Shown in pieces: positions 1-64,000 of a stretch of DNA of 64,000 nt. Origin of the DNA: an uncultured Anaerolineae bacterium (lineage in GTDB: Bacteria; Chloroflexota; Anaerolineae; Aggregatilineales; Phototrophicaceae); NCBI GenBank assembly GCA_937995825.1, contig CALKJO010000009.1, positions 62,001 to 126,000 of the forward strand. The letters run 5' to 3'. The notes beneath the pieces are model-generated. The model saw nothing but the letters and a program-made list of their open reading frames with translations, was not told the origin of the DNA and did not search any database. How positions within the stretch are numbered: the first letter of the stretch is position 1; each line of letters starts with the position of its first letter. A program made the translations under genes and the position numbers.

Positions 1-92
1 CGTAACAGCATGTTTGCCCCTTAATCGAGTCCGATGATAGAGAAACGCCGCTGAAAAGTCAAATTCATCCGCCTTACTTACAGTCCCATTGA

Positions 93-121
93 TGACGACG
101 AGCTGGTTTTAAAGCTATAAT
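93..121 (+). promoter_or_regulatory. Candidate promoter of the L,D-transpeptidase gene
   Basis: A perfect -10 hexamer TATAAT lies at 116-121, about 50 bases before the ATG at 171. The -35 region is weak: TGACGA at 93-98 is the best match at 17 bases spacing. The rest of 1-170 shows no gene. Confidence 0.35.
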
Positions 122-170
122 CAATACAGCTTCACATTTTTTGCACATGGTTTTTACGAGGAGCGAGCGC

Positions 171-1241
171 ATGTCTCGTTTTTTCAAACTTGCCGTGATC
201 GTCCTCATGGCTTCCCTAGCCACCTTTCCCGCTTCCGCGCAGGAACCGACCATTTATATCGTTCGACCTGGCGACAATCTGTTCCGCATCGCGCAGTATC
301 ACAATGTGACGGTTGCAGCTATCGCGGAAGCGAACAATATCTCTAACACTTGGCAGATATTCGCAGGTCAACGCCTGATCATCCCGCAGCGTGAACAGCC
401 CACAGCGCAGCCGACCGCCGTTTCCGCGCAAGCGACTGCTGCGCCGCGGTCAACCGCGCAGACGATCTCCCCAGTTGAAACGCAGTATCATGTCATTCAG
501 TGGGGCGAAAATCTGAGCGCCATTGCGGCGCGGTATGGCTTGACGATGCGCCAGCTCATGGATTTGAACAATATCAACAATCCCAATCTGATTTACGCGG
601 GGCAGCGCCTCATCGTCAGCACGGGAACAGCGCCAGCAAGCGGTAGTGACAGCAATCTCCCTGTCACCATCCGCCCAAGCGGGATTCAACACGTTGTGCA
701 GGCGGGTGAGCGGCTTTCCGGCATCGCGCAGCTCTACGGCGTGAGCTGGCTCGCTATCGCCGAACTCAACAACATCACTGACCCTAATCGCATTGAAGTT
801 GGGCAAACACTGTTGATCCCATCTGCAGCCAACAGCGCCGTCGCGCCGACGCTGTTTGCCCCTGACGCACCGCCGCCAACACGCACGGTTGGACGCGAGC
901 TGATCGTCTCGTTGAGCAGTTTCCGCACGTATGCTTATGAAGATGGTCGGCTGGTTCGCAGCATCCTCGTCTCAATTGGGCGCGAGGCAACTCCGACCGT
1001 CGTCGGCTCATTCACCATTCAGCGCAAATATCGGTCGCAGACGATGTCCGGTCCTGGCTATTATCTGCCCGGCGTGCCATACGTGATGTATTTTTATGGG
1101 GGATACGCCTTTCACGGCACATTCTGGCATGACAACTGGGGCGCGCGCATGAGCCACGGCTGCATCAATCTGCCGACGCCGGAAGCGGAATGGCTCTACA
1201 ACTTTGCGGATATTGGAACACCAGTGACTATCCTGGCGTAG
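171..1241 (+). CDS. Secreted triple-LysM L,D-transpeptidase (YkuD family)
   Basis: This is a 356-residue exported cell-wall enzyme. An N-terminal signal peptide (about residues 1-25, ending near ASAQ) is followed by three LysM peptidoglycan-binding modules at roughly 28-72, 108-152 and 175-220, separated by Ala/Thr/Pro-rich linkers. The C-terminal YkuD domain (about 245-355) carries the catalytic signature HGTFWH...SHGCINL, with Cys as nucleophile. Family members make 3-3 crosslinks in peptidoglycan or attach proteins to it; which of these applies here cannot be read from the sequence. I chose ATG 171 over an in-frame TTG at 141 because AGGAG lies 8 bases upstream and a clean signal peptide begins there. 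The gene stands alone, with a hairpin terminator after it. Confidence 0.93.
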   Translation: MSRFFKLAVIVLMASLATFPASAQEPTIYIVRPGDNLFRIAQYHNVTVAAIAEANNISNTWQIFAGQRLIIPQREQPTAQPTAVSAQATAAPRSTAQTISPVETQYHVIQWGENLSAIAARYGLTMRQLMDLNNINNPNLIYAGQRLIVSTGTAPASGSDSNLPVTIRPSGIQHVVQAGERLSGIAQLYGVSWLAIAELNNITDPNRIEVGQTLLIPSAANSAVAPTLFAPDAPPPTRTVGRELIVSLSSFRTYAYEDGRLVRSILVSIGREATPTVVGSFTIQRKYRSQTMSGPGYYLPGVPYVMYFYGGYAFHGTFWHDNWGARMSHGCINLPTPEAEWLYNFADIGTPVTILA

Positions 1242-1252
1242 GCAGCACGTTC

Positions 1253-1282
1253 AGGGCGGGATGTCACCTGCCCTACGCTTTT
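1253..1282 (+). terminator. Rho-independent terminator after the L,D-transpeptidase gene
   Basis: AGGGCGGG (1253-1260) pairs with CCTGCCCT (1267-1274) through an 8-bp stem with one G-U pair and a 6-base loop. A short T run at 1279-1282 follows. It lies between convergent genes. Confidence 0.5.
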
Positions 1283-1403
1283 GCAACCCCATTCAGAGCA
1301 AGCAGCTCCGCATGTGCCTGCATCGCTTCCAGCGTAACCAATCTGACTGCACACATTCCCACACGACTGCCCGGGCAGTTTCCCGATCCATCTTAAATTC
1401 AGG

Positions 1404-3311
1404 TCAGCGTCCGCCAAAGACATTGACGCTGATCGTCAGCGGCGCGCCGATCAGAAGCTGCCCCGGCGTGCGCAGCTCCCATAAGCCCGACGCCAGCCCG
1501 CTGTTGGCAGGCGCGCGCCCATTCAGCACGATCACCGTCTCCTGCCCGACATTGACCCGTTCACGCACCAGAATGCGCGGTTCTGCGTCAAAGTTCTCGC
1601 CGCTGCCCGGCACATAGGTGAGCGCCGAGTTGCGCTCCCAGGGACAGTTCCCAGTGTTGCGCAGCCGAATCTCCATTGTGAACGGCATCTCCGCCTGGCG
1701 GAAAAAGCCGTTTTCGGGCGTCTGCGAGACGATCTCGTAGTCGAAGTCGCAGGCAGCAATGGTCGCGGTCTGAATTTCTAAAAGAAAGGTCGCCTGAATC
1801 AGAGTCAGGGTCACATCGGGAGACGGAGTCGGGGTGATCGACGGCGTGAGCGTATGCGATGGAGTTGGGGTGATCGACGGCGTGGGAGTCGGCATTGGTG
1901 TTTGCGTATAGGACGGAGTCGGTGTCAGCGTAAAAGTCGGCGTTGGGGTATTTGTGACCGTCGGCGTATGAGTGGGCAGCGGCGTCGGTGTCGCGGTCGA
2001 TGTCGGCGTATCTGTTGATGTAGGTGTAGGTGTAGCCGTTGGCGTCGGGGTATCCGTTGCAGTCGGCGTAAAGGTCGGCGTTGGGGTATCGGTACTCGTT
2101 GGACTAGGAGTCAAGGTCAGTGTGGGGGTAGGGGTGTCCGTCGCGGTCGATGTCGGTGTAAAAGTCGGCGTATCGGACGGGGTTGGCGTTAGGCTGACGA
2201 TCAATGCCAGCAGGCGCTCGCCGCCTTCACCCGTGAATAGAGCGTAGCCGCCGATGCCGATCAATCCAAACAGCACCAGCAGCACAAGCCACGTCGGAAA
2301 GCGCCGGCGCGGCGGCAGCCGATCCGTCTTTACTGTCTCGGTGAAGGCGGGAGGAGCATTCTTCTGGGTTGAAGGCTGCTTAGCGCGCGCGACCGGCGTG
2401 ATGTCCTGCGTTTCGGTTTCCGTCCGCGGCGGCATCACAGGCAGAGTCGGCGGCGTGCGGCGCGGCTCATAATCCCCGTCGACACGTTGATACGCATCAA
2501 TAGCAGCGATCAGCTCATTGGCATTCTGAAAGCGATCCTCAGGGCGCTTTGCCATCAGCTTGTTGATGATCTGCTCGATCTCGATAGGCAGATTGGGGTT
2601 GATCGCGCGCGCTGACGGGATCGGGTCATTCAGATGGCGAAGGATGATGGCAAGCGGTGTATCGCCTTCATACGGAAGCTGTCCAGTGACGAGCTGGAAC
2701 AAAATCACGCCAAGTGAATACAGATCGGAACGCTCATCGCCCGCATCGCCTAAGCCCTGCTCTGGAGCCATATAAGCGGGCGTCCCGACCATACCGCCGC
2801 TGGCAGTGAACTGAATGCCGGTGACGATCTTGGCGATTCCAAAATCGGTCAGCACAACTCGATTTTCGTGGTCGAGCATCAGATTGGCAGGCTTGACATC
2901 GCGATGGATCATGCCCTGACTGTGGGCATACGCAAGCGCTACTGCTGCCTGCCGCACAATGCGCAGCGCTTCATCGACTGGCATCGTCTGACTGGCTTCA
3001 GCGAGCCTACCCATGACATCTTTCAGGGTCTCGCCCTCGATCAGCTCCATCACCATGTAATAGCTTTCAGAGTCTGGATCGTTTTCAAAGTCATAGACCT
3101 GAACGATGTTGGGATGTCTGAGACGCGCAATGTTACGTGCCTCTTTTTCGAAGCGTGTCTTGAACTCCGGATCGTCAGCAAGGAAGGCATGGAGCAGCTT
3201 GATCGCCACATAGCGATCAAGGCTGCTGTGATAGGCGCGGTAGACCTCTGCCATCCCCCCGCGCCCCAGCCGTTCGATGACTTCGTATTTTCCCAGTCTG
3301 CGCGTGGACAC
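1404..3311 (-). CDS. Transmembrane Ser/Thr protein kinase with FW/NBR1-like extracellular domain
   Basis: This is a 635-residue Hanks-type kinase. The N-terminal catalytic domain (about 8-270) has the glycine loop [11 protein letters not shown], the ATP lysine in VAIKLL (K38), [16 protein letters not shown] and the APEQ activation-loop motif, so it should be active. One membrane helix (about 340-362) follows, then about 120 residues of TPTPT-type repeats. The C-terminal domain (522-635) has spaced Trp residues (NCPWERN, GLWELRT) resembling the immunoglobulin-like FW domain of NBR1. There are no PASTA repeats, the usual sensor of such kinases, so the ligand is unknown. The kinase assignment is certain; the FW-like assignment is by eye. 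Its 3' end faces the transpeptidase gene. Confidence 0.92.
1810..2190 (-). repeat. Low-complexity Thr/Pro coding repeat in the kinase linker
   Basis: Degenerate short repeats of the type GTCGGCGTxGGGGT on the plus strand encode [14 protein letters not shown] motifs on the minus strand. They form the extracytoplasmic stalk of the kinase. Such tracts often vary in length between strains. Confidence 0.85.
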
Positions 3312-3335
3312 GCTTACGCCCCATCTGACGGCGAA

Positions 3336-4760
3336 TCAGCCCGCCGCTGCGATGCCTTGAATGCCACCCTCGGTCATCTTACGCGCATCAAGCGCCTGAT
3401 CGACTTCCTCTGCCGTCATATAGCCCAGCTCAACCACAATTTCCTTGATGCTGCGGTTCTCCGCCAGCGAGCGCTTAGCGACTTCCGCGCCCTTCTGATA
3501 ACCGATGATCGGGTTGAGCGCGGTCACCAGAATTGGATTCTTCGCCAGCCAGCCTTCGGCACGTTCCCGGTTGACCGTCAGCCCGACAACACACTTCTCA
3601 GTGAAGGCATTGACCGCGCCGGTCATGACGATCATCGACTCATTCAGGTTATGCGCGATGATCGGCATCATCACATTGAGTTCGAGCTGTCCAGCCTGCG
3701 CTGCCAGCAGCACTGTGGTATCGTTGCCGATCACATGGAACATCGCCATATTGAGCATTTCCGCCATAACCGGATTAACCTTGCCCGGCATGATCGACGA
3801 CCCAGGCTGCACCGGCGGACAGGTGATCTCAGCTAACCCAGTGGTGGGTCCGCTCGACAGCAGGCGAATGTCATTGGCGATTCGGCTGAGGTCTTGCGCC
3901 ATTGCCCGCAGCGCGCCAGAGAAGAACACCGCGTCCGCATGTGACTGCATCGACTCGAACAAATCATCCGACTCATACAGGGGAAAACCAGCCAGCTCGC
4001 TCAGCTTCTTGACCATCCGGCTGTGATATTCCGGATGGGCGTTCAGACCGGTCCCGGTCGCCGTCCCGCCTATGCCCAGCCGCCGCAGATGCTCCGCCGC
4101 CTGCTCGATCTTGGCGACGCCGCGCCGAACTGCCTTGGCGTATGCGCCGAATTCCTGTCCGAGTCGAACCGGGACAGCGTCCTGCAGGTGCGTGCGCCCG
4201 CTCTTGACCACATCATCCCATTCATGGGCTTTGGCTTCAAGCGCGTCCGCCAGCTTGTGGAGCGCGTTGAGCAGGTCTGCCAGCTTCCACAGCACGCCGA
4301 GCCGAATCGCTGTCGGGATCGTGTCATTTGTGCTTTGCGCCATGTTAACATGGTCATTGGCGTTGATCGGTTTGCCGCTGTCCGTCAGTTGGTAGCCGAG
4401 CAGTTCATTGGCGCGCCCCGCAATCACCTCATTGGTGTTCATATTATGGCTTGTCCCCGCGCCCGCCTGAAACGGATCGACCACGAACTGATCGTGATGC
4501 TGCCCTGCCAGAATTTCATCGGCAGCTCTCATGATCGCGTCTGCCCACTCTTCCTTGAGCAAGCCGAGGTCTTTATGCACTTCCGCCGCGGCGCGCTTGA
4601 TCAGCGCCATCGACCAGATGAACGCCGGATACGGCTTGAGTCCGCTCACCGGGAAATTATTGACAGCGCGCTGGGTCTGCGCGCCGTAATAGGCGCTGGC
4701 TGGAACCTGCACTTCCCCCAACGAATCTTTTTCAATCCGAAACTCCGCCATGTTGTTCAT
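3336..4760 (-). CDS. fumC: Class II fumarate hydratase
   Basis: This 474-residue protein catalyses the reversible hydration of fumarate to (S)-malate in the TCA cycle. The fumarase/aspartase superfamily signature GSSIMPGKVNPV is intact, and the N-terminal SLGEVQVPASAYYGAQTQR and GRTHLQDAVP motifs are typical of fumarase C rather than aspartase. The length is normal for the family. Two starts compete: ATG 4760, with GGAG only 3 bases upstream, and ATG 4751, with the same GGAG 12 bases upstream. The upstream gene on the same strand is sodA, separated by a perfect terminator-like hairpin that lies just 20 bases before the start. fumC therefore probably has its own promoter or leader. Confidence 0.95.
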   Translation of the reverse strand: MNNMAEFRIEKDSLGEVQVPASAYYGAQTQRAVNNFPVSGLKPYPAFIWSMALIKRAAAEVHKDLGLLKEEWADAIMRAADEILAGQHHDQFVVDPFQAGAGTSHNMNTNEVIAGRANELLGYQLTDSGKPINANDHVNMAQSTNDTIPTAIRLGVLWKLADLLNALHKLADALEAKAHEWDDVVKSGRTHLQDAVPVRLGQEFGAYAKAVRRGVAKIEQAAEHLRRLGIGGTATGTGLNAHPEYHSRMVKKLSELAGFPLYESDDLFESMQSHADAVFFSGALRAMAQDLSRIANDIRLLSSGPTTGLAEITCPPVQPGSSIMPGKVNPVMAEMLNMAMFHVIGNDTTVLLAAQAGQLELNVMMPIIAHNLNESMIVMTGAVNAFTEKCVVGLTVNRERAEGWLAKNPILVTALNPIIGYQKGAEVAKRSLAENRSIKEIVVELGYMTAEEVDQALDARKMTEGGIQGIAAAG

Positions 4761-4779
4761 TTACTCCACATCGTGAGTC

Positions 4780-4810
4780 AAAAAGGCGCTGTAAATTGTA
4801 GCGCCTTTTT
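4780..4810 (-). terminator. Perfect 10-bp terminator hairpin between sodA and fumC
   Basis: AAAAAGGCGC (4780-4789) and GCGCCTTTTT (4801-4810) form an uninterrupted 10-bp stem with an 11-base loop. It is flanked by A and T runs, so it could terminate in either direction. On the minus strand it ends sodA transcription, but it would also lie in the fumC 5' leader if that promoter sits at 4811-4897. That stretch holds an inverted repeat, TTCAC (4849-4853) with GTGAA (4865-4869), that could be an operator. Confidence 0.8.
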
Positions 4811-4897
4811 GCTTTCCGTGAAATTGCGCGCTTGAAAGTCGCGGGAATTTCACACGCTCATCGCGTGAATGTAACGGGATGTTAACGAAGCGGGCAG

Positions 4898-5506
4898 TCA
4901 GCGCGCCGCGTAAAGCGCGCCCACCTCGTCCCAGTTGACCACGTTCCACCATGCGTCGATGTAATCCGGGCGGCGGTTCTGGTATTTCAGGTAATAGGCG
5001 TGTTCCCACACGTCAAGTCCCAGAATCGCTTTCTTACCTTCCATCAGTGGGTTATCCTGGTTCGGCGTGGTCTCGATGCTAACGCCGCCGTCCGCATTAA
5101 CAATCAGCCATGCCCACCCGGAGCCAAATCGACCAACCGCCGCCGCCTTGAATGCCGCCTTGAATTCGTCGAAGCTGCCAAATTTGGCATTGATCGCGTC
5201 CGCCAGTGCGCCGCTTGGCGCGCTGCTGCCACCGGGGGTCATCAGCTTCCAGAAAAAGGTATGATTCCAGTGTCCGCCGCCGTTGTTGCGAACCGCCGTG
5301 CGAATCTCTTCCGGGACAGCGTTCAAATCGCCGATCAGCTCCTCAATCGACTTGGTTTGTAGGTCGGCGTGCGCCTCTAGCGCCTTGTTCAGATTGGTAA
5401 CATACGCCTGATGGTGTTTCCCGTGATGAATGTTCATCGTCTGTTCGTCGATATGAGGTTCTAGGGCATTCGCCGCATAGGGAAGAGGGGCGAGTTCAAA
5501 AGCCAT
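4898..5506 (-). CDS. sodA: Superoxide dismutase, Fe/Mn family
   Basis: This 202-residue cytoplasmic enzyme converts superoxide to peroxide and oxygen. All metal ligands are visible: His27 in [12 protein letters not shown], His82 in [11 protein letters not shown], and Asp and His in the C-terminal [19 protein letters not shown] signature. Length and order of motifs are normal. The Gly-rich GGGHWNH and the C-terminal motif fit either Fe or Mn; the metal cannot be settled by reading. AAGGAG lies 10 bases before the ATG. The gene is followed by a strong hairpin terminator and then fumC on the same strand. Confidence 0.95.
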
Positions 5507-5634
5507 CGTCGCTGCTCCTTAGAATTGTAGATACCCGTAAAATGACTAGGTATATTGTAACATGACGCCGCTGGATGATCACCGCTGAGCGGCGCGATTT
5601 CGATCTTTCATAACAAGGGATTCATGCAGCGCTC

Positions 5635-6558
5635 ATGAGCCAATCCAGCCGCACTCAACCGGACACCCTGCCTGTATCCGTCTTCGGCATCCTGTTTATC
5701 GGCGTGCTTGCCGCGTCGTGCGCCGCCATCTTCATCCGTTTCGCGCAGATAGACGGCATGTCATCACCGGTGATCGCCGCTGGACGGCTGACGCTGTCCG
5801 CGCTGCTGCTGACGCCGTTCACCGTTATGCGACATCGCGCTGACCTGATCAGCCTGAATCTACACGACCTGCTCCTGAGCAGCGCCGCCGGATTTTTCCT
5901 CGCTGTCCATTTCGCATCATGGATCGCGTCATTGGAATACACATCAGTACTGATCAGCGTTGTCTTCGTCAGCACGGGTCCGCTGTGGGTGGCACTGCTG
6001 GAATGGCTGTTATTCAAAGCGCAGTTCGGGCGGCTGGTGCTGTTCGGGCTTGGACTCGCCTTCATCGGCGGGCTGGTGATCGGGACAGCAGGGGGCAGCG
6101 ATGATGGAACAGGTCAGCAGCCCGTGTTAGGCGGCGGACTGGCGCTGCTCGGCGCAGTGACCATCGCGCTCTATCTGCTGATCGGTCGCCGCGTGCGCGC
6201 TAAGCTGCCGCTGTTGCCGTATATCTGGATCGTGTATGGGTTTGCAGCGCTCTTTCTGATTGCCTTGGTCATCAGCGGCGGGCAGCCCGTGACCGGATTT
6301 AGTCCATCGAGCTATCTTTGGCTGATCGTGCTGGCGCTCGTGCCGCAGTTGATCGGGCATACGTCGTTCAACTACGCGCTGCGCTATCTTCCGGCGACCT
6401 TGGTCAGCATCGCTGGACAAATGGAACCTATCGGCAGCGCGGTGCTGGCACTGATCATCTTCGCTGAACTGCCGACCGCTGCACAGATCGGCGGCAGCGC
6501 AGCGATCATCGCTGGCGTGCTGCTGACGATCATCGGGCAGCGCCGTCAGCCGAGCTGA
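5635..6558 (+). CDS. EamA/DMT-family permease
   Basis: This 307-residue polytopic protein has about ten hydrophobic helices arranged as two EamA repeats (about 16-150 and 165-300). It is a member of the drug/metabolite transporter superfamily, whose members export or import small metabolites. The second repeat contains a typical LVPQLIGHTSFNYALRY segment and the end GVLLTIIGQR. The substrate cannot be inferred. The gene stands alone on the plus strand, and its last 13 bases overlap the end of the convergent binding-protein gene. Confidence 0.88.
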   Translation: MSQSSRTQPDTLPVSVFGILFIGVLAASCAAIFIRFAQIDGMSSPVIAAGRLTLSALLLTPFTVMRHRADLISLNLHDLLLSSAAGFFLAVHFASWIASLEYTSVLISVVFVSTGPLWVALLEWLLFKAQFGRLVLFGLGLAFIGGLVIGTAGGSDDGTGQQPVLGGGLALLGAVTIALYLLIGRRVRAKLPLLPYIWIVYGFAALFLIALVISGGQPVTGFSPSSYLWLIVLALVPQLIGHTSFNYALRYLPATLVSIAGQMEPIGSAVLALIIFAELPTAAQIGGSAAIIAGVLLTIIGQRRQPS

Positions 6559-8282
6559 AACCCGAAGAAATGCCGACTGCCGGGCCAGATTTCAAAAGTG
6601 AGCATGTCCTCCGGCGGCAGCACGGGCTGTAAAAGCGTTTGCAGCTCACCGTCGCGCGCGAGTTCTTGCAGCGTGTATTCGACCAGCAGCCGGAAATCAA
6701 TATCATTGACCGGCACTGCCAGCCCGACAAAATTGCGCGTATACCAGATGCCCCTTCCGTCCGAACGCGACAATAGGCGCAGCGCCTCCGGCTGCGCCTG
6801 GACATGCGCCATCAGCTTCAAGCTGTCGCCGAAGACCACGTCGACGTTGTTCTCAACCAGCATGACAAACGCAGCATCCTGCTCGCGGGTGATAGTGAAG
6901 AAGTCATCGATGATGGCGTTGACGCGCCGCGCTTCTTGAAGCACAATATCCCGTGCATAGCCCTCATCTTGAAAGATGCCGATGAACCGCCCACGCAGAT
7001 CATCAAAGCCTCTGATCTGGCTGCCGCTGCGGATCATCAGGCGCAGCCCATGCATCAGATAGGGTGAGGTGAAATCCACCCGACCAGCGTAATTCCAGTC
7101 CGGCGCAACCCCAACCGCCAAGTCCGCTGCACCGCTGACCACCTGGTCAATCGGATTGCCGTCCGTCGGCACGTAGACAACCGTCGTATTCCAGCGCCGC
7201 GCCAGCGCATTGATCAGCCCGCGATTGAGCGCGTCGGCGCGCCGCTGACTTTCCGGCGCGTCCAAATTCAGCTCGCGCACGCCCGCCACACGCACCTGAC
7301 CAGTGTTTTGCAGCCGTGCCAACGCATAGGACGATGGGTAGGTCAGGTCGGAGGGCTGCGCGTCGATGCGCGGCGCGTCGCCGACATTCGCCCAGATATT
7401 GAATCCAGCAGCCGGATAGTCCGCCCCGTTGAAGTGATCGCGGTGAATCTCATCCAAGCGCCCAATCTGGAAAAGATACTGCAACGTCCGGTCGATCAGA
7501 TTGCGAAAAGGCACGTCCTGACGCTGAAGCCCAATGGCGATGGGTTCCGGCATGACCCGCTCATCGACGATACGATAGTTCTCCGGCGCGGACGAGATCG
7601 CCCGCTCCAGACGAATGACACTCTCGACAACGCCGTCCACTTCATTCGCATTGAGCGCAGTGATCGCCAAATCGAGCGTCACGTAGCGCTGCACACTGAA
7701 GCCGTAGCTTGCTCTGCTCTGCCATTCGGCAACAGCGCTCTCACTCGGCGTCCCCATGACAACGCCAATTTTGCGGTCAGCGAAATGCGCTAGTTCGGTC
7801 GCGCCGTCGCCGTTGCGCACGACCACTGCCTGATAGGACGGATAATAGGTCTGGCTGAATTCGATGCGAGTGTCCAAGTCGCGCCGATGCACCAGCGCCG
7901 CCGCCAGCATGTCCACCCTGCCGCTGATCAGCATGTCGACAGCGGTCTGGCGGGTCACCTGAATGAACTGCACCCCGTCATCGCCGAGTCCCCAAGTCTG
8001 CGCCATGCTGCGCGCCAGGTCAGCATCAAAGCCGAATACCTCGCCGCGCGGATTGAGTTCGCCAAACGGCGGCTCATTGAACAGGATGCCAACGCGGACA
8101 ACGCCATCTCGCACAATCCGCGCCACAGCCGACTCCGCCAGCAGCGCTTCGCCATCCGGGGATGACATAGTCGGAACCAAGGTTGGCGGCGTCAGCGTGG
8201 GCGCGCGCTGTGCGCTCACACCACCCATCGCCAGGAGTAACCATGCCATCAGAACGGCGCTGAAAATCCGAAAGGCTTTCAT
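6546..8282 (-). CDS. Exported protein with two tandem solute-binding (SBP family 3) domains
   Basis: This is a 578-residue protein with an N-terminal signal peptide (about 1-24, MAWLLLAMGGVSAQ). It then has two successive extracellular solute-binding family 3 modules, about 55-285 and 320-560. Both show the typical opening (VVRVGILFNEPPF; QVRVAGVRELN) and the family's ligand-site style (GRVDMLAAAL; GAADLAVGV). Such modules bind amino acids or similar solutes. No permease or ATPase is adjacent, so it may be a sensor or a subunit shared with a distant transporter. Its ATG overlaps the nadD stop by 4 bases, implying co-translation with nadD and obg. No lipobox cysteine is seen after the signal peptide. 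Confidence 0.85.
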   Translation of the reverse strand: MKAFRIFSAVLMAWLLLAMGGVSAQRAPTLTPPTLVPTMSSPDGEALLAESAVARIVRDGVVRVGILFNEPPFGELNPRGEVFGFDADLARSMAQTWGLGDDGVQFIQVTRQTAVDMLISGRVDMLAAALVHRRDLDTRIEFSQTYYPSYQAVVVRNGDGATELAHFADRKIGVVMGTPSESAVAEWQSRASYGFSVQRYVTLDLAITALNANEVDGVVESVIRLERAISSAPENYRIVDERVMPEPIAIGLQRQDVPFRNLIDRTLQYLFQIGRLDEIHRDHFNGADYPAAGFNIWANVGDAPRIDAQPSDLTYPSSYALARLQNTGQVRVAGVRELNLDAPESQRRADALNRGLINALARRWNTTVVYVPTDGNPIDQVVSGAADLAVGVAPDWNYAGRVDFTSPYLMHGLRLMIRSGSQIRGFDDLRGRFIGIFQDEGYARDIVLQEARRVNAIIDDFFTITREQDAAFVMLVENNVDVVFGDSLKLMAHVQAQPEALRLLSRSDGRGIWYTRNFVGLAVPVNDIDFRLLVEYTLQELARDGELQTLLQPVLPPEDMLTFEIWPGSRHFFGFQLG

Positions 8283-8872
8283 TCGTATAATCCATTTTCC
8301 TTAATGTACGACAAGACCGCGTCCGGCACGATATAGCGGACGCTTTTGCCAGCGCGCAGGCGCGCCGTGACTTCAGTCGAGGAAAAGTTGAGCATCGGCG
8401 ACTCGATTATGATGACTCGATCCTTGAGTCCGGGCAAGATGGCTTCATGCATGTCGGGCGACACCGAAACCCCTGGACGATCCATCACCACCAGATAGCA
8501 CAAGTTCATCAGCTCAGCTGGGCGCGACCAGCGCGGCAGATCGCGCAGCGAGTCTGCACCCATGATGAAATAAAACGCGATTTCGGGATGCTGTTCGCGC
8601 AGCAGGCGCAGCGTGTCCACGGTGTAATGCGGACCCGGACGGTCGATATCGATCCGCGAGATCGAAAATTCCGGTCGATTCTGAATTGCCAGCTCAAGCA
8701 TGGTCAGACGATGATGGATAGGCACCCGTGTCCCTGATTTATGCGGCGGGACGGCAGTCGGCAAAAACCAGATGGCATCGAGCTGAAGCTCATCCAACGC
8801 AAATTCCGCAAGCACCAGATGCACGATGTGCGGCGGATCGAACATGCCGCCCACTAAACCGACCCGCTGCAT
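8279..8872 (-). CDS. nadD: Nicotinate-nucleotide adenylyltransferase
   Basis: This protein of about 197 residues converts nicotinate mononucleotide and ATP to deamido-NAD in NAD biosynthesis. The nucleotidyltransferase signature is GGMFDPPHIVHL at the N terminus. The C-terminal ISSTEVTARLRAG-type motif appears as FSSTEVTARLRAG. I chose ATG 8872, whose A is the last base of the obg stop (TGATG), over a GTG at 8884. The 3' end overlaps the downstream binding-protein gene by 4 bases (ATGA). The obg-nadD order is common in bacteria. Confidence 0.94.
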   Translation of the reverse strand: MQRVGLVGGMFDPPHIVHLVLAEFALDELQLDAIWFLPTAVPPHKSGTRVPIHHRLTMLELAIQNRPEFSISRIDIDRPGPHYTVDTLRLLREQHPEIAFYFIMGADSLRDLPRWSRPAELMNLCYLVVMDRPGVSVSPDMHEAILPGLKDRVIIIESPMLNFSSTEVTARLRAGKSVRYIVPDAVLSYIKENGLYE

Positions 8873-10140
8873 CAATCCGACCACTCCAGTTCATGGCTGC
8901 CGATATGCACAGTATCCCCTTCTTCGATTCCCGCCTTTCGCAGCGCCTCCGTCACGCCAAGCGCATCCAGAATGCGCTGAAAGCGCAGGATCGCTTCATC
9001 GTAGTCCCAATAAGTCATGTCAGCGGCACGCTCGATCTGTTTGCCGAAGACACGGTATTCTCCATCATCGATTTTTTCAATTGTAAACGGTACTTCCTCC
9101 GAGTCGGCTGGCAGATCGTAAACCGGCATAGCATCTGGCGCTTCCGGAGCCGCTTCAGGAAGTGCCGCCGCTTCCGCAAACACCCGCTTGACCAATGCAT
9201 CCACACCCTGATGCGTTGCTGCTGAGATCGCCATCGGTTCAACGCCGCGTGCGCGCAGTTCGGCTTCGATCTGCGCCCAACGCGCCTGCACATGGAGCAG
9301 ATCGATCTTGTTCAGGACGACAATTTGAGGCTTTCTGGCGAGGTTCTCGTCGTAAAGCGCCAGCTCGACGTTGATTTGGTTATAATCGGCAATTGGGTCG
9401 TTGCTGTCGCCATTGAGCAGATGAATCAGCAGCCGCGTCCGCTGGACGTGGCGCAGGAACGAATGCCCTAAGCCAATGCCCAGATGCGCGCCCTCGATCA
9501 AGCCAGGGATGTCGGCAAAGACCAGATCGGCGTCGCCAAGCGTGACGGCGCCGAGGTTCGGTTCAAGCGTGGTAAACGGATAATCGGCGATCTTCGGGCG
9601 CGCCTTGCTGACCACCGAGAGCAGCGTCGATTTGCCTGCGTTCGGCACGCCGACGATACCGACATCTGCGATCAGCTTCAGCTCCAAAATGAGCCATTTT
9701 TCTTCGCCTGGTTCACCCTTCTCGGCAATGCGCGGAGCCTGGTTGTTCGCGCTGGCAAAGCGGGCGTTTCCGCGCCCACCGCGCCCCCCCTTTGCGACAA
9801 CAATCGACGCACCAGGCTGCACCAGGTCAGCGATCAGCGCGCCGGTCGCGGCGTCGCGGATGATCGTCCCAGGCGGGACATCCAGCACGAGATCGACCGC
9901 GCTCGCCCCGGTTTTAGTCGCGCTGCCGCCGCGCGCACCATGCGCCGCCTTGAAATGCACCTGACGGCTGTAAAATGATAATGTGTTCAGCCTGGGATTG
10001 ACGCGGATGATTACATCGCCGCCGTGTCCGCCATCGCCGCCCGACGGTCCGCCATGCGGGACGTATTTCTCGCGCCGAAATGTGACGACGCCATCGCCGC
10101 CGTTCCCGCTGCGCACGTAGATTTTGACTTGATCGATCAT
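8872..10140 (-). CDS. obgE: Obg/CgtA ribosome-associated GTPase
   Basis: This is a 422-residue essential GTPase linked to 50S subunit assembly and stress signalling. The glycine-rich Obg fold fills 1-157 (GGDGGHGGDVIIRV). The G domain follows, with P-loop GVPNAGKST, switch motif DIPGLIEGAHLG and NKID. A C-terminal OCT domain (about 345-420) carries VPFTIEKIDDGEYRVFG; the OCT domain is usual in Gram-positives and Chloroflexota. It is the first gene of the obg-nadD-binding-protein unit. Its 297-base upstream region (10141-10437) contains no gene and must hold the promoter, but I could not pick convincing boxes. Confidence 0.96.
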   Translation of the reverse strand: MIDQVKIYVRSGNGGDGVVTFRREKYVPHGGPSGGDGGHGGDVIIRVNPRLNTLSFYSRQVHFKAAHGARGGSATKTGASAVDLVLDVPPGTIIRDAATGALIADLVQPGASIVVAKGGRGGRGNARFASANNQAPRIAEKGEPGEEKWLILELKLIADVGIVGVPNAGKSTLLSVVSKARPKIADYPFTTLEPNLGAVTLGDADLVFADIPGLIEGAHLGIGLGHSFLRHVQRTRLLIHLLNGDSNDPIADYNQINVELALYDENLARKPQIVVLNKIDLLHVQARWAQIEAELRARGVEPMAISAATHQGVDALVKRVFAEAAALPEAAPEAPDAMPVYDLPADSEEVPFTIEKIDDGEYRVFGKQIERAADMTYWDYDEAILRFQRILDALGVTEALRKAGIEEGDTVHIGSHELEWSD

Positions 10141-10437
10141 GGTGTATTCGCGTTGTCCATTTCGAAGCCTTCATTCGGCTGTCCGGCGCGATACTAGGCA
10201 ATCGTGCGTCTCGCCCTTTGCTGCGCTAATAGGCATCGACGGATCACGCTGGATGCGTTTCGTCGATGAGCGTGTCCGGCTGCGGACTGCCAATCAGCGC
10301 GATGATCGACATGAACAACATACCGTCAGTCAGCCGCCGCTGCCTTCATCGACTCTGAATTCTAAATATCTCCAGCAACCCCATTCAGATTGGGAGTTCG
10401 GCTCGTTAGGCACGACAGCCAGAGCCTCGGAGAGCAT

Positions 10438-10974
10438 TTACGCATCGCGTCCGCTGGTGTCCAGGGGGGAAATGGAGAATGCCTCGACCAGCCATCCGCG
10501 CGCGCCTTCGGCGGAACGACGCTCCCAGCCTCGCGGCAGTTCCTGAACAAATGCCGCGATCTTCCAGCGCTGATCGCTCTGGTCATAATTCATGTGGTAA
10601 ACGACCGAAGCGTCGCCTAAATCCTGCGTTGCAGCGCGCTGCGCCGTGCAACCGTGATAGGTTGCCATGCGGCGCTGCGTCTGATGATCGATGATCATGC
10701 AGCTTTCGCCGCCCTCAGAAAAGCGCCGCACAATCAGCCGGTGATCCGCGCGCAGCGCGCCTGTAAACGACGGGGTATTCGCCCGTGTCCACATGCGCTG
10801 AGCAAGATTGACCAGCATTGCGCCGGTGATGAAACGCTGTGCTTGGCGGCTGTCGCGTTCGACATGATACAGCCATTCAATCGCTTCAAGATAATCCTGG
10901 CGAACAGCGTGCAGCACATCCTCTGGAGCCATCCATTCAACTATGCGTGTTTCGCTGCTCAGCACCAATCGCAT
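10438..10974 (-). CDS. Unknown protein, third gene of the AAA-receiver operon
   Basis: This protein of about 178 residues is not one I recognise. It has no signal peptide and no membrane helix. The C-terminal half has alternating strands (ADHRLIVRRF, SCMIIDHQTQRRMATYHGC, ASVVYHMNYD, WKIAAFVQEL) that suggest an NTF2-like or similar alpha+beta fold; this is a guess. A longer reading frame starts at 11097, but that overlaps the preceding gene by 88 bases. ATG 10974 leaves a 35-base gap and keeps the residues that look folded, so I prefer it. No strong ribosome binding site is seen. It follows a receiver-domain protein and an AAA ATPase on the same strand and probably belongs to their operon. Confidence 0.6.
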   Translation of the reverse strand: MRLVLSSETRIVEWMAPEDVLHAVRQDYLEAIEWLYHVERDSRQAQRFITGAMLVNLAQRMWTRANTPSFTGALRADHRLIVRRFSEGGESCMIIDHQTQRRMATYHGCTAQRAATQDLGDASVVYHMNYDQSDQRWKIAAFVQELPRGWERRSAEGARGWLVEAFSISPLDTSGRDA

Positions 10975-11009
10975 TCGGTGTTTCCAAGGCGTCTGATCCG
11001 ATTTCGGTG

Positions 11010-12050
11010 TCACGGCGTCACACCCTTCATCGCTATCCAAACACTGCAGCGCAGACGCTTTGCACCAACCGGCTTGATGAGCAGCGAATGAACACACGCT
11101 ACCGTCAGTGCCAGCGCATCATCCACCTCATTCATGCCCACATCCGAGAGCGCGATGATGCGCATTTTCGACAGATCGAGGATTTCCCGCGCCTTACTCA
11201 GCATTTGCCATCCGTGCATGTCGGGCAAATGCAAATCCATGACCATCAGATGCGGACACCGCTCCTCTAACTGGCGCAGCGCATCTGCGCCGGTCGTCGC
11301 CGTCCATACCTCGATGCCAAGTTCTTTCAAAACGGCTTCTGCATGACTGCATTCGTCGTCTCCAGAGCAAACCAGAAGCGCCGTTTTTCCAATAAAAATG
11401 CCAGATGCGTCTTGGCTAGCGATCAGCTCATTGAGTTCAAGCGGATCGGTATCATTCTCCAGATCAGCGGGCGTCTGATCGACGTGCATCTCAATGAACG
11501 CCACTGCAGCACCGCCAAACAGCTCCGCATCAATCTGCCTGAGCTGCTGCTGACTGGCTTCCGCGTCCTTCAAGTGACCAAAAGGCTTGCCCTCCTGACC
11601 GAAAATCGCCAGCCCGCCGTCAATTTCTCGAAGGGTGAACGCCGCTTCCAGACCTGAACTGCGCAGCTGTGCCTGAAGCGCGTCGCGATCTGAAACAGGG
11701 CGCATGGTGTTCAGATAGTAAGCGCGAATGCGGCTCAGCATCCGCTCCTGCGTGGTCAGCCCTTCAAACCGCCCTTTTTCCGGAAGCGCGAACAGCCAAA
11801 CGAACTGACGGTTGTAATGTTCAACGCAGCCAGACGCTTTAAGCTGCTCTAGGTCGCGATCGGCAATCGGTCGTCCATAGGAGCGGCTGTCGTACTGTCG
11901 ATATTGCCCGGTGAGTAAGTCCTGAACACGCTGAGCATCCCACTGGACAACAATTTCACCGTCGTCCAGCACAAACACACTGTGGCGTGGGACGGCTGCG
12001 CCGCTGCGCCGCCGCAGGCTATAGCTTGACGAAGTAGGATGCTGCGGCAC
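11010..12050 (-). CDS. Receiver-domain protein with a novel N-terminal region
   Basis: This protein of about 346 residues starts at GTG 12050 and overlaps the end of the AAA ATPase gene by 32 bases. The C-terminal 120 residues form a CheY-like receiver domain. The acidic pair is in SGDDE, the phospho-acceptor Asp in VMDLHLPDMHGW, the Ser/Thr in ALSDV and the Lys in LIKPV, so it looks phosphorylatable. The first 215 residues match no family I know. They are mixed alpha/beta, with segments such as HSVFVLDDGEIVVQWD and a second strand-rich stretch AAFTLREIDGGLAIFG. There is no DNA-binding output domain and no histidine kinase nearby. The protein may feed a phospho-signal to the AAA ATPase; this is inference from coupling only. 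Confidence 0.75.
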   Translation of the reverse strand: MPQHPTSSSYSLRRRSGAAVPRHSVFVLDDGEIVVQWDAQRVQDLLTGQYRQYDSRSYGRPIADRDLEQLKASGCVEHYNRQFVWLFALPEKGRFEGLTTQERMLSRIRAYYLNTMRPVSDRDALQAQLRSSGLEAAFTLREIDGGLAIFGQEGKPFGHLKDAEASQQQLRQIDAELFGGAAVAFIEMHVDQTPADLENDTDPLELNELIASQDASGIFIGKTALLVCSGDDECSHAEAVLKELGIEVWTATTGADALRQLEERCPHLMVMDLHLPDMHGWQMLSKAREILDLSKMRIIALSDVGMNEVDDALALTVACVHSLLIKPVGAKRLRCSVWIAMKGVTP

Positions 12051-13371
12051 GGTCGATCAAATCCTTGGTCAAAACAGGGGGCTTGTTGAGATAAGTCGCG
12101 ATGTCAAGCAGTTGGTTGATCAGATCGCGTGGATGCACCGAACGCAGCGGACGCTCTTTGCTGATGTACCACTCCTTGAGCAGATACGCCAACGCCTGCT
12201 CATCATACTTGACATTTTTCGCCGCGCAGACGCGCTTGAATATCTCCCGAAACTGCTCAAAAGTCGGGTCTGTAATCTCAATTTTATGGCGGATACGGCG
12301 CAGAAACGCCTCATCCACCAAATCGCGCGGGTCGAGGTTGGTGGAAAAGACGATCAGCACAAAAAATGGCATTTCGATTTTGCGTCCGGTCGCCAGGGTG
12401 AGGAAGTCCACACCTTTTTCTAACGGCACGATCCAGCGGTTGAGGAGATCGCGCGGGCGCACCTGCTGACGACCGAAGTCGTCGATCAGGAACATACCGC
12501 CATTGGCTTTCACTTGAAATGGGGCTTCGTAATATTTATTGATGTCATCATACACAAGGTCAAGCCCCGCCAACGTGAGTTCGCCGCCGACCATGATCAT
12601 CGGTCGCTTGATTCGAATCCAGCGCGGATCAGCAATGCCGCTGCGCTTGACATTGCCCTCTTCATCCGCCACTTCATGATTCACGTTGTCATACACGCGA
12701 ATAATCTGCCCATCGACATCGAAGGCATACGGAATCCACATGTCATTGCCGAGGATGAGCCGCCCAACGGTTTCTGCAACAGTAGTTTTACCATTGCCAG
12801 GAGGCCCGTAGAGAAAGATCGACTTGCCAGAGTTGATCGCAGGCCCGATTCGCGCCAGCATATCTTCGGAAATGACCAGACTCTTCATCACCTGCTTCAT
12901 TTCCTCTTCATGAACGATAAGCTTCTCGCGATTTTGGCTGCGCATTGCTTCGACATACTGATTCAGAGTTACTGGCGCTGGACCGGCATACTGCGACCGC
13001 TCCAGCGCTTCACGCGCCTTGTCAACGCCCTTCCCTGAGATCACATACTGGAAACCAGCTTCACCGATCCCGCCGGAGCCTTTGACTTCGACGTATTTCT
13101 CACGTTTGAGAAAATCCATCACCCCGTCAAGCACATTCTGATAAGGCAGCTTGACAATATCCGAGATCACGTGTCCCGGCATGTATCCACCGAAGTACAA
13201 CACTTTAAGAACCAGGTCGGCAATCGCCAGCAGGTTTAAGCCGGTGTCCTCGAGACGCTGAAGCGGAGGCGGACTCCAGGTATTACTCAGCGCGTCCGTT
13301 TGTCCGAGTCGAGGAGAACTGGTCAAACTCTTAACAAGCGGGCGCGGCGGCGTATTCGGTCTATCGGACAT
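12019..13371 (-). CDS. AAA+ ATPase with N-terminal winged-helix-like region
   Basis: This 450-residue protein has an N-terminal region (about 40-130) resembling a winged helix (ADLVLKVLYFGGYMPGHVISDI, then FLKREKYVEV). An AAA domain follows, with Walker A GPPGNGKTT, Walker B GGMFLIDDFG, a sensor-1 segment LIVFSTN and an arginine-rich FLRRIRHKIE region. The C-terminal lid includes SVHPRDLINQLLDIA. It looks like a MoxR/RuvB-type remodelling ATPase rather than a transposition ATPase. GAGGA lies about 9 bases before the ATG. It is translationally coupled to the receiver-domain gene, which suggests a signal-controlled ATPase. The target is unknown. Confidence 0.85.
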   Translation of the reverse strand: MSDRPNTPPRPLVKSLTSSPRLGQTDALSNTWSPPPLQRLEDTGLNLLAIADLVLKVLYFGGYMPGHVISDIVKLPYQNVLDGVMDFLKREKYVEVKGSGGIGEAGFQYVISGKGVDKAREALERSQYAGPAPVTLNQYVEAMRSQNREKLIVHEEEMKQVMKSLVISEDMLARIGPAINSGKSIFLYGPPGNGKTTVAETVGRLILGNDMWIPYAFDVDGQIIRVYDNVNHEVADEEGNVKRSGIADPRWIRIKRPMIMVGGELTLAGLDLVYDDINKYYEAPFQVKANGGMFLIDDFGRQQVRPRDLLNRWIVPLEKGVDFLTLATGRKIEMPFFVLIVFSTNLDPRDLVDEAFLRRIRHKIEITDPTFEQFREIFKRVCAAKNVKYDEQALAYLLKEWYISKERPLRSVHPRDLINQLLDIATYLNKPPVLTKDLIDRAAASYFVKL

Positions 13372-13533
13372 GATGATCTGTCCTCATGTTTCTTTCGACT
13401 GCAGTCGATGATCTTGAACTGCCCAATTATAACCGCGTGCATCTATCGACACAAGTAACACCAAAGCCCTATGCGCTGTGGTACAATTTACCGCCGTGAC
13501 CCACTGGTAAAGAATGCAGATTGGGGTTTTAAT

Positions 13534-14112
13534 ATGATTGATCGGATTCAATGGCTTGGGCATGGCGGCTTTGCGATCTTGGATGCGCTGAGAGTCTACA
13601 TCAACCCTAGGCGCATCGCTCGTCCGGCGCACCCAGCGGATATCGTGCTGATCAGCCACCATGATTACGCCCTCTGCTCCACCGTCGATATTGACAAACT
13701 TCGCGGCGAACAAACCCATCTCATCGTAAGCGAGAGCGCGCAGCGCGACCTTCCAGACGGGATCGTACTTCGCCCCTGGCAAAGTATTTCGATTGGACGT
13801 GCCTGCATCAAGGCAGTTCCTGCCGAGCGCGGCGTCGGGTTTGTGATTTCGATGAACTATTATGACATCTACTACGCAGGCGATACCGGCATGATCTCGG
13901 AAATGTCGAAAATTCGCGCAGACGTTGCCCTGCTTCCGCTTGGCGAAACCTTTACGGCTCAGCAAGCGGCTGAATTGATCGCCAGAATGCGCCCTCGTTA
14001 TGTGATCCCCTACAATGGACGGGGCGGCGCAGCGCCGCTCGATGCCCTGGCGCTCGCACGCATGTCCATCGAGTCAACCCAGGTTGTATTCCCATCGCCG
14101 GCAATCCGCTAA
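13534..14112 (+). CDS. Metallo-beta-lactamase-fold protein with degenerate metal site
   Basis: This protein of about 192 residues resembles UlaG-like/UPF0173 MBL-fold hydrolases over its whole length (MIDRIQWLGHGGFAIL start, YYAGDTGMISEM strand, RPRYVIPYN near the end). The normal HxHxDH metal motif is replaced: where family members read like THDHYDHCSPEDI, this protein reads ISHHDYALCSTVDI. The first His is kept but the second His, the Asp and the third His are lost, and the late MH ligand is YN here. The GDT Asp remains. It is probably a non-catalytic or altered relative. I used ATG 13534 rather than an upstream frame extension to 13471 because family alignment begins there. Confidence 0.75.
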   Translation: MIDRIQWLGHGGFAILDALRVYINPRRIARPAHPADIVLISHHDYALCSTVDIDKLRGEQTHLIVSESAQRDLPDGIVLRPWQSISIGRACIKAVPAERGVGFVISMNYYDIYYAGDTGMISEMSKIRADVALLPLGETFTAQQAAELIARMRPRYVIPYNGRGGAAPLDALALARMSIESTQVVFPSPAIR

Positions 14113-14116
14113 GGGA

Positions 14117-14146
14117 ATAAAAAAGCGGCTGCTCGCAGTGAGCCGC
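14117..14146 (-). terminator. Terminator of the tig-clpP-clpX operon
   Basis: On the minus strand GCGGCT (from 14146) pairs with AGCCGC (ending 14125), with further pairing inside the loop, and a run of six T follows. It lies between the convergent ends of clpX and the MBL-fold gene. Confidence 0.75.
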
Positions 14147-14182
14147 CGCCGATGATCATCAACTGTCCAACGCGTGACCCGC

Positions 14183-15463
14183 TCAGGCAGCGCCCTTATA
14201 TGGCTCATCCAACCAGGGAAGCTCCTGACCATCTTCGCCATAGAGTCGCGGGCGGATCGCGCCGATGATCACATCGGCATCGATCACCACCCGATGAATG
14301 TCATCACGTCCCGGCGCTTCAAACATGACATCCAGCAGCCGACTCTCGATGATCGAGCGCAGACCGCGCGCGCCCGTGCCGCGCCGCAGCGCCAGCTCCG
14401 CCGCCGCGTTCAGCGCCGACTCCTCAAAGACTAGATCAAGCTTATCGAGCGCGAGCAGCTCGGTATACTGCCGCACCAGCGCATTCTTCGGTTCCACCAA
14501 AATGCGCATTAACGCTGCATGATCGAGCGGGTCAACATTGATCACAACCGGCAGACGACCGACAAATTCAGGGATCAGACCGTAAGCGATCAGGTCTTCT
14601 GGGCTGACCTGGCGCAGCAGCGACGCCTTATCCTTATCCGTTCGCGCCGGCGCCTGGAACCCTATCGCGCTCTTGGCGCCAACGCGCCTAGCGATATTCT
14701 CTTCGATACCGGAAAAAGTGCCGCCGCAGATAAATAAAATGTTCGTCGTGTTGACCTGAAGGAATTCCTGATGCGGATGTTTGCGTCCACCCTGTGGAGG
14801 GACATTAGCGAGCGTGCCTTCGATGATCTTCAAAAGCGCCTGCTGAACCCCCTCACCCGACACATCGCGCGTGATCGACGGATTGTCTGCGCTCTTGCGC
14901 GAGATTTTGTCGATCTCATCAATATAGACAATACCGCGCTCGGCGCGGGCAATGTCGCCATCCGCTGCCTGCACAAGACGAAGGAGGATATTTTCGACAT
15001 CCTCACCGACATAGCCCGCTTCAGTCAGAGAAGTCGCATCCGCAATGCAGAACGGCACGTCTAATAAGCGGGCAAGCGTCTGCGCCAGCAGCGTTTTACC
15101 GCTTCCGGTCGGTCCGACGATCAGGATATTGCTCTTGTCGAGTTCGACCCCATTAGCAACGCCGCCGCTGCGGATACGTTTGTAGTGGTTATAGACCGCG
15201 ACGCTGAGAACACGTTTGGCAAACGTCTGCCCAACGACATATTCGTCGAGATAGCGCATGATCTCGCGTGGAGATGGCAGACGCTCCAGATCAAATTCAG
15301 ACGTGACAGCTTCTCCCTTTTCCCGTTCGAGAACATTCCGACAGAGTTCAACGCAGCCGTCACAGATAAATACGCCATCAGGCCCAGCGATCAGACGCTC
15401 AACTTCATCCTGACTGCGATGACAAAAAGAACAGCGATGCTTGGGAAAAGCTGTACCGTTCAT
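14183..15463 (-). CDS. clpX: ClpX, ATP-dependent unfoldase subunit of ClpXP
   Basis: This 426-residue AAA+ unfoldase feeds substrates to ClpP. The N-terminal C4 zinc-binding domain has CSFCHRSQ...[10 protein letters not shown]. The AAA module has Walker [11 protein letters not shown], Walker [11 protein letters not shown], the pore-loop-2 region and [11 protein letters not shown]. The C-terminal small domain ends LDVMFEAP...VVIDADVI. The ATG shares bases with the clpP stop (TGATG). The three-gene order tig-clpP-clpX is the classic arrangement of nascent-chain chaperone with protease. Confidence 0.97.
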
Positions 15464-16089
15464 CAGCCACGCGCCCCATTCGAGTCGCTAACCGAGTCTT
15501 TCGCGCCTTTCAGCACCGCGTCGATCAGCCCATACTCCACTGCCTGAGGCGCACTCAGGTAAATGTCGCGGTCAGTATCGCGCTCAATCACCTCGCGGTC
15601 ACGCCCAGTGTGACGGACAAAAATCTCCAGCAGACGATCTTTCAGGCGCATAATCTCATTGGCAGCGATGACGATGTCGGTCGCCTGCCCCTGCGCGCCA
15701 CCAAGCGGCTGGTGCATGTGGATAGTCGCATTCGGCAGCGCATAACGCATCCCATGCGTCCCCGCAGTCAGCAGCACCGTGCCGAAGCTGGCGGTCAGAC
15801 CGACTGCGTGAGTGCTGACCGGCGCGCTGATCTGCTGCATCGTGTCATAGATCGCCATTCCAGAATAGACCACACCACCGGGCGAATTGATGAACATCTG
15901 AATCTGACGCTCCGGGTCTTCGCGCTGCAAAAACAGAAGCTGCGCGACGATCAGATTAGCGATTTGATCATTGATCGGGGTTCCGAGAATAATAATCCGT
16001 TCTTTCAGCAGAAGCGAGTAAATGTCGTAAGCGCGCTCGCCTCGGCTGCCCTGCTCAATGACCATCGGGATCAAACTTTGCGGAAACAT
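15463..16089 (-). CDS. clpP: ClpP protease proteolytic subunit
   Basis: This 208-residue serine protease has the catalytic triad Ser101 ([13 protein letters not shown]), His126 (IHMHQP) and Asp175 ([10 protein letters not shown]). The usual ASMGA motif reads ASFGT, a mild variation beside an intact Ser. The short N-terminal segment before [16 protein letters not shown] is typical of the axial loop region. It assembles as a tetradecamer capped by ClpX. Both ends overlap neighbours by TGATG, so tig, clpP and clpX should be translated together. Confidence 0.96.
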
Positions 16090-17513
16090 CAGACTGTCTC
16101 TCCTTTTTCTTCGTTGTTTAATTGCGCCGGTTGGCTGTCCGCCAAAGGCGGCAGATCGTCGCCTTTCGCAATCGCGATAATTCGATCATACAAAGTCCTT
16201 ATCAGAAGATCGTTAGCGATGTTTGCGCGCATTTCGGAAAGCCCGAACATGGCGCGCAGCGCGTCGCGGCGGTCTTCCTGATATGTCTCGACGATCCGCG
16301 TGATCTCAGCATCGATCAGTTGATCTGAGAGCTTGATGCCTTCCCGCACGCCAACTTCGCGCATCACCAACCCACGCTCAACCGTTCGGACGGCTGACGG
16401 GCGAAAATCCTCTGCGATCTGCTCCAGGGACAAGTTGTTCAAGCGCAGGTAGTCCTTAAGCGTCAAATTCTGCTGGCGGAGCCGCTGATCGAAGTCGTTC
16501 AGGAAGGTATTGATCTGATCGATGACGACGGCTTCAGGATAGCGAATGTCCGCTTGAGCGCGAATGGCATCGATCACTTCCATCACATACTGCGACCTGT
16601 AACGCTCTTCGTTGGCTTTTTGGAGACTCTCACGCAGATCGAGGCGCAGTTCAAGCAGCGTCAGCGGCTTGTCACGATTGGCGGTCACGCGCGCAGCCAA
16701 ATCGTCATTCAAAGCCGGCAAAGTCACAATCTCAATGCGAGCGAGCTTGACATCAAAATGAATGGTTTTTCCCGCAAAATCGCCGTATTTCTCGGCATCG
16801 TCAGGCGCGGTCAGCGAGAATTTGCGCGCTTCGCCCGGATTCATCCCGATCACAGCATCGATGAAGCCCGGCAGCAGCTCGATGTCACCGTCCAAAAGCA
16901 GCGGGAAATTATGCTCGTGGATGAACTCCTCGTAGTCATGATCATGAATATGATCATGACCGTGATCTTCATCCCCTTCCGCTTTTGCATCCGGTACGTA
17001 TCCATAGATGAAGTCGAAGACAGCGCGGTTGCCACGAGCAAGCGGCTGATGGCTCTCCTCAACGACGGCGTACTGCTCCTGAAGCGTTTTTAAGGCGCGG
17101 TTGAACGTCTCATCGTCAATCTCCGGCGGGGCGTACTCAACACGCACCGAGCGGTAGTCCTTGAGATCGACCTCTGGAGAGAGCGCCACCCGGAACTGAA
17201 TGGTCGGCGGATCAGTTTCGAGTGAGATGTTCTCAATCTCACCCTGCCCATAGGGATCAACGCCGCTGGCTTCGACCACTTCAGGATAGATTTCACTGCC
17301 GAGAAGTTCGAAGGCGTCTTCGAGGATCGAAGCTTCGCCGACATAGTTGACCAGGATGCGATATGGCGCTTTCCCTTTGCGAAAGCCAGGAATATTGACC
17401 TTGCCGGCAATCTGACGCGCTGCTTTCTGCTTCGCCTTTTCGAGGCGATCCGGATCGACTTCGGCAGTCAGCCGCGCAGTATGATTTTCTAGACGTTCAA
17501 TCTGTACGTTCAA
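16089..17513 (-). CDS. tig: Trigger factor with a histidine-rich insertion
   Basis: This 474-residue ribosome-associated chaperone has the ribosome-binding signature GFRKGKAP (43-50) in the N domain, a PPIase (FKBP-like) domain from about 155 and a long C-terminal chaperone region. The PPIase domain contains an unusual insertion with eight His in 18 residues (184-201, [18 protein letters not shown]). This recalls the metal-binding loop of SlyD-type FKBPs, though SlyD carries its His tail at the C terminus. It could bind Ni or Zn or simply be a flexible loop. First gene of the operon with clpP and clpX. Confidence 0.94.
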
Positions 17514-17568
17514 GAGCTATCCCTACAATGGTTCGTGGTGCAGTTACGGAGGTGGGTTCTCGTGCGGA

Positions 17569-17653
17569 TGGTGGGGAAGGAGGGACTCGAACCCTCACGT
17601 TGTAAAACACATGATCCTAAGTCATGCGCGTCTGCCAGTTCCGCCACTCCCCC
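17569..17653 (-). tRNA. tRNA-Leu (anticodon UAG)
   Basis: On the minus strand an 85-base tRNA runs from GGGGGAG at the 5' end to CTTCCCC-A-CCA. The acceptor stem pairs over 7 bp with one G-U. The anticodon stem CATGA/TCATG encloses the loop CTTAGGA, giving anticodon UAG. A long variable arm and the T-loop GTTCGAGTC are present, as expected for Leu. The CCA end is encoded. There is no integrase or direct repeat beside it to suggest an attachment site. Confidence 0.95.
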
Positions 17654-17720
17654 GCAGATTTAATATACGTGATTATAGTCGGCACAAACACCGTGAACAA
17701 GGGCAGGATCGACGAGGGAG

Positions 17721-18359
17721 CTATCCGCTCACATTCCCATCTGAGCGCGTTGTTTCAGCGCTCTCGGTGAACAGCTGCGTAAAATCCAATCCATCCCCAA
17801 CCCGCAGCAGAATCGCCCCGATCAGAACCTGCGCAAGCTGGAACAGCCTTTCCATCTGAGTGATGCGCTCGATATAAAGCTGCGCGATGGAGCGCTGATC
17901 GTCGTCCATGGTTGTGATCGCTGCGCGCAGTCGTTTGACATCCTCGCTCATCACATCGAGCGCGCGGTCAATGTCGCGCAGTTCGCGTCCTTTGAGGATA
18001 CCCGAAATGATTTGACCAAAATCGGTCTCAGCCTCATAGAATTTCCGGCGTCCGCTGCTACCGCGCACCCACACCTGGCGCACCATGCCCATATTTTCCA
18101 GGGTACGCATGTTCATGCTGGCATTGGCTTTTGAAATATCCAGCGTCTTGACCAGATCATCGAGGCACAGCGGGCGCTGGCTGAGCAGCATCGCGCCATA
18201 CAGCTGCCCGATGACCTTGCTAAAACCAAAATAGTCGGCAAGCTGCCCAAGCCCGTTGAGCATGTTGTTGTGGACAGATTGCAGCGTCGCCGTCGCGTCG
18301 GTCTGAACGGTTTGAGACTTAGCGCAGTTTTGATCGGTTTGATTGAGCGAGGCTGCCAT
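17721..18359 (-). CDS. GbsR/MarR-type winged-helix regulator
   Basis: This protein of about 212 residues has the GbsR-family pattern: GQLYGAMLLSQRPLCLDDL, then recognition helix LDISKANASMNMRTLENMGMV, then a wing with a charged VRGSSGRRKFYEAE. A C-terminal helical dimerisation region (RDIDRALDVMSEDVKRL) follows. I chose ATG 18359, preceded by GGTGGAG at 7 bases, over a GTG at 18371. It lies 69 bases downstream of the efflux permease genes on the same strand and is their probable regulator. A candidate operator is the inverted repeat at 24723-24750 ahead of the operon. Confidence 0.85.
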   Translation of the reverse strand: MAASLNQTDQNCAKSQTVQTDATATLQSVHNNMLNGLGQLADYFGFSKVIGQLYGAMLLSQRPLCLDDLVKTLDISKANASMNMRTLENMGMVRQVWVRGSSGRRKFYEAETDFGQIISGILKGRELRDIDRALDVMSEDVKRLRAAITTMDDDQRSIAQLYIERITQMERLFQLAQVLIGAILLRVGDGLDFTQLFTESAETTRSDGNVSG

Positions 18360-18440
18360 CGAAAGCTCCACCTTTACCTATTCGCAACAAAACTCTTTGC
18401 AGCCCATTGTAACCAATAATAACGCCGCTGCATAGCCGCT

Positions 18441-19679
18441 TCACTCGTAGCGGAGCGCATCAATCGGGTTGAGCGCGGCGGCGCGACTGGCAGGATAGAT
18501 TCCGAAAAAGATGCCAATCGCCACCGAGATGAAAGTTGCCAGCAGGACATTTGCCGCCTCAATACTGACCGTCAAGCCGAGCGGAGAAGCTGAAACCAGT
18601 GCGCTCGCCCCCAAAGCCAGGGCAATACCGATGCCGCCGCCGGTGAGAGAAAGGACTGTCGCCTCGGTCAGAAATTGCAGCACGATATCGCGCTTCTGCG
18701 CGCCAACTGCTTTACGCAAGCCGATCTCGCGCGTGCGCTCCGTGACCGTGACCAGCATGATATTCATGATGCCGATCCCGCCCACCAGCAGCGAGATGCC
18801 CGCGATCACAGCCAGGAAGATCGTCATCAGCGCCGTGATCTGACCGAGCGAATTGAGCAGATCGGTCTGCGTGAAAATCTGGAACGTGTCCTCATCGCGG
18901 AAAGCGATTCGACGCTCCTCACGCAGGGTCTGGCGAATCTGCTGCGCCACCAGATCGACCACGCTGCCATCGCGCGCCTGCACCAAGACATTTGTAACTG
19001 GACGCTCACCGGTCAGCACGCGCTCGCCGCTGAGCCGCGTTTGCGCCGTGGTAATTGGAATGAAGATCAGATCGTCCTCATCGCCGCCGAAGCCTGCCCC
19101 ACCGGCACGCGACATCACGCCGATCACCCGAAACGCAACGCCGCCGATCCGGATGGACTGCCCGATGGGATAGACGTCGGGGAACAGGCGATCAACCACG
19201 GTCAGACCGATCACAGCGACGCGCGCCAGACCGTCCACTTCCGTCTGATCGAAGAAGCGCCCTTCCTGAACGGGTCGGCTGCGAATCGTCGGGAATTCAG
19301 CGCCCACGCCGCGAATGCGCCCGTTGGTGGAGCGCCCGTTGCCGGTGGTCGGACGAGTCAAGTTGACCTGAGGCATCACATACAGCGCATCCGGCACGCG
19401 GCGCGGATCGGCAAGCGCGCGCGCCTCATTGAGCGTGATGCGGACGGTCTCGCCGCGATCATTCTGAGCAGGGACGACCAGCATCAGGTTGGTTCCCAAG
19501 CCAAGGAATTGATCGCGGACAAACGAGTCGACCGCCTGCCCAATGGAGACCAATGAAATGACCGCCGAAACGCCAATCGTTATCCCCAGCATCGTCAGGG
19601 CGGATCGGAGCTTATTGGTGCGCAGCCCGATCAGCGCGATGCGGATGTTTTCGAGCAGAATTCCGATCATCGGCGTCAC
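18441..19679 (-). CDS. MacB/FtsX-type ABC transporter permease (second copy)
   Basis: This 412-residue protein has an N-terminal membrane helix (about 25-45), a large extracytoplasmic MacB core domain (about 50-245) and three C-terminal helices. The family segment GGIGIMNIMLVTVTERTREIGLRKAVGA is present between helices. It pairs with the preceding permease, which it resembles along its whole length, so the two probably form a heterodimer on one ATPase. Its GTG start overlaps the previous stop by 4 bases; an ATG at 19670 is the alternative. Its lack of a fused ATPase domain differs from classical MacB. Confidence 0.9.
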   Translation of the reverse strand: MTPMIGILLENIRIALIGLRTNKLRSALTMLGITIGVSAVISLVSIGQAVDSFVRDQFLGLGTNLMLVVPAQNDRGETVRITLNEARALADPRRVPDALYVMPQVNLTRPTTGNGRSTNGRIRGVGAEFPTIRSRPVQEGRFFDQTEVDGLARVAVIGLTVVDRLFPDVYPIGQSIRIGGVAFRVIGVMSRAGGAGFGGDEDDLIFIPITTAQTRLSGERVLTGERPVTNVLVQARDGSVVDLVAQQIRQTLREERRIAFRDEDTFQIFTQTDLLNSLGQITALMTIFLAVIAGISLLVGGIGIMNIMLVTVTERTREIGLRKAVGAQKRDIVLQFLTEATVLSLTGGGIGIALALGASALVSASPLGLTVSIEAANVLLATFISVAIGIFFGIYPASRAAALNPIDALRYE

Positions 19680-20911
19680 TCAAACCTCAGCGCTTCGATT
19701 GGGCGCATTCGCGCGGCGCGGCTGGCGGGATACAGCCCGAAAAAGACCCCAATGAAGCCGCTGACCCCTGTCGCAAGGATAATGGCATCAGTCGTCAAGG
19801 CGAGTTCGAGATCGGGTACGAGGAGGCCGCCGAGCAGCGTCAGCAGCGCGCCCAGCGCGATGCCGATGGTGCCGCCGACAAAAGACAAAATGACGCTTTC
19901 GATCAAGAACTGCATCATGATATCCGAGGCGCGCGCGCCAACGGCTTTGCGGATGCCGATCTCGCGCGTGCGCTCGGTGACGGAGACAAGCATAATATTC
20001 ATGATGCCGATCCCACCCACCAGCAGCGAAATTCCAGCGATCATAGCCAAAAAGACCGTCAAAATGCCGGTCACTTGCCCTAGTGATGAGAGCAAGTCCG
20101 CCTGATTGATAATGGTGAAGTCCTGTTCACCCCGAAAGATGATCCCGTGCGCGTCACTGAGGTAGGTTTCAATTTCGAGCGTGGCGGAATTCATGCGCGA
20201 CTCGTCCCGCGCCTGCACATAAAGCACATCAACACGATAACCGCCATCGCGGGTGCGTGACTGCGACAGGCGCGTCTGCGCCGTCGTGATCGGGATGAAG
20301 ACGACGGCGTTCTCATCGCCGATGAAGCCCGCCGCTTTTTCTGCCATGACGCCGATCACAGTGAAAGTGCGCTCGTTGATACGAATCACTTCACCGACCG
20401 GGTTATAGGTCTTATCGCCGTAGAGCCGCTCGACAATCGTCGTCCCCAGCACAGCAACGCGCGCGACGGTGTCGAGGTGATCCTGATTGATGAACTCGCC
20501 GAGGGTCGGCGTCCAAGATCGAACCTCGGTGAAATTGGGCGTGACGCCGCTTACAAGAAGCTGTGTGCTGCGCGAACCGGCGATCACAACGGCGGGGACG
20601 CTCGTTTCCATCGCCACCTGGCGAATGCTCGGCGCAACTGTTGGATCGGCTAAGGCGCGGGCTTCAATCGTGCTGATCGGCTGGATCGTCGTGCGCGTGC
20701 TGGAGGTAGGCTGCGATGAAAACACAAACAGGATATTCGATCCCAACCCTTGAAACTGCGCCGCGACGAAATTCTCAACGCCGCGCCCAAGACTCACCAG
20801 CCCGATCACTGCGCCAACGCCGATGATGATGCCGAGCATAGTCAGCAGCGAACGCAGGCGGTTAGTGAGCAGTCCATCAACTGCGATTCGCAGGGACTCA
20901 GAGATATTCAT
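19676..20911 (-). CDS. MacB/FtsX-type ABC transporter permease (first copy)
   Basis: This protein of about 411 residues has the same layout as its neighbour: N-terminal helix, MacB core domain and three C-terminal helices around IMLVSVTERTREIGIRKAVG. A reading frame extends to 21004, but that would overlap the ATPase gene by 83 bases. ATG 20911, 10 bases after the ATPase stop, begins with the conserved MNISESLRIAVDGLLTNRLRS-type start seen in the family. Two unlike permeases with a single ATPase suggest a heterodimeric transporter. Confidence 0.9.
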   Translation of the reverse strand: MNISESLRIAVDGLLTNRLRSLLTMLGIIIGVGAVIGLVSLGRGVENFVAAQFQGLGSNILFVFSSQPTSSTRTTIQPISTIEARALADPTVAPSIRQVAMETSVPAVVIAGSRSTQLLVSGVTPNFTEVRSWTPTLGEFINQDHLDTVARVAVLGTTIVERLYGDKTYNPVGEVIRINERTFTVIGVMAEKAAGFIGDENAVVFIPITTAQTRLSQSRTRDGGYRVDVLYVQARDESRMNSATLEIETYLSDAHGIIFRGEQDFTIINQADLLSSLGQVTGILTVFLAMIAGISLLVGGIGIMNIMLVSVTERTREIGIRKAVGARASDIMMQFLIESVILSFVGGTIGIALGALLTLLGGLLVPDLELALTTDAIILATGVSGFIGVFFGLYPASRAARMRPIEALRFE

Positions 20912-20921
20912 ACCGCGCCGC

Positions 20922-21764
20922 TCAGTTATACTCCTCTTTCCTGCCGCCATAATAGGCGTCTTTGAACACTGCCTCCATCTCGTCCGCTTCTGATGGGCGC
21001 TCATGTTCGCCAGCGACCAGTGGGTTAGCGATCTCGCGGTCGGCGATCACTTTACCATCGCGCAGCATGACCACGCGCTGCGTGTGACGCGCGATCCAGG
21101 GGTCATGGGTGACAAAAACAATCGTGATGCCCTGTTCGCGGTTCAGGCGTTGGAAAATCTGCATGACTTCGGTTCCGCTGCGCGAGTCCAGATTGCCTGT
21201 CGGTTCGTCCGACAGGATCATGGCGGGTTCATTGACCAGCGCGCGAGCAATGGCGACGCGCTGCTGCTGCCCGCCGGAAAGCTCGCTCGGAAGATGGTCA
21301 AGCCGCTGCCCTAATCCCACCGATTCCAGCGCCGCGCGCGCCCGCTTGGTGCGATTGCCCGCGCCCGCGTAGATCAGTGGCAGTTCGACCTGGCGCAGCG
21401 CCGTTGTGCGTTTGAGCAGATTGAAGTTCTGAAACACAAAGCCAATCTTCTTGTTGCGGATGCGCGCGAGTTCCGCTTCGCTCAGACGGCTGACATCCAC
21501 CCCATCGAGCAAGAACGTACCGGAGGTCGGCTGATCAAGCGCACCCAGGATGTTCATGAGCGTGCTTTTGCCGGAACCGCTCGGTCCCATGATCGACACA
21601 AACTCGCCCTCCTCGATTTTGAGATCAATGCCGCGCAGCGCATGAACCTCAATATCGCCCATTTTGTAACTTTTAGTGATGCCGCGAATGTCGATTACGA
21701 CTTTGCGCGCTGGCGGCGTTTCTGCGTGATGTCCATTTACGCTGCGGCGAAACAGCTTGAGCAT
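20922..21764 (-). CDS. ABC transporter ATPase, MacB/LolD type
   Basis: This 280-residue nucleotide-binding subunit has Walker A GPSGSGKSTLMNILG, Q-loop VFQNFNLL, signature LSGGQQQRVAIARAL, Walker B MILSDEPTGNLDS and switch His in FVTHDP. The family marker GALDQPTSGTFLLDG places it with MacB/LolD exporters. A short acidic C-terminal tail (about 245-280) is extra. GGAAGG lies before the ATG. It sits between two adaptor genes upstream and two permease genes downstream. Confidence 0.94.
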   Translation of the reverse strand: MLKLFRRSVNGHHAETPPARKVVIDIRGITKSYKMGDIEVHALRGIDLKIEEGEFVSIMGPSGSGKSTLMNILGALDQPTSGTFLLDGVDVSRLSEAELARIRNKKIGFVFQNFNLLKRTTALRQVELPLIYAGAGNRTKRARAALESVGLGQRLDHLPSELSGGQQQRVAIARALVNEPAMILSDEPTGNLDSRSGTEVMQIFQRLNREQGITIVFVTHDPWIARHTQRVVMLRDGKVIADREIANPLVAGEHERPSEADEMEAVFKDAYYGGRKEEYN

Positions 21765-21775
21765 TGCTGTCCTTC

Positions 21776-23302
21776 CTATCTGATGGGCGGTCCGCTGAAG
21801 ATGTTGAAAGCGTCACGCGGCAGCAGGACGACGCGCTGACCAGGTTCGAGACCGCTGATCACCTCGCTGGTAGTCTCGCTGCGCGCGCCGAGCCGAACTG
21901 GAACCTCAACAAAGCGACCCGGCTCACGCTCAATCGTGACAAAAGTCTCTCCAGTGGCACGGTCGATACGGATGAAGCGATTCGGGATGGTCAGGACAGC
22001 TTCACGCTCATCCACGACGACTGTTGCAGTCGCGCTCATGGCGATACGGACGGGCTGATCGGTCGGATCAAGCCGCACGCGCACTTGATAAGTCACTAAC
22101 TGCCCGATGACCGTCGGTGCAATCGAGACACGCGTCACCCGTCCAGTGATTCCTGCATCGGGCAGCGCATCAATGCGAAACTCAACCGGCTGACCAACCG
22201 CAATCCGCACCACATCGGTCTCATCAACAGTGAGATCGACGTAATAAGCGGATGTGTCGACCAGCAGCGCAGCGGGCTGGTTGGTCGGCGCAGGTTCACC
22301 GGCGCGCAGATTAAGCTGCGCGATCACCCCGTCGAAAGGTGCAGTCAGCACCGCCCGATCCAGCGTCAGGCGCGCCTGCTCGACGGCAAGCTGCGCCTGA
22401 AGCAGTCCGATCTCCGCCATCTGCCGGTCGATGTCAGACGCGCCGTTGATCAGCCGATCCAACCCCACCTGCGCCGCCGCCACCGCCGCATTCGCCGCCG
22501 CAATCGATGCGGCATCCGCGCCGCGCGAAGCGACCGCCTGCGCATTTGAATCCGCGATCTGCACGCCGAACTCGGCTTGTATCAGCCCGGCATTCAAATC
22601 CCGCGCCGAGACGCCAGCCGAAAAATCGAAGCTGGGCAACAAGCCTGCAAGCGCGGCATTCGCCTGATCGATGATCTCCTGCGAAATCTCGACGCCATCG
22701 GGCAGGAACTGAGAAATATCCGGCACAAAACCCACCGATGGGCGCGGCGCAAGCGCGATGTCGCGCTGAAGCTGCGCCTGCCAGAGCTGATTGCGCGCCA
22801 GCTCCGCCTGAAGGCGGGCGATCTCGCGCTGCTGCGCGGTGACTCCGGCTGACGCTGCCGCTCCCACCTGGGCATTAGCAGCATCAAGTGCCGCTTGGGC
22901 GACCGCCAGATCGACTTGGCGAGGCGGCGCAGTGAGCGCCTGATACGCGATCCGCTGAAGCTCAAACGCCGCTGTGACATTCGCCAGCGCTGCTTCAAAA
23001 TCAGTCGTGTCGAGGCGGGCAAGTGGGTCTCCAGCGCGAACCGCATCCCCCTCCTCAACCAACACTTCCGCGACCAGACCGGGAACCTGAAACACCAGCG
23101 CGATCTGCTCCTCTGGCAGGATTGCGCCAGTGGCGCTCACGCTGACCCGCAGATCGCCCACTTCGACGATGAACTCATCAAGAACTTGCGCCGAACGCCC
23201 CGCCTGCTGCGCAGTGCGGCTCGACTGAAATGCCTGGCTGACGCCAGCCGCGATGACAATCAAGATGAACAGGACAGCTATAAACCGAATCAGCCGCCGC
23301 AT
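21776..23302 (-). CDS. Membrane fusion protein (HlyD/RND adaptor), second copy
   Basis: This protein of about 508 residues has an N-terminal membrane anchor (RFIAVLFILIVIAAGVSQAF). It then has a biotinyl-lipoyl half (LVAEVLVEEGDAVRAGDPLARLDT), a very long Ala/Gln-rich alpha-hairpin (about 110-290), the second lipoyl half (APFDGVIAQLNLRAGEPA) and C-terminal beta-barrel domains. The helical hairpin is longer than in its upstream paralogue. I prefer ATG 23302, with GGAGG 9 bases upstream, over TTG 23305. In monoderm bacteria such adaptors work without an outer-membrane duct. Confidence 0.9.
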   Translation of the reverse strand: MRRLIRFIAVLFILIVIAAGVSQAFQSSRTAQQAGRSAQVLDEFIVEVGDLRVSVSATGAILPEEQIALVFQVPGLVAEVLVEEGDAVRAGDPLARLDTTDFEAALANVTAAFELQRIAYQALTAPPRQVDLAVAQAALDAANAQVGAAASAGVTAQQREIARLQAELARNQLWQAQLQRDIALAPRPSVGFVPDISQFLPDGVEISQEIIDQANAALAGLLPSFDFSAGVSARDLNAGLIQAEFGVQIADSNAQAVASRGADAASIAAANAAVAAAQVGLDRLINGASDIDRQMAEIGLLQAQLAVEQARLTLDRAVLTAPFDGVIAQLNLRAGEPAPTNQPAALLVDTSAYYVDLTVDETDVVRIAVGQPVEFRIDALPDAGITGRVTRVSIAPTVIGQLVTYQVRVRLDPTDQPVRIAMSATATVVVDEREAVLTIPNRFIRIDRATGETFVTIEREPGRFVEVPVRLGARSETTSEVISGLEPGQRVVLLPRDAFNIFSGPPIR

Positions 23303-23307
23303 CAAGG

Positions 23308-24687
23308 TTAACCTCCAAACAGAGAGAGCGAGTCTCCCGATAAGTCGACGGCGAGCGCGTCGCCAATGGCGACGCCGGAACGAATTTCGCTGCGATCCTG
23401 ACCTTGCAGCCCCAGCGCCACTTCAACTTCATTTAACGAACCATCTGGAAGCAGCCGGTTGACAAAGGCGCGTCCGCGCTGACGATCAAGACGGATGAAT
23501 TGATTGGGGACTACCGGCACATTCTCGCGCCGCTCAACGACAATCGACGCTTCCGCCGTCATGCCGATGCGGACGCGCGGATCGCTCCCGTTCAGGCGAA
23601 CGGCAACTTCATAGCTGACGATCCCCGCCTGATTCACGCCCACTAAGCCTATACGTTCGAGCGTGGCAGGAAGTTCCACGCCGGGCAGCGCGTCCAACCG
23701 AACCACCGCGTCCATGCCGGCGCGAATCTGGCGGATGTCAATCTCGTCCACAAGGATCGACAAGCGCAGTGGGTCGGGATCGATGATCTCGATGATCGGG
23801 ACGGATGGCAGCGCGAGTCCGCCAACCTGGGCATTGATCGATGCGATCACGCCGTCAAACGGCGCAACGATGCGCGTTCGGTCGAGCGCGGCGCGCGCCT
23901 GATCGACCTGCGTCTGTGCCTGCGCAATCTGGGCATCAGCGCGGTCGATTTCCGCCTGTGTCGGACCCGCCAGCAGCCTATCCAGCTCCGCCTGCGCTTG
24001 GCGGACGCGGGCATTAAGCGCATTTCGCTGCCCAGCAGGCGCGCCTGTCCGCGCCTGTTCCAACTGTAAGCGCGCGATCTCAGCGTTGAAACTCGCCTGT
24101 CCGATGCGCGCATCGAGCAGATCATATGCGGCTTGCGGCTGATCACCAGGCGCTGTCGTGCGCGCTGCCACTGCAGCGTCATAGGCAGCAAGCGCCTGCT
24201 GATACGCGAGTTCAAGCGTGCGGATGTCGGCAGCGGAGACCGCGCTCGCTGCCGAAGCCGCCGCCGCGCGCGCCGCATCGAGATTTGCCTGGGCGATCCG
24301 TATCTGGCCTGCGTCTGCGCCTTGCAGCAGGCGTTCTTTCTGCATCTGCGCCATCATCAGCGCCAGATCCGCTTGTGCCAGCGCGATCTGCTGCGGCTCG
24401 TTCTCGATCTCCGCAAGCAGATCGCCCGCGACAACCTGATCCCCCACCTCAAAGCGCAGTGCAGTGATGCGTCCACCGGTGGGAAAACTGAGCCGAATGG
24501 TCTGATCCGGCTCGATGCGCCCGACCGCCGTCACACTAACGGCGACATCCCCCAGCCCGACCGTATATTCCTGGAGCTGGCGCTGCGGCTGAGCCGCTTG
24601 AGGCGGATTGGCGCGCAGGGTGAAAGCTGCCGCAGGCAGCACGACAATCAGAACCAGCATAAAAATCAATGAGCGGCGAACAGACAT
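23308..24687 (-). CDS. Membrane fusion protein (HlyD/RND adaptor), first copy
   Basis: This 459-residue paralogue of the next gene has an N-terminal signal anchor (LIFMLVLIVVLPAAAF), a lipoyl half-motif ALRFEVGDQVVAGDLLAEIE, an Ala/Gln-rich coiled-coil hairpin (about 100-260), APFDGVIASINAQVGG and beta domains. It is the first gene of the operon adaptor-adaptor-ATPase-permease-permease-regulator. Two adaptors with two permeases suggest that both halves of the exporter are heteromeric. The upstream 221-base region is shared with rex and contains an inverted repeat. Confidence 0.9.
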   Translation of the reverse strand: MSVRRSLIFMLVLIVVLPAAAFTLRANPPQAAQPQRQLQEYTVGLGDVAVSVTAVGRIEPDQTIRLSFPTGGRITALRFEVGDQVVAGDLLAEIENEPQQIALAQADLALMMAQMQKERLLQGADAGQIRIAQANLDAARAAAASAASAVSAADIRTLELAYQQALAAYDAAVAARTTAPGDQPQAAYDLLDARIGQASFNAEIARLQLEQARTGAPAGQRNALNARVRQAQAELDRLLAGPTQAEIDRADAQIAQAQTQVDQARAALDRTRIVAPFDGVIASINAQVGGLALPSVPIIEIIDPDPLRLSILVDEIDIRQIRAGMDAVVRLDALPGVELPATLERIGLVGVNQAGIVSYEVAVRLNGSDPRVRIGMTAEASIVVERRENVPVVPNQFIRLDRQRGRAFVNRLLPDGSLNEVEVALGLQGQDRSEIRSGVAIGDALAVDLSGDSLSLFGG

Positions 24688-24722
24688 CGTGGCGCGAACT
24701 AGCCTCTCCCAGACTTGTTCAT

Positions 24723-24750
24723 ACTAAATCGATCTAGAATTAAGTTTAGT
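24723..24750 (-). promoter_or_regulatory. Inverted repeat upstream of the efflux operon, candidate operator
   Basis: ACTAAA (24723-24728) and TTTAGT (24745-24750) form a 6-bp inverted repeat with a 16-base AT-rich centre. It lies 36 bases before the first adaptor gene, where a promoter is expected. It could be bound by the GbsR/MarR-type protein encoded at the end of the operon. Confidence 0.4.
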
Positions 24751-24848
24751 CACTGAAGGTGAACGCTACATGAAACAAATCCCTAAATTCGTATACACAC
24801 AAATATTAAAAATGCACTGGCGTTCGCCATTAGGGAGTGGTAAATTTG

Positions 24849-24866
24849 ATGTGTAGATTTTCACAA
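24849..24866 (+). promoter_or_regulatory. Rex-like operator before rex
   Basis: ATGTGTAGATTTTCACAA matches the Rex-box form TTGTGAAATTTTTCACAA at 14 of 18 positions, with a perfect right half TTCACAA. It ends 42 bases before the rex start, a position typical of autoregulation. Confidence 0.6.
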
Positions 24867-24908
24867 ACGAGCGGCGTCGAACTCAAACCAGGAGAATAAT
24901 AAGAGGCT

Positions 24909-25529
24909 ATGACCGCTTCGATACCCGATATTGTAATCAGCCGACTGCCCATTTATCTGCGCGCGCTCGAACGGCTCGCCCAGGATGGACATGAGGTAAC
25001 TTCCTCGCTAGAGCTGGGCAAGCATCTGGGAATCAGTTCGGCGCAAATTCGCAAGGACCTGTCTCACTTTGGCGGATTCGGAAAACAGGGGACGGGCTAC
25101 AAGATCAAATACCTAACCGAGCAGCTTCGGCAGGTATTGAAAGTCGAACAGGAGTGGGAGATCGCGCTAGTCGGCGCGGGCGATCTGGGAAGCGCTGTAG
25201 CGCGCTATCGGGGGTTTGCGCATCGGGGCTTCCGCGTTGCCTATGTGTTTGACAGCGCCGCCAGCAAAGCCGGCAAGCGGCTGGGCAATCTGGAAATTTA
25301 CCCGATGGAAAAGCTGCATGAGATCATTTCTGAGCGTCAGATCAAAGTCGCCATGATCGCTGTGCCAGCGGAAAGCGCGCAGCAGGTTGCCGACGCGCTG
25401 ATCGCGGCGGGCGTGCGCGCCATCTTAAACTACGCGCCGATCAACCTGAACGTACCTGCTCATGTGCGCGTTCAGTACATCGACCCAGTGATTCACCTTC
25501 AGCGCATGACCTATTACATCAGCGAGTGA
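24909..25529 (+). CDS. rex: Redox-sensing transcriptional repressor Rex
   Basis: This 206-residue protein senses the NADH/NAD+ ratio and represses respiratory and fermentative genes. The N-terminal winged helix holds the very conserved ISSAQIRKDLSHFGGFGKQG motif. A Rossmann domain begins VGAGDLGSAVA and continues with FDSAASKAGKRLGN. The C-terminal swapped helix contains IDPVIHLQRMTYYI. GGAG lies 14 bases before the ATG and AGAGG only 2 bases, so the start is set mainly by the family's usual beginning. Its own Rex-like box lies at 24849-24866, and a better one precedes atpA. The gene converges on mreB with no gap. Confidence 0.96.
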   Translation: MTASIPDIVISRLPIYLRALERLAQDGHEVTSSLELGKHLGISSAQIRKDLSHFGGFGKQGTGYKIKYLTEQLRQVLKVEQEWEIALVGAGDLGSAVARYRGFAHRGFRVAYVFDSAASKAGKRLGNLEIYPMEKLHEIISERQIKVAMIAVPAESAQQVADALIAAGVRAILNYAPINLNVPAHVRVQYIDPVIHLQRMTYYISE

Positions 25530-26537
25530 TCAGACGGCGGCGACACGCCGCAGAATCGCCGGATCATTGAGCGCCCGTCCTGCTCCAACTGCAACCGCAA
25601 TCATGGCATTGTCCGCGCGATAAACTGGCACGCCGGTCTCGCGGGTCAAAAACTGCTCGATCCCGCGCAGAAGCGCGCCGCCGCCAGTCAGCACAATACC
25701 GCGATCAATGATGTCGGACGCCAGCTCGGGCGGAGTGTTCGCAAGAACGCCTTTGACCACATCGGCGATCTCATGCAGCGGCTCATGCATCGCTTCGATC
25801 ACCTCGCCGGTTGTGATCGTGATCGTGCGTGGCAGCCCGCTGACATTGTCGCGTCCCTGCACTTCCATCGCCAGTTCCTGCCCAACAGGGTACGCCGCGC
25901 CGATCTGAATTTTGACCGACTCGGCAGTAGGCTGACCGATAGTCAGGTTGTATTTGCGGCGCACATAGGCTTGTATCGAGTCATCGAGACGCAGCCCGCC
26001 GATGCGACCGCTTTCACAGCGGACAATATTGTTCATCGTAAGCACCGCCGCCTCGGTGATTCCGCCGCCAATGTTGACGATCATATCGCCTGCAGGCGTC
26101 CCAACAGGCAGCCCCGCTCCAATCGCAGCGGCAAGCGGCTCCCAGATCAGAAAGGCTTCGCGCGCGCCCGCCTTGAGCGTCGCTTCATGGACAGCGCGCC
26201 TTTCGACACTGTTAGCGCCATAGGGAACCGAGATCATCACTGTCGGCTTGAAGAGACGAACGCGACCGGCGATCTTGTTGAAAAAATGGCTGAGCATCGC
26301 CTCGGTCACTTCGTAATCCGCGATCACGCCATTTTGCAGCGGACGGACGACCTGAATATCCTCATCGTCCACTTTGCCGAACATCTCGCGCGCTGGCTGC
26401 CCGATCTCGACGATGCGCTCATCCTCGACCGTCAGGGCAACCAGGGTCGGTTCCTGCAAGACGATCTGCTCGTTATCGTAAATCAAGACGTTGACCGTGC
26501 CGAGGTCAACGCCCAAGTTCTTACTGAACAGGCCCAT
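25530..26537 (-). CDS. mreB: Rod-shape determining protein MreB
   Basis: This 335-residue bacterial actin organises lateral wall synthesis. It begins GLFSKNLGVDLGTVNVLIYD (phosphate-1 loop LGVDLGT). It has IGGGITEAAVLTM as phosphate-2 and GIVLTGGGALLRGIEQF in the adenosine motif region. There is no mreC or mreD beside it. A stand-alone mreB of this type is common, and it could be an Mbl-like paralogue. A consensus -10 box precedes it. Confidence 0.94.
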   Translation of the reverse strand: MGLFSKNLGVDLGTVNVLIYDNEQIVLQEPTLVALTVEDERIVEIGQPAREMFGKVDDEDIQVVRPLQNGVIADYEVTEAMLSHFFNKIAGRVRLFKPTVMISVPYGANSVERRAVHEATLKAGAREAFLIWEPLAAAIGAGLPVGTPAGDMIVNIGGGITEAAVLTMNNIVRCESGRIGGLRLDDSIQAYVRRKYNLTIGQPTAESVKIQIGAAYPVGQELAMEVQGRDNVSGLPRTITITTGEVIEAMHEPLHEIADVVKGVLANTPPELASDIIDRGIVLTGGGALLRGIEQFLTRETGVPVYRADNAMIAVAVGAGRALNDPAILRRVAAV

Positions 26538-26578
26538 AGCCGCCCTGTTTTCGTCTGCTTGAAGTTAAACCAGGATGT

Positions 26579-26607
26579 ATTATACCAATCGGCAGCGGCT
26601 TCATACA
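26579..26607 (-). promoter_or_regulatory. Candidate mreB promoter
   Basis: On the minus strand a perfect TATAAT -10 box (complement of ATTATA at 26579-26584) lies about 42 bases before the mreB start. The -35 box at 17-base spacing is weak (TGTATG). Confidence 0.45.
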
Positions 26608-26616
26608 GGCAGGAAT

Positions 26617-26643
26617 GAAAAAGCGCCCCGTCTGAGACGCTTT
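26617..26643 (-). terminator. Terminator of the atpAGDC operon
   Basis: On the minus strand AAAGC-GTC pairs with GAC...GCTTT around a TCA loop with a bulge. A T run (26616-26620 complement) follows. It sits 20 bases after atpC and before the mreB promoter. Confidence 0.6.
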
Positions 26644-26663
26644 CCAGATTTCAGCACTGAGGC

Positions 26664-27128
26664 TTAGGCTTTTGCACCGCTGTTATTGTTGTCTTCGACG
26701 ATACGCAGGATAGACGATCCCCGTGCTTGGACTTTGCGCTGAATGCGCATCGCCAGTTCAGCGCGGCGCAGCGCCAGCGCCGCTTCGCGGTTATGCTCCG
26801 GCGGCACGCCCTCCCGTTTCATACGTTCGGCGCTGGCGCGGGCGGCTTCAATCGCTTCCATATCGATGGCATAGGACGACTCTGCCAGATCAGCCAGCAC
26901 GACAACCTTATCGGGGCGCACATCGACTACTCCGCCGTAGATGGCAAAGCTTTCCTCAGCGCGTCCCTTGCGAACGATCAGCTCGCCAAAGCCAAGCGTG
27001 GTCAGGACCGGCGCATGATGCGGCAGCACGCCCATCACGCCTTCCGAAGCCGGTATGACCACCATGTCGGCTTCTGGTTCGCTGAAGATGATCTGTTCCT
27101 GCGTGACAATTTCCACTGCGATTGACAT
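26664..27128 (-). CDS. atpC: F1F0 ATP synthase epsilon subunit
   Basis: This protein of about 154 residues forms the regulatory epsilon subunit of the F1 stalk. The N-terminal beta-sandwich is clear (VEIVTQEQIIFSEPEADMVV, GVMGVLPHHAPVLTTLGFGEL). A C-terminal helical hairpin is rich in Ala/Arg/Glu (EAIEAARASAERM, EAALALRRAELAMRIQRK). I used ATG 27128, preceded by AAGGGCG, rather than the GTG one codon earlier. Last gene of atpAGDC, followed by a terminator. Confidence 0.93.
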   Translation of the reverse strand: MSIAVEIVTQEQIIFSEPEADMVVIPASEGVMGVLPHHAPVLTTLGFGELIVRKGRAEESFAIYGGVVDVRPDKVVVLADLAESSYAIDMEAIEAARASAERMKREGVPPEHNREAALALRRAELAMRIQRKVQARGSSILRIVEDNNNSGAKA

Positions 27129-27145
27129 CACATTCGCCCTTCGCT

Positions 27146-29540
<2,395 letters not shown>

Positions 29541-29568
29541 CGATCCCTTCCTTTCAGGCTCTGCGCCA

Positions 29569-31074
29569 TCAGCTCCAGCTCGCCTTGAAGTCTTCAATCG
29601 CCTGCTTGAGCTGCGCCTCGATATTTTCAGGCATGGTCTTTTCATTTTCGATGTAATCGGCGGCTTCGGCGTATTGGCTGTGATAGACTCGCAGGAATGC
29701 TGTCTGGAACTCGCGGATGCGATCCAGCGGCACGTCATCCAAATACCCACGCGTGCCGGCATACAGCAGCGCCACCTGGTCGGTCAGCGGCAGCGGCTGA
29801 TACTGCGGCTGCTTAAGCAGCTCGGTCAAGCGCAGACCGCGATCCAGCTGGCGCTGAGTGGCTTTGTCAAGGTCGGAGCCGAACTGCGCAAACGCCGCCA
29901 GCGAACGGAACTGCGCCAGGTCAAGACGAAGACCGCCCGCCACGCGCTTCATGGCTTTGGTCTGCGCGTCACCACCCACGCGGCTGACGCTGATGCCGAC
30001 ATTCATCGCTGGGCGCTGACCCGCATTGAAAAGCTCACTCTCAAGGAAAATCTGCCCATCGGTGATTGAAATGACATTGGTCGGGATATATGCCGACACG
30101 TCACCGAGCAGCGTCTCGATGATCGGCAGTGCCGTCAGACTGCCGCCGCCGCGCGCTTCGCTCAACTGCGCGGCGCGCTCCAGCAGACGGCTGTGCAGGT
30201 AGAACACGTCGCCAGGATAGGCTTCACGACCAGGCGGGCGGCGCAGCAGCAGCGACACCTGTCGATACGCCCAGGCGTGCTTGGAGAGATCATCATAGAC
30301 AACCAGCGCGTCCTTGCCATTTTCCATGAACCATTCGCCGATAGCGCAGCCGGCATAGGGCGCGATGTACTGAAGCGCCGCTGCCTCAGATGCTGTCGCG
30401 GCGACGATGGTGGTGTATTCCATCGCGCCGTATTCCTGCAGCAGTGCCTGAAGGCGCGCGATCTCACCGCGACGCTTGCCGACGGCGACGTAGATGCAGT
30501 AGAGGTCTTTACCTTTTTGATTGATGATCGTGTCGATAGCGATGGCGGTCTTGCCCGTCTGGCGGTCGCCGATGATGAGCTGACGCTGTCCACGTCCGAT
30601 GGGAGTCATCGCGTCGATGGCGACAATACCCGTCTGCACTGGGCGACTGACGTTCTTACGCTCCATCACGCCAGGGGCGATGCGCTCGATGTTGTAGAAT
30701 TCATCAGCGGCGATGGGTCCGCGTCCATCGACTGGCTCGCCAAGCGCGTTGACCACACGACCGACCAAGCCCATGCCGACCGGAACTGAGGCGATACGAC
30801 CGAGCGGGCGCACTTCGTCACCTTCGTTGATGGTGTCGTAGTCGCCCATAATGATGATACCGACGTTGTCCTTTTCCAGATTGAACGCAATGCCCGAAAC
30901 GCCGTTGCTGAAGCGCACCAGCTCGCTGAAGCGGATATTGTTCAATCCGCTGACGCGGGCAATCCCATCGCCAACTTCTTCGACATAGCCGACTTCAACG
31001 GCTTCGTAGGCAGGGGTGTAGTTCTTTACCTGCTGCAAGAGCGACTCAAACATGCCGCCGGTTACTTCCGCCAT
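29569..31074 (-). CDS. atpA: F1F0 ATP synthase alpha subunit
   Basis: This 501-residue non-catalytic nucleotide-binding subunit has P-loop [19 protein letters not shown], the signature [14 protein letters not shown] and a C-terminal helical domain. AGGAG lies 6 bases before the ATG. It is the first gene of its unit. Genes atpB, atpE, atpF and atpH, which normally precede it, are absent from the 440 bases upstream and from the rest of the window. The F0 and delta genes must therefore lie elsewhere. A strong promoter with a Rex box precedes it. Confidence 0.97.
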
Positions 31075-31209
31075 CTGCTTCTCCTGACGTTAAAGCGAAC
31101 ACACGAACACCTTTTAGTAAACGCCTATCCGCATTCAGTCAGCGGACGACGCTGTTTCGACCGAAACAAGGTCATTATAGTTGAAGACGCTGCGATAATC
31201 ACGCTCTAT

Positions 31210-31237
31210 ATTGTACTGAGGCGCGCCCGCTTGTCAA
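31210..31237 (-). promoter_or_regulatory. Consensus promoter of atpAGDC
   Basis: On the minus strand a perfect -35 TTGACA (complement of 31232-31237) and -10 TACAAT (complement of 31210-31215) are separated by 16 bases. This is the best sigma-70-type promoter seen in the window, about 135 bases before atpA. Confidence 0.8.
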
Positions 31238-31248
31238 ATTTTTCACAA
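31231..31248 (-). promoter_or_regulatory. Rex operator overlapping the atp promoter
   Basis: TTGTCAAATTTTTCACAA matches the Rex-box form TTGTGAAATTTTTCACAA at 17 of 18 positions. It covers the whole -35 hexamer of the atp promoter. A Rex protein bound here would block RNA polymerase. The rex gene is 5.7 kb away in the same window. Confidence 0.8.
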
Positions 31249-31515
31249 ACTTCTCCATATAGGGACAATCGGTATATCAATACCTTCCACCTTTTGTTAC
31301 AGCGCGATCGGCTTAGCACAGTCGCTAACTGGCAGTGCATGATGCAGCGTAAACTGTATGCCAAAGTCATCCTAGAGATATGCCTCAAAGACGTAGCGCA
31401 GAGCAGTTAGTCAATGCTATAGTTTCACCTGTAGACTCTGCGCCCAATGATGTTGTGAGCAATATCACTTTACCGAAAAGCACTGCCTAATTCGAGATAG
31501 GGATTGGCATGGGTT
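31249..31515. other. Intergenic stretch with no recognised feature
   Basis: Between the Rex box and the next gene I see no reading frame with family features, no RNA gene and no clear terminator. The sequence is AT-richer than its neighbours and must contain the promoter of the membrane protein gene that follows. Confidence 0.5.
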
Positions 31516-33081
31516 ATGACTATCATTAGGAACGTATCGCCCTATCTTATCTTATTCGCTTTAGCAGCTCTTTTATGGTTACCTTTTGGTTTTAACATCG
31601 GCTTTTTAGGTGATGAGTGGTTTTTATTTTTTCAGTCTACTTACACCCCCATCTGGGGACAAGTGAGCCGTCCACTGCTAGCGCTGCCTAACTATGCTGC
31701 CTACCTGTTAAGCCCAGAAAATTTTTGGGGATTCAATATCATGCTCGCGCTTTGTGTCGCGCTGCGGAGCATATTGACATTTGCACTGCTTCGCAGGCTT
31801 AGGGTTGGACGGCTGCTTGCGTTCAGCGTTGGCGCATTAACCGCCGCCTTCCCAGCCGATCAGGGCTTGTATTACCTCGGCGCGCTGCAAGTGTACTATT
31901 CTTCTGTATTTTATCTTTTGGCGGTTGTGCTGTTTCTAGAATTTGCAAAATCCCGCCGTGCTGCTCACCTGTTAGGGATGGTTATAGCACAGATACTTTG
32001 CTTAGGGATGTATGAGTCTTCATATCCTCTGATCCTCTTCACACCAGTTCTCTTACTGTTTAGTCGCTCGCGGATCGACCGTAATTTCTGGATGCTTTTT
32101 CTATTATGGCTTACTTTTCCTATACTTAATACTTTACGTCTTATCATAATATATCAGACACGACCGGACGCTTTCGCATATCAAGAGAGTCTGTTTCTTC
32201 CCTCTGCGCTGAACATCAGCGAACTTATTAATACAATTTTTGCGATTTTCGAACGACATTTTATCAAAGGGTGGCTCTCCGATCTCCCCTTGTACGAATC
32301 ACCCTTTTTCTTTTCCGGTCTGCTTTCAGCTTTTATCGTTTCGATGACGATCATTTGGCTGGGTCGAGAAGGACATTCGCACCCGAAAAATGTCCATTTG
32401 CTGCTGATGATCGGCGGCGGAGCGGTTGTGTTACTGCTCAGCGTGGCGATCTTCTTGCCGACTTCAGCTCGCCTCGATCACTACCGTATCTATTTCACTT
32501 CGGTAATCGGAGCGGCGCTCATCATATGCGCTCTGCTGACTATCCTTAAACAGCCCTATGCCTTTGCTGCAGTAATAGGATTACTTGTTGGGGTGGGAAC
32601 AATTCGCCTGTTAGACCAGGGTCAGCACTTTGCTGCGCGAAGTCAAATGCAGCAAAACTTCATCCTGAGTATGCTGGCACTTGCACCTGATATCGAGCCT
32701 TGGACAGGCATCATCATCATCGACGAAACTGAAACCAATGCGCTGAGCGATGTGTTCGGAGGGTACTGGTCAATGCAGAATCCTTTTTTACTTGCATATG
32801 ACGATCCCACGCTTGTCATCACGACATGTCCAAGTTTGGAATCAGGCAGTAATCGTATGGCATCATGTACTTTTACCAGCGACAGAGTAATTGTTGAGTC
32901 TCCACCTGAACCGAGTTGGGAGCGCCCCTACAATCAAGTGGTTATCTTTCGATACAATGCAAACCGAGAATTGTCCTTGATCTCTACGCTGCCAGCGCAA
33001 GTCAGCTACAATCCTTTTGCGCTCATCCCTCAAGATGCCGCCCCTGCACGCCGAATACTCCGGATGTTCGGAGCCGACTAA
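31516..33081 (+). CDS. Polytopic membrane protein, possible GT-C-type glycosyltransferase
   Basis: This protein of about 521 residues has around ten hydrophobic helices in its first 390 residues and a soluble, extracytoplasmic-looking C terminus. The first loop holds an acidic motif FLGDEWFLFF after helix 1, in the place where GT-C glycosyltransferases carry their catalytic Asp/Glu. The wide Asn/Tyr-rich loop AFPADQGLYYLGALQVYYSS is also typical of such proteins. Function is inferred, not shown. The gene and the 300 bases before it are visibly AT-richer than all neighbours, a sign of transfer. ATG 31516 is chosen; TTG 31504 is possible. The end overlaps proC by 4 bases, convergently. Confidence 0.7.
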   Translation: MTIIRNVSPYLILFALAALLWLPFGFNIGFLGDEWFLFFQSTYTPIWGQVSRPLLALPNYAAYLLSPENFWGFNIMLALCVALRSILTFALLRRLRVGRLLAFSVGALTAAFPADQGLYYLGALQVYYSSVFYLLAVVLFLEFAKSRRAAHLLGMVIAQILCLGMYESSYPLILFTPVLLLFSRSRIDRNFWMLFLLWLTFPILNTLRLIIIYQTRPDAFAYQESLFLPSALNISELINTIFAIFERHFIKGWLSDLPLYESPFFFSGLLSAFIVSMTIIWLGREGHSHPKNVHLLLMIGGGAVVLLLSVAIFLPTSARLDHYRIYFTSVIGAALIICALLTILKQPYAFAAVIGLLVGVGTIRLLDQGQHFAARSQMQQNFILSMLALAPDIEPWTGIIIIDETETNALSDVFGGYWSMQNPFLLAYDDPTLVITTCPSLESGSNRMASCTFTSDRVIVESPPEPSWERPYNQVVIFRYNANRELSLISTLPAQVSYNPFALIPQDAAPARRILRMFGAD

Positions 33082-33932
33082 CCGCCATCGCCGCCGAACT
33101 TTTCATGTTTTTCCTGCGCATCGCCAAGCGCCTTACTGCGTTCATACGCCGCCCAGATGGCATCCGCCAGTACCGTGCGCAGACCGCCCTTCTCCATTTG
33201 GTAAATGGCATCGGCGCTCGTCCCGCCGGGGCTGGTCACTTGGTTGCGCAGTTCTGCTGGATGCAGCTTCGACTGAATCGCGTAATCGACTGATCCCTGC
33301 ATCGTTTTCATCACCAAGCGCTCCGCGTCGCGGCGCGAAAAACCCATATGGACGCCAGCGTCGATCATCGCCTCCATGAACATAAAGGTATAGGCAGGTC
33401 CTGTGCCGCTCAGCGCGGTTGCCATGTCGAGAAATTTCTCATCCTGGACATACAGCTCATCGCCAAGCGCGCTCAGAATGGCGCGCGCCTGATCGCGCCC
33501 TAACGCTGTGACCTCTGGGGTCGTCGTCCAGACGGTCATACCCTCCCCAATCTGCGCCGGCGTGTTGGGCATTGAGCGGACGATGCTCGGATTGGCGATG
33601 CCTGCTGCAATCGTGCGAATGCGAATGCCCGCCATAATGCTCAGCACCATCGACGCCTTGCGCGCGGCGCGCCGGATGATCGGCGCGACCTCCGAAAACA
33701 CCTGCGGCTTGATCGACAGCACCAGGACATCCGCCTGACTCGCCGTCTCGGCGTTATCATCGACGCAGTGAACGCGGTAAAGCGCGGTCAGCCGCTCGCG
33801 CTGTTCCGGATTGGGGTCACTGGCGACGATCTGCTCAGGGATAACCAGCCCTTTCTTAAGCATTCCCTTAATCATCGCTTCGCCCATGTTGCCGCTGCCG
33901 ATAAAGCCGATAGTGGTATTCTGAAGCGCCAT
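33078..33932 (-). CDS. proC: Pyrroline-5-carboxylate reductase
   Basis: This 284-residue enzyme performs the last step of proline synthesis, reducing P5C with NAD(P)H. The Rossmann motif is IGFIGSGNMGEAMIKG. The C-terminal signature region reads LSGTGPAYTFMFMEAMIDAG...VTSPGGTSADAIYQMEKGGL, fully conserved. A short Lys/Glu-rich tail follows. It has no proA or proB neighbours. It is the downstream partner of a GNAT gene and an SDR gene on the same strand. Confidence 0.95.
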   Translation of the reverse strand: MALQNTTIGFIGSGNMGEAMIKGMLKKGLVIPEQIVASDPNPEQRERLTALYRVHCVDDNAETASQADVLVLSIKPQVFSEVAPIIRRAARKASMVLSIMAGIRIRTIAAGIANPSIVRSMPNTPAQIGEGMTVWTTTPEVTALGRDQARAILSALGDELYVQDEKFLDMATALSGTGPAYTFMFMEAMIDAGVHMGFSRRDAERLVMKTMQGSVDYAIQSKLHPAELRNQVTSPGGTSADAIYQMEKGGLRTVLADAIWAAYERSKALGDAQEKHEKFGGDGG

Positions 33933-33962
33933 GATTGACCTCGCCCAGATGCGCTGCCGGAG

Positions 33963-34868
33963 CTAATTCATCGAAACCATTTCAAACTGGGGTCCGTTGT
34001 AGCTGAGCAGATAGAAAGCACGTTCGCGTCCCTGATACACTTCGCTCAGGAAATCGGTGACGATGAAACCTTCACTGAACATCTGACGAAAGACCGTGCG
34101 GATGCTGCGCCGCCACGTGTCTGCAAGCGTCGCGTTGGCTTCGACAGCGGCAAGATCGACCGGAATTTCGATCAGCGCCAGCGATCCGCTGACAAGCTGC
34201 ACTGCGTCTGGTGGGACGGGCAGCCCATCTGCCGTGACAGTAGTCGGATTCAAAATCGGCGTGTTGGCTTCCAGATATTGCACCAGCGTAAGATCGCCGC
34301 GCTTGCCATAAATGCGCTCCTCGACTCGGCGGCTGGTCACCCACCACTCGACCAGAAGCCGATCCGACCAGCCTTGTCGGGCTAACCCACCCAAGTCGGC
34401 GCTGCCATAGTAGTTGTCGAAGTAGCGCTGAGACACCGCGCCAAGCTTGCGGATATTCAGACGCGCATTGGCAGCAAGCAGCGGATCGAATGTCCAAGTC
34501 ACCAGCCGGACGCCCATTTGCAGCGCAATGTCCCGCTGCACCATTTTCAGACGATAGCCGATCCCATGTGAGCGATATTCAGGCAGCACGATCATGCGCT
34601 TGCTGACCAACTGGAGATTCGCCATCGCTGGTCGGCGGGTGTCCTGCGAGTCTGTACCTAAAAGCCCGATCAGCGCAGCGACCATTTTATCGCCATCGTA
34701 GGCAGCCAATACATGACCGCCGTAATTGGCAAGTGTGAACAGCATGTGCGCCGGCACGACCGACTCCAGATCGTCCCCCCAGTACGTCTTTTGCAGCTCG
34801 ACCACAGCGCGCATTTCATCCAATGTGCGCAGCGATTTGATCTCAATGTTCACCGAGTGCAATTCCAT
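33963..34868 (-). CDS. GNAT-superfamily acetyltransferase
   Basis: This 301-residue protein resembles the COG3375 type of predicted GNAT proteins. The core (about 1-165) has AAYDGDKMVAALIGL, then the acetyl-CoA-binding strand-loop SKRMIVLPEYRSHGIGYRLKMVQRDIA and TWTFDPLLAANARLNIRKLGAVSQRYFDNYYG. A C-terminal half of about 130 residues is also typical of this group. The substrate is unknown. It lies 17 bases after an NAD(P)-binding protein gene and 30 bases before proC, all on the same strand. Confidence 0.85.
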   Translation of the reverse strand: MELHSVNIEIKSLRTLDEMRAVVELQKTYWGDDLESVVPAHMLFTLANYGGHVLAAYDGDKMVAALIGLLGTDSQDTRRPAMANLQLVSKRMIVLPEYRSHGIGYRLKMVQRDIALQMGVRLVTWTFDPLLAANARLNIRKLGAVSQRYFDNYYGSADLGGLARQGWSDRLLVEWWVTSRRVEERIYGKRGDLTLVQYLEANTPILNPTTVTADGLPVPPDAVQLVSGSLALIEIPVDLAAVEANATLADTWRRSIRTVFRQMFSEGFIVTDFLSEVYQGRERAFYLLSYNGPQFEMVSMN

Positions 34869-34885
34869 CGTCTGTTTCGTTCCCC

Positions 34886-35833
34886 CTAAATGATGCGCGG
34901 ATGCCGTCTGAAAGTAGTGCGCAGGATTTCTGCGCTGTAACGGCGTCCACGCATATACGTCAGCAGGGTATCTTCAAGCCGGCGCGGACGAATCGCAAAG
35001 TAATGAAAGAGATTACCAAGGCGCGCCGTGCGGTTGGTCGCCAGCAGATCGAGCCACTGATCAGTGATCAGCGAGCGAGGCAGAAGCCGACCAGTGATTG
35101 CTGTAATCCAGCGCAGCAGATACGGCGGCACGCCGACAATCACGCGCGGCGCAGACGACACTCGCATGACCGTGCGGATCAAGTCCTCTAATGTGATCGT
35201 CTCCGCCCCGCCGATTTCGATGACCTGATCGACCGCATCGAGGGTGTCCAAGCTGGCGCAGAGCGCCATCACCAGATCATCGACGTAGATCGGGTGCAGA
35301 ATGACTTCGCCCCGCCCAGGCATGAAAAAGATGCCCGGACTGACTCGAAGCTGCATGGCAAGATGGTTGATAAACGAGTCGTCCTCGCCAAACGCCAAGC
35401 CAGAGCGGATGATCGTATATGCTAAGCCGCTGGTTTTAATCGTATCCTCAACCATGCCTTTATACCGAAGCAGCGGATACGCGGAGGCAGGCGAGGCGCC
35501 AAGATGGGACAGCGTGATGATCCGCCCGACGCGGGCAGCGCGCGCCGCCGTCGCCAATTGGCGCGCGCCGTTCAGCTCGATCCGTTCCAGATCGCGCGGA
35601 CGCCCCCACCACTGCGCGCTCTCTAGATGGATGACGACATCTACGCCGCTGACAGCGCGAAACAGCGCCTCCTCATCAAGGATGGTTCCAATGACAATTT
35701 CCGGCGGATTCTCCCAGGGAAGCCGCTCCGCCCGCTGTCGATTGAGCAGACAGCGCACCGCACGCCCCTGCGCCATCAGTCGCGCAACAAGACGGCGACC
35801 GATGAAGCCAGTTCCCCCAGTGACAAGAATCAC
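34886..35833 (-). CDS. Atypical SDR / NAD(P)-binding protein (NDUFA9-like)
   Basis: This protein of about 315 residues begins ILVTGGTGFIGRRLVARLM, a clear dinucleotide-binding motif. It has a RIITLSHLGASPASAYPLLRYKGMVEDTIK stretch where the Tyr-x3-Lys (YPLLRYK) resembles that of extended or atypical SDRs. Such proteins often bind NAD(P) without clear catalysis. The C terminus is basic. I chose GTG 35833, preceded by GGAGGG at 9 bases, over the frame start at 35881. A 73-base divergent region separates it from the DUF4258 gene. Confidence 0.85.
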   Translation of the reverse strand: MILVTGGTGFIGRRLVARLMAQGRAVRCLLNRQRAERLPWENPPEIVIGTILDEEALFRAVSGVDVVIHLESAQWWGRPRDLERIELNGARQLATAARAARVGRIITLSHLGASPASAYPLLRYKGMVEDTIKTSGLAYTIIRSGLAFGEDDSFINHLAMQLRVSPGIFFMPGRGEVILHPIYVDDLVMALCASLDTLDAVDQVIEIGGAETITLEDLIRTVMRVSSAPRVIVGVPPYLLRWITAITGRLLPRSLITDQWLDLLATNRTARLGNLFHYFAIRPRRLEDTLLTYMRGRRYSAEILRTTFRRHPRII

Positions 35834-35906
35834 GTTGACACACCCTCCACAATGGGCAAAATTATAGCATAGGGCAGCCATTTTTCGTCAGCATGGGGTT
35901 TGGTCG

Positions 35907-36248
35907 ATGCAGCGAGAGGTTCGAAACGTCATTTTCACCAATCACGCGCTGGATCGTCTGGATCAGCGCCAGATCACACAGCACATGGTCGTTCAGACAG
36001 TGCAGTCCCCTGATCGCAGCGAGATCGAGCGCGATGGCGATACCAAATTCACCAAAACCATCAATGGGCGTCAGCTCCAGGTGATCGGGCGTTGGGAAGC
36101 GGATGAAAACAAGTGGCTGGTAAAATCCGCCTGGGTGCGCGGTGAAGAAGAACAAAAACGCCAGCGCGTTCCCGCTGTCGTCGGCGCAGTGATCGCGCTG
36201 GTATATAGGCTGTTTCGCTTATTCATGAATAACCGGCGTCGGCGTTAG
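35907..36248 (+). CDS. DUF4258-domain protein with a C-terminal hydrophobic segment
   Basis: This 113-residue protein opens with the DUF4258 pattern FTNHALDRLDQRQITQHMVVQTVQSP, then KTINGRQLQVIGRW and WLVKSAWV. DUF4258 proteins are small and of uncertain function; some belong to toxin-like folds. Unusually, this one ends with a hydrophobic stretch (VPAVVGAVIALVYRLFRLF) and a basic tail RRRR, as if anchored to the membrane. No partner gene that could be an antitoxin is adjacent. Its 3' end lies 4 bases from the convergent SDR gene. Confidence 0.75.
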   Translation: MQREVRNVIFTNHALDRLDQRQITQHMVVQTVQSPDRSEIERDGDTKFTKTINGRQLQVIGRWEADENKWLVKSAWVRGEEEQKRQRVPAVVGAVIALVYRLFRLFMNNRRRR

Positions 36249-36252
36249 CGGC

Positions 36253-37059
36253 TCACCAGCAGCAGTAGCCGCCGTCGATGATGATGTCACTTCCGGTCAT
36301 GAAATCGCTGACTTCGGCAGCAAGAAAAACGACCGCGCCCTGCAAATCGGTGACCTCCGCCATCCGTCCCATCGGGGTCATCCTCATCCATTCCGGCATC
36401 ATCTGCCCGCCAATCGGCGTCGCCAGCAGATCGTCCACAAGCTGCGTTCGCGTGTAACCAGGACTGATGCAGTTGGCGCGGATGCCGGCTTTCGCCCACT
36501 CCGCCGCCAAGCTGCGCGTCAAATGGATCACACCGGCTTTGCTGGCGTTGTACGCCGCCTGCTTTTGCGGCGTGTTAACGATGCTGCCGGACATCGACGC
36601 AGTATTGATGATCTTGCCATAGCCTGACGCCAGCATCACGCGGGCTTCCGCCTGCGCGCACAGAAACACACCCTTTAGATTGACATCGATCATGCGATCC
36701 CAGTCAGCTTCGGACATTTCCTCAGACGCAACCCACTGACCGATGCCAGCATTGTTGACGCCAATCGTCAGCTTGCCCCATTTATCGATAATCGCTGAGA
36801 CCATGCTGGCGCAAGACGCCGGTTGAGTCACATCGGCGCGGATCGCGATCGATTCAACGCCTTTTGCCGAAAGCTCATGCGCCACCGCCTCGGCGCGTTC
36901 CAGCACCAGATCGACGACGGCAACCGCCGCGCCCGCCTCGCCCAGCGCGTGCGCAAAGGCGCGCCCAATGCCCTGCCCGCCGCCGGTGACCAGCGCGACG
37001 CGCCCATCGAGGCGAAACCGGTCGAGAATAGGTTTTGCATTCAGAACCAAGTCTGACAT
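36253..37059 (-). CDS. Short-chain dehydrogenase/reductase
   Basis: This 268-residue classical SDR has cofactor motif [18 protein letters not shown] with Asp in VAVVDL favouring NAD. It also has NNAG (VNNAGIGQW), the catalytic Ser in [10 protein letters not shown] and Tyr-x3-Lys in AAYNASKAG, and ends with [16 protein letters not shown]. It resembles polyol or gluconate dehydrogenases of the SDR type; the substrate is not certain. A 220-base divergent region separates it from fabF. Confidence 0.9.
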
Positions 37060-37279
37060 CGTAAGTTTCCCTTATTCTGAAATTGTTTATACTGGAGTAG
37101 AGTATCATAACGTCATCAGCGAGTTTTGCCCACGTGCGCAACGTGGCTGGAATAATGGTGTTCGATCTTGAGAAAAGCGCGGCTCTTATTTAGGCTTATA
37201 AATCATTCTTGTGTCGTTCAACTTTGAGGCATACAGCCGCCGCGCTGATGGCGGCGCTTCCTGCGCGGAGGAATTTAAG

Positions 37280-38536
37280 GTGGAGCAACGTCGAGTCGTC
37301 GTGACGGGGATGGGTATCCTCAGCCCAATCGGGAATTCTGTCGAGGAAGCCTGGCAGAACGCCGCCAACGGCGTGACCGGCATCAGCACGATCAAACGCT
37401 TCGACACTTCGCATCTCGAAATTCATTTCGGCGGCGAGGTGAAGAATTTCGATCCTGAAGCCTATTTGGGCAAACGCGAAGCGCGGCGCACTGATCGGGT
37501 GACGCAGCTGGCGCTTTATGCGGCTCAGCAGGCGCTCGAAGACTCAGGGCTGGAAATTACACCGGAGAACATGTATGAGATCGCCTGTGTGGTCGGCTCC
37601 GGCATCGGCGGCATCTCGACGATCTTCGAGGCGGTCAAATCGTTCGTCGAAAAGGGACCCAAGTTCGTCAGCCCGCTGCTGATCCCGATGATGCTGCCTG
37701 ATGCGCCTTCGAGTAAGATATCCATGACCTACAATCTGCGCGGTCCGAATTTCGCCATTTCGACCGCGTGCGCAACTGGCAATAACTGCATCGGCGAAGC
37801 AACTGAGATCATCCGGCGCGGGCAGGCAAAAGTCGCCTTTGCTGGCAGCTCAGAGGCAGGCTTGCAGGACATCGCGGTCGCCAGCTTCAACAACATGACC
37901 GCCATCTCGCGCCGCAACGACGATCCCGAACATGCTTCGCGCCCGTTCGACGTGGATCGCGATGGATTTGTCGTCGCAGAAGGATCGGGTATTCTGATCC
38001 TGGAAGAACTGGAACACGCGTTGGCGCGCGGCGCGAAGATCTATGCCGAAATCATTGGGTATGGACACACGTCCGACGCCTACCACGTGACTGCGCCGCT
38101 CGAAACCGGTGAGGGCGCAGCCGAGGCGATCCGGCGGGCAATCTTAGACGCAGGCATCCGCGCCGAAGACATCGACTATATCAACGCGCACGGAACATCA
38201 ACGCCGCTGAACGACAAGAGCGAGACTCTGGCACTGAAACAGGCGCTGGGCGAGCAGGCATACAATATCCCGATCAGCTCGACTAAGTCGGTCACTGGTC
38301 ATCTGATGGGCGCGGCGGGCGCGGTTGAGGCGGTGCTGTCGATCAAGGCGATGTTGGAAAATTTCATCCCGCCCACCATCAACCTGATCAATCAAGACCC
38401 TGAATGCGATCTGAACTACACGCCCAATGTTGGGGTGAAGCGAGATATCGATATCGTGATGAGCAACTCATTCGGATTCGGCGGACACAACGCCGTGTTG
38501 ATCTTCAGCCGCTATGGGACAAACGGTCACCGATAA
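37280..38536 (+). CDS. fabF: 3-oxoacyl-[acyl-carrier-protein] synthase II
   Basis: This 418-residue condensing enzyme of fatty-acid elongation has the catalytic Cys164 in STACATGNNCIGEA, His in NAHGTSTPLND and His in TGHLMGAAGAVEA. It uses malonyl-ACP and acyl-ACP. I chose GTG 37280, preceded by GGAGG at 8 bases, over an upstream frame start at 37211, because the family begins at RRVVVTGMGILSPIG. It is followed after 3 bases by fabH; no ACP gene is in the window. Confidence 0.95.
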   Translation: MEQRRVVVTGMGILSPIGNSVEEAWQNAANGVTGISTIKRFDTSHLEIHFGGEVKNFDPEAYLGKREARRTDRVTQLALYAAQQALEDSGLEITPENMYEIACVVGSGIGGISTIFEAVKSFVEKGPKFVSPLLIPMMLPDAPSSKISMTYNLRGPNFAISTACATGNNCIGEATEIIRRGQAKVAFAGSSEAGLQDIAVASFNNMTAISRRNDDPEHASRPFDVDRDGFVVAEGSGILILEELEHALARGAKIYAEIIGYGHTSDAYHVTAPLETGEGAAEAIRRAILDAGIRAEDIDYINAHGTSTPLNDKSETLALKQALGEQAYNIPISSTKSVTGHLMGAAGAVEAVLSIKAMLENFIPPTINLINQDPECDLNYTPNVGVKRDIDIVMSNSFGFGGHNAVLIFSRYGTNGHR

Positions 38537-38539
38537 GCT

Positions 38540-39742
38540 ATGGCTGCATCAAACATAGATGCGCGCCCGATCTATGCGCACATCGTAGGTTGGGGTATGG
38601 CAGTGCCGGAAAAGGTGCTGACTAACGACGATCTGGCGGCGATTGTGGAGACAACCGACGAATGGATCGTCACGCGCACGGGCATCAGAGAGCGCCGAAT
38701 CGCCAGTGAACGTGAAACGACAGCGACACTCGGCTTGAAAGCGGCGCAGCGCGCGCTTGAAATCGCTGACATGCTGCCCGCCGACCTAGACATGGTGATT
38801 GTCGCCACGTCAACGCCGGAAAATATTTTTCCAAGCGCCGCCAGCCTGATCCAGGCTTGGCTGGGAGCAAATAAAGCCGGCGCATTCGATTTAAGCGCAG
38901 CCTGTTCGGGATTCGTGTATGCGGTCAACATGGCGGCGCAGGCAATCCGATCTGGCAGCATCAAGACTGCGGTTGTGATCGGCGCAGAGACGATGAGCCG
39001 TATTCTGGACTGGCAGGATCGCGGCACGTGCATCCTGTTCGGCGACGGCGCGGGCGCGGTCGTGCTGCGTGCCAGCGGCACGCCCGGCGGAGTCTTGTCA
39101 GCGGTGCTGCGGTCGGATGGCACAGGCGGCGATCTGCTCGGCATCCCCACCGTCGGCAGCCTCGATATGCATGTCCCGGATACCCTGCCAAACGGACATA
39201 AGCTGCACAAAATGCATATGAATGGGAGCGAGGTCTTTAAGTTCGCGACCCGCGTGATTGCCGAAAGTGTGCATCAGGCGCTCGAGATGGCGAACCTAAG
39301 CGTGCGCGATGTCAAGCTGATCGTGCCGCATCAGGCGAACACGCGCATCATTCAAGCGGCAGCGCGGGCGCTCAAGCTCGATGAGAGCCTGTTCATGCTC
39401 AATCTCGACAAATACGGCAACACCTCATCGGCATCAATCCCGATTGCGCTGTGTGAGGCAGTGCAGCAGGGCAAAGTCCAGGATGGGGATCACCTGGTTT
39501 TCGTGGGCTTTGGCGGCGGTCTGACTTGGGCGTCGATGGTAGTGCAGTGGGGCGCGCCTGAACAGGAAGAACGCCAGCGCTTCAACCGCCAGCGGCGGCA
39601 GCTGAGCTATGTCGGCGCATACTGGCGCGGGCGGTTGGCGCGCTTGAGCCGCCAGGTTGCTGAAGCAATAGCACGGATTCGCCCTGAGCGCGGACGGATG
39701 AGCCGGCTGCGCCGCCGGCTCGACTCATACGACATCGAATAG
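38540..39742 (+). CDS. fabH: FabH-like 3-oxoacyl-ACP synthase III with a basic C-terminal extension
   Basis: This is a 400-residue ketoacyl synthase III, the initiation enzyme of fatty-acid synthesis. The catalytic Cys122 lies in DLSAACSGFVYAVN, His in VPHQANTRII and Asn in DKYGNTSSASIPIAL. The family is about 320-335 residues; here the core ends near residue 335. About 65 further residues rich in Arg and Gln follow (RQRRQLSYVGAYWRGRL, RMSRLRRRLDSYDIE). This tail may bind membrane or acidic partners. It is co-directional with fabF, 3 bases downstream. Confidence 0.92.
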   Translation: MAASNIDARPIYAHIVGWGMAVPEKVLTNDDLAAIVETTDEWIVTRTGIRERRIASERETTATLGLKAAQRALEIADMLPADLDMVIVATSTPENIFPSAASLIQAWLGANKAGAFDLSAACSGFVYAVNMAAQAIRSGSIKTAVVIGAETMSRILDWQDRGTCILFGDGAGAVVLRASGTPGGVLSAVLRSDGTGGDLLGIPTVGSLDMHVPDTLPNGHKLHKMHMNGSEVFKFATRVIAESVHQALEMANLSVRDVKLIVPHQANTRIIQAAARALKLDESLFMLNLDKYGNTSSASIPIALCEAVQQGKVQDGDHLVFVGFGGGLTWASMVVQWGAPEQEERQRFNRQRRQLSYVGAYWRGRLARLSRQVAEAIARIRPERGRMSRLRRRLDSYDIE

Positions 39743-39752
39743 GAGCGCAATG

Positions 39753-40510
39753 ATGCAAACTAACTCGCGCAGTTCACGTGTCGTCTTGGTTTTGATCAGC
39801 GCATTTTTTTATCCTGATGGCAGCAGCATCGTACTTGAGCGCACACACTGCGGCGCAAACGGGCGGTCAAACCAGCCTAGACTTCTTCGGCGTAGTGCAG
39901 TCGGCAAATCCTAACAGCATCGCTATCAACAGTGAGCTGATCGATATCACCAGCGCTGTGATCAATGCGCGCCTTGAGCGGGGAGCACCCATCAAAGTGC
40001 GCGCTGAACTTCGCAGCGGTGTCCTGAGCGCAACCCGCGTCGATCCGGTTGGCGCGGGATTTATCCCAGGCATCACGCTGCTGAGCGGCACGATGCTCGA
40101 GCGCGGTCAAGGGACAATCAAGGTCGATGAGCAGATGATCAATATTCAAACCTCAGCGCAGATCGACAATGTGCGCGTTGGCGATCCGGTGTCGGTGCTG
40201 GCGATCGCAGACGCGCCAGGCGAATGGACAGCGCTGATCGTTGGCGCGCCGAATAATCCAGCATTCACGCCGATACGAGACGGCGGCATTCTTGCCCAGG
40301 GTTGCTGCGCCGCAGGTCATCCCGCCAACAGTCGTCGCGCCGCAGGTGATCCCACCGACTATTGTTGCACCACAGGTCATCCCGCCTAGCGTTAGTATGC
40401 CGGAAGTCGTCCCTCCACCTGCCAATCCTCCAGAGACCAGCTCTGATCCCAATGATACCAGCGGCGGAGATGACAATGATGACGATGGTGACGATGACGA
40501 TGATAATTAG
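39753..40510 (+). pseudogene. Secreted DUF5666-like protein with two frameshifts
   Basis: Three reading frames together describe one protein. The first (ATG 39753, AGGAG 7 bases upstream) gives a signal-peptide start that shifts at a T7 run (39804-39810). The second, seen from 39817, contains two strand-rich DUF5666-type modules (GVVQSANPNSIAINSELIDI, then LLSGTMLERGQGTIKVDEQMINI). After GGG at 40299-40301 the frame must change again to reach four APQVIPPTV-type repeats and an Asp-rich end at 40510. Removing one T and one G gives a continuous protein of about 250 residues. It is a pseudogene, or has sequencing errors, or relies on slippage. The product would be extracytoplasmic. Confidence 0.7.
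40307..40426 (+). repeat. Four 30-bp tandem repeats
   Basis: Units at 40307-40336, 40337-40366, 40367-40396 and 40397-40426 begin GCGCCGCAGGTCATCCCG or close variants. They encode (A/M)P(Q/E)VxPPxVV repeats in frame with 40510. They form a proline-rich stalk of the frameshifted secreted protein. Confidence 0.85.
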
Positions 40511-40514
40511 GCAA

Positions 40515-40544
40515 ACAAAAAAGGGACGCCGTATGAGCATCCCT
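40515..40544 (-). terminator. Terminator after the zinc peptidase gene
   Basis: On the minus strand AAGGGATGC pairs with GCGTCCCTT with one mismatch. The loop is TCATACG, and a T run follows (complement of 40515-40522). It lies between convergent genes and ends the long minus-strand run. Confidence 0.65.
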
Positions 40545-40565
40545 TGCGCTTAGCCCACAAGTGGC

Positions 40566-41264
40566 TCAGTCACGACTGCGCCCCGATGCCAGGCTGATAT
40601 AGTAAAGAAGCTGAAGGACTGCGGTCACCGCCGCCGCGACGTAGGTCAGCGCTGCCGCTGTCAGCACTTGGCGCGCGCCGCGTTCATCGTCTGCAGTGAT
40701 GATCAAGCCGCTCTCATGCAGTAGCCGCAGCGCACGACGGCTGGCATCAAACTCGACCGGCAGAGTCAGCAGCATGAATACAACCACCAGCCCGAAGAAA
40801 ATGACGCCCAGCCAGATCAGATTGACGGCATTGAGAATCAAGCCGAGGAAGATCAGCAGATAGCTGACAGTCGGGCTGAACTGCACCGCTGGCAGCAGGA
40901 AGCTGCGCATAGCGATCAGCGGCGACTGACTTTGATACTGCTCAACATGACCCAGCTCATGGGCGACCACTGCCATCGACGCCACCGATGGCACAGTGGC
41001 GATGTCCCGCGACAGCCGAACAACGTTCTTGCCGGGGTCAAAGTGATCGCTCAGCTCACCAGGTGCGCTTTCCAGCGGAATCGGCGCAACCCGTGTGCGC
41101 CTAAAGATACGATCTGCTACCTGCACACCGCTGAGTCCGGCGCTGTTGCGGGCTCTTGACCAGCGCCCATAAGCTGAGCGCACAAACAACTGCGCACCCA
41201 GCGACAGAATCAGCGATGGAACCAACACGAAGAGCATATAGACTGGATCGAAGAACATCCTCAC
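40566..41264 (-). CDS. Membrane zinc metallopeptidase (YugP/Zn_peptidase_2 family)
   Basis: This 232-residue membrane protein has an N-terminal helix (PVYMLFVLVPSLILSLGAQLF), a zinc motif HELGH in VAVVAHELGHVEQYQ, and two or three C-terminal helices (LLIFLGLILNAVNLIWLGVIFFGLVVVFMLLTL begins within them). The intermediate LRLLHESG and DERGARQVLTAAALTYVAAA segments are family hallmarks. It is a predicted intramembrane-linked protease of unknown substrate. Last gene of the minus-strand run, followed by a terminator. Confidence 0.9.
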   Translation of the reverse strand: MRMFFDPVYMLFVLVPSLILSLGAQLFVRSAYGRWSRARNSAGLSGVQVADRIFRRTRVAPIPLESAPGELSDHFDPGKNVVRLSRDIATVPSVASMAVVAHELGHVEQYQSQSPLIAMRSFLLPAVQFSPTVSYLLIFLGLILNAVNLIWLGVIFFGLVVVFMLLTLPVEFDASRRALRLLHESGLIITADDERGARQVLTAAALTYVAAAVTAVLQLLYYISLASGRSRD

Positions 41265-41369
41265 TCACCTTCTCATTTCACGGAATTTCTTTTAATGATA
41301 GTCGTAAAACGTAAGAAAAGTATGTGTAAGACACCCCCCCCCACATTATTAGGGGGCTAGATTTTTCGG

Positions 41370-42173
41370 TTAGTTTCCAAGCGGCGTAGGTGTGGGGATG
41401 GGATCGCTGATGAAAATCGTGATCGTGCAGGCTGCTTGAACAGTATTGTTGATATCAAATACGGACAGCCGAAAGCGATATTCACCGGGCGCGTAATAAG
41501 ACGGGACAAACTGACCGAGCGCATTGATCTCAGTCACGGGCTGCGTTCGGTCACCACCAACGACCACAAAGCTGTTGAAAGTCGACTCGCCGCGCAGTTC
41601 GAAGCGATAGAAGGCGAAATTGTCGGTAAAAGCGCTTCCCATAACTACAATCGGCTCAAAAACGATCATGCCGTTGGCGGGAACCTGGAGAAAAGCATTC
41701 GGCGTGTCGCAGCCCAGCGGCGCGGGCATGTTCGGGATGATCGTGCCGACGGGCGTCGGGGTGCGCGTCGGCGTAGCGATGATCTGATCGGCAGGGTCAT
41801 TCACACCAAACTCAATGCCGCTGGCATCGATCACTACCCCGCCGAGAAACGGCGCGGGTGTCGGTGTTATGAAAACGGGTTCAAGGACGGCGGCGACCCT
41901 TGTTTCGCCCTGCGCCAGCATGATTTCGCGCATGGTCGGCGCGACGATCTGCTGCACTCCGATCACGATCAGCAGCAGCTCCACCAGCAGAATCAGGGTA
42001 GCTGCGGCATCTGCGCGGCGGCTGCCATAGATATCACGCTCCAGCTCATAATACGTGCTGCGATAGGCTGCCTGAGCGCGCCGCCAGCGCAGCAGCGCCA
42101 GAAAAATAAAAACACCGATGAGGATGTACAGACCAGCCGCAGTCTGCTCGACAAAAAAGACCAGCCCGCTCAT
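41370..42173 (-). CDS. Membrane-anchored protein with an extracytoplasmic beta-rich domain
   Basis: This 267-residue protein is not one I recognise. Two membrane helices (about 10-27, AGLYILIGVFIFLALL; about 57-76, TLILLVELLLIVIGV) are followed by a linker containing TPTRTPTPVGT. A C-terminal beta-sandwich-like domain (about 160-255) has FAFYRFELRGESTF and YAPGEYRFRLSVFDI, resembling the carbohydrate-binding or immunoglobulin style of exported Chloroflexota proteins. It ends TPTPLGN. Its ATG overlaps the purine nucleoside phosphorylase stop by 4 bases. Function unknown. Confidence 0.75.
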   Translation of the reverse strand: MSGLVFFVEQTAAGLYILIGVFIFLALLRWRRAQAAYRSTYYELERDIYGSRRADAAATLILLVELLLIVIGVQQIVAPTMREIMLAQGETRVAAVLEPVFITPTPAPFLGGVVIDASGIEFGVNDPADQIIATPTRTPTPVGTIIPNMPAPLGCDTPNAFLQVPANGMIVFEPIVVMGSAFTDNFAFYRFELRGESTFNSFVVVGGDRTQPVTEINALGQFVPSYYAPGEYRFRLSVFDINNTVQAACTITIFISDPIPTPTPLGN

Positions 42174-43024
42174 GATAAGCTGCGCAAAACACCTCGGATC
42201 AACGCTGCCAGGCGAGGATTGATCGATTTACCTACTTCCAGCACTTCTTCGTGGTTAGGAGCCTGATCGGACACCAACGAGTCAATGCAAAGATTGGTCA
42301 CAGCCGAAAATGCCAGCACGCGCATCCCCGCATGGACAGCCACCAGCACCTCATGCACAGTGGACATGCCGACTGCATCCGCGCCAAGCGTTCGCAGCAT
42401 TCGTACTTCGGCGGGCGACTCGAAAAACGGACCCGCGACACCAGCATATACGCCCTCACGCAAATCGATGCCCGCTGATCGCGCAGCCTGACGGGCGCAA
42501 TTTGCCAGGTCGCGGTCATAAGCATGGGTCATGCTGATAAACCGCTCACCAAACGACTCGTCATTGCGCCCGATCAGCGGGTTATGCCCCGCTAAACCTA
42601 CAAAGTTGATATGATCGGTGATCAGCATGATGTCTCCAGCGACAAAAGCGCGGTTAATCCCGCCCGCCGCATTGGTCACGATTAAAATATGCGCGCCCAA
42701 GCGCCGCATGACCCGCACAGGAAACGTCACCTGCTCCGGCGTGTAGCCCTCATAAAAGTGGATTCGCCCCTGCTGCGCGGCAACTGAAACCCCTTCCAGC
42801 TTTCCAAACACCAGACGCCCGCTGTGACCGGAGACCGTCGGCAGCGCGAAACCGGGGATGTCGTGATACGGGACGCTCTGCGCATCTTCGATGGCATCCG
42901 CCAGCGAACCGAGACCCGATCCTAAGATGATCGCCGCCCGAATAGGACGGTCAACGCGCTGACGGATCGCAGCCGCAGCGGAGTCATATAAGTCGGTCGA
43001 TACTTGTGTCATGTGCCGTTTCAT
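42170..43024 (-). CDS. Purine nucleoside phosphorylase (PNP family 2)
   Basis: This 284-residue enzyme cleaves purine nucleosides with phosphate to base and ribose 1-phosphate. Motifs are ILGSGLGSLAD (phosphate), PTVSGHSGRLVFG, GRIHFYEGYTP, VTNAAGGIN, GVYAGVAGPFFESPAEVRML and GMSTVHEVLVAVHAGMRV. It is the trimeric type acting on inosine and guanosine. It stands next to molybdenum-hydroxylase genes, which fits delivery of hypoxanthine or guanine to them. Overlaps the next gene by 4 bases. Confidence 0.94.
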   Translation of the reverse strand: MKRHMTQVSTDLYDSAAAAIRQRVDRPIRAAIILGSGLGSLADAIEDAQSVPYHDIPGFALPTVSGHSGRLVFGKLEGVSVAAQQGRIHFYEGYTPEQVTFPVRVMRRLGAHILIVTNAAGGINRAFVAGDIMLITDHINFVGLAGHNPLIGRNDESFGERFISMTHAYDRDLANCARQAARSAGIDLREGVYAGVAGPFFESPAEVRMLRTLGADAVGMSTVHEVLVAVHAGMRVLAFSAVTNLCIDSLVSDQAPNHEEVLEVGKSINPRLAALIRGVLRSLS

Positions 43025-43041
43025 CTTTCAGCTGAGAGTCT

Positions 43042-44409
43042 TCACAGCCCAGCGCGGCTGCGTTCCTGCGCATACTCCTGCGGCGTATCCACATCGCTCA
43101 GCACGCTGTCCGTATCGACATTGACATAGGCGATGCGATCTGCATGTGCATTAATCACATCGCGCGGCGAGCGATCCGGTGGCAGCGCCAGAATCTCCCC
43201 CCAAAGGCGGCGGTCGACCAGGATCGGATGTCCACGCCGATGATTGAAGCTCGGCGCGACAATGTCACTCGCGCTTTCTGCATAAGTTGACAAGACCTGA
43301 GCGATGACGCGCGGCTGAATGCGCGGCTGATCGCCGAGGACGATCAGCGCCGCTGAGATATGTTCTGGCATAGCGCGCAGTCCAGCTTTGACCGAGGAAA
43401 GCATCTCTCCGGTCGCAAAATCGGCGTTAAAGACCGTCGGGATGTCCAATTTGGCGGCAATCGCGTTCACCTCTACGGCGCGGTGACCAGTGACCACGCT
43501 GATATAGTCCAGGTGCGCGAGGATGAGCTGATCGAGAATATGCTCGATGATCGGTTTGCCATTCGCCCACGGCATCAGTACTTTCGGCTGCCCCATGCGG
43601 CGCGACATGCCCGCCGCCAGCACCAGCGCGCCCACTGAGCGCTGCACCTCCTGAACCGGATCGCTGCCCCGCGCCGATCCAATCGCCACTCCATAAACGC
43701 GCGGAGAACGCAGGATCAGCCGGGCGATCAGACGAGCGCGACCCCGAAAGTAGCCCGTCGGCGGCAATCCATTGAGCCAGACCATGACACGCGCTTTGTT
43801 GGGTACGCCGCGCAGACCCAGTTCCTCATCGCGCAGCACCTGAGCAACCCAGGGCGATTTGACCGGGCTGTCTTGATAGAACCCATAGCGCTCGATCATG
43901 GCTTTCGGGTTGTAAACATGCGCTTCATTCAGCGGCTTGCCCAGCACCGAAAGCGAGACGATCGGGATCGTCAGCGTCGTTTCCGGCGGGATCATCGGCT
44001 CATGGATGAGCGGCGCTTTGAAAGGCAGCCCCTGCGCGCCATCCGCTTCGATCAGCAGCACATCCGCATCAACCGAGTCCAGCAGCCACGAGATCGCCGA
44101 CGGACTGAGCGCGCCGTTTCCATGCGAAGGACGATCATCGCGCACGAAAACGAATCGCCCCACCTCCAGAGCGGCTGAAATTGCCTGCGCGCCGCGCCCA
44201 GTGGACATCACCGCCGGCATTAAGCTGACCTGATCGGGGTCGAGGCGCGCAGTCGTTGTGGCAAGGACGCGCCAGCCGGCTTCCGCCAATTCATGACCGA
44301 GCGCAAACAGTGTTGAGGTTTTGCCTCCCGCCCCGATAAACGATACTACATCCCCAGGGACGATATTGAACGCCTCTCGCAGTTTCATCAGCGCACACAA
44401 ACGCGCCAT
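43042..44409 (-). CDS. YqeC-MocA fusion protein
   Basis: This 455-residue protein joins two families. Residues 1 to about 240 match YqeC (selenium-dependent hydroxylase accessory) with P-loop FIGAGGKTSTLF and the IEADGAQGLPFKAP segment. Residues from about 258 form a MocA-type nucleotidyltransferase with LVLAAGMSRRMGQPKVLMPW, LIVLGDQPRIQPRVI, RRGHPIL and VDTPQEY. MocA makes the cytosine-dinucleotide form of molybdenum cofactor for xanthine-dehydrogenase-type enzymes. In E. coli, yqeC and mocA (ygfJ) are separate neighbours. Fusion strongly supports a joint role in maturing the hydroxylase encoded upstream. The start could be 44409 or 44388. Confidence 0.92.
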   Translation of the reverse strand: MARLCALMKLREAFNIVPGDVVSFIGAGGKTSTLFALGHELAEAGWRVLATTTARLDPDQVSLMPAVMSTGRGAQAISAALEVGRFVFVRDDRPSHGNGALSPSAISWLLDSVDADVLLIEADGAQGLPFKAPLIHEPMIPPETTLTIPIVSLSVLGKPLNEAHVYNPKAMIERYGFYQDSPVKSPWVAQVLRDEELGLRGVPNKARVMVWLNGLPPTGYFRGRARLIARLILRSPRVYGVAIGSARGSDPVQEVQRSVGALVLAAGMSRRMGQPKVLMPWANGKPIIEHILDQLILAHLDYISVVTGHRAVEVNAIAAKLDIPTVFNADFATGEMLSSVKAGLRAMPEHISAALIVLGDQPRIQPRVIAQVLSTYAESASDIVAPSFNHRRGHPILVDRRLWGEILALPPDRSPRDVINAHADRIAYVNVDTDSVLSDVDTPQEYAQERSRAGL

Positions 44410-44476
44410 CTCTCAGCGCATAGTTTGAACGTCAAGCCCTATTGTACCGCCAAAATCTCGGTCTGGGCGGACTGCT

Positions 44477-46705
44477 TCAGTCCGCGCCGATCCCTCTCGC
44501 CCGCAGCGCCGCAACCACCCGGTCAGGGATCATCGGCAGATCGTCGATCCATACGCCCACCGCGTCATGAACAGCAGCGGCAATAGCAGGAGCGAGCGGG
44601 AGGTAAGGCATTTCCGCCATCCCGCGCGCCCCCCAGGGTCCGATGGGGTCGCTGTACTCCAGAATGACCGACTTGACTTCAAGCGGCACATCCAGCACAG
44701 TCGGGATCAGATAGGTCGAGAGATAGGGATTGCGGATACGCCCATTTTCAGAGATCAGATGCTCCATGACCGCGTAGCCGAGCGCCTGAACAACCGCGCC
44801 CTCGATCTGCCCCTGCACCAGCTGCGGATTAACGGCGCGCCCGACATCGTCCGCGCAGACGACGCGCAGCACACGGATCAAACCTGTCTCAATGTCGATC
44901 TCGACTTCGACCGCCTCCGCCACGTAGCCATAGGCGAAATTCGGCTCGGATTTACCCGTCATCGGGTCATAGGGCGTGGTCGGCGGCGGACGATACTGAA
45001 AGGTCGCTTTTGCAGGACGCTCCTCCGCTTTCCACTGCTCCAATGCCCGCGCCGCCGCGCCGCGAATGGCGTTGCCCGCCATGAAGGTGAGGCGCGAGGC
45101 GGACGCGCTGCCTGAAGTGAGCGTTTCCGCCGTATCATGCCCGATCAGCCGGACTTTCTCCAGCGGCACGCCTACCGCCTCCGCTGCCATCTGCACAAAC
45201 ACTGTGTGCGCGCCCTGCCCAACCTCCGCGCCCGCCTGCCGGACGATCACCTGCTCGATCTCAGGCCCGCCGTGCAGCTCTATCGTCGCCCACGACTGCT
45301 CCGGAAAGCCAAAGCTGTAGCCCACATTCTTGAAGCCGCAGGCAAACCCGATCCCGCGCCGCAGATGCGGCTGCGAGGGCTGCTGAGTCGGCTGCCGCGT
45401 CCACGTCTCACCCGTTTTCGACCAATAGCTTTCTTCAGCGCACCGCTCGATCACCTGCGGCATCGACACCCCCGGCGGCAGCGGCGTCCCCACTGATAGA
45501 CAGCTGCCTTCTTGAATGACGTTGCGCAGCCGCAGCGTGATCGGGTCAATGCCAAGCGCCTCTGACAGACGATTCATCATGCCTTCAGCGGCAAAACAAG
45601 CTTGCGGCGCGCCAAACCCGCGAAATGCCCCGGTCGGGATGTTGTTGGTCAAGACGGTATACGTGTCAATATGGATATGCTCGACTTCATACGGACCCGT
45701 GACCATCAGGTTGGTATTCGCGAGGACTTTGGTCGATGTATAGTTATAGGCTCCGGCATCGCCAACGACCCGCGCTTCAATGGCGGTGATCTTGCCATCG
45801 CGCCGCGCGCCCCATTTAGCGCGAATGCGGATCGGATGGCGCTTGTGGTGGCTGAGGATCGACTCCTCCCGACTCCATTGAATCTTGACCGGTCGCCGAA
45901 GATGATACGCCGCCAGCGCAAGGACGATCTGCACCGACATATCCTCACGACCGCCGAATGCACCGCCAATCGCTGGGTAGATGACGCGGACACGATCCTC
46001 AGGCAGCGCTAGCGCGTGCGCGATGAGATACTGATCCTCATGCGTCCACTGACCCGCCACAATGACCGTGACGCGCCCTTCCTCATCGATATAGCCCAAG
46101 CCGGCTTCCGGCTGCAAATAGGCGTGTTCCTGATAGCCCGTGCTGAATTCGCCCTCGATCACCACCTCTGCTTCCGCCCATCCCGCTGCCATGTCACCTT
46201 TACGAATGCGGTAGTGGCTGATGATGTTATTGGCGATTCCGGCTTGAATTTCCGGCGCGCCAGCGCGCATCGCCTCTTCAGGATCGAAGATCGGCGGCAA
46301 ATCCTCATAATCGATACGGATCAGTTTGAGCGCTTCGGCGGCAACCGCCTCCGTCTCCGCGACGACCAGCGCCACATTATCCATGTAGCAGCGCACGATG
46401 TCTGCGCCAGGCTTAGCGCTGCCGATACCGCACAGCACTGGCTGATCTTTGGTCACCAGTCCATATTCATTGACCGGCACGTCGGCAGCGGTGAACACAC
46501 GAACAACGCCGGGCAGCGCCTCGGCTGCGCTGGTGTCGATGGCGCGAATGCGCGCATGAGGGCGGTCGCTGTACTTGATCTTCATCCAGAGCTGACCATC
46601 CATGTCGATGTCCGCGGGATAGACCGCTTCGCCGGTGACCTTGCCCAGGGCATCGATCCGGCGTACCGACTGCCCAACCACAAAACAAGTGGGTTTACCG
46701 CTCAT
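44477..46705 (-). CDS. Xanthine-dehydrogenase-family molybdopterin-binding subunit
   Basis: This protein of about 742 residues is the large molybdenum subunit. Motifs include VVRVFTAADVP in the N domain, YPAIGGAFGGREDM, TGAFRGFGAPQACFAAE, QAGAEVGQGAHTVFVQMAAE and the catalytic region WGARGMAEMPYLPLAPAIA, with the active-site Glu kept. It should hydroxylate a purine or similar heterocycle. The other subunit (FAD and Fe-S, 49028-50440) is nearby. ATG 46705 is chosen over TTG 46714. The reading frame starts 2 bases after the previous gene. Confidence 0.93.
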   Translation of the reverse strand: MSGKPTCFVVGQSVRRIDALGKVTGEAVYPADIDMDGQLWMKIKYSDRPHARIRAIDTSAAEALPGVVRVFTAADVPVNEYGLVTKDQPVLCGIGSAKPGADIVRCYMDNVALVVAETEAVAAEALKLIRIDYEDLPPIFDPEEAMRAGAPEIQAGIANNIISHYRIRKGDMAAGWAEAEVVIEGEFSTGYQEHAYLQPEAGLGYIDEEGRVTVIVAGQWTHEDQYLIAHALALPEDRVRVIYPAIGGAFGGREDMSVQIVLALAAYHLRRPVKIQWSREESILSHHKRHPIRIRAKWGARRDGKITAIEARVVGDAGAYNYTSTKVLANTNLMVTGPYEVEHIHIDTYTVLTNNIPTGAFRGFGAPQACFAAEGMMNRLSEALGIDPITLRLRNVIQEGSCLSVGTPLPPGVSMPQVIERCAEESYWSKTGETWTRQPTQQPSQPHLRRGIGFACGFKNVGYSFGFPEQSWATIELHGGPEIEQVIVRQAGAEVGQGAHTVFVQMAAEAVGVPLEKVRLIGHDTAETLTSGSASASRLTFMAGNAIRGAAARALEQWKAEERPAKATFQYRPPPTTPYDPMTGKSEPNFAYGYVAEAVEVEIDIETGLIRVLRVVCADDVGRAVNPQLVQGQIEGAVVQALGYAVMEHLISENGRIRNPYLSTYLIPTVLDVPLEVKSVILEYSDPIGPWGARGMAEMPYLPLAPAIAAAVHDAVGVWIDDLPMIPDRVVAALRARGIGAD

Positions 46706-46707
46706 GC

Positions 46708-48492
46708 TCAACAACCTTTCTTCAGAATAACCGCTTCATCATGAAGCCCATTCGCAGATGCATCCGCCAGCTCACGCATCCGACGCGACTCCTGGATGAA
46801 GATGCGGCGCAGACACGCCACTGACGCCGCATACGTCGGCTCAACGCCCGCATAGCTGAGGCTGCTTGTGCCGAGATTTTTCCCTTTCGTCAGCGGCGTA
46901 TCTGAGGCATAGTGCAGAAAGCCAATGTCAAACGGCGCGCCGTGCAGCGTCACGATCTCATTATACGGGTGACGCTTCGGGCGCACCGCTTCATAAATGG
47001 ACGACAGATACGGACCCGCCTCCATTTCGATGATAGTATAGCCTTCCTGATAGAACAAGCTCATGTAGCGCGGGTTTTGCAGGAACGTCCCCGGCGCACT
47101 GATCGCCTTCTGGTTGTCCATCACCGTGCCGCTGCTCAGATAGGGCGCGACATCCTGCGCTGAGAAACAGTTGTTAAACAGAAAGGTGTTCTGCGAATGC
47201 TCGTCATGGACAACATTCGGAACCATCACGTCGCCGATTTTACCGTTGAGCGTCGCGGCTTTGCCGATCACGTAAATTCCCTGAACGCGGTCAATGCGCT
47301 CCGTCACGCGTGCTAAAATCTCATACGCGCCGAGTCCAAGGGGGTAGTCGATATTGAAGATAACCGCGTTGGACTTTTCCAGCATCTCAACGTCACACGC
47401 GGACATCAATCGGGGATCGAGCCAGTCAAATTTGAGGTGGTTCAGCTCGAAGACCTGCGTTTCGATATCGAATCCATGCCGGCTGGGGACTCGAAAGATA
47501 CCGACCGCCGCCTCCGCTGCCTGCATCGCCGCGCGCGGCTTGTCTCCGCTGCTGGAGAGATATTTCTTGAGGACATAGTAAAGAAAATTGGCTTTGTTCG
47601 AGGGCGAGCTGTTCTCCTGGATAGCGCGATACTCAGCGAGCAAATCCTCATGCCCTTTCGCCTCAATATAGTCGATCAGCGTGCGCTCCTCGCGCAGCGC
47701 AAACCCGACCAGCAGATTGAGAATCGAGTGAGTATTACTCGACACGAAGTAAACCGGTCGGCTCTCGATGTCTACATCGCCAAGCTGTTCACGCAGATCA
47801 TCCCACCAGAATGCCGTGCCTCGCCGATAATCCGCCAGCGATCCGGCGATCTGGCGCAGGCTCATCTGTTTACGCTTGCGCGAGATTTTGATCAGCATCG
47901 GGATGAACTGTGAACCCCAAACGATCTCCAGACGGCGCAGATCGCCTGTATCCATTTGCAAGGCATCCGCAAGCAGGTTCGCCTCCGAGTCCGTCAAGCG
48001 GCTTAAGCGACTCTGATGCTGCGCGAGAAAGAGCTTCATGATCTCGCCCTGCAGCAGCCGATGCAGTTTATTCCACTCAATCTGATAGGCGGTCAGCATC
48101 GGGATCAGATCATCGATGTCGGAGCGGCTGGCGATGAAGACCGCCATCGTGTTCTTGCCATCGAAATGCGTGCGCCGACGGCGTCCAGGAGAATAGACTC
48201 GCTCCCAGTCATTGACCGGATACCCTGCGGCGATCAGCGATTTCTCGAGAATGCCGATCAGGATCATATCCGTGTCGGCGATGCAGGCGGGAATTCGCAG
48301 ACTGGCATACACCAATGCGGAAACATCCGGCTTGGGGCTTGATGCCATGACATGCAGTGATGAGTCCATCGCCATGTGCGTTTCAACCAGTGTCTCGATC
48401 TGAATCGTATGCGTTGAGCGCAGCAGCGAATAATACGTCCGCATGTACAGCTCGATCTCTTCGCTTCCGGTTCTTGGAACTGTACGATCCAT
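46708..48492 (-). CDS. Large protein with nucleoside-phosphorylase-like C-terminal half (DUF6909-like)
   Basis: This 594-residue protein resembles a family I recall as DUF6909, with no accepted function. The N-terminal half is helical, with a VWGSQFIPMLIKISRKRKQMSLRQIAGSL stretch (its basic part begins near residue 204). Residues from about 340 to 585 look like the nucleoside phosphorylase superfamily: IYVIGKAATLNGKIGDVMVP (406-425), NVVHDEHSQNTFLF, AISAPGTFLQN and IIEMEAGPYLSSIYEA (487 on), which mirrors the ExEME motif. A nucleosidase or purine-binding role is inferred. GGAGGAGGG lies before the ATG. A hairpin precedes it. The next gene is the large hydroxylase subunit. Confidence 0.7.
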   Translation of the reverse strand: MDRTVPRTGSEEIELYMRTYYSLLRSTHTIQIETLVETHMAMDSSLHVMASSPKPDVSALVYASLRIPACIADTDMILIGILEKSLIAAGYPVNDWERVYSPGRRRRTHFDGKNTMAVFIASRSDIDDLIPMLTAYQIEWNKLHRLLQGEIMKLFLAQHQSRLSRLTDSEANLLADALQMDTGDLRRLEIVWGSQFIPMLIKISRKRKQMSLRQIAGSLADYRRGTAFWWDDLREQLGDVDIESRPVYFVSSNTHSILNLLVGFALREERTLIDYIEAKGHEDLLAEYRAIQENSSPSNKANFLYYVLKKYLSSSGDKPRAAMQAAEAAVGIFRVPSRHGFDIETQVFELNHLKFDWLDPRLMSACDVEMLEKSNAVIFNIDYPLGLGAYEILARVTERIDRVQGIYVIGKAATLNGKIGDVMVPNVVHDEHSQNTFLFNNCFSAQDVAPYLSSGTVMDNQKAISAPGTFLQNPRYMSLFYQEGYTIIEMEAGPYLSSIYEAVRPKRHPYNEIVTLHGAPFDIGFLHYASDTPLTKGKNLGTSSLSYAGVEPTYAASVACLRRIFIQESRRMRELADASANGLHDEAVILKKGC

Positions 48493-48527
48493 CTCACCCT
48501 CCTCCCCACTTGCACTCCATGTAATCA

Positions 48528-48550
48528 GGGGCGAACCCTCGGCTCGCCCC
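48528..48550 (-). other. Hairpin between the small membrane protein and DUF6909-like genes
   Basis: GGGGCGA (48528-48534) pairs perfectly with TCGCCCC (48544-48550), extended by an A-T pair. No T run follows on the minus strand, so it may be a transcript-stability or weak attenuation element rather than a full terminator. Confidence 0.5.
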
Positions 48551-48586
48551 CTGTCATCTCACTTGATATTTGATCCGCCAGCTGGC

Positions 48587-49021
48587 TTATCGGCGGCGTT
48601 TTTTGGTGCTTGTTTTCGCATCAGCGCCGCCGAAGCGGTGCTCACGAAACTCGCGGTTGATCTTGCGCTGCCGAACCCGCTCAGCTTTGCGCTGCCTATG
48701 CATTTCGTCGCGCTCCTTGATCAGATCAGTCTCTTTAACATTTATAGCCCGTTTAGGGGCAAGCGCAGAGACGATCAGCGCGGTCAGCGTCGAGAGCAGA
48801 AAGAACAGGATTAGCCCAACGGCAAGCTGAATAGTGGGCAGATCGCTGCGCGGAATACGATAGCCAGTCAGCACCGTGCGGTCAAGGAATTGTGTGAGCG
48901 GCGGCGTGACCACCCAAGTAATCGCACCCATGGCTAAAATTAAGATAAATCCAACTGCCGGAAAAGCGCGGCGTCCGCGTTTTTGCTCTGCAATGACAAC
49001 CTGTGTTTGCCCTTTTGACAT
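48587..49021 (-). CDS. Small two-helix membrane protein of unknown function
   Basis: This 144-residue protein is not one I recognise. Two hydrophobic helices (about 20-40, AVGFILILAMGAITWVV; about 64-86, LAVGLILFFLLSTLTALIV) are separated by a short loop. A highly basic cytoplasmic tail (about 100-144) ends TKKRRR. It lies 6 bases after the FAD/Fe-S hydroxylase gene and is co-transcribed with it. The tail could bind RNA or ribosomes; this is speculation. Confidence 0.65.
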   Translation of the reverse strand: MSKGQTQVVIAEQKRGRRAFPAVGFILILAMGAITWVVTPPLTQFLDRTVLTGYRIPRSDLPTIQLAVGLILFFLLSTLTALIVSALAPKRAINVKETDLIKERDEMHRQRKAERVRQRKINREFREHRFGGADAKTSTKKRRR

Positions 49022-49027
49022 CGTCCC

Positions 49028-50440
49028 TTACTCCTGACTCGCTGCGATGCTCGCCTGTTTAAAGGCTTCGATAATCTTATAATACCCGGTACAGCGGCAG
49101 AGATTCCCAGTGATGCTTTGCGCGATCTGATCAGCTGAGGGGTGCGGATATTCCTCAAGCAGCTTTGCCCCTGCCATCAAAAATCCCGGCGTGCAGTAGC
49201 CGCACTGCACCGCACCTTGGGCGATAAACGCCCGCTGGATCGGGTGCAGGTCGCCGTTGGCAAGCCCCTCCACGGTCACGATTTCAGCCTGATGCGCGCG
49301 CGGCGCGGGAACCATGCACGCCATCACCGCCGCGCCGTCCAGAAAGACGGTACAAGCGCCGCATTCGCCTTCAGCGCAGCCCTCTTTTGTGCCGGTTAAT
49401 CCGGCATCCTCGCGCAGAAAATCGAGCAGCGTTTTATCCTGCCCTGTCGAAATGACACGGGGCTGCCCATTGATCGTGGTTTCGATTGGGTCTCCGCGTC
49501 GATGCGCGGCAGATGCGCTCAGCGCGCCGCGACCGCGCCGATCTCCCCACAGCATCGGCGGATCGACGGGGAAGCCATCCGTCTGTGTTTTGGCTGCGAG
49601 GGCGCGCAAAGCGCGCACAACCAGCACACGCACCATCTCGACGCGATACGCCGCTGTCCCGCGCACATCGTCAATCGGCTTGACCAGCGCCGCCGCCATC
49701 CGCCCGGCTTCTGCGATGACCTCGCGGGTCAGCACACTGCCGATCAGGTAGGTCTCGACCGGTTCGATTCGAATAATGGTTGGCGCGACACTGCCCAGCG
49801 CAATCGAAGCGTGGGTGACGCGCTCACCATCGAAACCCAGCACCGCTGCGCAGTTGACCACCGAAATTGCCTGCGCGCGGCGCAGACCCAGCTTGAGGAA
49901 GATACCGCGCTCATGCTCCGCCAGCGGCGGCACTTCAATTGCTGTCATCAGTTCATCGGGGCGCATCACCGATTTGCGCAGCCCAGTGTGAAATTCCGCC
50001 AGCGGGACGCGGCGTTCGCCCGATGTAGACGCCAGGATCACGACTGCGCCGAGAGCGCGCAGCGGCGTGATCGTGTCGTTGGCGGGAGACGCCGTGATCA
50101 CATTGCCGACAATCGTAGCACGGTTGCGAATCTGCGGCGCGCCCACTTGCCAACACGCCTGCGCCAGCGGCAGCGCCCGCTGAACGATCAGATCGCTGAC
50201 AATCGCATCATTGTGTGTGACCAGCGCGCCGAGGCGGATCACCCCATCGCGCAGTTCAATCCGATCCAGATCGGGAAGACGCGAGATGTCGATCAGCACC
50301 CTAATACCGCTTCGCTGTCCGCGTTCGATCTCAATGAGCAAATCCGTGCCGCCGGCAATGATTCGCGCTTCGCCCTGATACTGCGCAAGCAGATCAACCG
50401 CCTCATCCAAGCTGACTACAGACAAATACTGTTCCCACAT
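49028..50440 (-). CDS. Molybdenum hydroxylase FAD and [2Fe-2S] subunit (fused, FAD first)
   Basis: This protein of about 470 residues fuses two usually separate subunits. The N-terminal part (about 1-285) is the FAD-binding CoxM-type domain with IIAGGTDLLIEIE, QIRNRATIVGNVITASPAND and LKLGLRRAQAISVVN. The C-terminal part (about 318-470) is the CoxS-type iron-sulfur domain with the plant-ferredoxin cysteines GCAEGECGACTVFLDG and the second cluster motifs GYCTPGF and GNLCRCTGY. In classical XDHs the Fe-S domain precedes FAD, so the order here is reversed. I prefer ATG 50440 over TTG 50461. Electrons from the large subunit would pass through this protein. Confidence 0.93.
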   Translation of the reverse strand: MWEQYLSVVSLDEAVDLLAQYQGEARIIAGGTDLLIEIERGQRSGIRVLIDISRLPDLDRIELRDGVIRLGALVTHNDAIVSDLIVQRALPLAQACWQVGAPQIRNRATIVGNVITASPANDTITPLRALGAVVILASTSGERRVPLAEFHTGLRKSVMRPDELMTAIEVPPLAEHERGIFLKLGLRRAQAISVVNCAAVLGFDGERVTHASIALGSVAPTIIRIEPVETYLIGSVLTREVIAEAGRMAAALVKPIDDVRGTAAYRVEMVRVLVVRALRALAAKTQTDGFPVDPPMLWGDRRGRGALSASAAHRRGDPIETTINGQPRVISTGQDKTLLDFLREDAGLTGTKEGCAEGECGACTVFLDGAAVMACMVPAPRAHQAEIVTVEGLANGDLHPIQRAFIAQGAVQCGYCTPGFLMAGAKLLEEYPHPSADQIAQSITGNLCRCTGYYKIIEAFKQASIAASQE

Positions 50441-50512
50441 AGCGAATCCACAGTGTGCCAATTACATGCAAGGTTATCTTAACATTGTGGCGTCTTTTAT
50501 TCCAAACGCAAA

Positions 50513-51124
50513 TTAAATCTTCTCGACCTCAACTAAAGTAACTGGGTTAATATTCATTACACACGTCCCATGATATTGGGTCTCGATGACTGTCCGCCGA
50601 TCATACGTATGAACATGCCCATGCAGCATGTAGCGCGGGCGATACCACTCCAGAAAACGCCGAAATGCCTTGAGGCCGCGATGTGGATAATCCGAAGCAT
50701 CATGAATTTGGAATGGTGGCGCATGAGTCGCCAGGACATCGACCGAGTAACCGCGCTGCCAGCGCAGCAGCAGCAGCGGCAGCGCTGCACGCATCACCAT
50801 GCCGGTATATTCGAACTCTGAATATTGCACGGCACTGTCATTGTAGCGAATAGACCCCTCCAGACCATAAAAAGTCAGCCCCTGGTAGCGTTTGATCCGC
50901 CGGTGCAAATTTTCACCGCCCGGCGGATGATGATCGTAATTTTGATCGTGATTACCGCGCACATAAAAGAGCGGAATATTCAGAACGGAAGTGATGTATT
51001 CCAGATACCAGGCGGGCATGTCACCGCAGCTTAAGAGGAGTTCAACATCGTGGTAGCGCCGGCGCAAATGGGCGGCATTCTCCATCTTCTGCATCACCGT
51101 ATCGCTAACGCATAAAATTTTCAC
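50513..51124 (-). CDS. Metallophosphoesterase
   Basis: This 203-residue calcineurin-like phosphoesterase has GDMPAWY (motif II), GNHDQNYD (motif III), THAPP and a C-terminal GHVHTYDRR. The first motif reads VSDTV, where most relatives have DxH, so one metal ligand is absent. Related proteins act on cyclic nucleotides or phosphodiesters, or have no known role. It is the last gene of the 64-to-50 kb run and follows xdhC by 17 bases. Confidence 0.85.
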   Translation of the reverse strand: MKILCVSDTVMQKMENAAHLRRRYHDVELLLSCGDMPAWYLEYITSVLNIPLFYVRGNHDQNYDHHPPGGENLHRRIKRYQGLTFYGLEGSIRYNDSAVQYSEFEYTGMVMRAALPLLLLRWQRGYSVDVLATHAPPFQIHDASDYPHRGLKAFRRFLEWYRPRYMLHGHVHTYDRRTVIETQYHGTCVMNINPVTLVEVEKI

Positions 51125-51141
51125 TACAATCCATCACAAGA

Positions 51142-51981
51142 CTATTCGATCTCATCGATATCGGAGTCGGTCACGCCAATCCAGCGCATCGGCGCGCCTG
51201 TTCCCCCGCGCCGCACCATTGTGATCTCCGCCATAATGCTCACCGCGATCTCTTTTGGCGTCTCCGCCTGTAATTCTAAGCCAATCGGCGCGTGAATGCG
51301 GGACAGGGCAGCTTCATCCACTCCGCGCTCCTTCATCAAAGCACGGACGGTCAGCGCCCACCGTCGGCGGCTGCCAATCAGCCCGATATAAGCAGCGTCC
51401 GTCCTCAGCAGCGCAGGGATCAGGTCAATATCAATCGGCAGTCCGCGCGTCACGGCGGCAACGTAAGTGCGGCGGTCGATGCGCGTATGCGCAGGGATTT
51501 CAGCCGGCTTGCAAACCACATAGCCGTCCAGCCCTGGCGCATACGTCGGGTTGCAAAACTCAGCGCGATCATCACTCAACACAGTGCGATAGCCCATCCA
51601 TTTCGACAGCTCCGCCAGTGCCAGCCCGACATGACCGCCGCCGATCACGATCAAGGTCGGCGCAGCATTGATCGGCTCGATAAAGACCTGCACTGTCCCG
51701 CCGCAAATGCCCGGATCGCCAGCGGCGAGATCATTCAGAGCATAAGTACGCAGGCGCGTTTCGCCATCCCTCAAAGACGCCAACGCCTCTTTGACCACCA
51801 GCGACTCCATCGCGCCGCCGCCGACCGTGCCGACAATCGATCCGTCCGGTCGGACGAGCATCCGGCTGCCCGCATGACGCGGGACGCTGCCCTGCACCTG
51901 GACAACTGTCGCCAGCGCCGCTGCCTCGCCGTCCGCCTGCGCTTTCACCACTGCTTCAAAAACCTGGCGTATGTCATCCAT
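51142..51981 (-). CDS. xdhC: XdhC/CoxI-family molybdenum-cofactor maturation protein
   Basis: This protein of about 279 residues helps insert sulfurated molybdenum cofactor into xanthine-dehydrogenase-type enzymes. It has the N-terminal XdhC_CoxI module (VQGSVPRHAGSRMLV, GTVGGGAMESLV) and the C-terminal Rossmann module with LIVIGGGHVGLALAE and GLIGSRRRWAL. A long frame runs to 52269, but ATG 51981, with GGAG 9 bases upstream and the family start MDDIRQVFEAV, is right. It overlaps the upstream GT-C gene by 8 bases. It lies between the F420 genes and the hydroxylase genes. Confidence 0.93.
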   Translation of the reverse strand: MDDIRQVFEAVVKAQADGEAAALATVVQVQGSVPRHAGSRMLVRPDGSIVGTVGGGAMESLVVKEALASLRDGETRLRTYALNDLAAGDPGICGGTVQVFIEPINAAPTLIVIGGGHVGLALAELSKWMGYRTVLSDDRAEFCNPTYAPGLDGYVVCKPAEIPAHTRIDRRTYVAAVTRGLPIDIDLIPALLRTDAAYIGLIGSRRRWALTVRALMKERGVDEAALSRIHAPIGLELQAETPKEIAVSIMAEITMVRRGGTGAPMRWIGVTDSDIDEIE

Positions 51982-54472
51982 TGCCGCCGATCTCCACTTC
52001 ACCGATGATGAAACGTCTCTGTTCATCCCCAGCCAATGAACCATCCGGTTTATACGGGATGAGTCGCTCAAAAGTGTAAGGATTATACAGCCCGAAAGCA
52101 ACTCGGTAACGCCCGGGTTCAGGCGGAAGCCACAAGTCGACCTCTTCACGGAAGTAAGCGGGGAGCCAGTTGCCCGGCGGCAGCGATCCACTGCCTGGAT
52201 AAGCGTCATGCTGAACGACGATCCGATCCGCTTCATCCAGTACATGTAAAAACAGCTTGTAATCGCCATGTGCCGCTGTCTGTGTACCGAGAGTCAGGCT
52301 GACTTGAAGCTGGATGGACTCAACTTGCAGGTTAGTCACCACCACCGGCTGATGGAGTTCGACAGCGCCATTCTGGTAAAGCACGGCGGCATCGCCTTGC
52401 GCCAGCGCTGATATGAGTCGATCATCGCCGCTGAGCGCCCAGTGATAGTACGGCATATAATCGCCATTCCCACGCGGCACAATGCGGATGCGAATCGCAT
52501 TCTCGGTGATGATCTCGGCGGGAATGAAGGTCGGGACTTCGAGAAATGCGCCTGGCAGCGCCGGGACGACTCGCGTTCCGATCAACCTATCACCGACATA
52601 GACATCAAACTCGCCCCCCCCTGCCGGATGCAGGCGAGTGACCAGGATCAGCGGCTTTAGCGGACGCGCCGCAAGCGTGAATGCCTCTTCGCCGTTGATA
52701 CGGCGTCCACCGTCCATGACCGTGCATGAAGAAGCGGATGCACACCCGATGGTGTCAAAATGGTAGTATTCGCTCGGAAAGCCGCCCGCTGGGTGATCAT
52801 TTGACCAGAGGTAAGCGTGCGCACGTTCAGATTGAATATCGGCAGCATCGACAAAATCCACAACATCCGATATCGCATACAGGCTCGGAGTCACTTGGAG
52901 AACAGCACTGGCATCAGCATCCGAATAATCAGGACGATAGACCGCCTGGCGATCCGCCGCGAGCGCGACGTTGAGCGCCGGATCGAGTTGCACCCGGAAT
53001 TCCGCCAGCGGCGCCCCATACAGCCGTGTATCCTCCAGATAGCCCAAGCCGAGACCATGCCCCACACCATAGGATGCGATGTAATCAGGGCGATAGCGGT
53101 CGAGCAGTTCACCAACTGCGCCGGGTCCGCTGCGCCAGTAATCGGCTGCGCCCGGCGTGGTCAGCCCGACCATGTCCAGCGTGGTTCGCCCGCCCACATA
53201 GCGCATCATGCCGACATCGTGAACGGCGATCACCGTGTCGGCTGGCGTGTTTTCGTTTAGCCAGCGCGCCATCGCCAGCGGCTGATCGCGGACATAGCCG
53301 ACGTTGACGGCATACGCCCGCGCATAGGTCGCAGACGAATACGTCAGCCCACCGATGAGCGGCGGCGCACATATCAGCAGCGGGACAGTCACCAGTCTGC
53401 CGCCGAATCGACGCAGCCAGCAGGACGCGCCCGCGATGATCAGCGGAAAAAAGACCGCGATCAGCGGCATCTGATAGCGCCGGAAGTGCCAGAAGGCGGT
53501 ATCGAGCGTGCTGATGCTCAGCGTGAAGCCGAGCGACCACAGGATCAGCAGTCCGAAGACGAGCCAGCGGCGCGTCAGCGCCAGCCCAACCAGAGTCAGC
53601 CCGTAGAGCAGCGCGATCCCCGCCGCACCGATGAGCGAATCGCCCCAGATCACGTTCACAGAGGCGAAATCGCGCCACATGCGGACATAGTTCTCAATAA
53701 TCCGCCCGATCACGACCATAAGTTCGAACGGGATCATGCCGAACAGGGATTTTGCGCTGTTACCGGACGCGACCGCCGATCCGGTGACGAGCAGATTGAC
53801 CAGCGGCTGCACACCAAGCGCCATGACGGGCAGCAAACACCATCCGTACAGACGACGCTCGCGCAGCAGCACCGCGCCGGCTGCCAGAAGCGCCAGGATC
53901 GCCCCTTCTGGTCGAGTCAGCGCCAGCAGTGATCCCGCGATCATGGCACGCGGACGGCGCTGATCGACCAGCGCCCAGACCGTCAGCAGAGTAAGCGCGA
54001 TGGCGCTCCCGGTCTCCATGCCGCTCATGAAGTGCCAGGCGATCAAGCCGTGCAGCAGAAAGAGGATCGGCGCTGCCAATGCGAAATACGGCAGCATCCC
54101 CAGCGCCAGCGCCAGCCGGTATACCAGGTAGGACGCCAGCGCCAGCGCCAGCGCACCCAGCATCAGCGCCCACAATCCAAGACTCAGCCCATCGAAACCG
54201 ATCAGATAACCAAACGCCAGCAGATACGGGTACAAAAACGACGTTGCGCCCGAGGTGGGCGGCAGTCCAGGGTTATAGACATAAAACTGCCCGCTGGCGA
54301 TCTGGCGGGCATACTGAAAATGGATGTAGGCATCATCAAGCGGCATGAGCGGCTGACCCGTGCCGCTGACTGCAATATTCATGCCGTAATAGAAAAGAAA
54401 AATCAGCCCCGCGCCCAGACAGCACAGCGCCCAAGCGGCTCGGTCAGCTCGCCGAGCGGCGTCCATCGCCAT
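51974..54472 (-). CDS. Large GT-C-type membrane glycosyltransferase-like protein
   Basis: This 832-residue protein has about 12 membrane helices in its first 400 residues and a large C-terminal extracytoplasmic part. The first loop has PLDDAYIHFQYARQI, the acidic DD motif of GT-C (PMT/GT83/GT87-like) glycosyltransferases. A second conserved stretch is NENTPADTVIAVHDVGMMRY. The C-terminal domain (about 500-830) is beta-rich. The acceptor is unknown. It overlaps the LLM gene by one base (TAATG) and xdhC by 8, so it is co-translated with unrelated cofactor genes. Confidence 0.85.
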   Translation of the reverse strand: MAMDAARRADRAAWALCCLGAGLIFLFYYGMNIAVSGTGQPLMPLDDAYIHFQYARQIASGQFYVYNPGLPPTSGATSFLYPYLLAFGYLIGFDGLSLGLWALMLGALALALASYLVYRLALALGMLPYFALAAPILFLLHGLIAWHFMSGMETGSAIALTLLTVWALVDQRRPRAMIAGSLLALTRPEGAILALLAAGAVLLRERRLYGWCLLPVMALGVQPLVNLLVTGSAVASGNSAKSLFGMIPFELMVVIGRIIENYVRMWRDFASVNVIWGDSLIGAAGIALLYGLTLVGLALTRRWLVFGLLILWSLGFTLSISTLDTAFWHFRRYQMPLIAVFFPLIIAGASCWLRRFGGRLVTVPLLICAPPLIGGLTYSSATYARAYAVNVGYVRDQPLAMARWLNENTPADTVIAVHDVGMMRYVGGRTTLDMVGLTTPGAADYWRSGPGAVGELLDRYRPDYIASYGVGHGLGLGYLEDTRLYGAPLAEFRVQLDPALNVALAADRQAVYRPDYSDADASAVLQVTPSLYAISDVVDFVDAADIQSERAHAYLWSNDHPAGGFPSEYYHFDTIGCASASSCTVMDGGRRINGEEAFTLAARPLKPLILVTRLHPAGGGEFDVYVGDRLIGTRVVPALPGAFLEVPTFIPAEIITENAIRIRIVPRGNGDYMPYYHWALSGDDRLISALAQGDAAVLYQNGAVELHQPVVVTNLQVESIQLQVSLTLGTQTAAHGDYKLFLHVLDEADRIVVQHDAYPGSGSLPPGNWLPAYFREEVDLWLPPEPGRYRVAFGLYNPYTFERLIPYKPDGSLAGDEQRRFIIGEVEIGGNG

Positions 54473-55482
54473 TACACCCGGCTGTACCCATCCGCGAAGG
54501 TGTCGATCATCAAGCGGACATCCTCGCCCAGCGGATACAGGATCGGACAGGTCGCGCCAGACTGCACATATTCGCGGACTTTGGCGCGCGCCTCCTCTGG
54601 CGTGCCGGACGCGGTGATCATCTGGACAACATCATCTGGGACAAGCTTCATCGCCTCCAGAATCTGCTCCTCGGTTGCGGGCCACGTCAGCACCTGCCCG
54701 ATCTCGTCCAGCAGCTCCTGACTGACGCCGCTCGCTTTCATGATATGCGGCTGCTGACCGAGATACTGCGTGACCAGCTTGCGCGCCCGATCCAGCGCTT
54801 TTTTGCGATCCCTATCGACACTGCACACCACTAACTGCGGTCGGTCGATGTCGTCGATCCGCCTGCCAGCTTTTTTCGCGCCGATCTCAAGCTGTTCGAG
54901 CGCGCCCTCATTGTACTTTGGCGAGACCAGATAATTCAGCACCGCCCCATCGGCGATCTCGCCCGTGAGCGCCATCATCTGCGGACCGGTCGCACCGATG
55001 TAGATCGGGACATTGCGCGGCGTCTTGCGCCCATGCACAACATCCAGCTCAACATCGGTCAGATGGACGAACTCACCATGAAATGTCACCCGCTTGCGGG
55101 CGAGCAGATCGCGCACCACCGTCACGACCTCGCGCATCGCCAGCAGCGGCTTGGAGCGCGTGATCCCGACTTTTTGCGCCAGCGGATCCCACCACGCGCC
55201 GATCCCGCAGATAATGCGATCTTCCGCCAAGTCATCGAGCGTCAGAAATGTAGCGGCGATCACGGCGGCATTGCGCGTCCAGTTGTTGATCACGCCAGAG
55301 CCGATCTTGATGCGGCTGGTGGTCGCGGCGAATGCCGCCATCGGCACAATGGCATCGCGCACCAGGCGGCTCTCCGCCTGCCAGACCGCTTCAAAGCCGC
55401 GCGACTCGGCATATTGAACATATTTGATCGCGTCCTGAAGCGGATGCGCGTCCTGCAAATAAAGGGCTACCCGGTCTGCCAT
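54472..55482 (-). CDS. LLM-class F420-dependent oxidoreductase
   Basis: This 336-residue luciferase-like monooxygenase-fold protein resembles Mer-type F420-dependent reductases. Evidence is [54 protein letters not shown] (beginning near residue 60), then FHGEFVHL and [27 protein letters not shown]. The family uses F420 or FMN; the location inside an F420 cluster points to F420. The substrate is unknown. Its start overlaps cofC by 16 bases. Confidence 0.9.
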
Positions 55483-56078
55483 AAGCTCATCTCCTTTAAT
55501 CGCCTGTAATATAGCGCCAGATCGTCCGGCTCGTCGATATCGAGCATCCGCTCCGATATGTACAGACGCGGACGCACCCCCACCGCCAGCGCCGCCGCTG
55601 CATGACGCTCAAAACTGCCGATACCGTAGGCATAGCCGATCAACCCAGGCGGACGAATCAGCAGCGCATTCGTGCCGTCGCGCTTGTGATCGGGCGCGAC
55701 CACGACAGAGCGCGGCGCATCCGCCAGCGCGACCATAGCAGCGATGTCCTCTGTCTGAATGAATGGCAGATCGCCTGGCAGCAGCAACACCGCGTCCGCG
55801 TCTCTAGCGGCGGCGGTCGCCTGATTCCAGGCGGCGTTCAAGTCGTCGCCCTGCTCGACAAGCGTCCGCGCGCCCCACTTTTCAGCCAGCGCCAGCGCCG
55901 CCGGATCGCGGCTGACGACGAGAGCAGCGGACACCTCCGGCGCGGCGCAAACAACGGACAGCACATGCGTGAACCAGGTCTCCGCCAATTCCGCCCGCTC
56001 ATCTGGCGAGAGCGCCGCCGCCAGCCGCGATTTCGCCTGCTCAAACGGCTTGACCGGGATGATCGCCCAGGTGCGCAT
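55467..56078 (-). CDS. cofC: 2-phospho-L-lactate (or PEP) guanylyltransferase
   Basis: This 203-residue enzyme activates 2-phospholactate or phosphoenolpyruvate with GTP for F420 synthesis. Motifs: [19 protein letters not shown] (nucleotide), [11 protein letters not shown], and [12 protein letters not shown]. It begins with the cofD stop (TGATG) and overlaps the LLM gene. Whether the substrate is phospholactate or PEP (dehydro route) cannot be read; a neighbouring nitroreductase supports the PEP/dehydro route. Confidence 0.94.
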
Positions 56079-57013
56079 CAGAGGATCGCTCCGATCCAGT
56101 CTAGGATTTCGCCTGCCAGCCGCACCCGATCCGGCTCGGAGCGCATCAGCGCGTCCATGCCAACTGTCCGCACGTCTGAAATTTGCGGCGGCGGATCGCC
56201 GCTGTCGTAGATGAAGCAGTCGATCAAGCCGTGATAGAACTGCGCGACGGCAAGCGGCGTGATTTCATATCCCAGTTCGCCCATGATCTTGGCGGTCGGC
56301 CCCTTGACGGCTGCGCCGCGGATGATCGGTGTGAGCGCAGCGGACGGGACGCGCCGATCCAGCAGCAGATCGCGCATCCCAGGCACACTCAAGATGGGCG
56401 CAATCGACAGCCAGGGATTGGACGGTGCGATCACGATAACATCGGCGGCTTTGAAGGCATCGGCGACAGCGGCGGTGACAAAAGCGCTCTCCGCTCCGGC
56501 AAAACGAATCGCTTTGACGCGCGGCTGCCAGCGGTGGCGGACGAAGTATTCCTGAAATGCCAGTTCGCCGTATTCTTCCGTGTCAACAATCGTGGCGACT
56601 TCGGCGTCGGTCATCGGCAGGATCGTCTGCTGGATGCTGAGCGCACCGGACAGGCGTCGTGTGATGCTGGTGAGGGACTCCCCGCGCCGGATCGCCTGCG
56701 TGCGCAGCAGATGAGTCGCGATATCCTGATCGCCAAGCCGGAACCAGGGCTGTTCACCATAGCGGCGCAGTGCGTCCAGCGTGTGCGTCGTATCATCGCG
56801 CACGCCCCAGCCGTTAATCGGATCGACGATCCCGCCGAGCGTATACATGACCGTGTCCATATCGGGGCAAACGCGCAGCCCGTAGTGCCAAAAATCATCG
56901 CCCGTGTTGACGACGGCGGTCAGCGCGCCGGGCGGGAGAATCTGCGCCAAGCCGTGCGCCAGCTTCGCCCCACCGACTCCGCCGACCAGCAGAAGCACAC
57001 GCGCTATCGCCAC
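56078..57013 (-). CDS. cofD: 2-phospho-L-lactate transferase
   Basis: This protein of about 311 residues transfers the phospholactyl or enolpyruvyl group to Fo, giving F420-0 or dehydro-F420-0. It has LVGGVGGAKLAHGLA, VVNTGDDFWHYGLRVCPDMDTVMY and IAPSNPWLSIAPIL. GTG 57013, preceded by AAAGGTG, is the start; a frame extends to 57163 inside the nitroreductase gene. It overlaps that gene by 10 bases. CofC follows with a TGATG junction. Confidence 0.95.
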   Translation of the reverse strand: MAIARVLLLVGGVGGAKLAHGLAQILPPGALTAVVNTGDDFWHYGLRVCPDMDTVMYTLGGIVDPINGWGVRDDTTHTLDALRRYGEQPWFRLGDQDIATHLLRTQAIRRGESLTSITRRLSGALSIQQTILPMTDAEVATIVDTEEYGELAFQEYFVRHRWQPRVKAIRFAGAESAFVTAAVADAFKAADVIVIAPSNPWLSIAPILSVPGMRDLLLDRRVPSAALTPIIRGAAVKGPTAKIMGELGYEITPLAVAQFYHGLIDCFIYDSGDPPPQISDVRTVGMDALMRSEPDRVRLAGEILDWIGAIL

Positions 57014-57600
57014 AGTGTCACCTTTTCCAGCGCATAGCGCGGTTTTTCTTTGGTCTCCGCTGGGTAACCGAGCGTGATTAACGCCTGCGGCTGCCAGTCG
57101 TCCGGCAGATCGAGCGCAGCGCGCACCACCTCCGGGCAGAACAGCGGCGCGCACATCCAGCACGCGCCCAACCCGATTTGATGCGCTGTCAGCAGCAGGT
57201 TTTGACCTGCCATTGCCGTGCTTTGCGCCGCCATGTGATACTCCAGCGCGTTACGGACGCTGTCGGGATAGCGATCCATATCGACCATGCTCAGGCACAG
57301 TGCGATCAGGACAGGCGCGCTGGTGATGCGGGCATAGGAGCGCCCGACATCGGCAGCGATCACATCTTCCGATACGCCGTCGGCAGTCAGATCACGGCGC
57401 AGCCGCTCGCCCATCGCCCGCGCCAGCGTCTCTTTACGTACAGCATCCCTGACCACGCAGAAACGCCAGGGCTGGCGGTTGTGCGCGGACGGCGCCCAGC
57501 GCGCAGCATCAAGCAGAGTCAGAATCGCCTCCTCTGGGACGGGATCGGGGCGATAGCGCCGAATCGAGCGCCGCCTCATGATCGCCTGACGCAGCATCAT
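57004..57600 (-). CDS. Nitroreductase-family protein, probable dehydro-F420-0 reductase
   Basis: This 198-residue flavin protein has RRSIRRYRPDPVPEEAI, WAPSAHNRQPWRFCVV and AAQSTAMAGQNLLLTAHQIGLGACWM. In mycobacteria the FbiB protein joins CofE to a C-terminal domain of exactly this family, which reduces dehydro-F420-0. Here the two are separate genes in the same order, overlapping by 4 bases. The role is inferred from that pattern. Confidence 0.85.
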   Translation of the reverse strand: MMLRQAIMRRRSIRRYRPDPVPEEAILTLLDAARWAPSAHNRQPWRFCVVRDAVRKETLARAMGERLRRDLTADGVSEDVIAADVGRSYARITSAPVLIALCLSMVDMDRYPDSVRNALEYHMAAQSTAMAGQNLLLTAHQIGLGACWMCAPLFCPEVVRAALDLPDDWQPQALITLGYPAETKEKPRYALEKVTLWR

Positions 57601-58358
57601 CGATATAAGTCCTCCTCAGGTGGGCGATAGAGGTCGGCGGCGCGCCCATCGATCCTAGGATATTCCAGCCCGCGCACCAGCACCACTGGCAGCCCTTCCG
57701 CGCCTTCGCCGGAGAGCAAGCCCGCTGCGCTCGCGACCATATCCGCATAGCCTTGAACGCTGATCCTCAGAATACGCCCGAACATATCCGGCTGACCGCG
57801 CAGATCGACCAGCGCCGGCATCCCCGCCACACCAACTGCGACGCCAACATTCCCCAATCGAAACGGTCGCCCATGCGAGTCGCTGATCACAATGCCAACA
57901 TGCGCGCCCGTCAGCTCAAGCAGACGCTCACGCAGCCGCTGCGCCGACGCATCCGGGTCAAGCGGAAGCAGGAGCGCATGATCATCGCTTCCATCGACAT
58001 TGGACTGGTCGATCCCTGCATTGGCAGAGACAAAACCCAGGCGGTGGCGCGTGACCATGACATTCGGCGCGATCCGCGAGACTTCGACGCTCTCGCGCAG
58101 CGCTAGCTCGACCATGCGCGGGTCTTTACCTGTCAGCGATGCCAGCCTGAGCGCCTCATCGCCAGGCTGCACCGTGCGCAAGTCCGCCTGTCTGCCTTCC
58201 GCTTTGGACACGATCTTGGAAGTGACCACCAGAGCGTCGCCATCCTCAAGCCGCAGAGCAGCGCGGTCGAGCGCCTCAACGATCAGGCGCGCCAGATCAT
58301 CCCCCGGCTGAACCGCCGGCATCCCAGGCAGCGCAGCCAAACTCACCTTGAGCGGCAT
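57597..58358 (-). CDS. cofE: Coenzyme F420-0:L-glutamate ligase
   Basis: This 253-residue enzyme adds glutamate to F420-0 with GTP. Motifs: VVTSKIVSKAEG, FVSANAGIDQSNV, GIVISDSHGRPFRLGNVGVAVG, and the C-terminal VLVRGLEYPRIDG. Length fits the stand-alone family. It overlaps the nitroreductase gene by 4 bases, recalling the split FbiB. It follows the F420 reductase gene by 24 bases. Confidence 0.95.
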   Translation of the reverse strand: MPLKVSLAALPGMPAVQPGDDLARLIVEALDRAALRLEDGDALVVTSKIVSKAEGRQADLRTVQPGDEALRLASLTGKDPRMVELALRESVEVSRIAPNVMVTRHRLGFVSANAGIDQSNVDGSDDHALLLPLDPDASAQRLRERLLELTGAHVGIVISDSHGRPFRLGNVGVAVGVAGMPALVDLRGQPDMFGRILRISVQGYADMVASAAGLLSGEGAEGLPVVLVRGLEYPRIDGRAADLYRPPEEDLYR

Positions 58359-58382
58359 CTGTTATTTTCCGCGCAGCGCGCC

Positions 58383-59057
58383 TCAGGGCAAATTGGTGAT
58401 GCGAATGCCCGCGCCTTTGACGCCATACTTCTTATTGATGTAGAGCAGCACCGGCGTCAGCGCTTCAGCAGCAACCGCGTTGGCGAGCGGACCCGCATCG
58501 ATAGCGCGCATTCCCGCTGCTTCAACCAATTTGGCGACTTCCGCTTTCGCCTCATCATCGTCGCTGGTGATCAGCACATCGCAGTTGACTTCCTCATCGA
58601 CCGTTTTCATCTTCTCGGCGCTGACATTCTGAAATGCCGAGACCACCCGCACCGACTCGCCCAGCAGAAGCGCCGTCTCCAGCGCAGCCGCTTTCCCCTC
58701 AGGCACAGTCACCGTGCGGATATGCGGCGGCGCGAGCGGAACCGTCACATCGACGAGAATTTTGCCCTGAAGCTGATCGCGGACGCTCAGAAGGGTATCC
58801 CGATGCGCGCTGTACGGCACAGTCAGCACGACCAAATCAGCCCGAGCAGCGGCGTCGGCGTTGGTCATACCGACGAGATAATCACCACCGAGCTGCTGAT
58901 TCAGTTCAGCGGCGCGGGTGCGCGCGCGCTCCAGCTCGCGCGACCCGATCAAGACGCGGTAGCCATGCAGCGCCCAGCGCATCGCCAGCCCAGAGCCTTC
59001 TTTGCCTGTGCCGCCCAAGATCGCAACGGTGATCAACATTCTATCATTGTCGCTCAT
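58383..59057 (-). CDS. npdG: NADPH-dependent F420 reductase
   Basis: This protein of about 224 residues transfers hydride between NADP(H) and F420. It has the Rossmann motif VAILGGTGKEGSGLAMRWA, then VLIGSRELERARTRAAELN and LVVLTVPYSAHRDTL, the pattern of the family. The start may be 59057 or 59039. It connects the F420 pool to NADPH and lies at the head of cofE-nitroreductase-cofD-cofC. Confidence 0.94.
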   Translation of the reverse strand: MSDNDRMLITVAILGGTGKEGSGLAMRWALHGYRVLIGSRELERARTRAAELNQQLGGDYLVGMTNADAAARADLVVLTVPYSAHRDTLLSVRDQLQGKILVDVTVPLAPPHIRTVTVPEGKAAALETALLLGESVRVVSAFQNVSAEKMKTVDEEVNCDVLITSDDDEAKAEVAKLVEAAGMRAIDAGPLANAVAAEALTPVLLYINKKYGVKGAGIRITNLP

Positions 59058-59089
59058 AACAGCCTCTATCGAGATACGCCTGAAGACGC

Positions 59090-60439
59090 TCAGGACTCCG
59101 CACGGTGACTGATTTCGTTATAACGCGCCCAGACTGAGGGGACGAGCGCCCGCGCTTCTGCTGCGATTGCCGCCTCATCGAGCGTGAGCAAACGGCGGTC
59201 GCGCATGAGGACGCGTCCGTCCACAATCGTTGTGGTGACCATCGACGGCTCAAACCCGAACAGGATATGCCAAGGCAGATTACCATCGGTCAGCGGTGTG
59301 AACGGATGATAATCGACCAGGATCATATCCGCCGCCGCGCCGACGATCAACTGTCCGATTGGGCGCTCCGGGAAAAAGGCATGTGCCAAGCGCGCATTGT
59401 TGACCGCCGCGATCTGCGCGATGTCCGCGCCGTTGGCGAGACGCGGATCGCGGTGGACGACCTTTTGCAGCAGATACGCCGCTTTCCATTCCTCCCACAT
59501 CGCGTTTGAGAAGCCATCGTTGCCTAGACACAGATGATCGCGCAGTCCATTCGCCATGAAATCATCCAGGCGCATCGCGCCGACGGCGTTATTCATGTTG
59601 GAGCGCGGCTGATGAGTCACCCAGACGCCGTACTGAGCGAGCAGATCGCGCTCAGAGTCGTCGATATGCACCGCGTGCGCGACCATCGTCAGCGGACGCA
59701 GCATCCCGAACGAGTCCAGCCGATGAACAACGCGCCTTCCGTACTTTGCCAGGCTGTCATCTTCATCGGCTTCGTGTTCGGCGACGTGGATGTGAAAGCC
59801 GCCGTCGTGAGCGTCCGCGCAGCGGCGCAGCGTGTCGTCGGAGAGGCTGAGGCTGGCATGAAGTCCAAAAGTCCCGCGCACCGTCGGATGCTCGGCATGT
59901 GCGCGGATGAAACGCCCGTTTTCGTCGATACCCGCCTGCGCCTTATCCAACCCGTCACGGTCGGTCACTTCGTAGCACAGGACAGCGCGCAGCCCTGCCA
60001 TTTCAACTGCGTTGGCGATGGCGTCAAGGCTGCCGTCGATGGCGTTCGGGCTGGCATGGTGATCGAAGAGCGTCGTCGTGCCATGTTTGATCGCATCGAC
60101 CAGACAGACCAGCGCCGACAGCCGCACGGCGTCCCCATCCAGCGCCTTATCGAGATTCCACCACAGCCGGCGCAGAATCTCAGGGAAACTGCGCGGCGGC
60201 GCGCCAGGGATCGCCATCCCGCGCGCGAACGCGCCGTAGAAATGGGTGTGCGCGCAGATGCTGCCCGGCATGAGCATCTGACCGCCCGCGTCCAGGCGCT
60301 GATCATCAGAATAGCGCGCCTCCAGCTCATTCGATTTCCCAATGTCCACGATGATCCCGCCCTCGATCCGCAGCGCGTGATCTGGCAGAAGGCGGTTTGG
60401 AGTCTCCCAGGTGATCAGATGCGCATTCGTGATCAGCAT
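59090..60439 (-). CDS. SsnA-like amidohydrolase/deaminase
   Basis: This protein of about 449 residues belongs to the amidohydrolase superfamily, with HTHFYGA (metal), HIHVAEHEADEDD, the His in VAHAVHIDD and the Asp in LCLGNDGFSNAMWEEWK. Best resemblance is to SsnA of the E. coli purine/selenium locus and to related aminohydrolases such as guanine deaminase; the exact substrate is not certain. I used ATG 60439, 2 bases after the previous stop, because the family starts at this residue. It is read together with F420 genes. Confidence 0.88.
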   Translation of the reverse strand: MLITNAHLITWETPNRLLPDHALRIEGGIIVDIGKSNELEARYSDDQRLDAGGQMLMPGSICAHTHFYGAFARGMAIPGAPPRSFPEILRRLWWNLDKALDGDAVRLSALVCLVDAIKHGTTTLFDHHASPNAIDGSLDAIANAVEMAGLRAVLCYEVTDRDGLDKAQAGIDENGRFIRAHAEHPTVRGTFGLHASLSLSDDTLRRCADAHDGGFHIHVAEHEADEDDSLAKYGRRVVHRLDSFGMLRPLTMVAHAVHIDDSERDLLAQYGVWVTHQPRSNMNNAVGAMRLDDFMANGLRDHLCLGNDGFSNAMWEEWKAAYLLQKVVHRDPRLANGADIAQIAAVNNARLAHAFFPERPIGQLIVGAAADMILVDYHPFTPLTDGNLPWHILFGFEPSMVTTTIVDGRVLMRDRRLLTLDEAAIAAEARALVPSVWARYNEISHRAES

Positions 60440-60441
60440 TT

Positions 60442-60933
60442 TCAATACCATTCATCCAGTTTTGGGAGCCGCGCCGGCGGAACCCGCCTGAGGTCGAGGC
60501 AGCGTCGCCCGCCGAACACGATCTCTGCACGACTGACGAAGCCCGCGCCATCGCGAGTCAAGTCCCCAAGCGACCGCGCAGCGGCAAACCGATCCCAGGT
60601 GGTGCGGATGAAGGCGAAGCGCCGTCCATCATTGGGGATCGCCGGCATCCGTTCGAACCAGCCTCCGAGCGCAACGCGGTAATACATCTCGTCGGCGCGG
60701 GGATGATCAGGTTCGTCAGGAAGCAGCTCGCGCCGATACGCCAGCTCGACTCCACGCGCCGGTGCATACCAGCGCACCGCACCAGCGTGGAAAAATGCCA
60801 GCACTTCCGAGTCGATCCCATAGGGCATCCGCGCATAGGGAATGCGATACCAGCGCTCAGACGCCGCCAGCGCCACGTCGCGCCTGCGCCTGATCACCCC
60901 CACCAGCACCCGATCATCGGCGTCCATGATCAT
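60442..60933 (-). CDS. Unknown protein coupled to the PLP enzyme and amidohydrolase
   Basis: This 163-residue soluble protein is not one I can name. It begins with RVLVGVIRRRRDVALAASER and the distinctive WYRIPYARMPYGI. WYRIP-type segments occur in other uncharacterised bacterial proteins I have seen. The rest is Arg/Asp-rich with RADEMYYRVALGGWFER and a C-terminal RAEIVFGGRRCLDLR. Its start is shared with the PLP enzyme stop (TAATG), and its end is 2 bases from the amidohydrolase start. The operon context suggests a role with these enzymes. Confidence 0.65.
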   Translation of the reverse strand: MIMDADDRVLVGVIRRRRDVALAASERWYRIPYARMPYGIDSEVLAFFHAGAVRWYAPARGVELAYRRELLPDEPDHPRADEMYYRVALGGWFERMPAIPNDGRRFAFIRTTWDRFAAARSLGDLTRDGAGFVSRAEIVFGGRRCLDLRRVPPARLPKLDEWY

Positions 60934-62333
60934 TAGACCGGAAGCGCCGCTGTCTCGCGCAGCGCGATCAGGCGCGCGTCGATCTCGGCAACACGCTGCT
61001 GATGCTCAATCCACCAAGCGGGATCGCGCTGCGCGTCCAATTCCTGCACGGTCTTGCCCTGCTGCTCAACCCAGGTGTAATACTTCAGGTTGTGCCAGCG
61101 TTCGCGGGCATCGCGCGTGCCAGGCATGATCCAATCAGTGCGCTGCGCATGGAAAATGCCTTCAACCCGCGCCATCGCCTTGCCTTCATCGAGCCGCCCA
61201 TAGCATTCCGCCATGCTCTCCATGACCGAGTGATAGCGGTCGAGGCTGTCCGTGGCGACCGTGGCGATGATATCACCCTTGCCCAATCCAAAATACTTGG
61301 CAGTCTTGATCGCGCCGAGGATATTGCAGATGCCGCTGATCCCGAACAGCGGCGCGAGCCTCTCCACCAGCGCGGAGTCGATGCCATAGCGTTTGACCAG
61401 CGTCTCCTGACCCGCCGGCTCAACCAGAAGCTGCAACCCAAGCTTGCACTCGATGTCGTCGATGCACATTAGCGCGTCCATATTCAGGACATTATGAATC
61501 CACGTCACATGCTTATCGCCGATGCCCTGAATGTCATGCGAGCCATAGCCGTTGTTGTACAGCGTGGGGCATTGGATCGGTTCCAGACCGACGATCTTAT
61601 GATCGCTCCAGACCTGCTTGAGCCGGTCGCCCGCTGCAATTGTGCCAGCGCTGCCCATCGCCGACACAAACGCCGCGATTTTGCCATTGCCGATGCCGCG
61701 CTGATACAGCTCATTGGCGAGTTCAACAAGCGTGTTTCCCGTCACATGATAGTGAAAGCGGTAGTTGCCCATCACCTCAAACTGATTGAGGATGCGAATA
61801 TTCGGATCGCTGGCGCGCAGGCGGTGCGTCTCATCATAAATCTCTTTGACGTTGCTCTCTGAGCCATGGGTCTTGATCACGCCTGCGCCGTAGCTGGCGA
61901 TGCGCTCGAAGCGCTCGCGGCTCATGCCCTCCGGAAGGACGACCAAGCTCTTGCAGCCCATCCGCCCACCGACCCATGCGCCGCCGATGCCATAGTTGCC
62001 GGTCGAGGGCCAGACGAGCGTATGCTTTGCCGGATCGACCTCGCCAAACAGCGCCTTTTCCAGCAGCACTGAATACGCCGCGCCGACTTTATGGCTTCCC
62101 GATGGAAAGTCCCGCCCGTAGATGACCACGATCTCGGCATCGATCCCAGTCAGCGCCTTAGGCAGCACGACATGGTAGACCTCACCATGCGGATCGCGCC
62201 AGGTGATATTGAACAGGTTGATCGGGTCGAGCGGATCGATTGTGCGCGCTGCCAGCGCCCGTGCGCGTGTGTCGGGATCGATCTTGTGCGGGTGGAGCAT
62301 TTCTTCAAACGTCGGACCTGTCGTGAAAATCAT
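60933..62333 (-). CDS. PLP-dependent fold-type II enzyme (beta-subunit-like)
   Basis: This 466-residue protein belongs to the tryptophan-synthase-beta/cysteine-synthase superfamily. The PLP lysine is in DFPSGSHKVGAAYSVL. The phosphate loop region reads SAMGSAGTIAAGDRL, and STGNYGIGGAWVGGRMG is a family strand. The substrate is uncertain. Similar enzymes of this length occur beside molybdenum hydroxylase and SsnA genes in other genomes, where 2,3-diaminopropionate ammonia-lyase (YgeX) also belongs to fold type II. A related lyase role is plausible but not shown. Confidence 0.85.
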   Translation of the reverse strand: MIFTTGPTFEEMLHPHKIDPDTRARALAARTIDPLDPINLFNITWRDPHGEVYHVVLPKALTGIDAEIVVIYGRDFPSGSHKVGAAYSVLLEKALFGEVDPAKHTLVWPSTGNYGIGGAWVGGRMGCKSLVVLPEGMSRERFERIASYGAGVIKTHGSESNVKEIYDETHRLRASDPNIRILNQFEVMGNYRFHYHVTGNTLVELANELYQRGIGNGKIAAFVSAMGSAGTIAAGDRLKQVWSDHKIVGLEPIQCPTLYNNGYGSHDIQGIGDKHVTWIHNVLNMDALMCIDDIECKLGLQLLVEPAGQETLVKRYGIDSALVERLAPLFGISGICNILGAIKTAKYFGLGKGDIIATVATDSLDRYHSVMESMAECYGRLDEGKAMARVEGIFHAQRTDWIMPGTRDARERWHNLKYYTWVEQQGKTVQELDAQRDPAWWIEHQQRVAEIDARLIALRETAALPV

Positions 62334-62563
62334 GAAAGTTCATCCTCATCCAGATTGAGCTGATGTTCGAAAAAGCGCATCTCGTTCAGGAGTTCATCGC
62401 GCTCACGCGCCAGATCGCGATAGCGGCGCAAATCATCCGCCGGCATCTTCTCACTCGTGCCGCCATGCGCCATGATCAGCGTGTCGATTTCGTGATCGAG
62501 CGCTTCGTAACGGATGACCAACTGCTGATACTGCTGCACCTGGTTGGCGAGTTCGTCGTTCAT
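62330..62563 (-). CDS. Small helical protein (DUF465/YdcH-like)
   Basis: This 77-residue protein is a predicted coiled coil with RYEALDHEIDTLIMAHGGT and RYRDLARERDELLNEMRFFE. It looks like the small DUF465/YdcH group, whose role is unknown. It overlaps the PLP gene by 4 bases and the glycosyltransferase end by 4, so it is translationally coupled on both sides. Confidence 0.7.
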   Translation of the reverse strand: MNDELANQVQQYQQLVIRYEALDHEIDTLIMAHGGTSEKMPADDLRRYRDLARERDELLNEMRFFEHQLNLDEDELS

Positions 62564-63597
62564 GGGGTCTGCCTCTCCACTGGAGTCGATTCAGGCGCGG
62601 GCGAAAGATCGGAACTTTGGGGAAGATTGGTGCGCGACAGCGCAGGCGGAGCGTCGCTCAGACCGCGCCGATGGGCGATCACATACAGCGGACGATCCCG
62701 CGTCTCGTCATAGATGCGAGCGACATACTGCCCCAGGATGAACAGAAAAAACAGCTGAAATGAACTCATCAGCAGCAGCAAAATGATGGTTGTTGCCTGC
62801 CCGCCGAAAAACTCCGTCCCAAACGCCAGCCGCAGCAGCGCCACGACCGGGATCGCCAGCAGCGCTAATACGCCCAGCACCGCCGCGACATACACCATGA
62901 TTTGCAGCGGGAAATAAGAAAAACTAGTGATCGCGTCGAGCGCAAAACGGATCATCTTGCGCAGCGGATATTTTGTCTCCCCAGAATGGCGCACATCGCG
63001 GACGTAGTAAACGCCCGTCTGCTTGAAGCCAATCCAACTGGTCATGCCGCGAATGAAGCGGTTATGTTCGCGCATCTGTCTGAGGATAGCGACCACGCGC
63101 TCATCCATCAGCCGAAAATCGCCCGTATCGACCGGAATATCGACATCGGTGATACGGTAGATGACGCGGTAGAAGAGCTTGGCGGTCATGAGCTTGAACC
63201 AGCTTTCGCCTTTACGCTCGGAACGAATCGCGTAGACCACTTGATAACCCGCCTTCCAGCGTTCGATCATCTCTAGGATGAGTTCAGGCGGGTCTTGCAA
63301 GTCAGCGTCGATGAGGATGACCGCTTCGCCGCTGGCATGATCAATGCCGGCAGTGACCGCCGTCTGATGCCCGAAATTGCGCGCAAAGTGGATCGTCTTG
63401 ACATGCGGATCGCGGTCAGCCAGCGCGTCGATCAGCTCAGGCGACCGATCTCGGCTGCCATCGTTGACCATGATCAGTTCCCATGATTCGCCCGTCGACT
63501 CCATCACCTTGTGGATTCGCTGATAGAGCAGCTCGATGTTGCCCTCCTCATTGTAGATCGGGGCGACAATGGAGTAACGCGGGCGTGTTGATTTCAA
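62560..63597 (-). CDS. GT2-family polyprenyl-phosphate-type glycosyltransferase
   Basis: This 345-residue protein has YSIVAPIYNEEGNIELLY, FARNFGHQTAVTAGIDHASGEAVILIDADLQDPPELI and the DTGDFRLM and HNRFIRGMTSWIGFKQ motifs of the DPM1/GtrB group. Two C-terminal membrane helices follow (MVYVAAVLGVLALLAIPVVAL; TIILLLLMSSFQLFFLFILGQYVA), first parts shown. It transfers a sugar to undecaprenyl phosphate, the donor for GT-C enzymes; two GT-C-like proteins are in the window. TTG 63597 is the start, with GGAG 7 bases upstream and overlapping nothing; a longer frame to 63684 is rejected. Confidence 0.93.
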   Translation of the reverse strand: MKSTRPRYSIVAPIYNEEGNIELLYQRIHKVMESTGESWELIMVNDGSRDRSPELIDALADRDPHVKTIHFARNFGHQTAVTAGIDHASGEAVILIDADLQDPPELILEMIERWKAGYQVVYAIRSERKGESWFKLMTAKLFYRVIYRITDVDIPVDTGDFRLMDERVVAILRQMREHNRFIRGMTSWIGFKQTGVYYVRDVRHSGETKYPLRKMIRFALDAITSFSYFPLQIMVYVAAVLGVLALLAIPVVALLRLAFGTEFFGGQATTIILLLLMSSFQLFFLFILGQYVARIYDETRDRPLYVIAHRRGLSDAPPALSRTNLPQSSDLSPAPESTPVERQTP

Positions 63598-63598
63598 C

Positions 63599-64000
63599 TT
63601 ATTTCTCCAGGGCGCGGCGGATAGCATCCAGACTGGGCTGAACGCGCACCCCGCCAGCGACCGACTCCTGCGCGCGGCGCACATCCTTCAAGCCGTTTCC
63701 AGTCAACACGAACGCCACGCTGTCCGAAGGTAAGATATACCCTAATTCTAACGCACGTTTTGCTCCGGCGTAAACCGCCGCGCACGCCGGTTCGCTGAAA
63801 ACCCCGGTCAGGCGCGCCAGCGCCGGAATCGCCGCGAGAATCTCAGCGTCCGACACAGCGACAAACGCGCCACGTGTCCGACGCACAGCGCGCAGGGCTT
63901 TGGCGCGGTCGCGCGGCAGCCCGGCGGAGATGCTGTCTGCGATGGTGTGCGCGTCTTCCGGCTGCATGTCGGCGGCGGACATCCCCGCTTGCCATGCTCT
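63599..64000 (-). CDS. thrC: Threonine synthase, C-terminal part (gene continues beyond the window)
   Basis: About 133 C-terminal residues are visible; the gene runs off the right edge. The sequence contains DRAKALRAVRRTRGAFVAVSDAEIL, FSEPACAAVYAGAKRALELG and the C-terminal FVLTGNGLKDVRRAQ, typical of threonine synthase after the PLP domain. It ends 1 base before the glycosyltransferase start. Threonine synthase cannot be fully told from related fold-type II enzymes without the N-terminal part. Confidence 0.85.
   Translation of the reverse strand, partial: RAWQAGMSAADMQPEDAHTIADSISAGLPRDRAKALRAVRRTRGAFVAVSDAEILAAIPALARLTGVFSEPACAAVYAGAKRALELGYILPSDSVAFVLTGNGLKDVRRAQESVAGGVRVQPSLDAIRRALEK

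Follow-up and report, generated by a model that had tools for sequence, protein, structure and literature searches.

The window, i.e., the whole stretch of DNA analyzed here (64,000 nt; C9:62001-126000 of a 24-contig, 3.49-Mb genome), carries the genes of F1 ATP synthase; the F0 gene atpB is located on a different contig. The F1 genes follow a promoter on the (−) strand in the order atpA, atpG, atpD, atpC; after them come an MreB-like gene and a convergent rex gene (Table 1). An earlier note on this DNA had placed a Rex operator over the −35 hexamer of a TTGACA-16-TACAAT promoter driving atpAGDC, with rex itself in the window. We recovered each of these features: the 18-mer differs from the Rex-box form at a single position, its right half overlaps the TTGACA hexamer, the downstream genes match the NCBIfam models for atpA, atpG, atpD and atpC, and rex is present as described. 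The −35 and −10 hexamers together match 11 of the 12 consensus bases, and the promoter lies 135 nt from the atpA start at 31074. The order of atpC, the MreB-like gene and rex may represent a fixed neighborhood.

Table 1. Features of the F1 ATP synthase locus (positions are those of the window).
Feature	Positions	Strand	Remarks
Predicted Rex operator TTGTGAAAAATTTGACAA	31231..31248	−	1 mismatch from TTGTGAAN4TTCACAA; TTGTCAAATTTTTCACAA on the (+) strand
−35 hexamer TTGACA	31232..31237	−	inside the right half of the predicted operator
−10 hexamer TACAAT	31210..31215	−	spacer of 16 from the −35 hexamer
atpA, F1 alpha	29569..31074	−	TIGR00962, 790 bits
atpG, F1 gamma	28584..29540	−	TIGR01146; start placed from the domain match (residue 75 of the longer ORF)
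atpD, F1 beta	27146..28552	−	TIGR01039; start placed from the domain match (residue 45 of the longer ORF)
atpC, F1 epsilon	26664..27131	−	TIGR01216
MreB/Mbl-like gene, between atpC and rex	25530..26537	−	PF06723
rex, encoding a redox-sensing repressor; convergent with atpAGDC	24909..25529	+	NCBIfam Rex models, PF06971 + PF02629
Predicted Rex box ATGTGTAGATTTTCACAA, upstream of rex	24849..24866	+	2 mismatches

The rex product matched nine NCBIfam Rex models, six of them over the curated cut-off, and combines a winged-helix N-terminal domain (PF06971) with a Rossmann NAD domain (PF02629); it contains the motifs IRKDLS and GAGDLG. A single PF06971 match in the window's genome corresponds to this cognate Rex. 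Its closest solved relative by sequence is Thermotoga maritima Rex (5zz5; phmmer E-value of 1.8e-47). In the T. maritima protein solved with NAD+ and operator (PMC8836258; PDB 7WB3), Arg48 and Lys49 contact the operator. The window's Rex retains both residues along with the glycine-rich wing; the wing residue Arg60 is replaced by Gln there and in all 31 sequences compared. Among the best 30 family loci and the window's, a 23-residue stretch of Rex is identical in 31 of 31.

Matches to TTGTGAAN4TTCACAA in the window were limited to a single one at ≤1 mismatch (0.01 expected) and four at ≤3 mismatches (1.27 expected; as many in 4 of 100 shuffles), one of the four being the box upstream of rex. 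Across the whole genome, we found 97 sites at ≤3 mismatches compared with 25 for the reversed control pattern, and four sites at 0–1 mismatch, which precede a DoxX-like gene, atpA, ccmE-ccmF and an aldehyde dehydrogenase (ALDH) operon. In the latter, the ALDH gene is followed by nuoB and a nuoCD fusion, with a short ORF resembling iscX (by eye) between ALDH and nuoB; the genes were checked with Pfam. A 2-mismatch site precedes a Rieske gene. Specifically, 7 of the 15 sites at ≤2 mismatches precede atpA, ccmE, ALDH-nuoB, Rieske, rex, DoxX-like or pyridine-nucleotide oxidoreductase genes, and no clear redox target was seen for the other 8. The targets of the seven are the kinds of gene that a Rex regulon should contain (cf. 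PMC5355995). The sole perfect Rex box in the genome scan (L312:605-622, on contig C10 of G000) is the one before the DoxX-like gene; it adjoins a stretch of short repeats that resembles a CRISPR array by eye.

Conservation of the element upstream of atpA

atpA was found in 97 of the 98 genomes of the family. For the conservation sample, 89 of the 98 genomes contributed 90 regions upstream of atpA, counting that of the window (G008, G010, G018, G034, G039, G044, G045, G085 and G087 were left out for want of a match or usable start). The best palindrome match in these regions had 1 mismatch in one region, 2 in 43, 3 in 40, 4 in three and 5 in three, so that the palindrome was present at ≤3 mismatches in 84 of 90, compared with 1 of 90 for the reversed control. 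Because 83 of the 90 best sites carried 2 or 3 mismatches, the palindrome alone was a poor measure for relatives, and the exact fused form of operator and −35 hexamer, TTGTGAAN4TNGACA, was counted as well. The earlier note had named a lack of conservation upstream of atpA in relatives as an outcome that would speak against it. The exact fused element was present in 80 of the 90 regions, spanning 19 of the 23 genera examined, and the reversed pattern in none. A chance resemblance in the window, in keeping with the 1 of 100 window shuffles that also gave a match at ≤1 mismatch, becomes a negligible explanation against retention in this many genera.

Within the 80 fused elements, the spacer is 17 in 77 (16 in the window), the −10 hexamer is TACAAT in 56, and the right half reads TGGACA in 62, TAGACA in 17 and TTGACA in the window only. 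Since the letters of the element were fixed by selection in the exact-form count, only the unselected and flanking columns are informative: inside the element, A at position 8 occurs in 99% and G at position 13 in 87%, and flanks more than 2 bases upstream of the element are near-random (0.03–0.36 bit, genus-weighted). These columns bear on the idea that the locus holds only a strong, constitutively active promoter containing an A-rich stretch, its likeness to a Rex box being a by-product. In most atpA copies the right half indeed fits a −35 hexamer better than a Rex half-site; however, TTGTGAA, which sigma-70 does not need, is kept in those 80 regions amid near-random bases, and the palindrome changes symmetrically to TTGTGC...GCAC in two sets of loci (atpA in G001, G031 and G033; rex in L147 and L148), the behavior that a dimer site should show. 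We consider a purely constitutive promoter very unlikely.

The TGGACA that is near-constant in relatives is optimal neither as a −35 hexamer nor as a Rex half-site. The window's TTGACAA is a better fit to both consensus sequences, and its promoter is accordingly predicted to be stronger and under tighter regulation. Given the operator contacts described in PMC8836258, a TGGACA or TAGACA right half should weaken the binding of one Rex subunit; degenerate right halves need not abolish binding, since the authors of the Streptomyces avermitilis study suggest that Rex can bind a half-site at cydA1 (PMC5355995).

The exact element is missing from ten of the 90 regions; the window's genus accounts for five of these, having it in 9 of 14. 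The ten comprise one substitution (G057), a 2-nt deletion that breaks the half-site spacing and leaves the promoter (G063), a left half only (G043), loss of the left half at the −35 hexamer, with TTGTGGCAATTTTCACGA ending 27 nt upstream of it (G025 and G029), other imperfect palindromes with TTGTG or CAC cores (G001, G031, G032 and G033), and a region without a box in a genome without a rex match (G095). As a separate observation, G013 has two atpA copies (contigs C4 and C85); both have a rex linked to them and share the element TTGTGAAAAAGTGGACAG.

Linkage of rex and presence of the box

A convergent rex lies 5.9–9.9 kb from the atpA start in 68 of the 84 near-full-length atpA hits. Among the other 16, the contig breaks off no more than 6.4 kb from the atpA start in 13, G031 and G033 carry rex elsewhere in the genome, and G095 has none. 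The latter genome is 94% complete, with its atp cluster inside a 937-kb contig; it showed no PF06971 match, no box at atpA and no genome-wide site at 0–1 mismatch, and 61 sites at ≤3 mismatches compared with 39 for the control. At its atp cluster (L277), an MreB-like ORF again sits beside atpC, and the slot next to it (L277:419-1024) encodes a MarR/IclR-like regulator where rex would be expected.

Five genomes in which rex was not found (G028, G038, G046, G052 and G060; 180 to 1180 contigs each) have kept the box. Their atpA contigs end before the expected position of rex, and we therefore tentatively read the missing genes as assembly gaps. Boxes without rex would also suit an operator for another dimeric regulator, e.g., of the CRP/FNR family, whose site, TGTGA-N6-TCACA, has the same half-site letters and spacing as the Rex box. 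The window's genome has six CRP-type HTH matches, three of them over the curated cut-off, although this model is unspecific, with matches in all 14 control genomes, and the box-bearing G047 and the box-less G095 each have one match over the cut-off. Class II CRP activator sites lie near −41.5, whereas the element is centered at about −36.5 and covers the −35 hexamer. Furthermore, the element is common to the nuo operon and rex's own upstream box, and it is rex that is linked to the atp operon. Control by another dimeric regulator, such as one of the CRP/FNR type, is therefore unlikely in our view, and a Rex operator is the reading that we retain.

Outside the family, at least 27 genomes have the convergent rex arrangement, of 32 same-contig pairs listed, with 116 rex-bearing genomes in the class sample. 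In the class sample, we applied the box pattern to 60 of 150 genomes, picked by contig room and family (stretches of 332–1701 nt), with stretches upstream of atpB in 48 genomes and upstream of atpA in the 12 whose F1 genes lie apart (8 with rex, 4 without). A box at ≤3 mismatches was found upstream of atp in 10 of 40 genomes with rex (control, 2) vs 0 of 20 without (control, 3), a Fisher P of 0.023 with relatedness ignored; some of the 10 boxes are due to chance, as the control indicates. Absence of rex can itself be an assembly gap in this comparison, e.g., in G205, which like G207, G216 and G226 was counted among the 20 rex-less genomes for not being among the matches listed (eight negatives are unlisted). 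The other 30 of the 40 rex-bearing genomes showed no box at ≤3 mismatches in the fetched stretch. One class family (f37) has the sequence [AC]TGTGAAAATTTGC[GT]C[AG]A before the −10 hexamer (3–4 mismatches) in 4 of 4 genomes with rex and in 0 of 3 without. The 1-mismatch site of G156, at the distal end of the fetched stretch, may be that of a different gene, and G209, of the same order as the window's genome, has rex beside atp and no box at atpA. Promoters directly upstream of atpA outside the family proved uninformative where atpH-like ORFs precede atpA.

Other operons with the element

Over the 98 genomes, the fused pattern yielded 197 matches compared with 18 for the reversed control, and 23 selected loci were re-read in context. 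In 16 of them, from nine genera, TTGTGAAN4TTGACAA is fused to a promoter with a TATACT −10 hexamer (spacer 17, with 18 in one) before an ALDH/iscX-like/nuoB operon, at some loci directly before iscX-nuoB. Of these 16, 13 showed the NuoB signature; in the remaining three (L070, L076 and L283), the stretch was too short to reach its position. Two further loci (L279 and L290; one genus) precede a sigma-70-type gene, and no such promoter or target was seen at the other five. The predicted box also recurs upstream of rex: in 31 rex loci (the best-scoring 30 of the family plus the window's), a match at ≤4 mismatches lies within 70 nt of the chosen start in 23 (reversed control, 1), and at ≤3 mismatches in 13 (reversed control, 0).

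The F0 genes provide a further lead only. In the window's genus, a box-like sequence, TTGTGATARAAT..., precedes atpI in 11 of 14 loci (none was found in L299, and the start was not parsed in L297 and L308), and it may equally be an extended −10 element. On contig C16 of G000 (L275), atpB (PF00119) and atpI-, atpE- and atpF-like ORFs (assigned by eye) lie apart from F1, after a NuoN-like gene, with the box-like TTGTGATAAAATGCGCAA at L275:3290-3307 just before the atpI-like ORF.

Predicted redox control of ATP synthase

We read the 18-mer as a Rex operator that is part of the −35 region of the promoter for F1 ATP synthase and that would repress at low NADH (probability of about 0.85). This reading draws on the element itself and how well it is conserved, on its reappearance at nuo and rex, on rex being linked to the atp operon, and on the lack of the box in one rex-less relative. 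In this way, the cells probably tie the production of ATP synthase to their redox state. A Rex dimer, whether in the apo form or bound to NAD+, would cover the −35 hexamer, with its center at 31239.5, i.e., ~−36.5 from a predicted start at ~31203, and would block RNA polymerase as long as the NADH level is low compared with NAD+. With rising NADH, Rex would come off the DNA and atpAGDC could be transcribed, together with complex I and rex itself. We infer the binding, the NADH response, the start site and the direction of control, and take the release step from the Rex family as described in PMC5355995 and PMC8836258. The interpretation in the earlier note is supported to this extent: what it observed is confirmed, its reading is backed by conservation, recurrence and linkage, and control by the NADH/NAD+ ratio is a prediction.

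The earlier note had also pointed to Rex control of atp genes in Streptomyces, and this precedent is real. As reported in PMC5355995, S. avermitilis Rex acts at atpIBEFHAGDC, where the Rex box TTGTGATACGGTTCACGA lies in the atp promoter and the Rex-protected region, −50 to −22 at atpI, is said to encompass the −35 hexamer; nuo, cyd and rex-hem are repressed as well, with EMSA, ChIP and footprint data. The same source describes a fall in S. avermitilis atp expression under oxygen limitation with or without Rex, so that Rex is not the sole control of atp there. Both systems place a Rex box, a predicted one here, in an atp promoter over the −35 hexamer. They differ in arrangement: in S. avermitilis (PMC5355995) all atp genes form a single operon and rex belongs to a hem operon at another site, whereas in the window's genome F1 is apart from F0, rex lies near the F1 genes, and the predicted operator shares bases with the −35 hexamer in the form TTGTGAAN4TNGACA. 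Rex control of atp in Streptomyces is already published, and the present locus would be a further case with a conserved fused operator/−35 design. RegPrecise 3.0 lists a Chloroflexi collection of 5 genomes, and its Rex regulons are comparative-genomics regulons of the same kind as here (PMC3840689).

If the prediction is true, the supply of ATP synthase would be set directly by NADH in a Chloroflexota group known here mostly from metagenome-assembled genomes, and a rule shown in Streptomyces would hold in a phylum far removed from it. Together with the constant rex neighborhood, the fixed joining of operator and −35 hexamer at two respiratory operons would offer a simple model of redox-set oxidative phosphorylation. 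Our literature search, which covered few subscription journals and not the dedicated Rex survey, found no paper on Rex control of ATP synthase in Chloroflexota.

A wider joint reading, which we offer tentatively and hold to be rather doubtful as a whole, is that in this family a single repressor acts through sites fused to the −35 boxes of complex I and F1 ATP synthase alike, possibly also over the −10 hexamer of the F0 operon, so that the two ends of oxidative phosphorylation would switch together with NADH. The TGGACA at atpA would then be a deliberately weakened compromise between operator and promoter that gives a softer response than at complex I, rex would be inherited as a fixed neighbor of the ATP-synthase genes, and in one genus the fused element before a primary-type sigma factor gene would place global transcription under redox control. 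At the two loci of that genus (L279:223 in G061 and L290:278 in G066), a 1-mismatch Rex box is fused to the −35 hexamer before the sigma-70-type gene, whose product at L290 comprises Pfam regions 1.1 to 4. The 17-mer TTGTGAAAAACTTGACA of these loci was also matched in further genomes.
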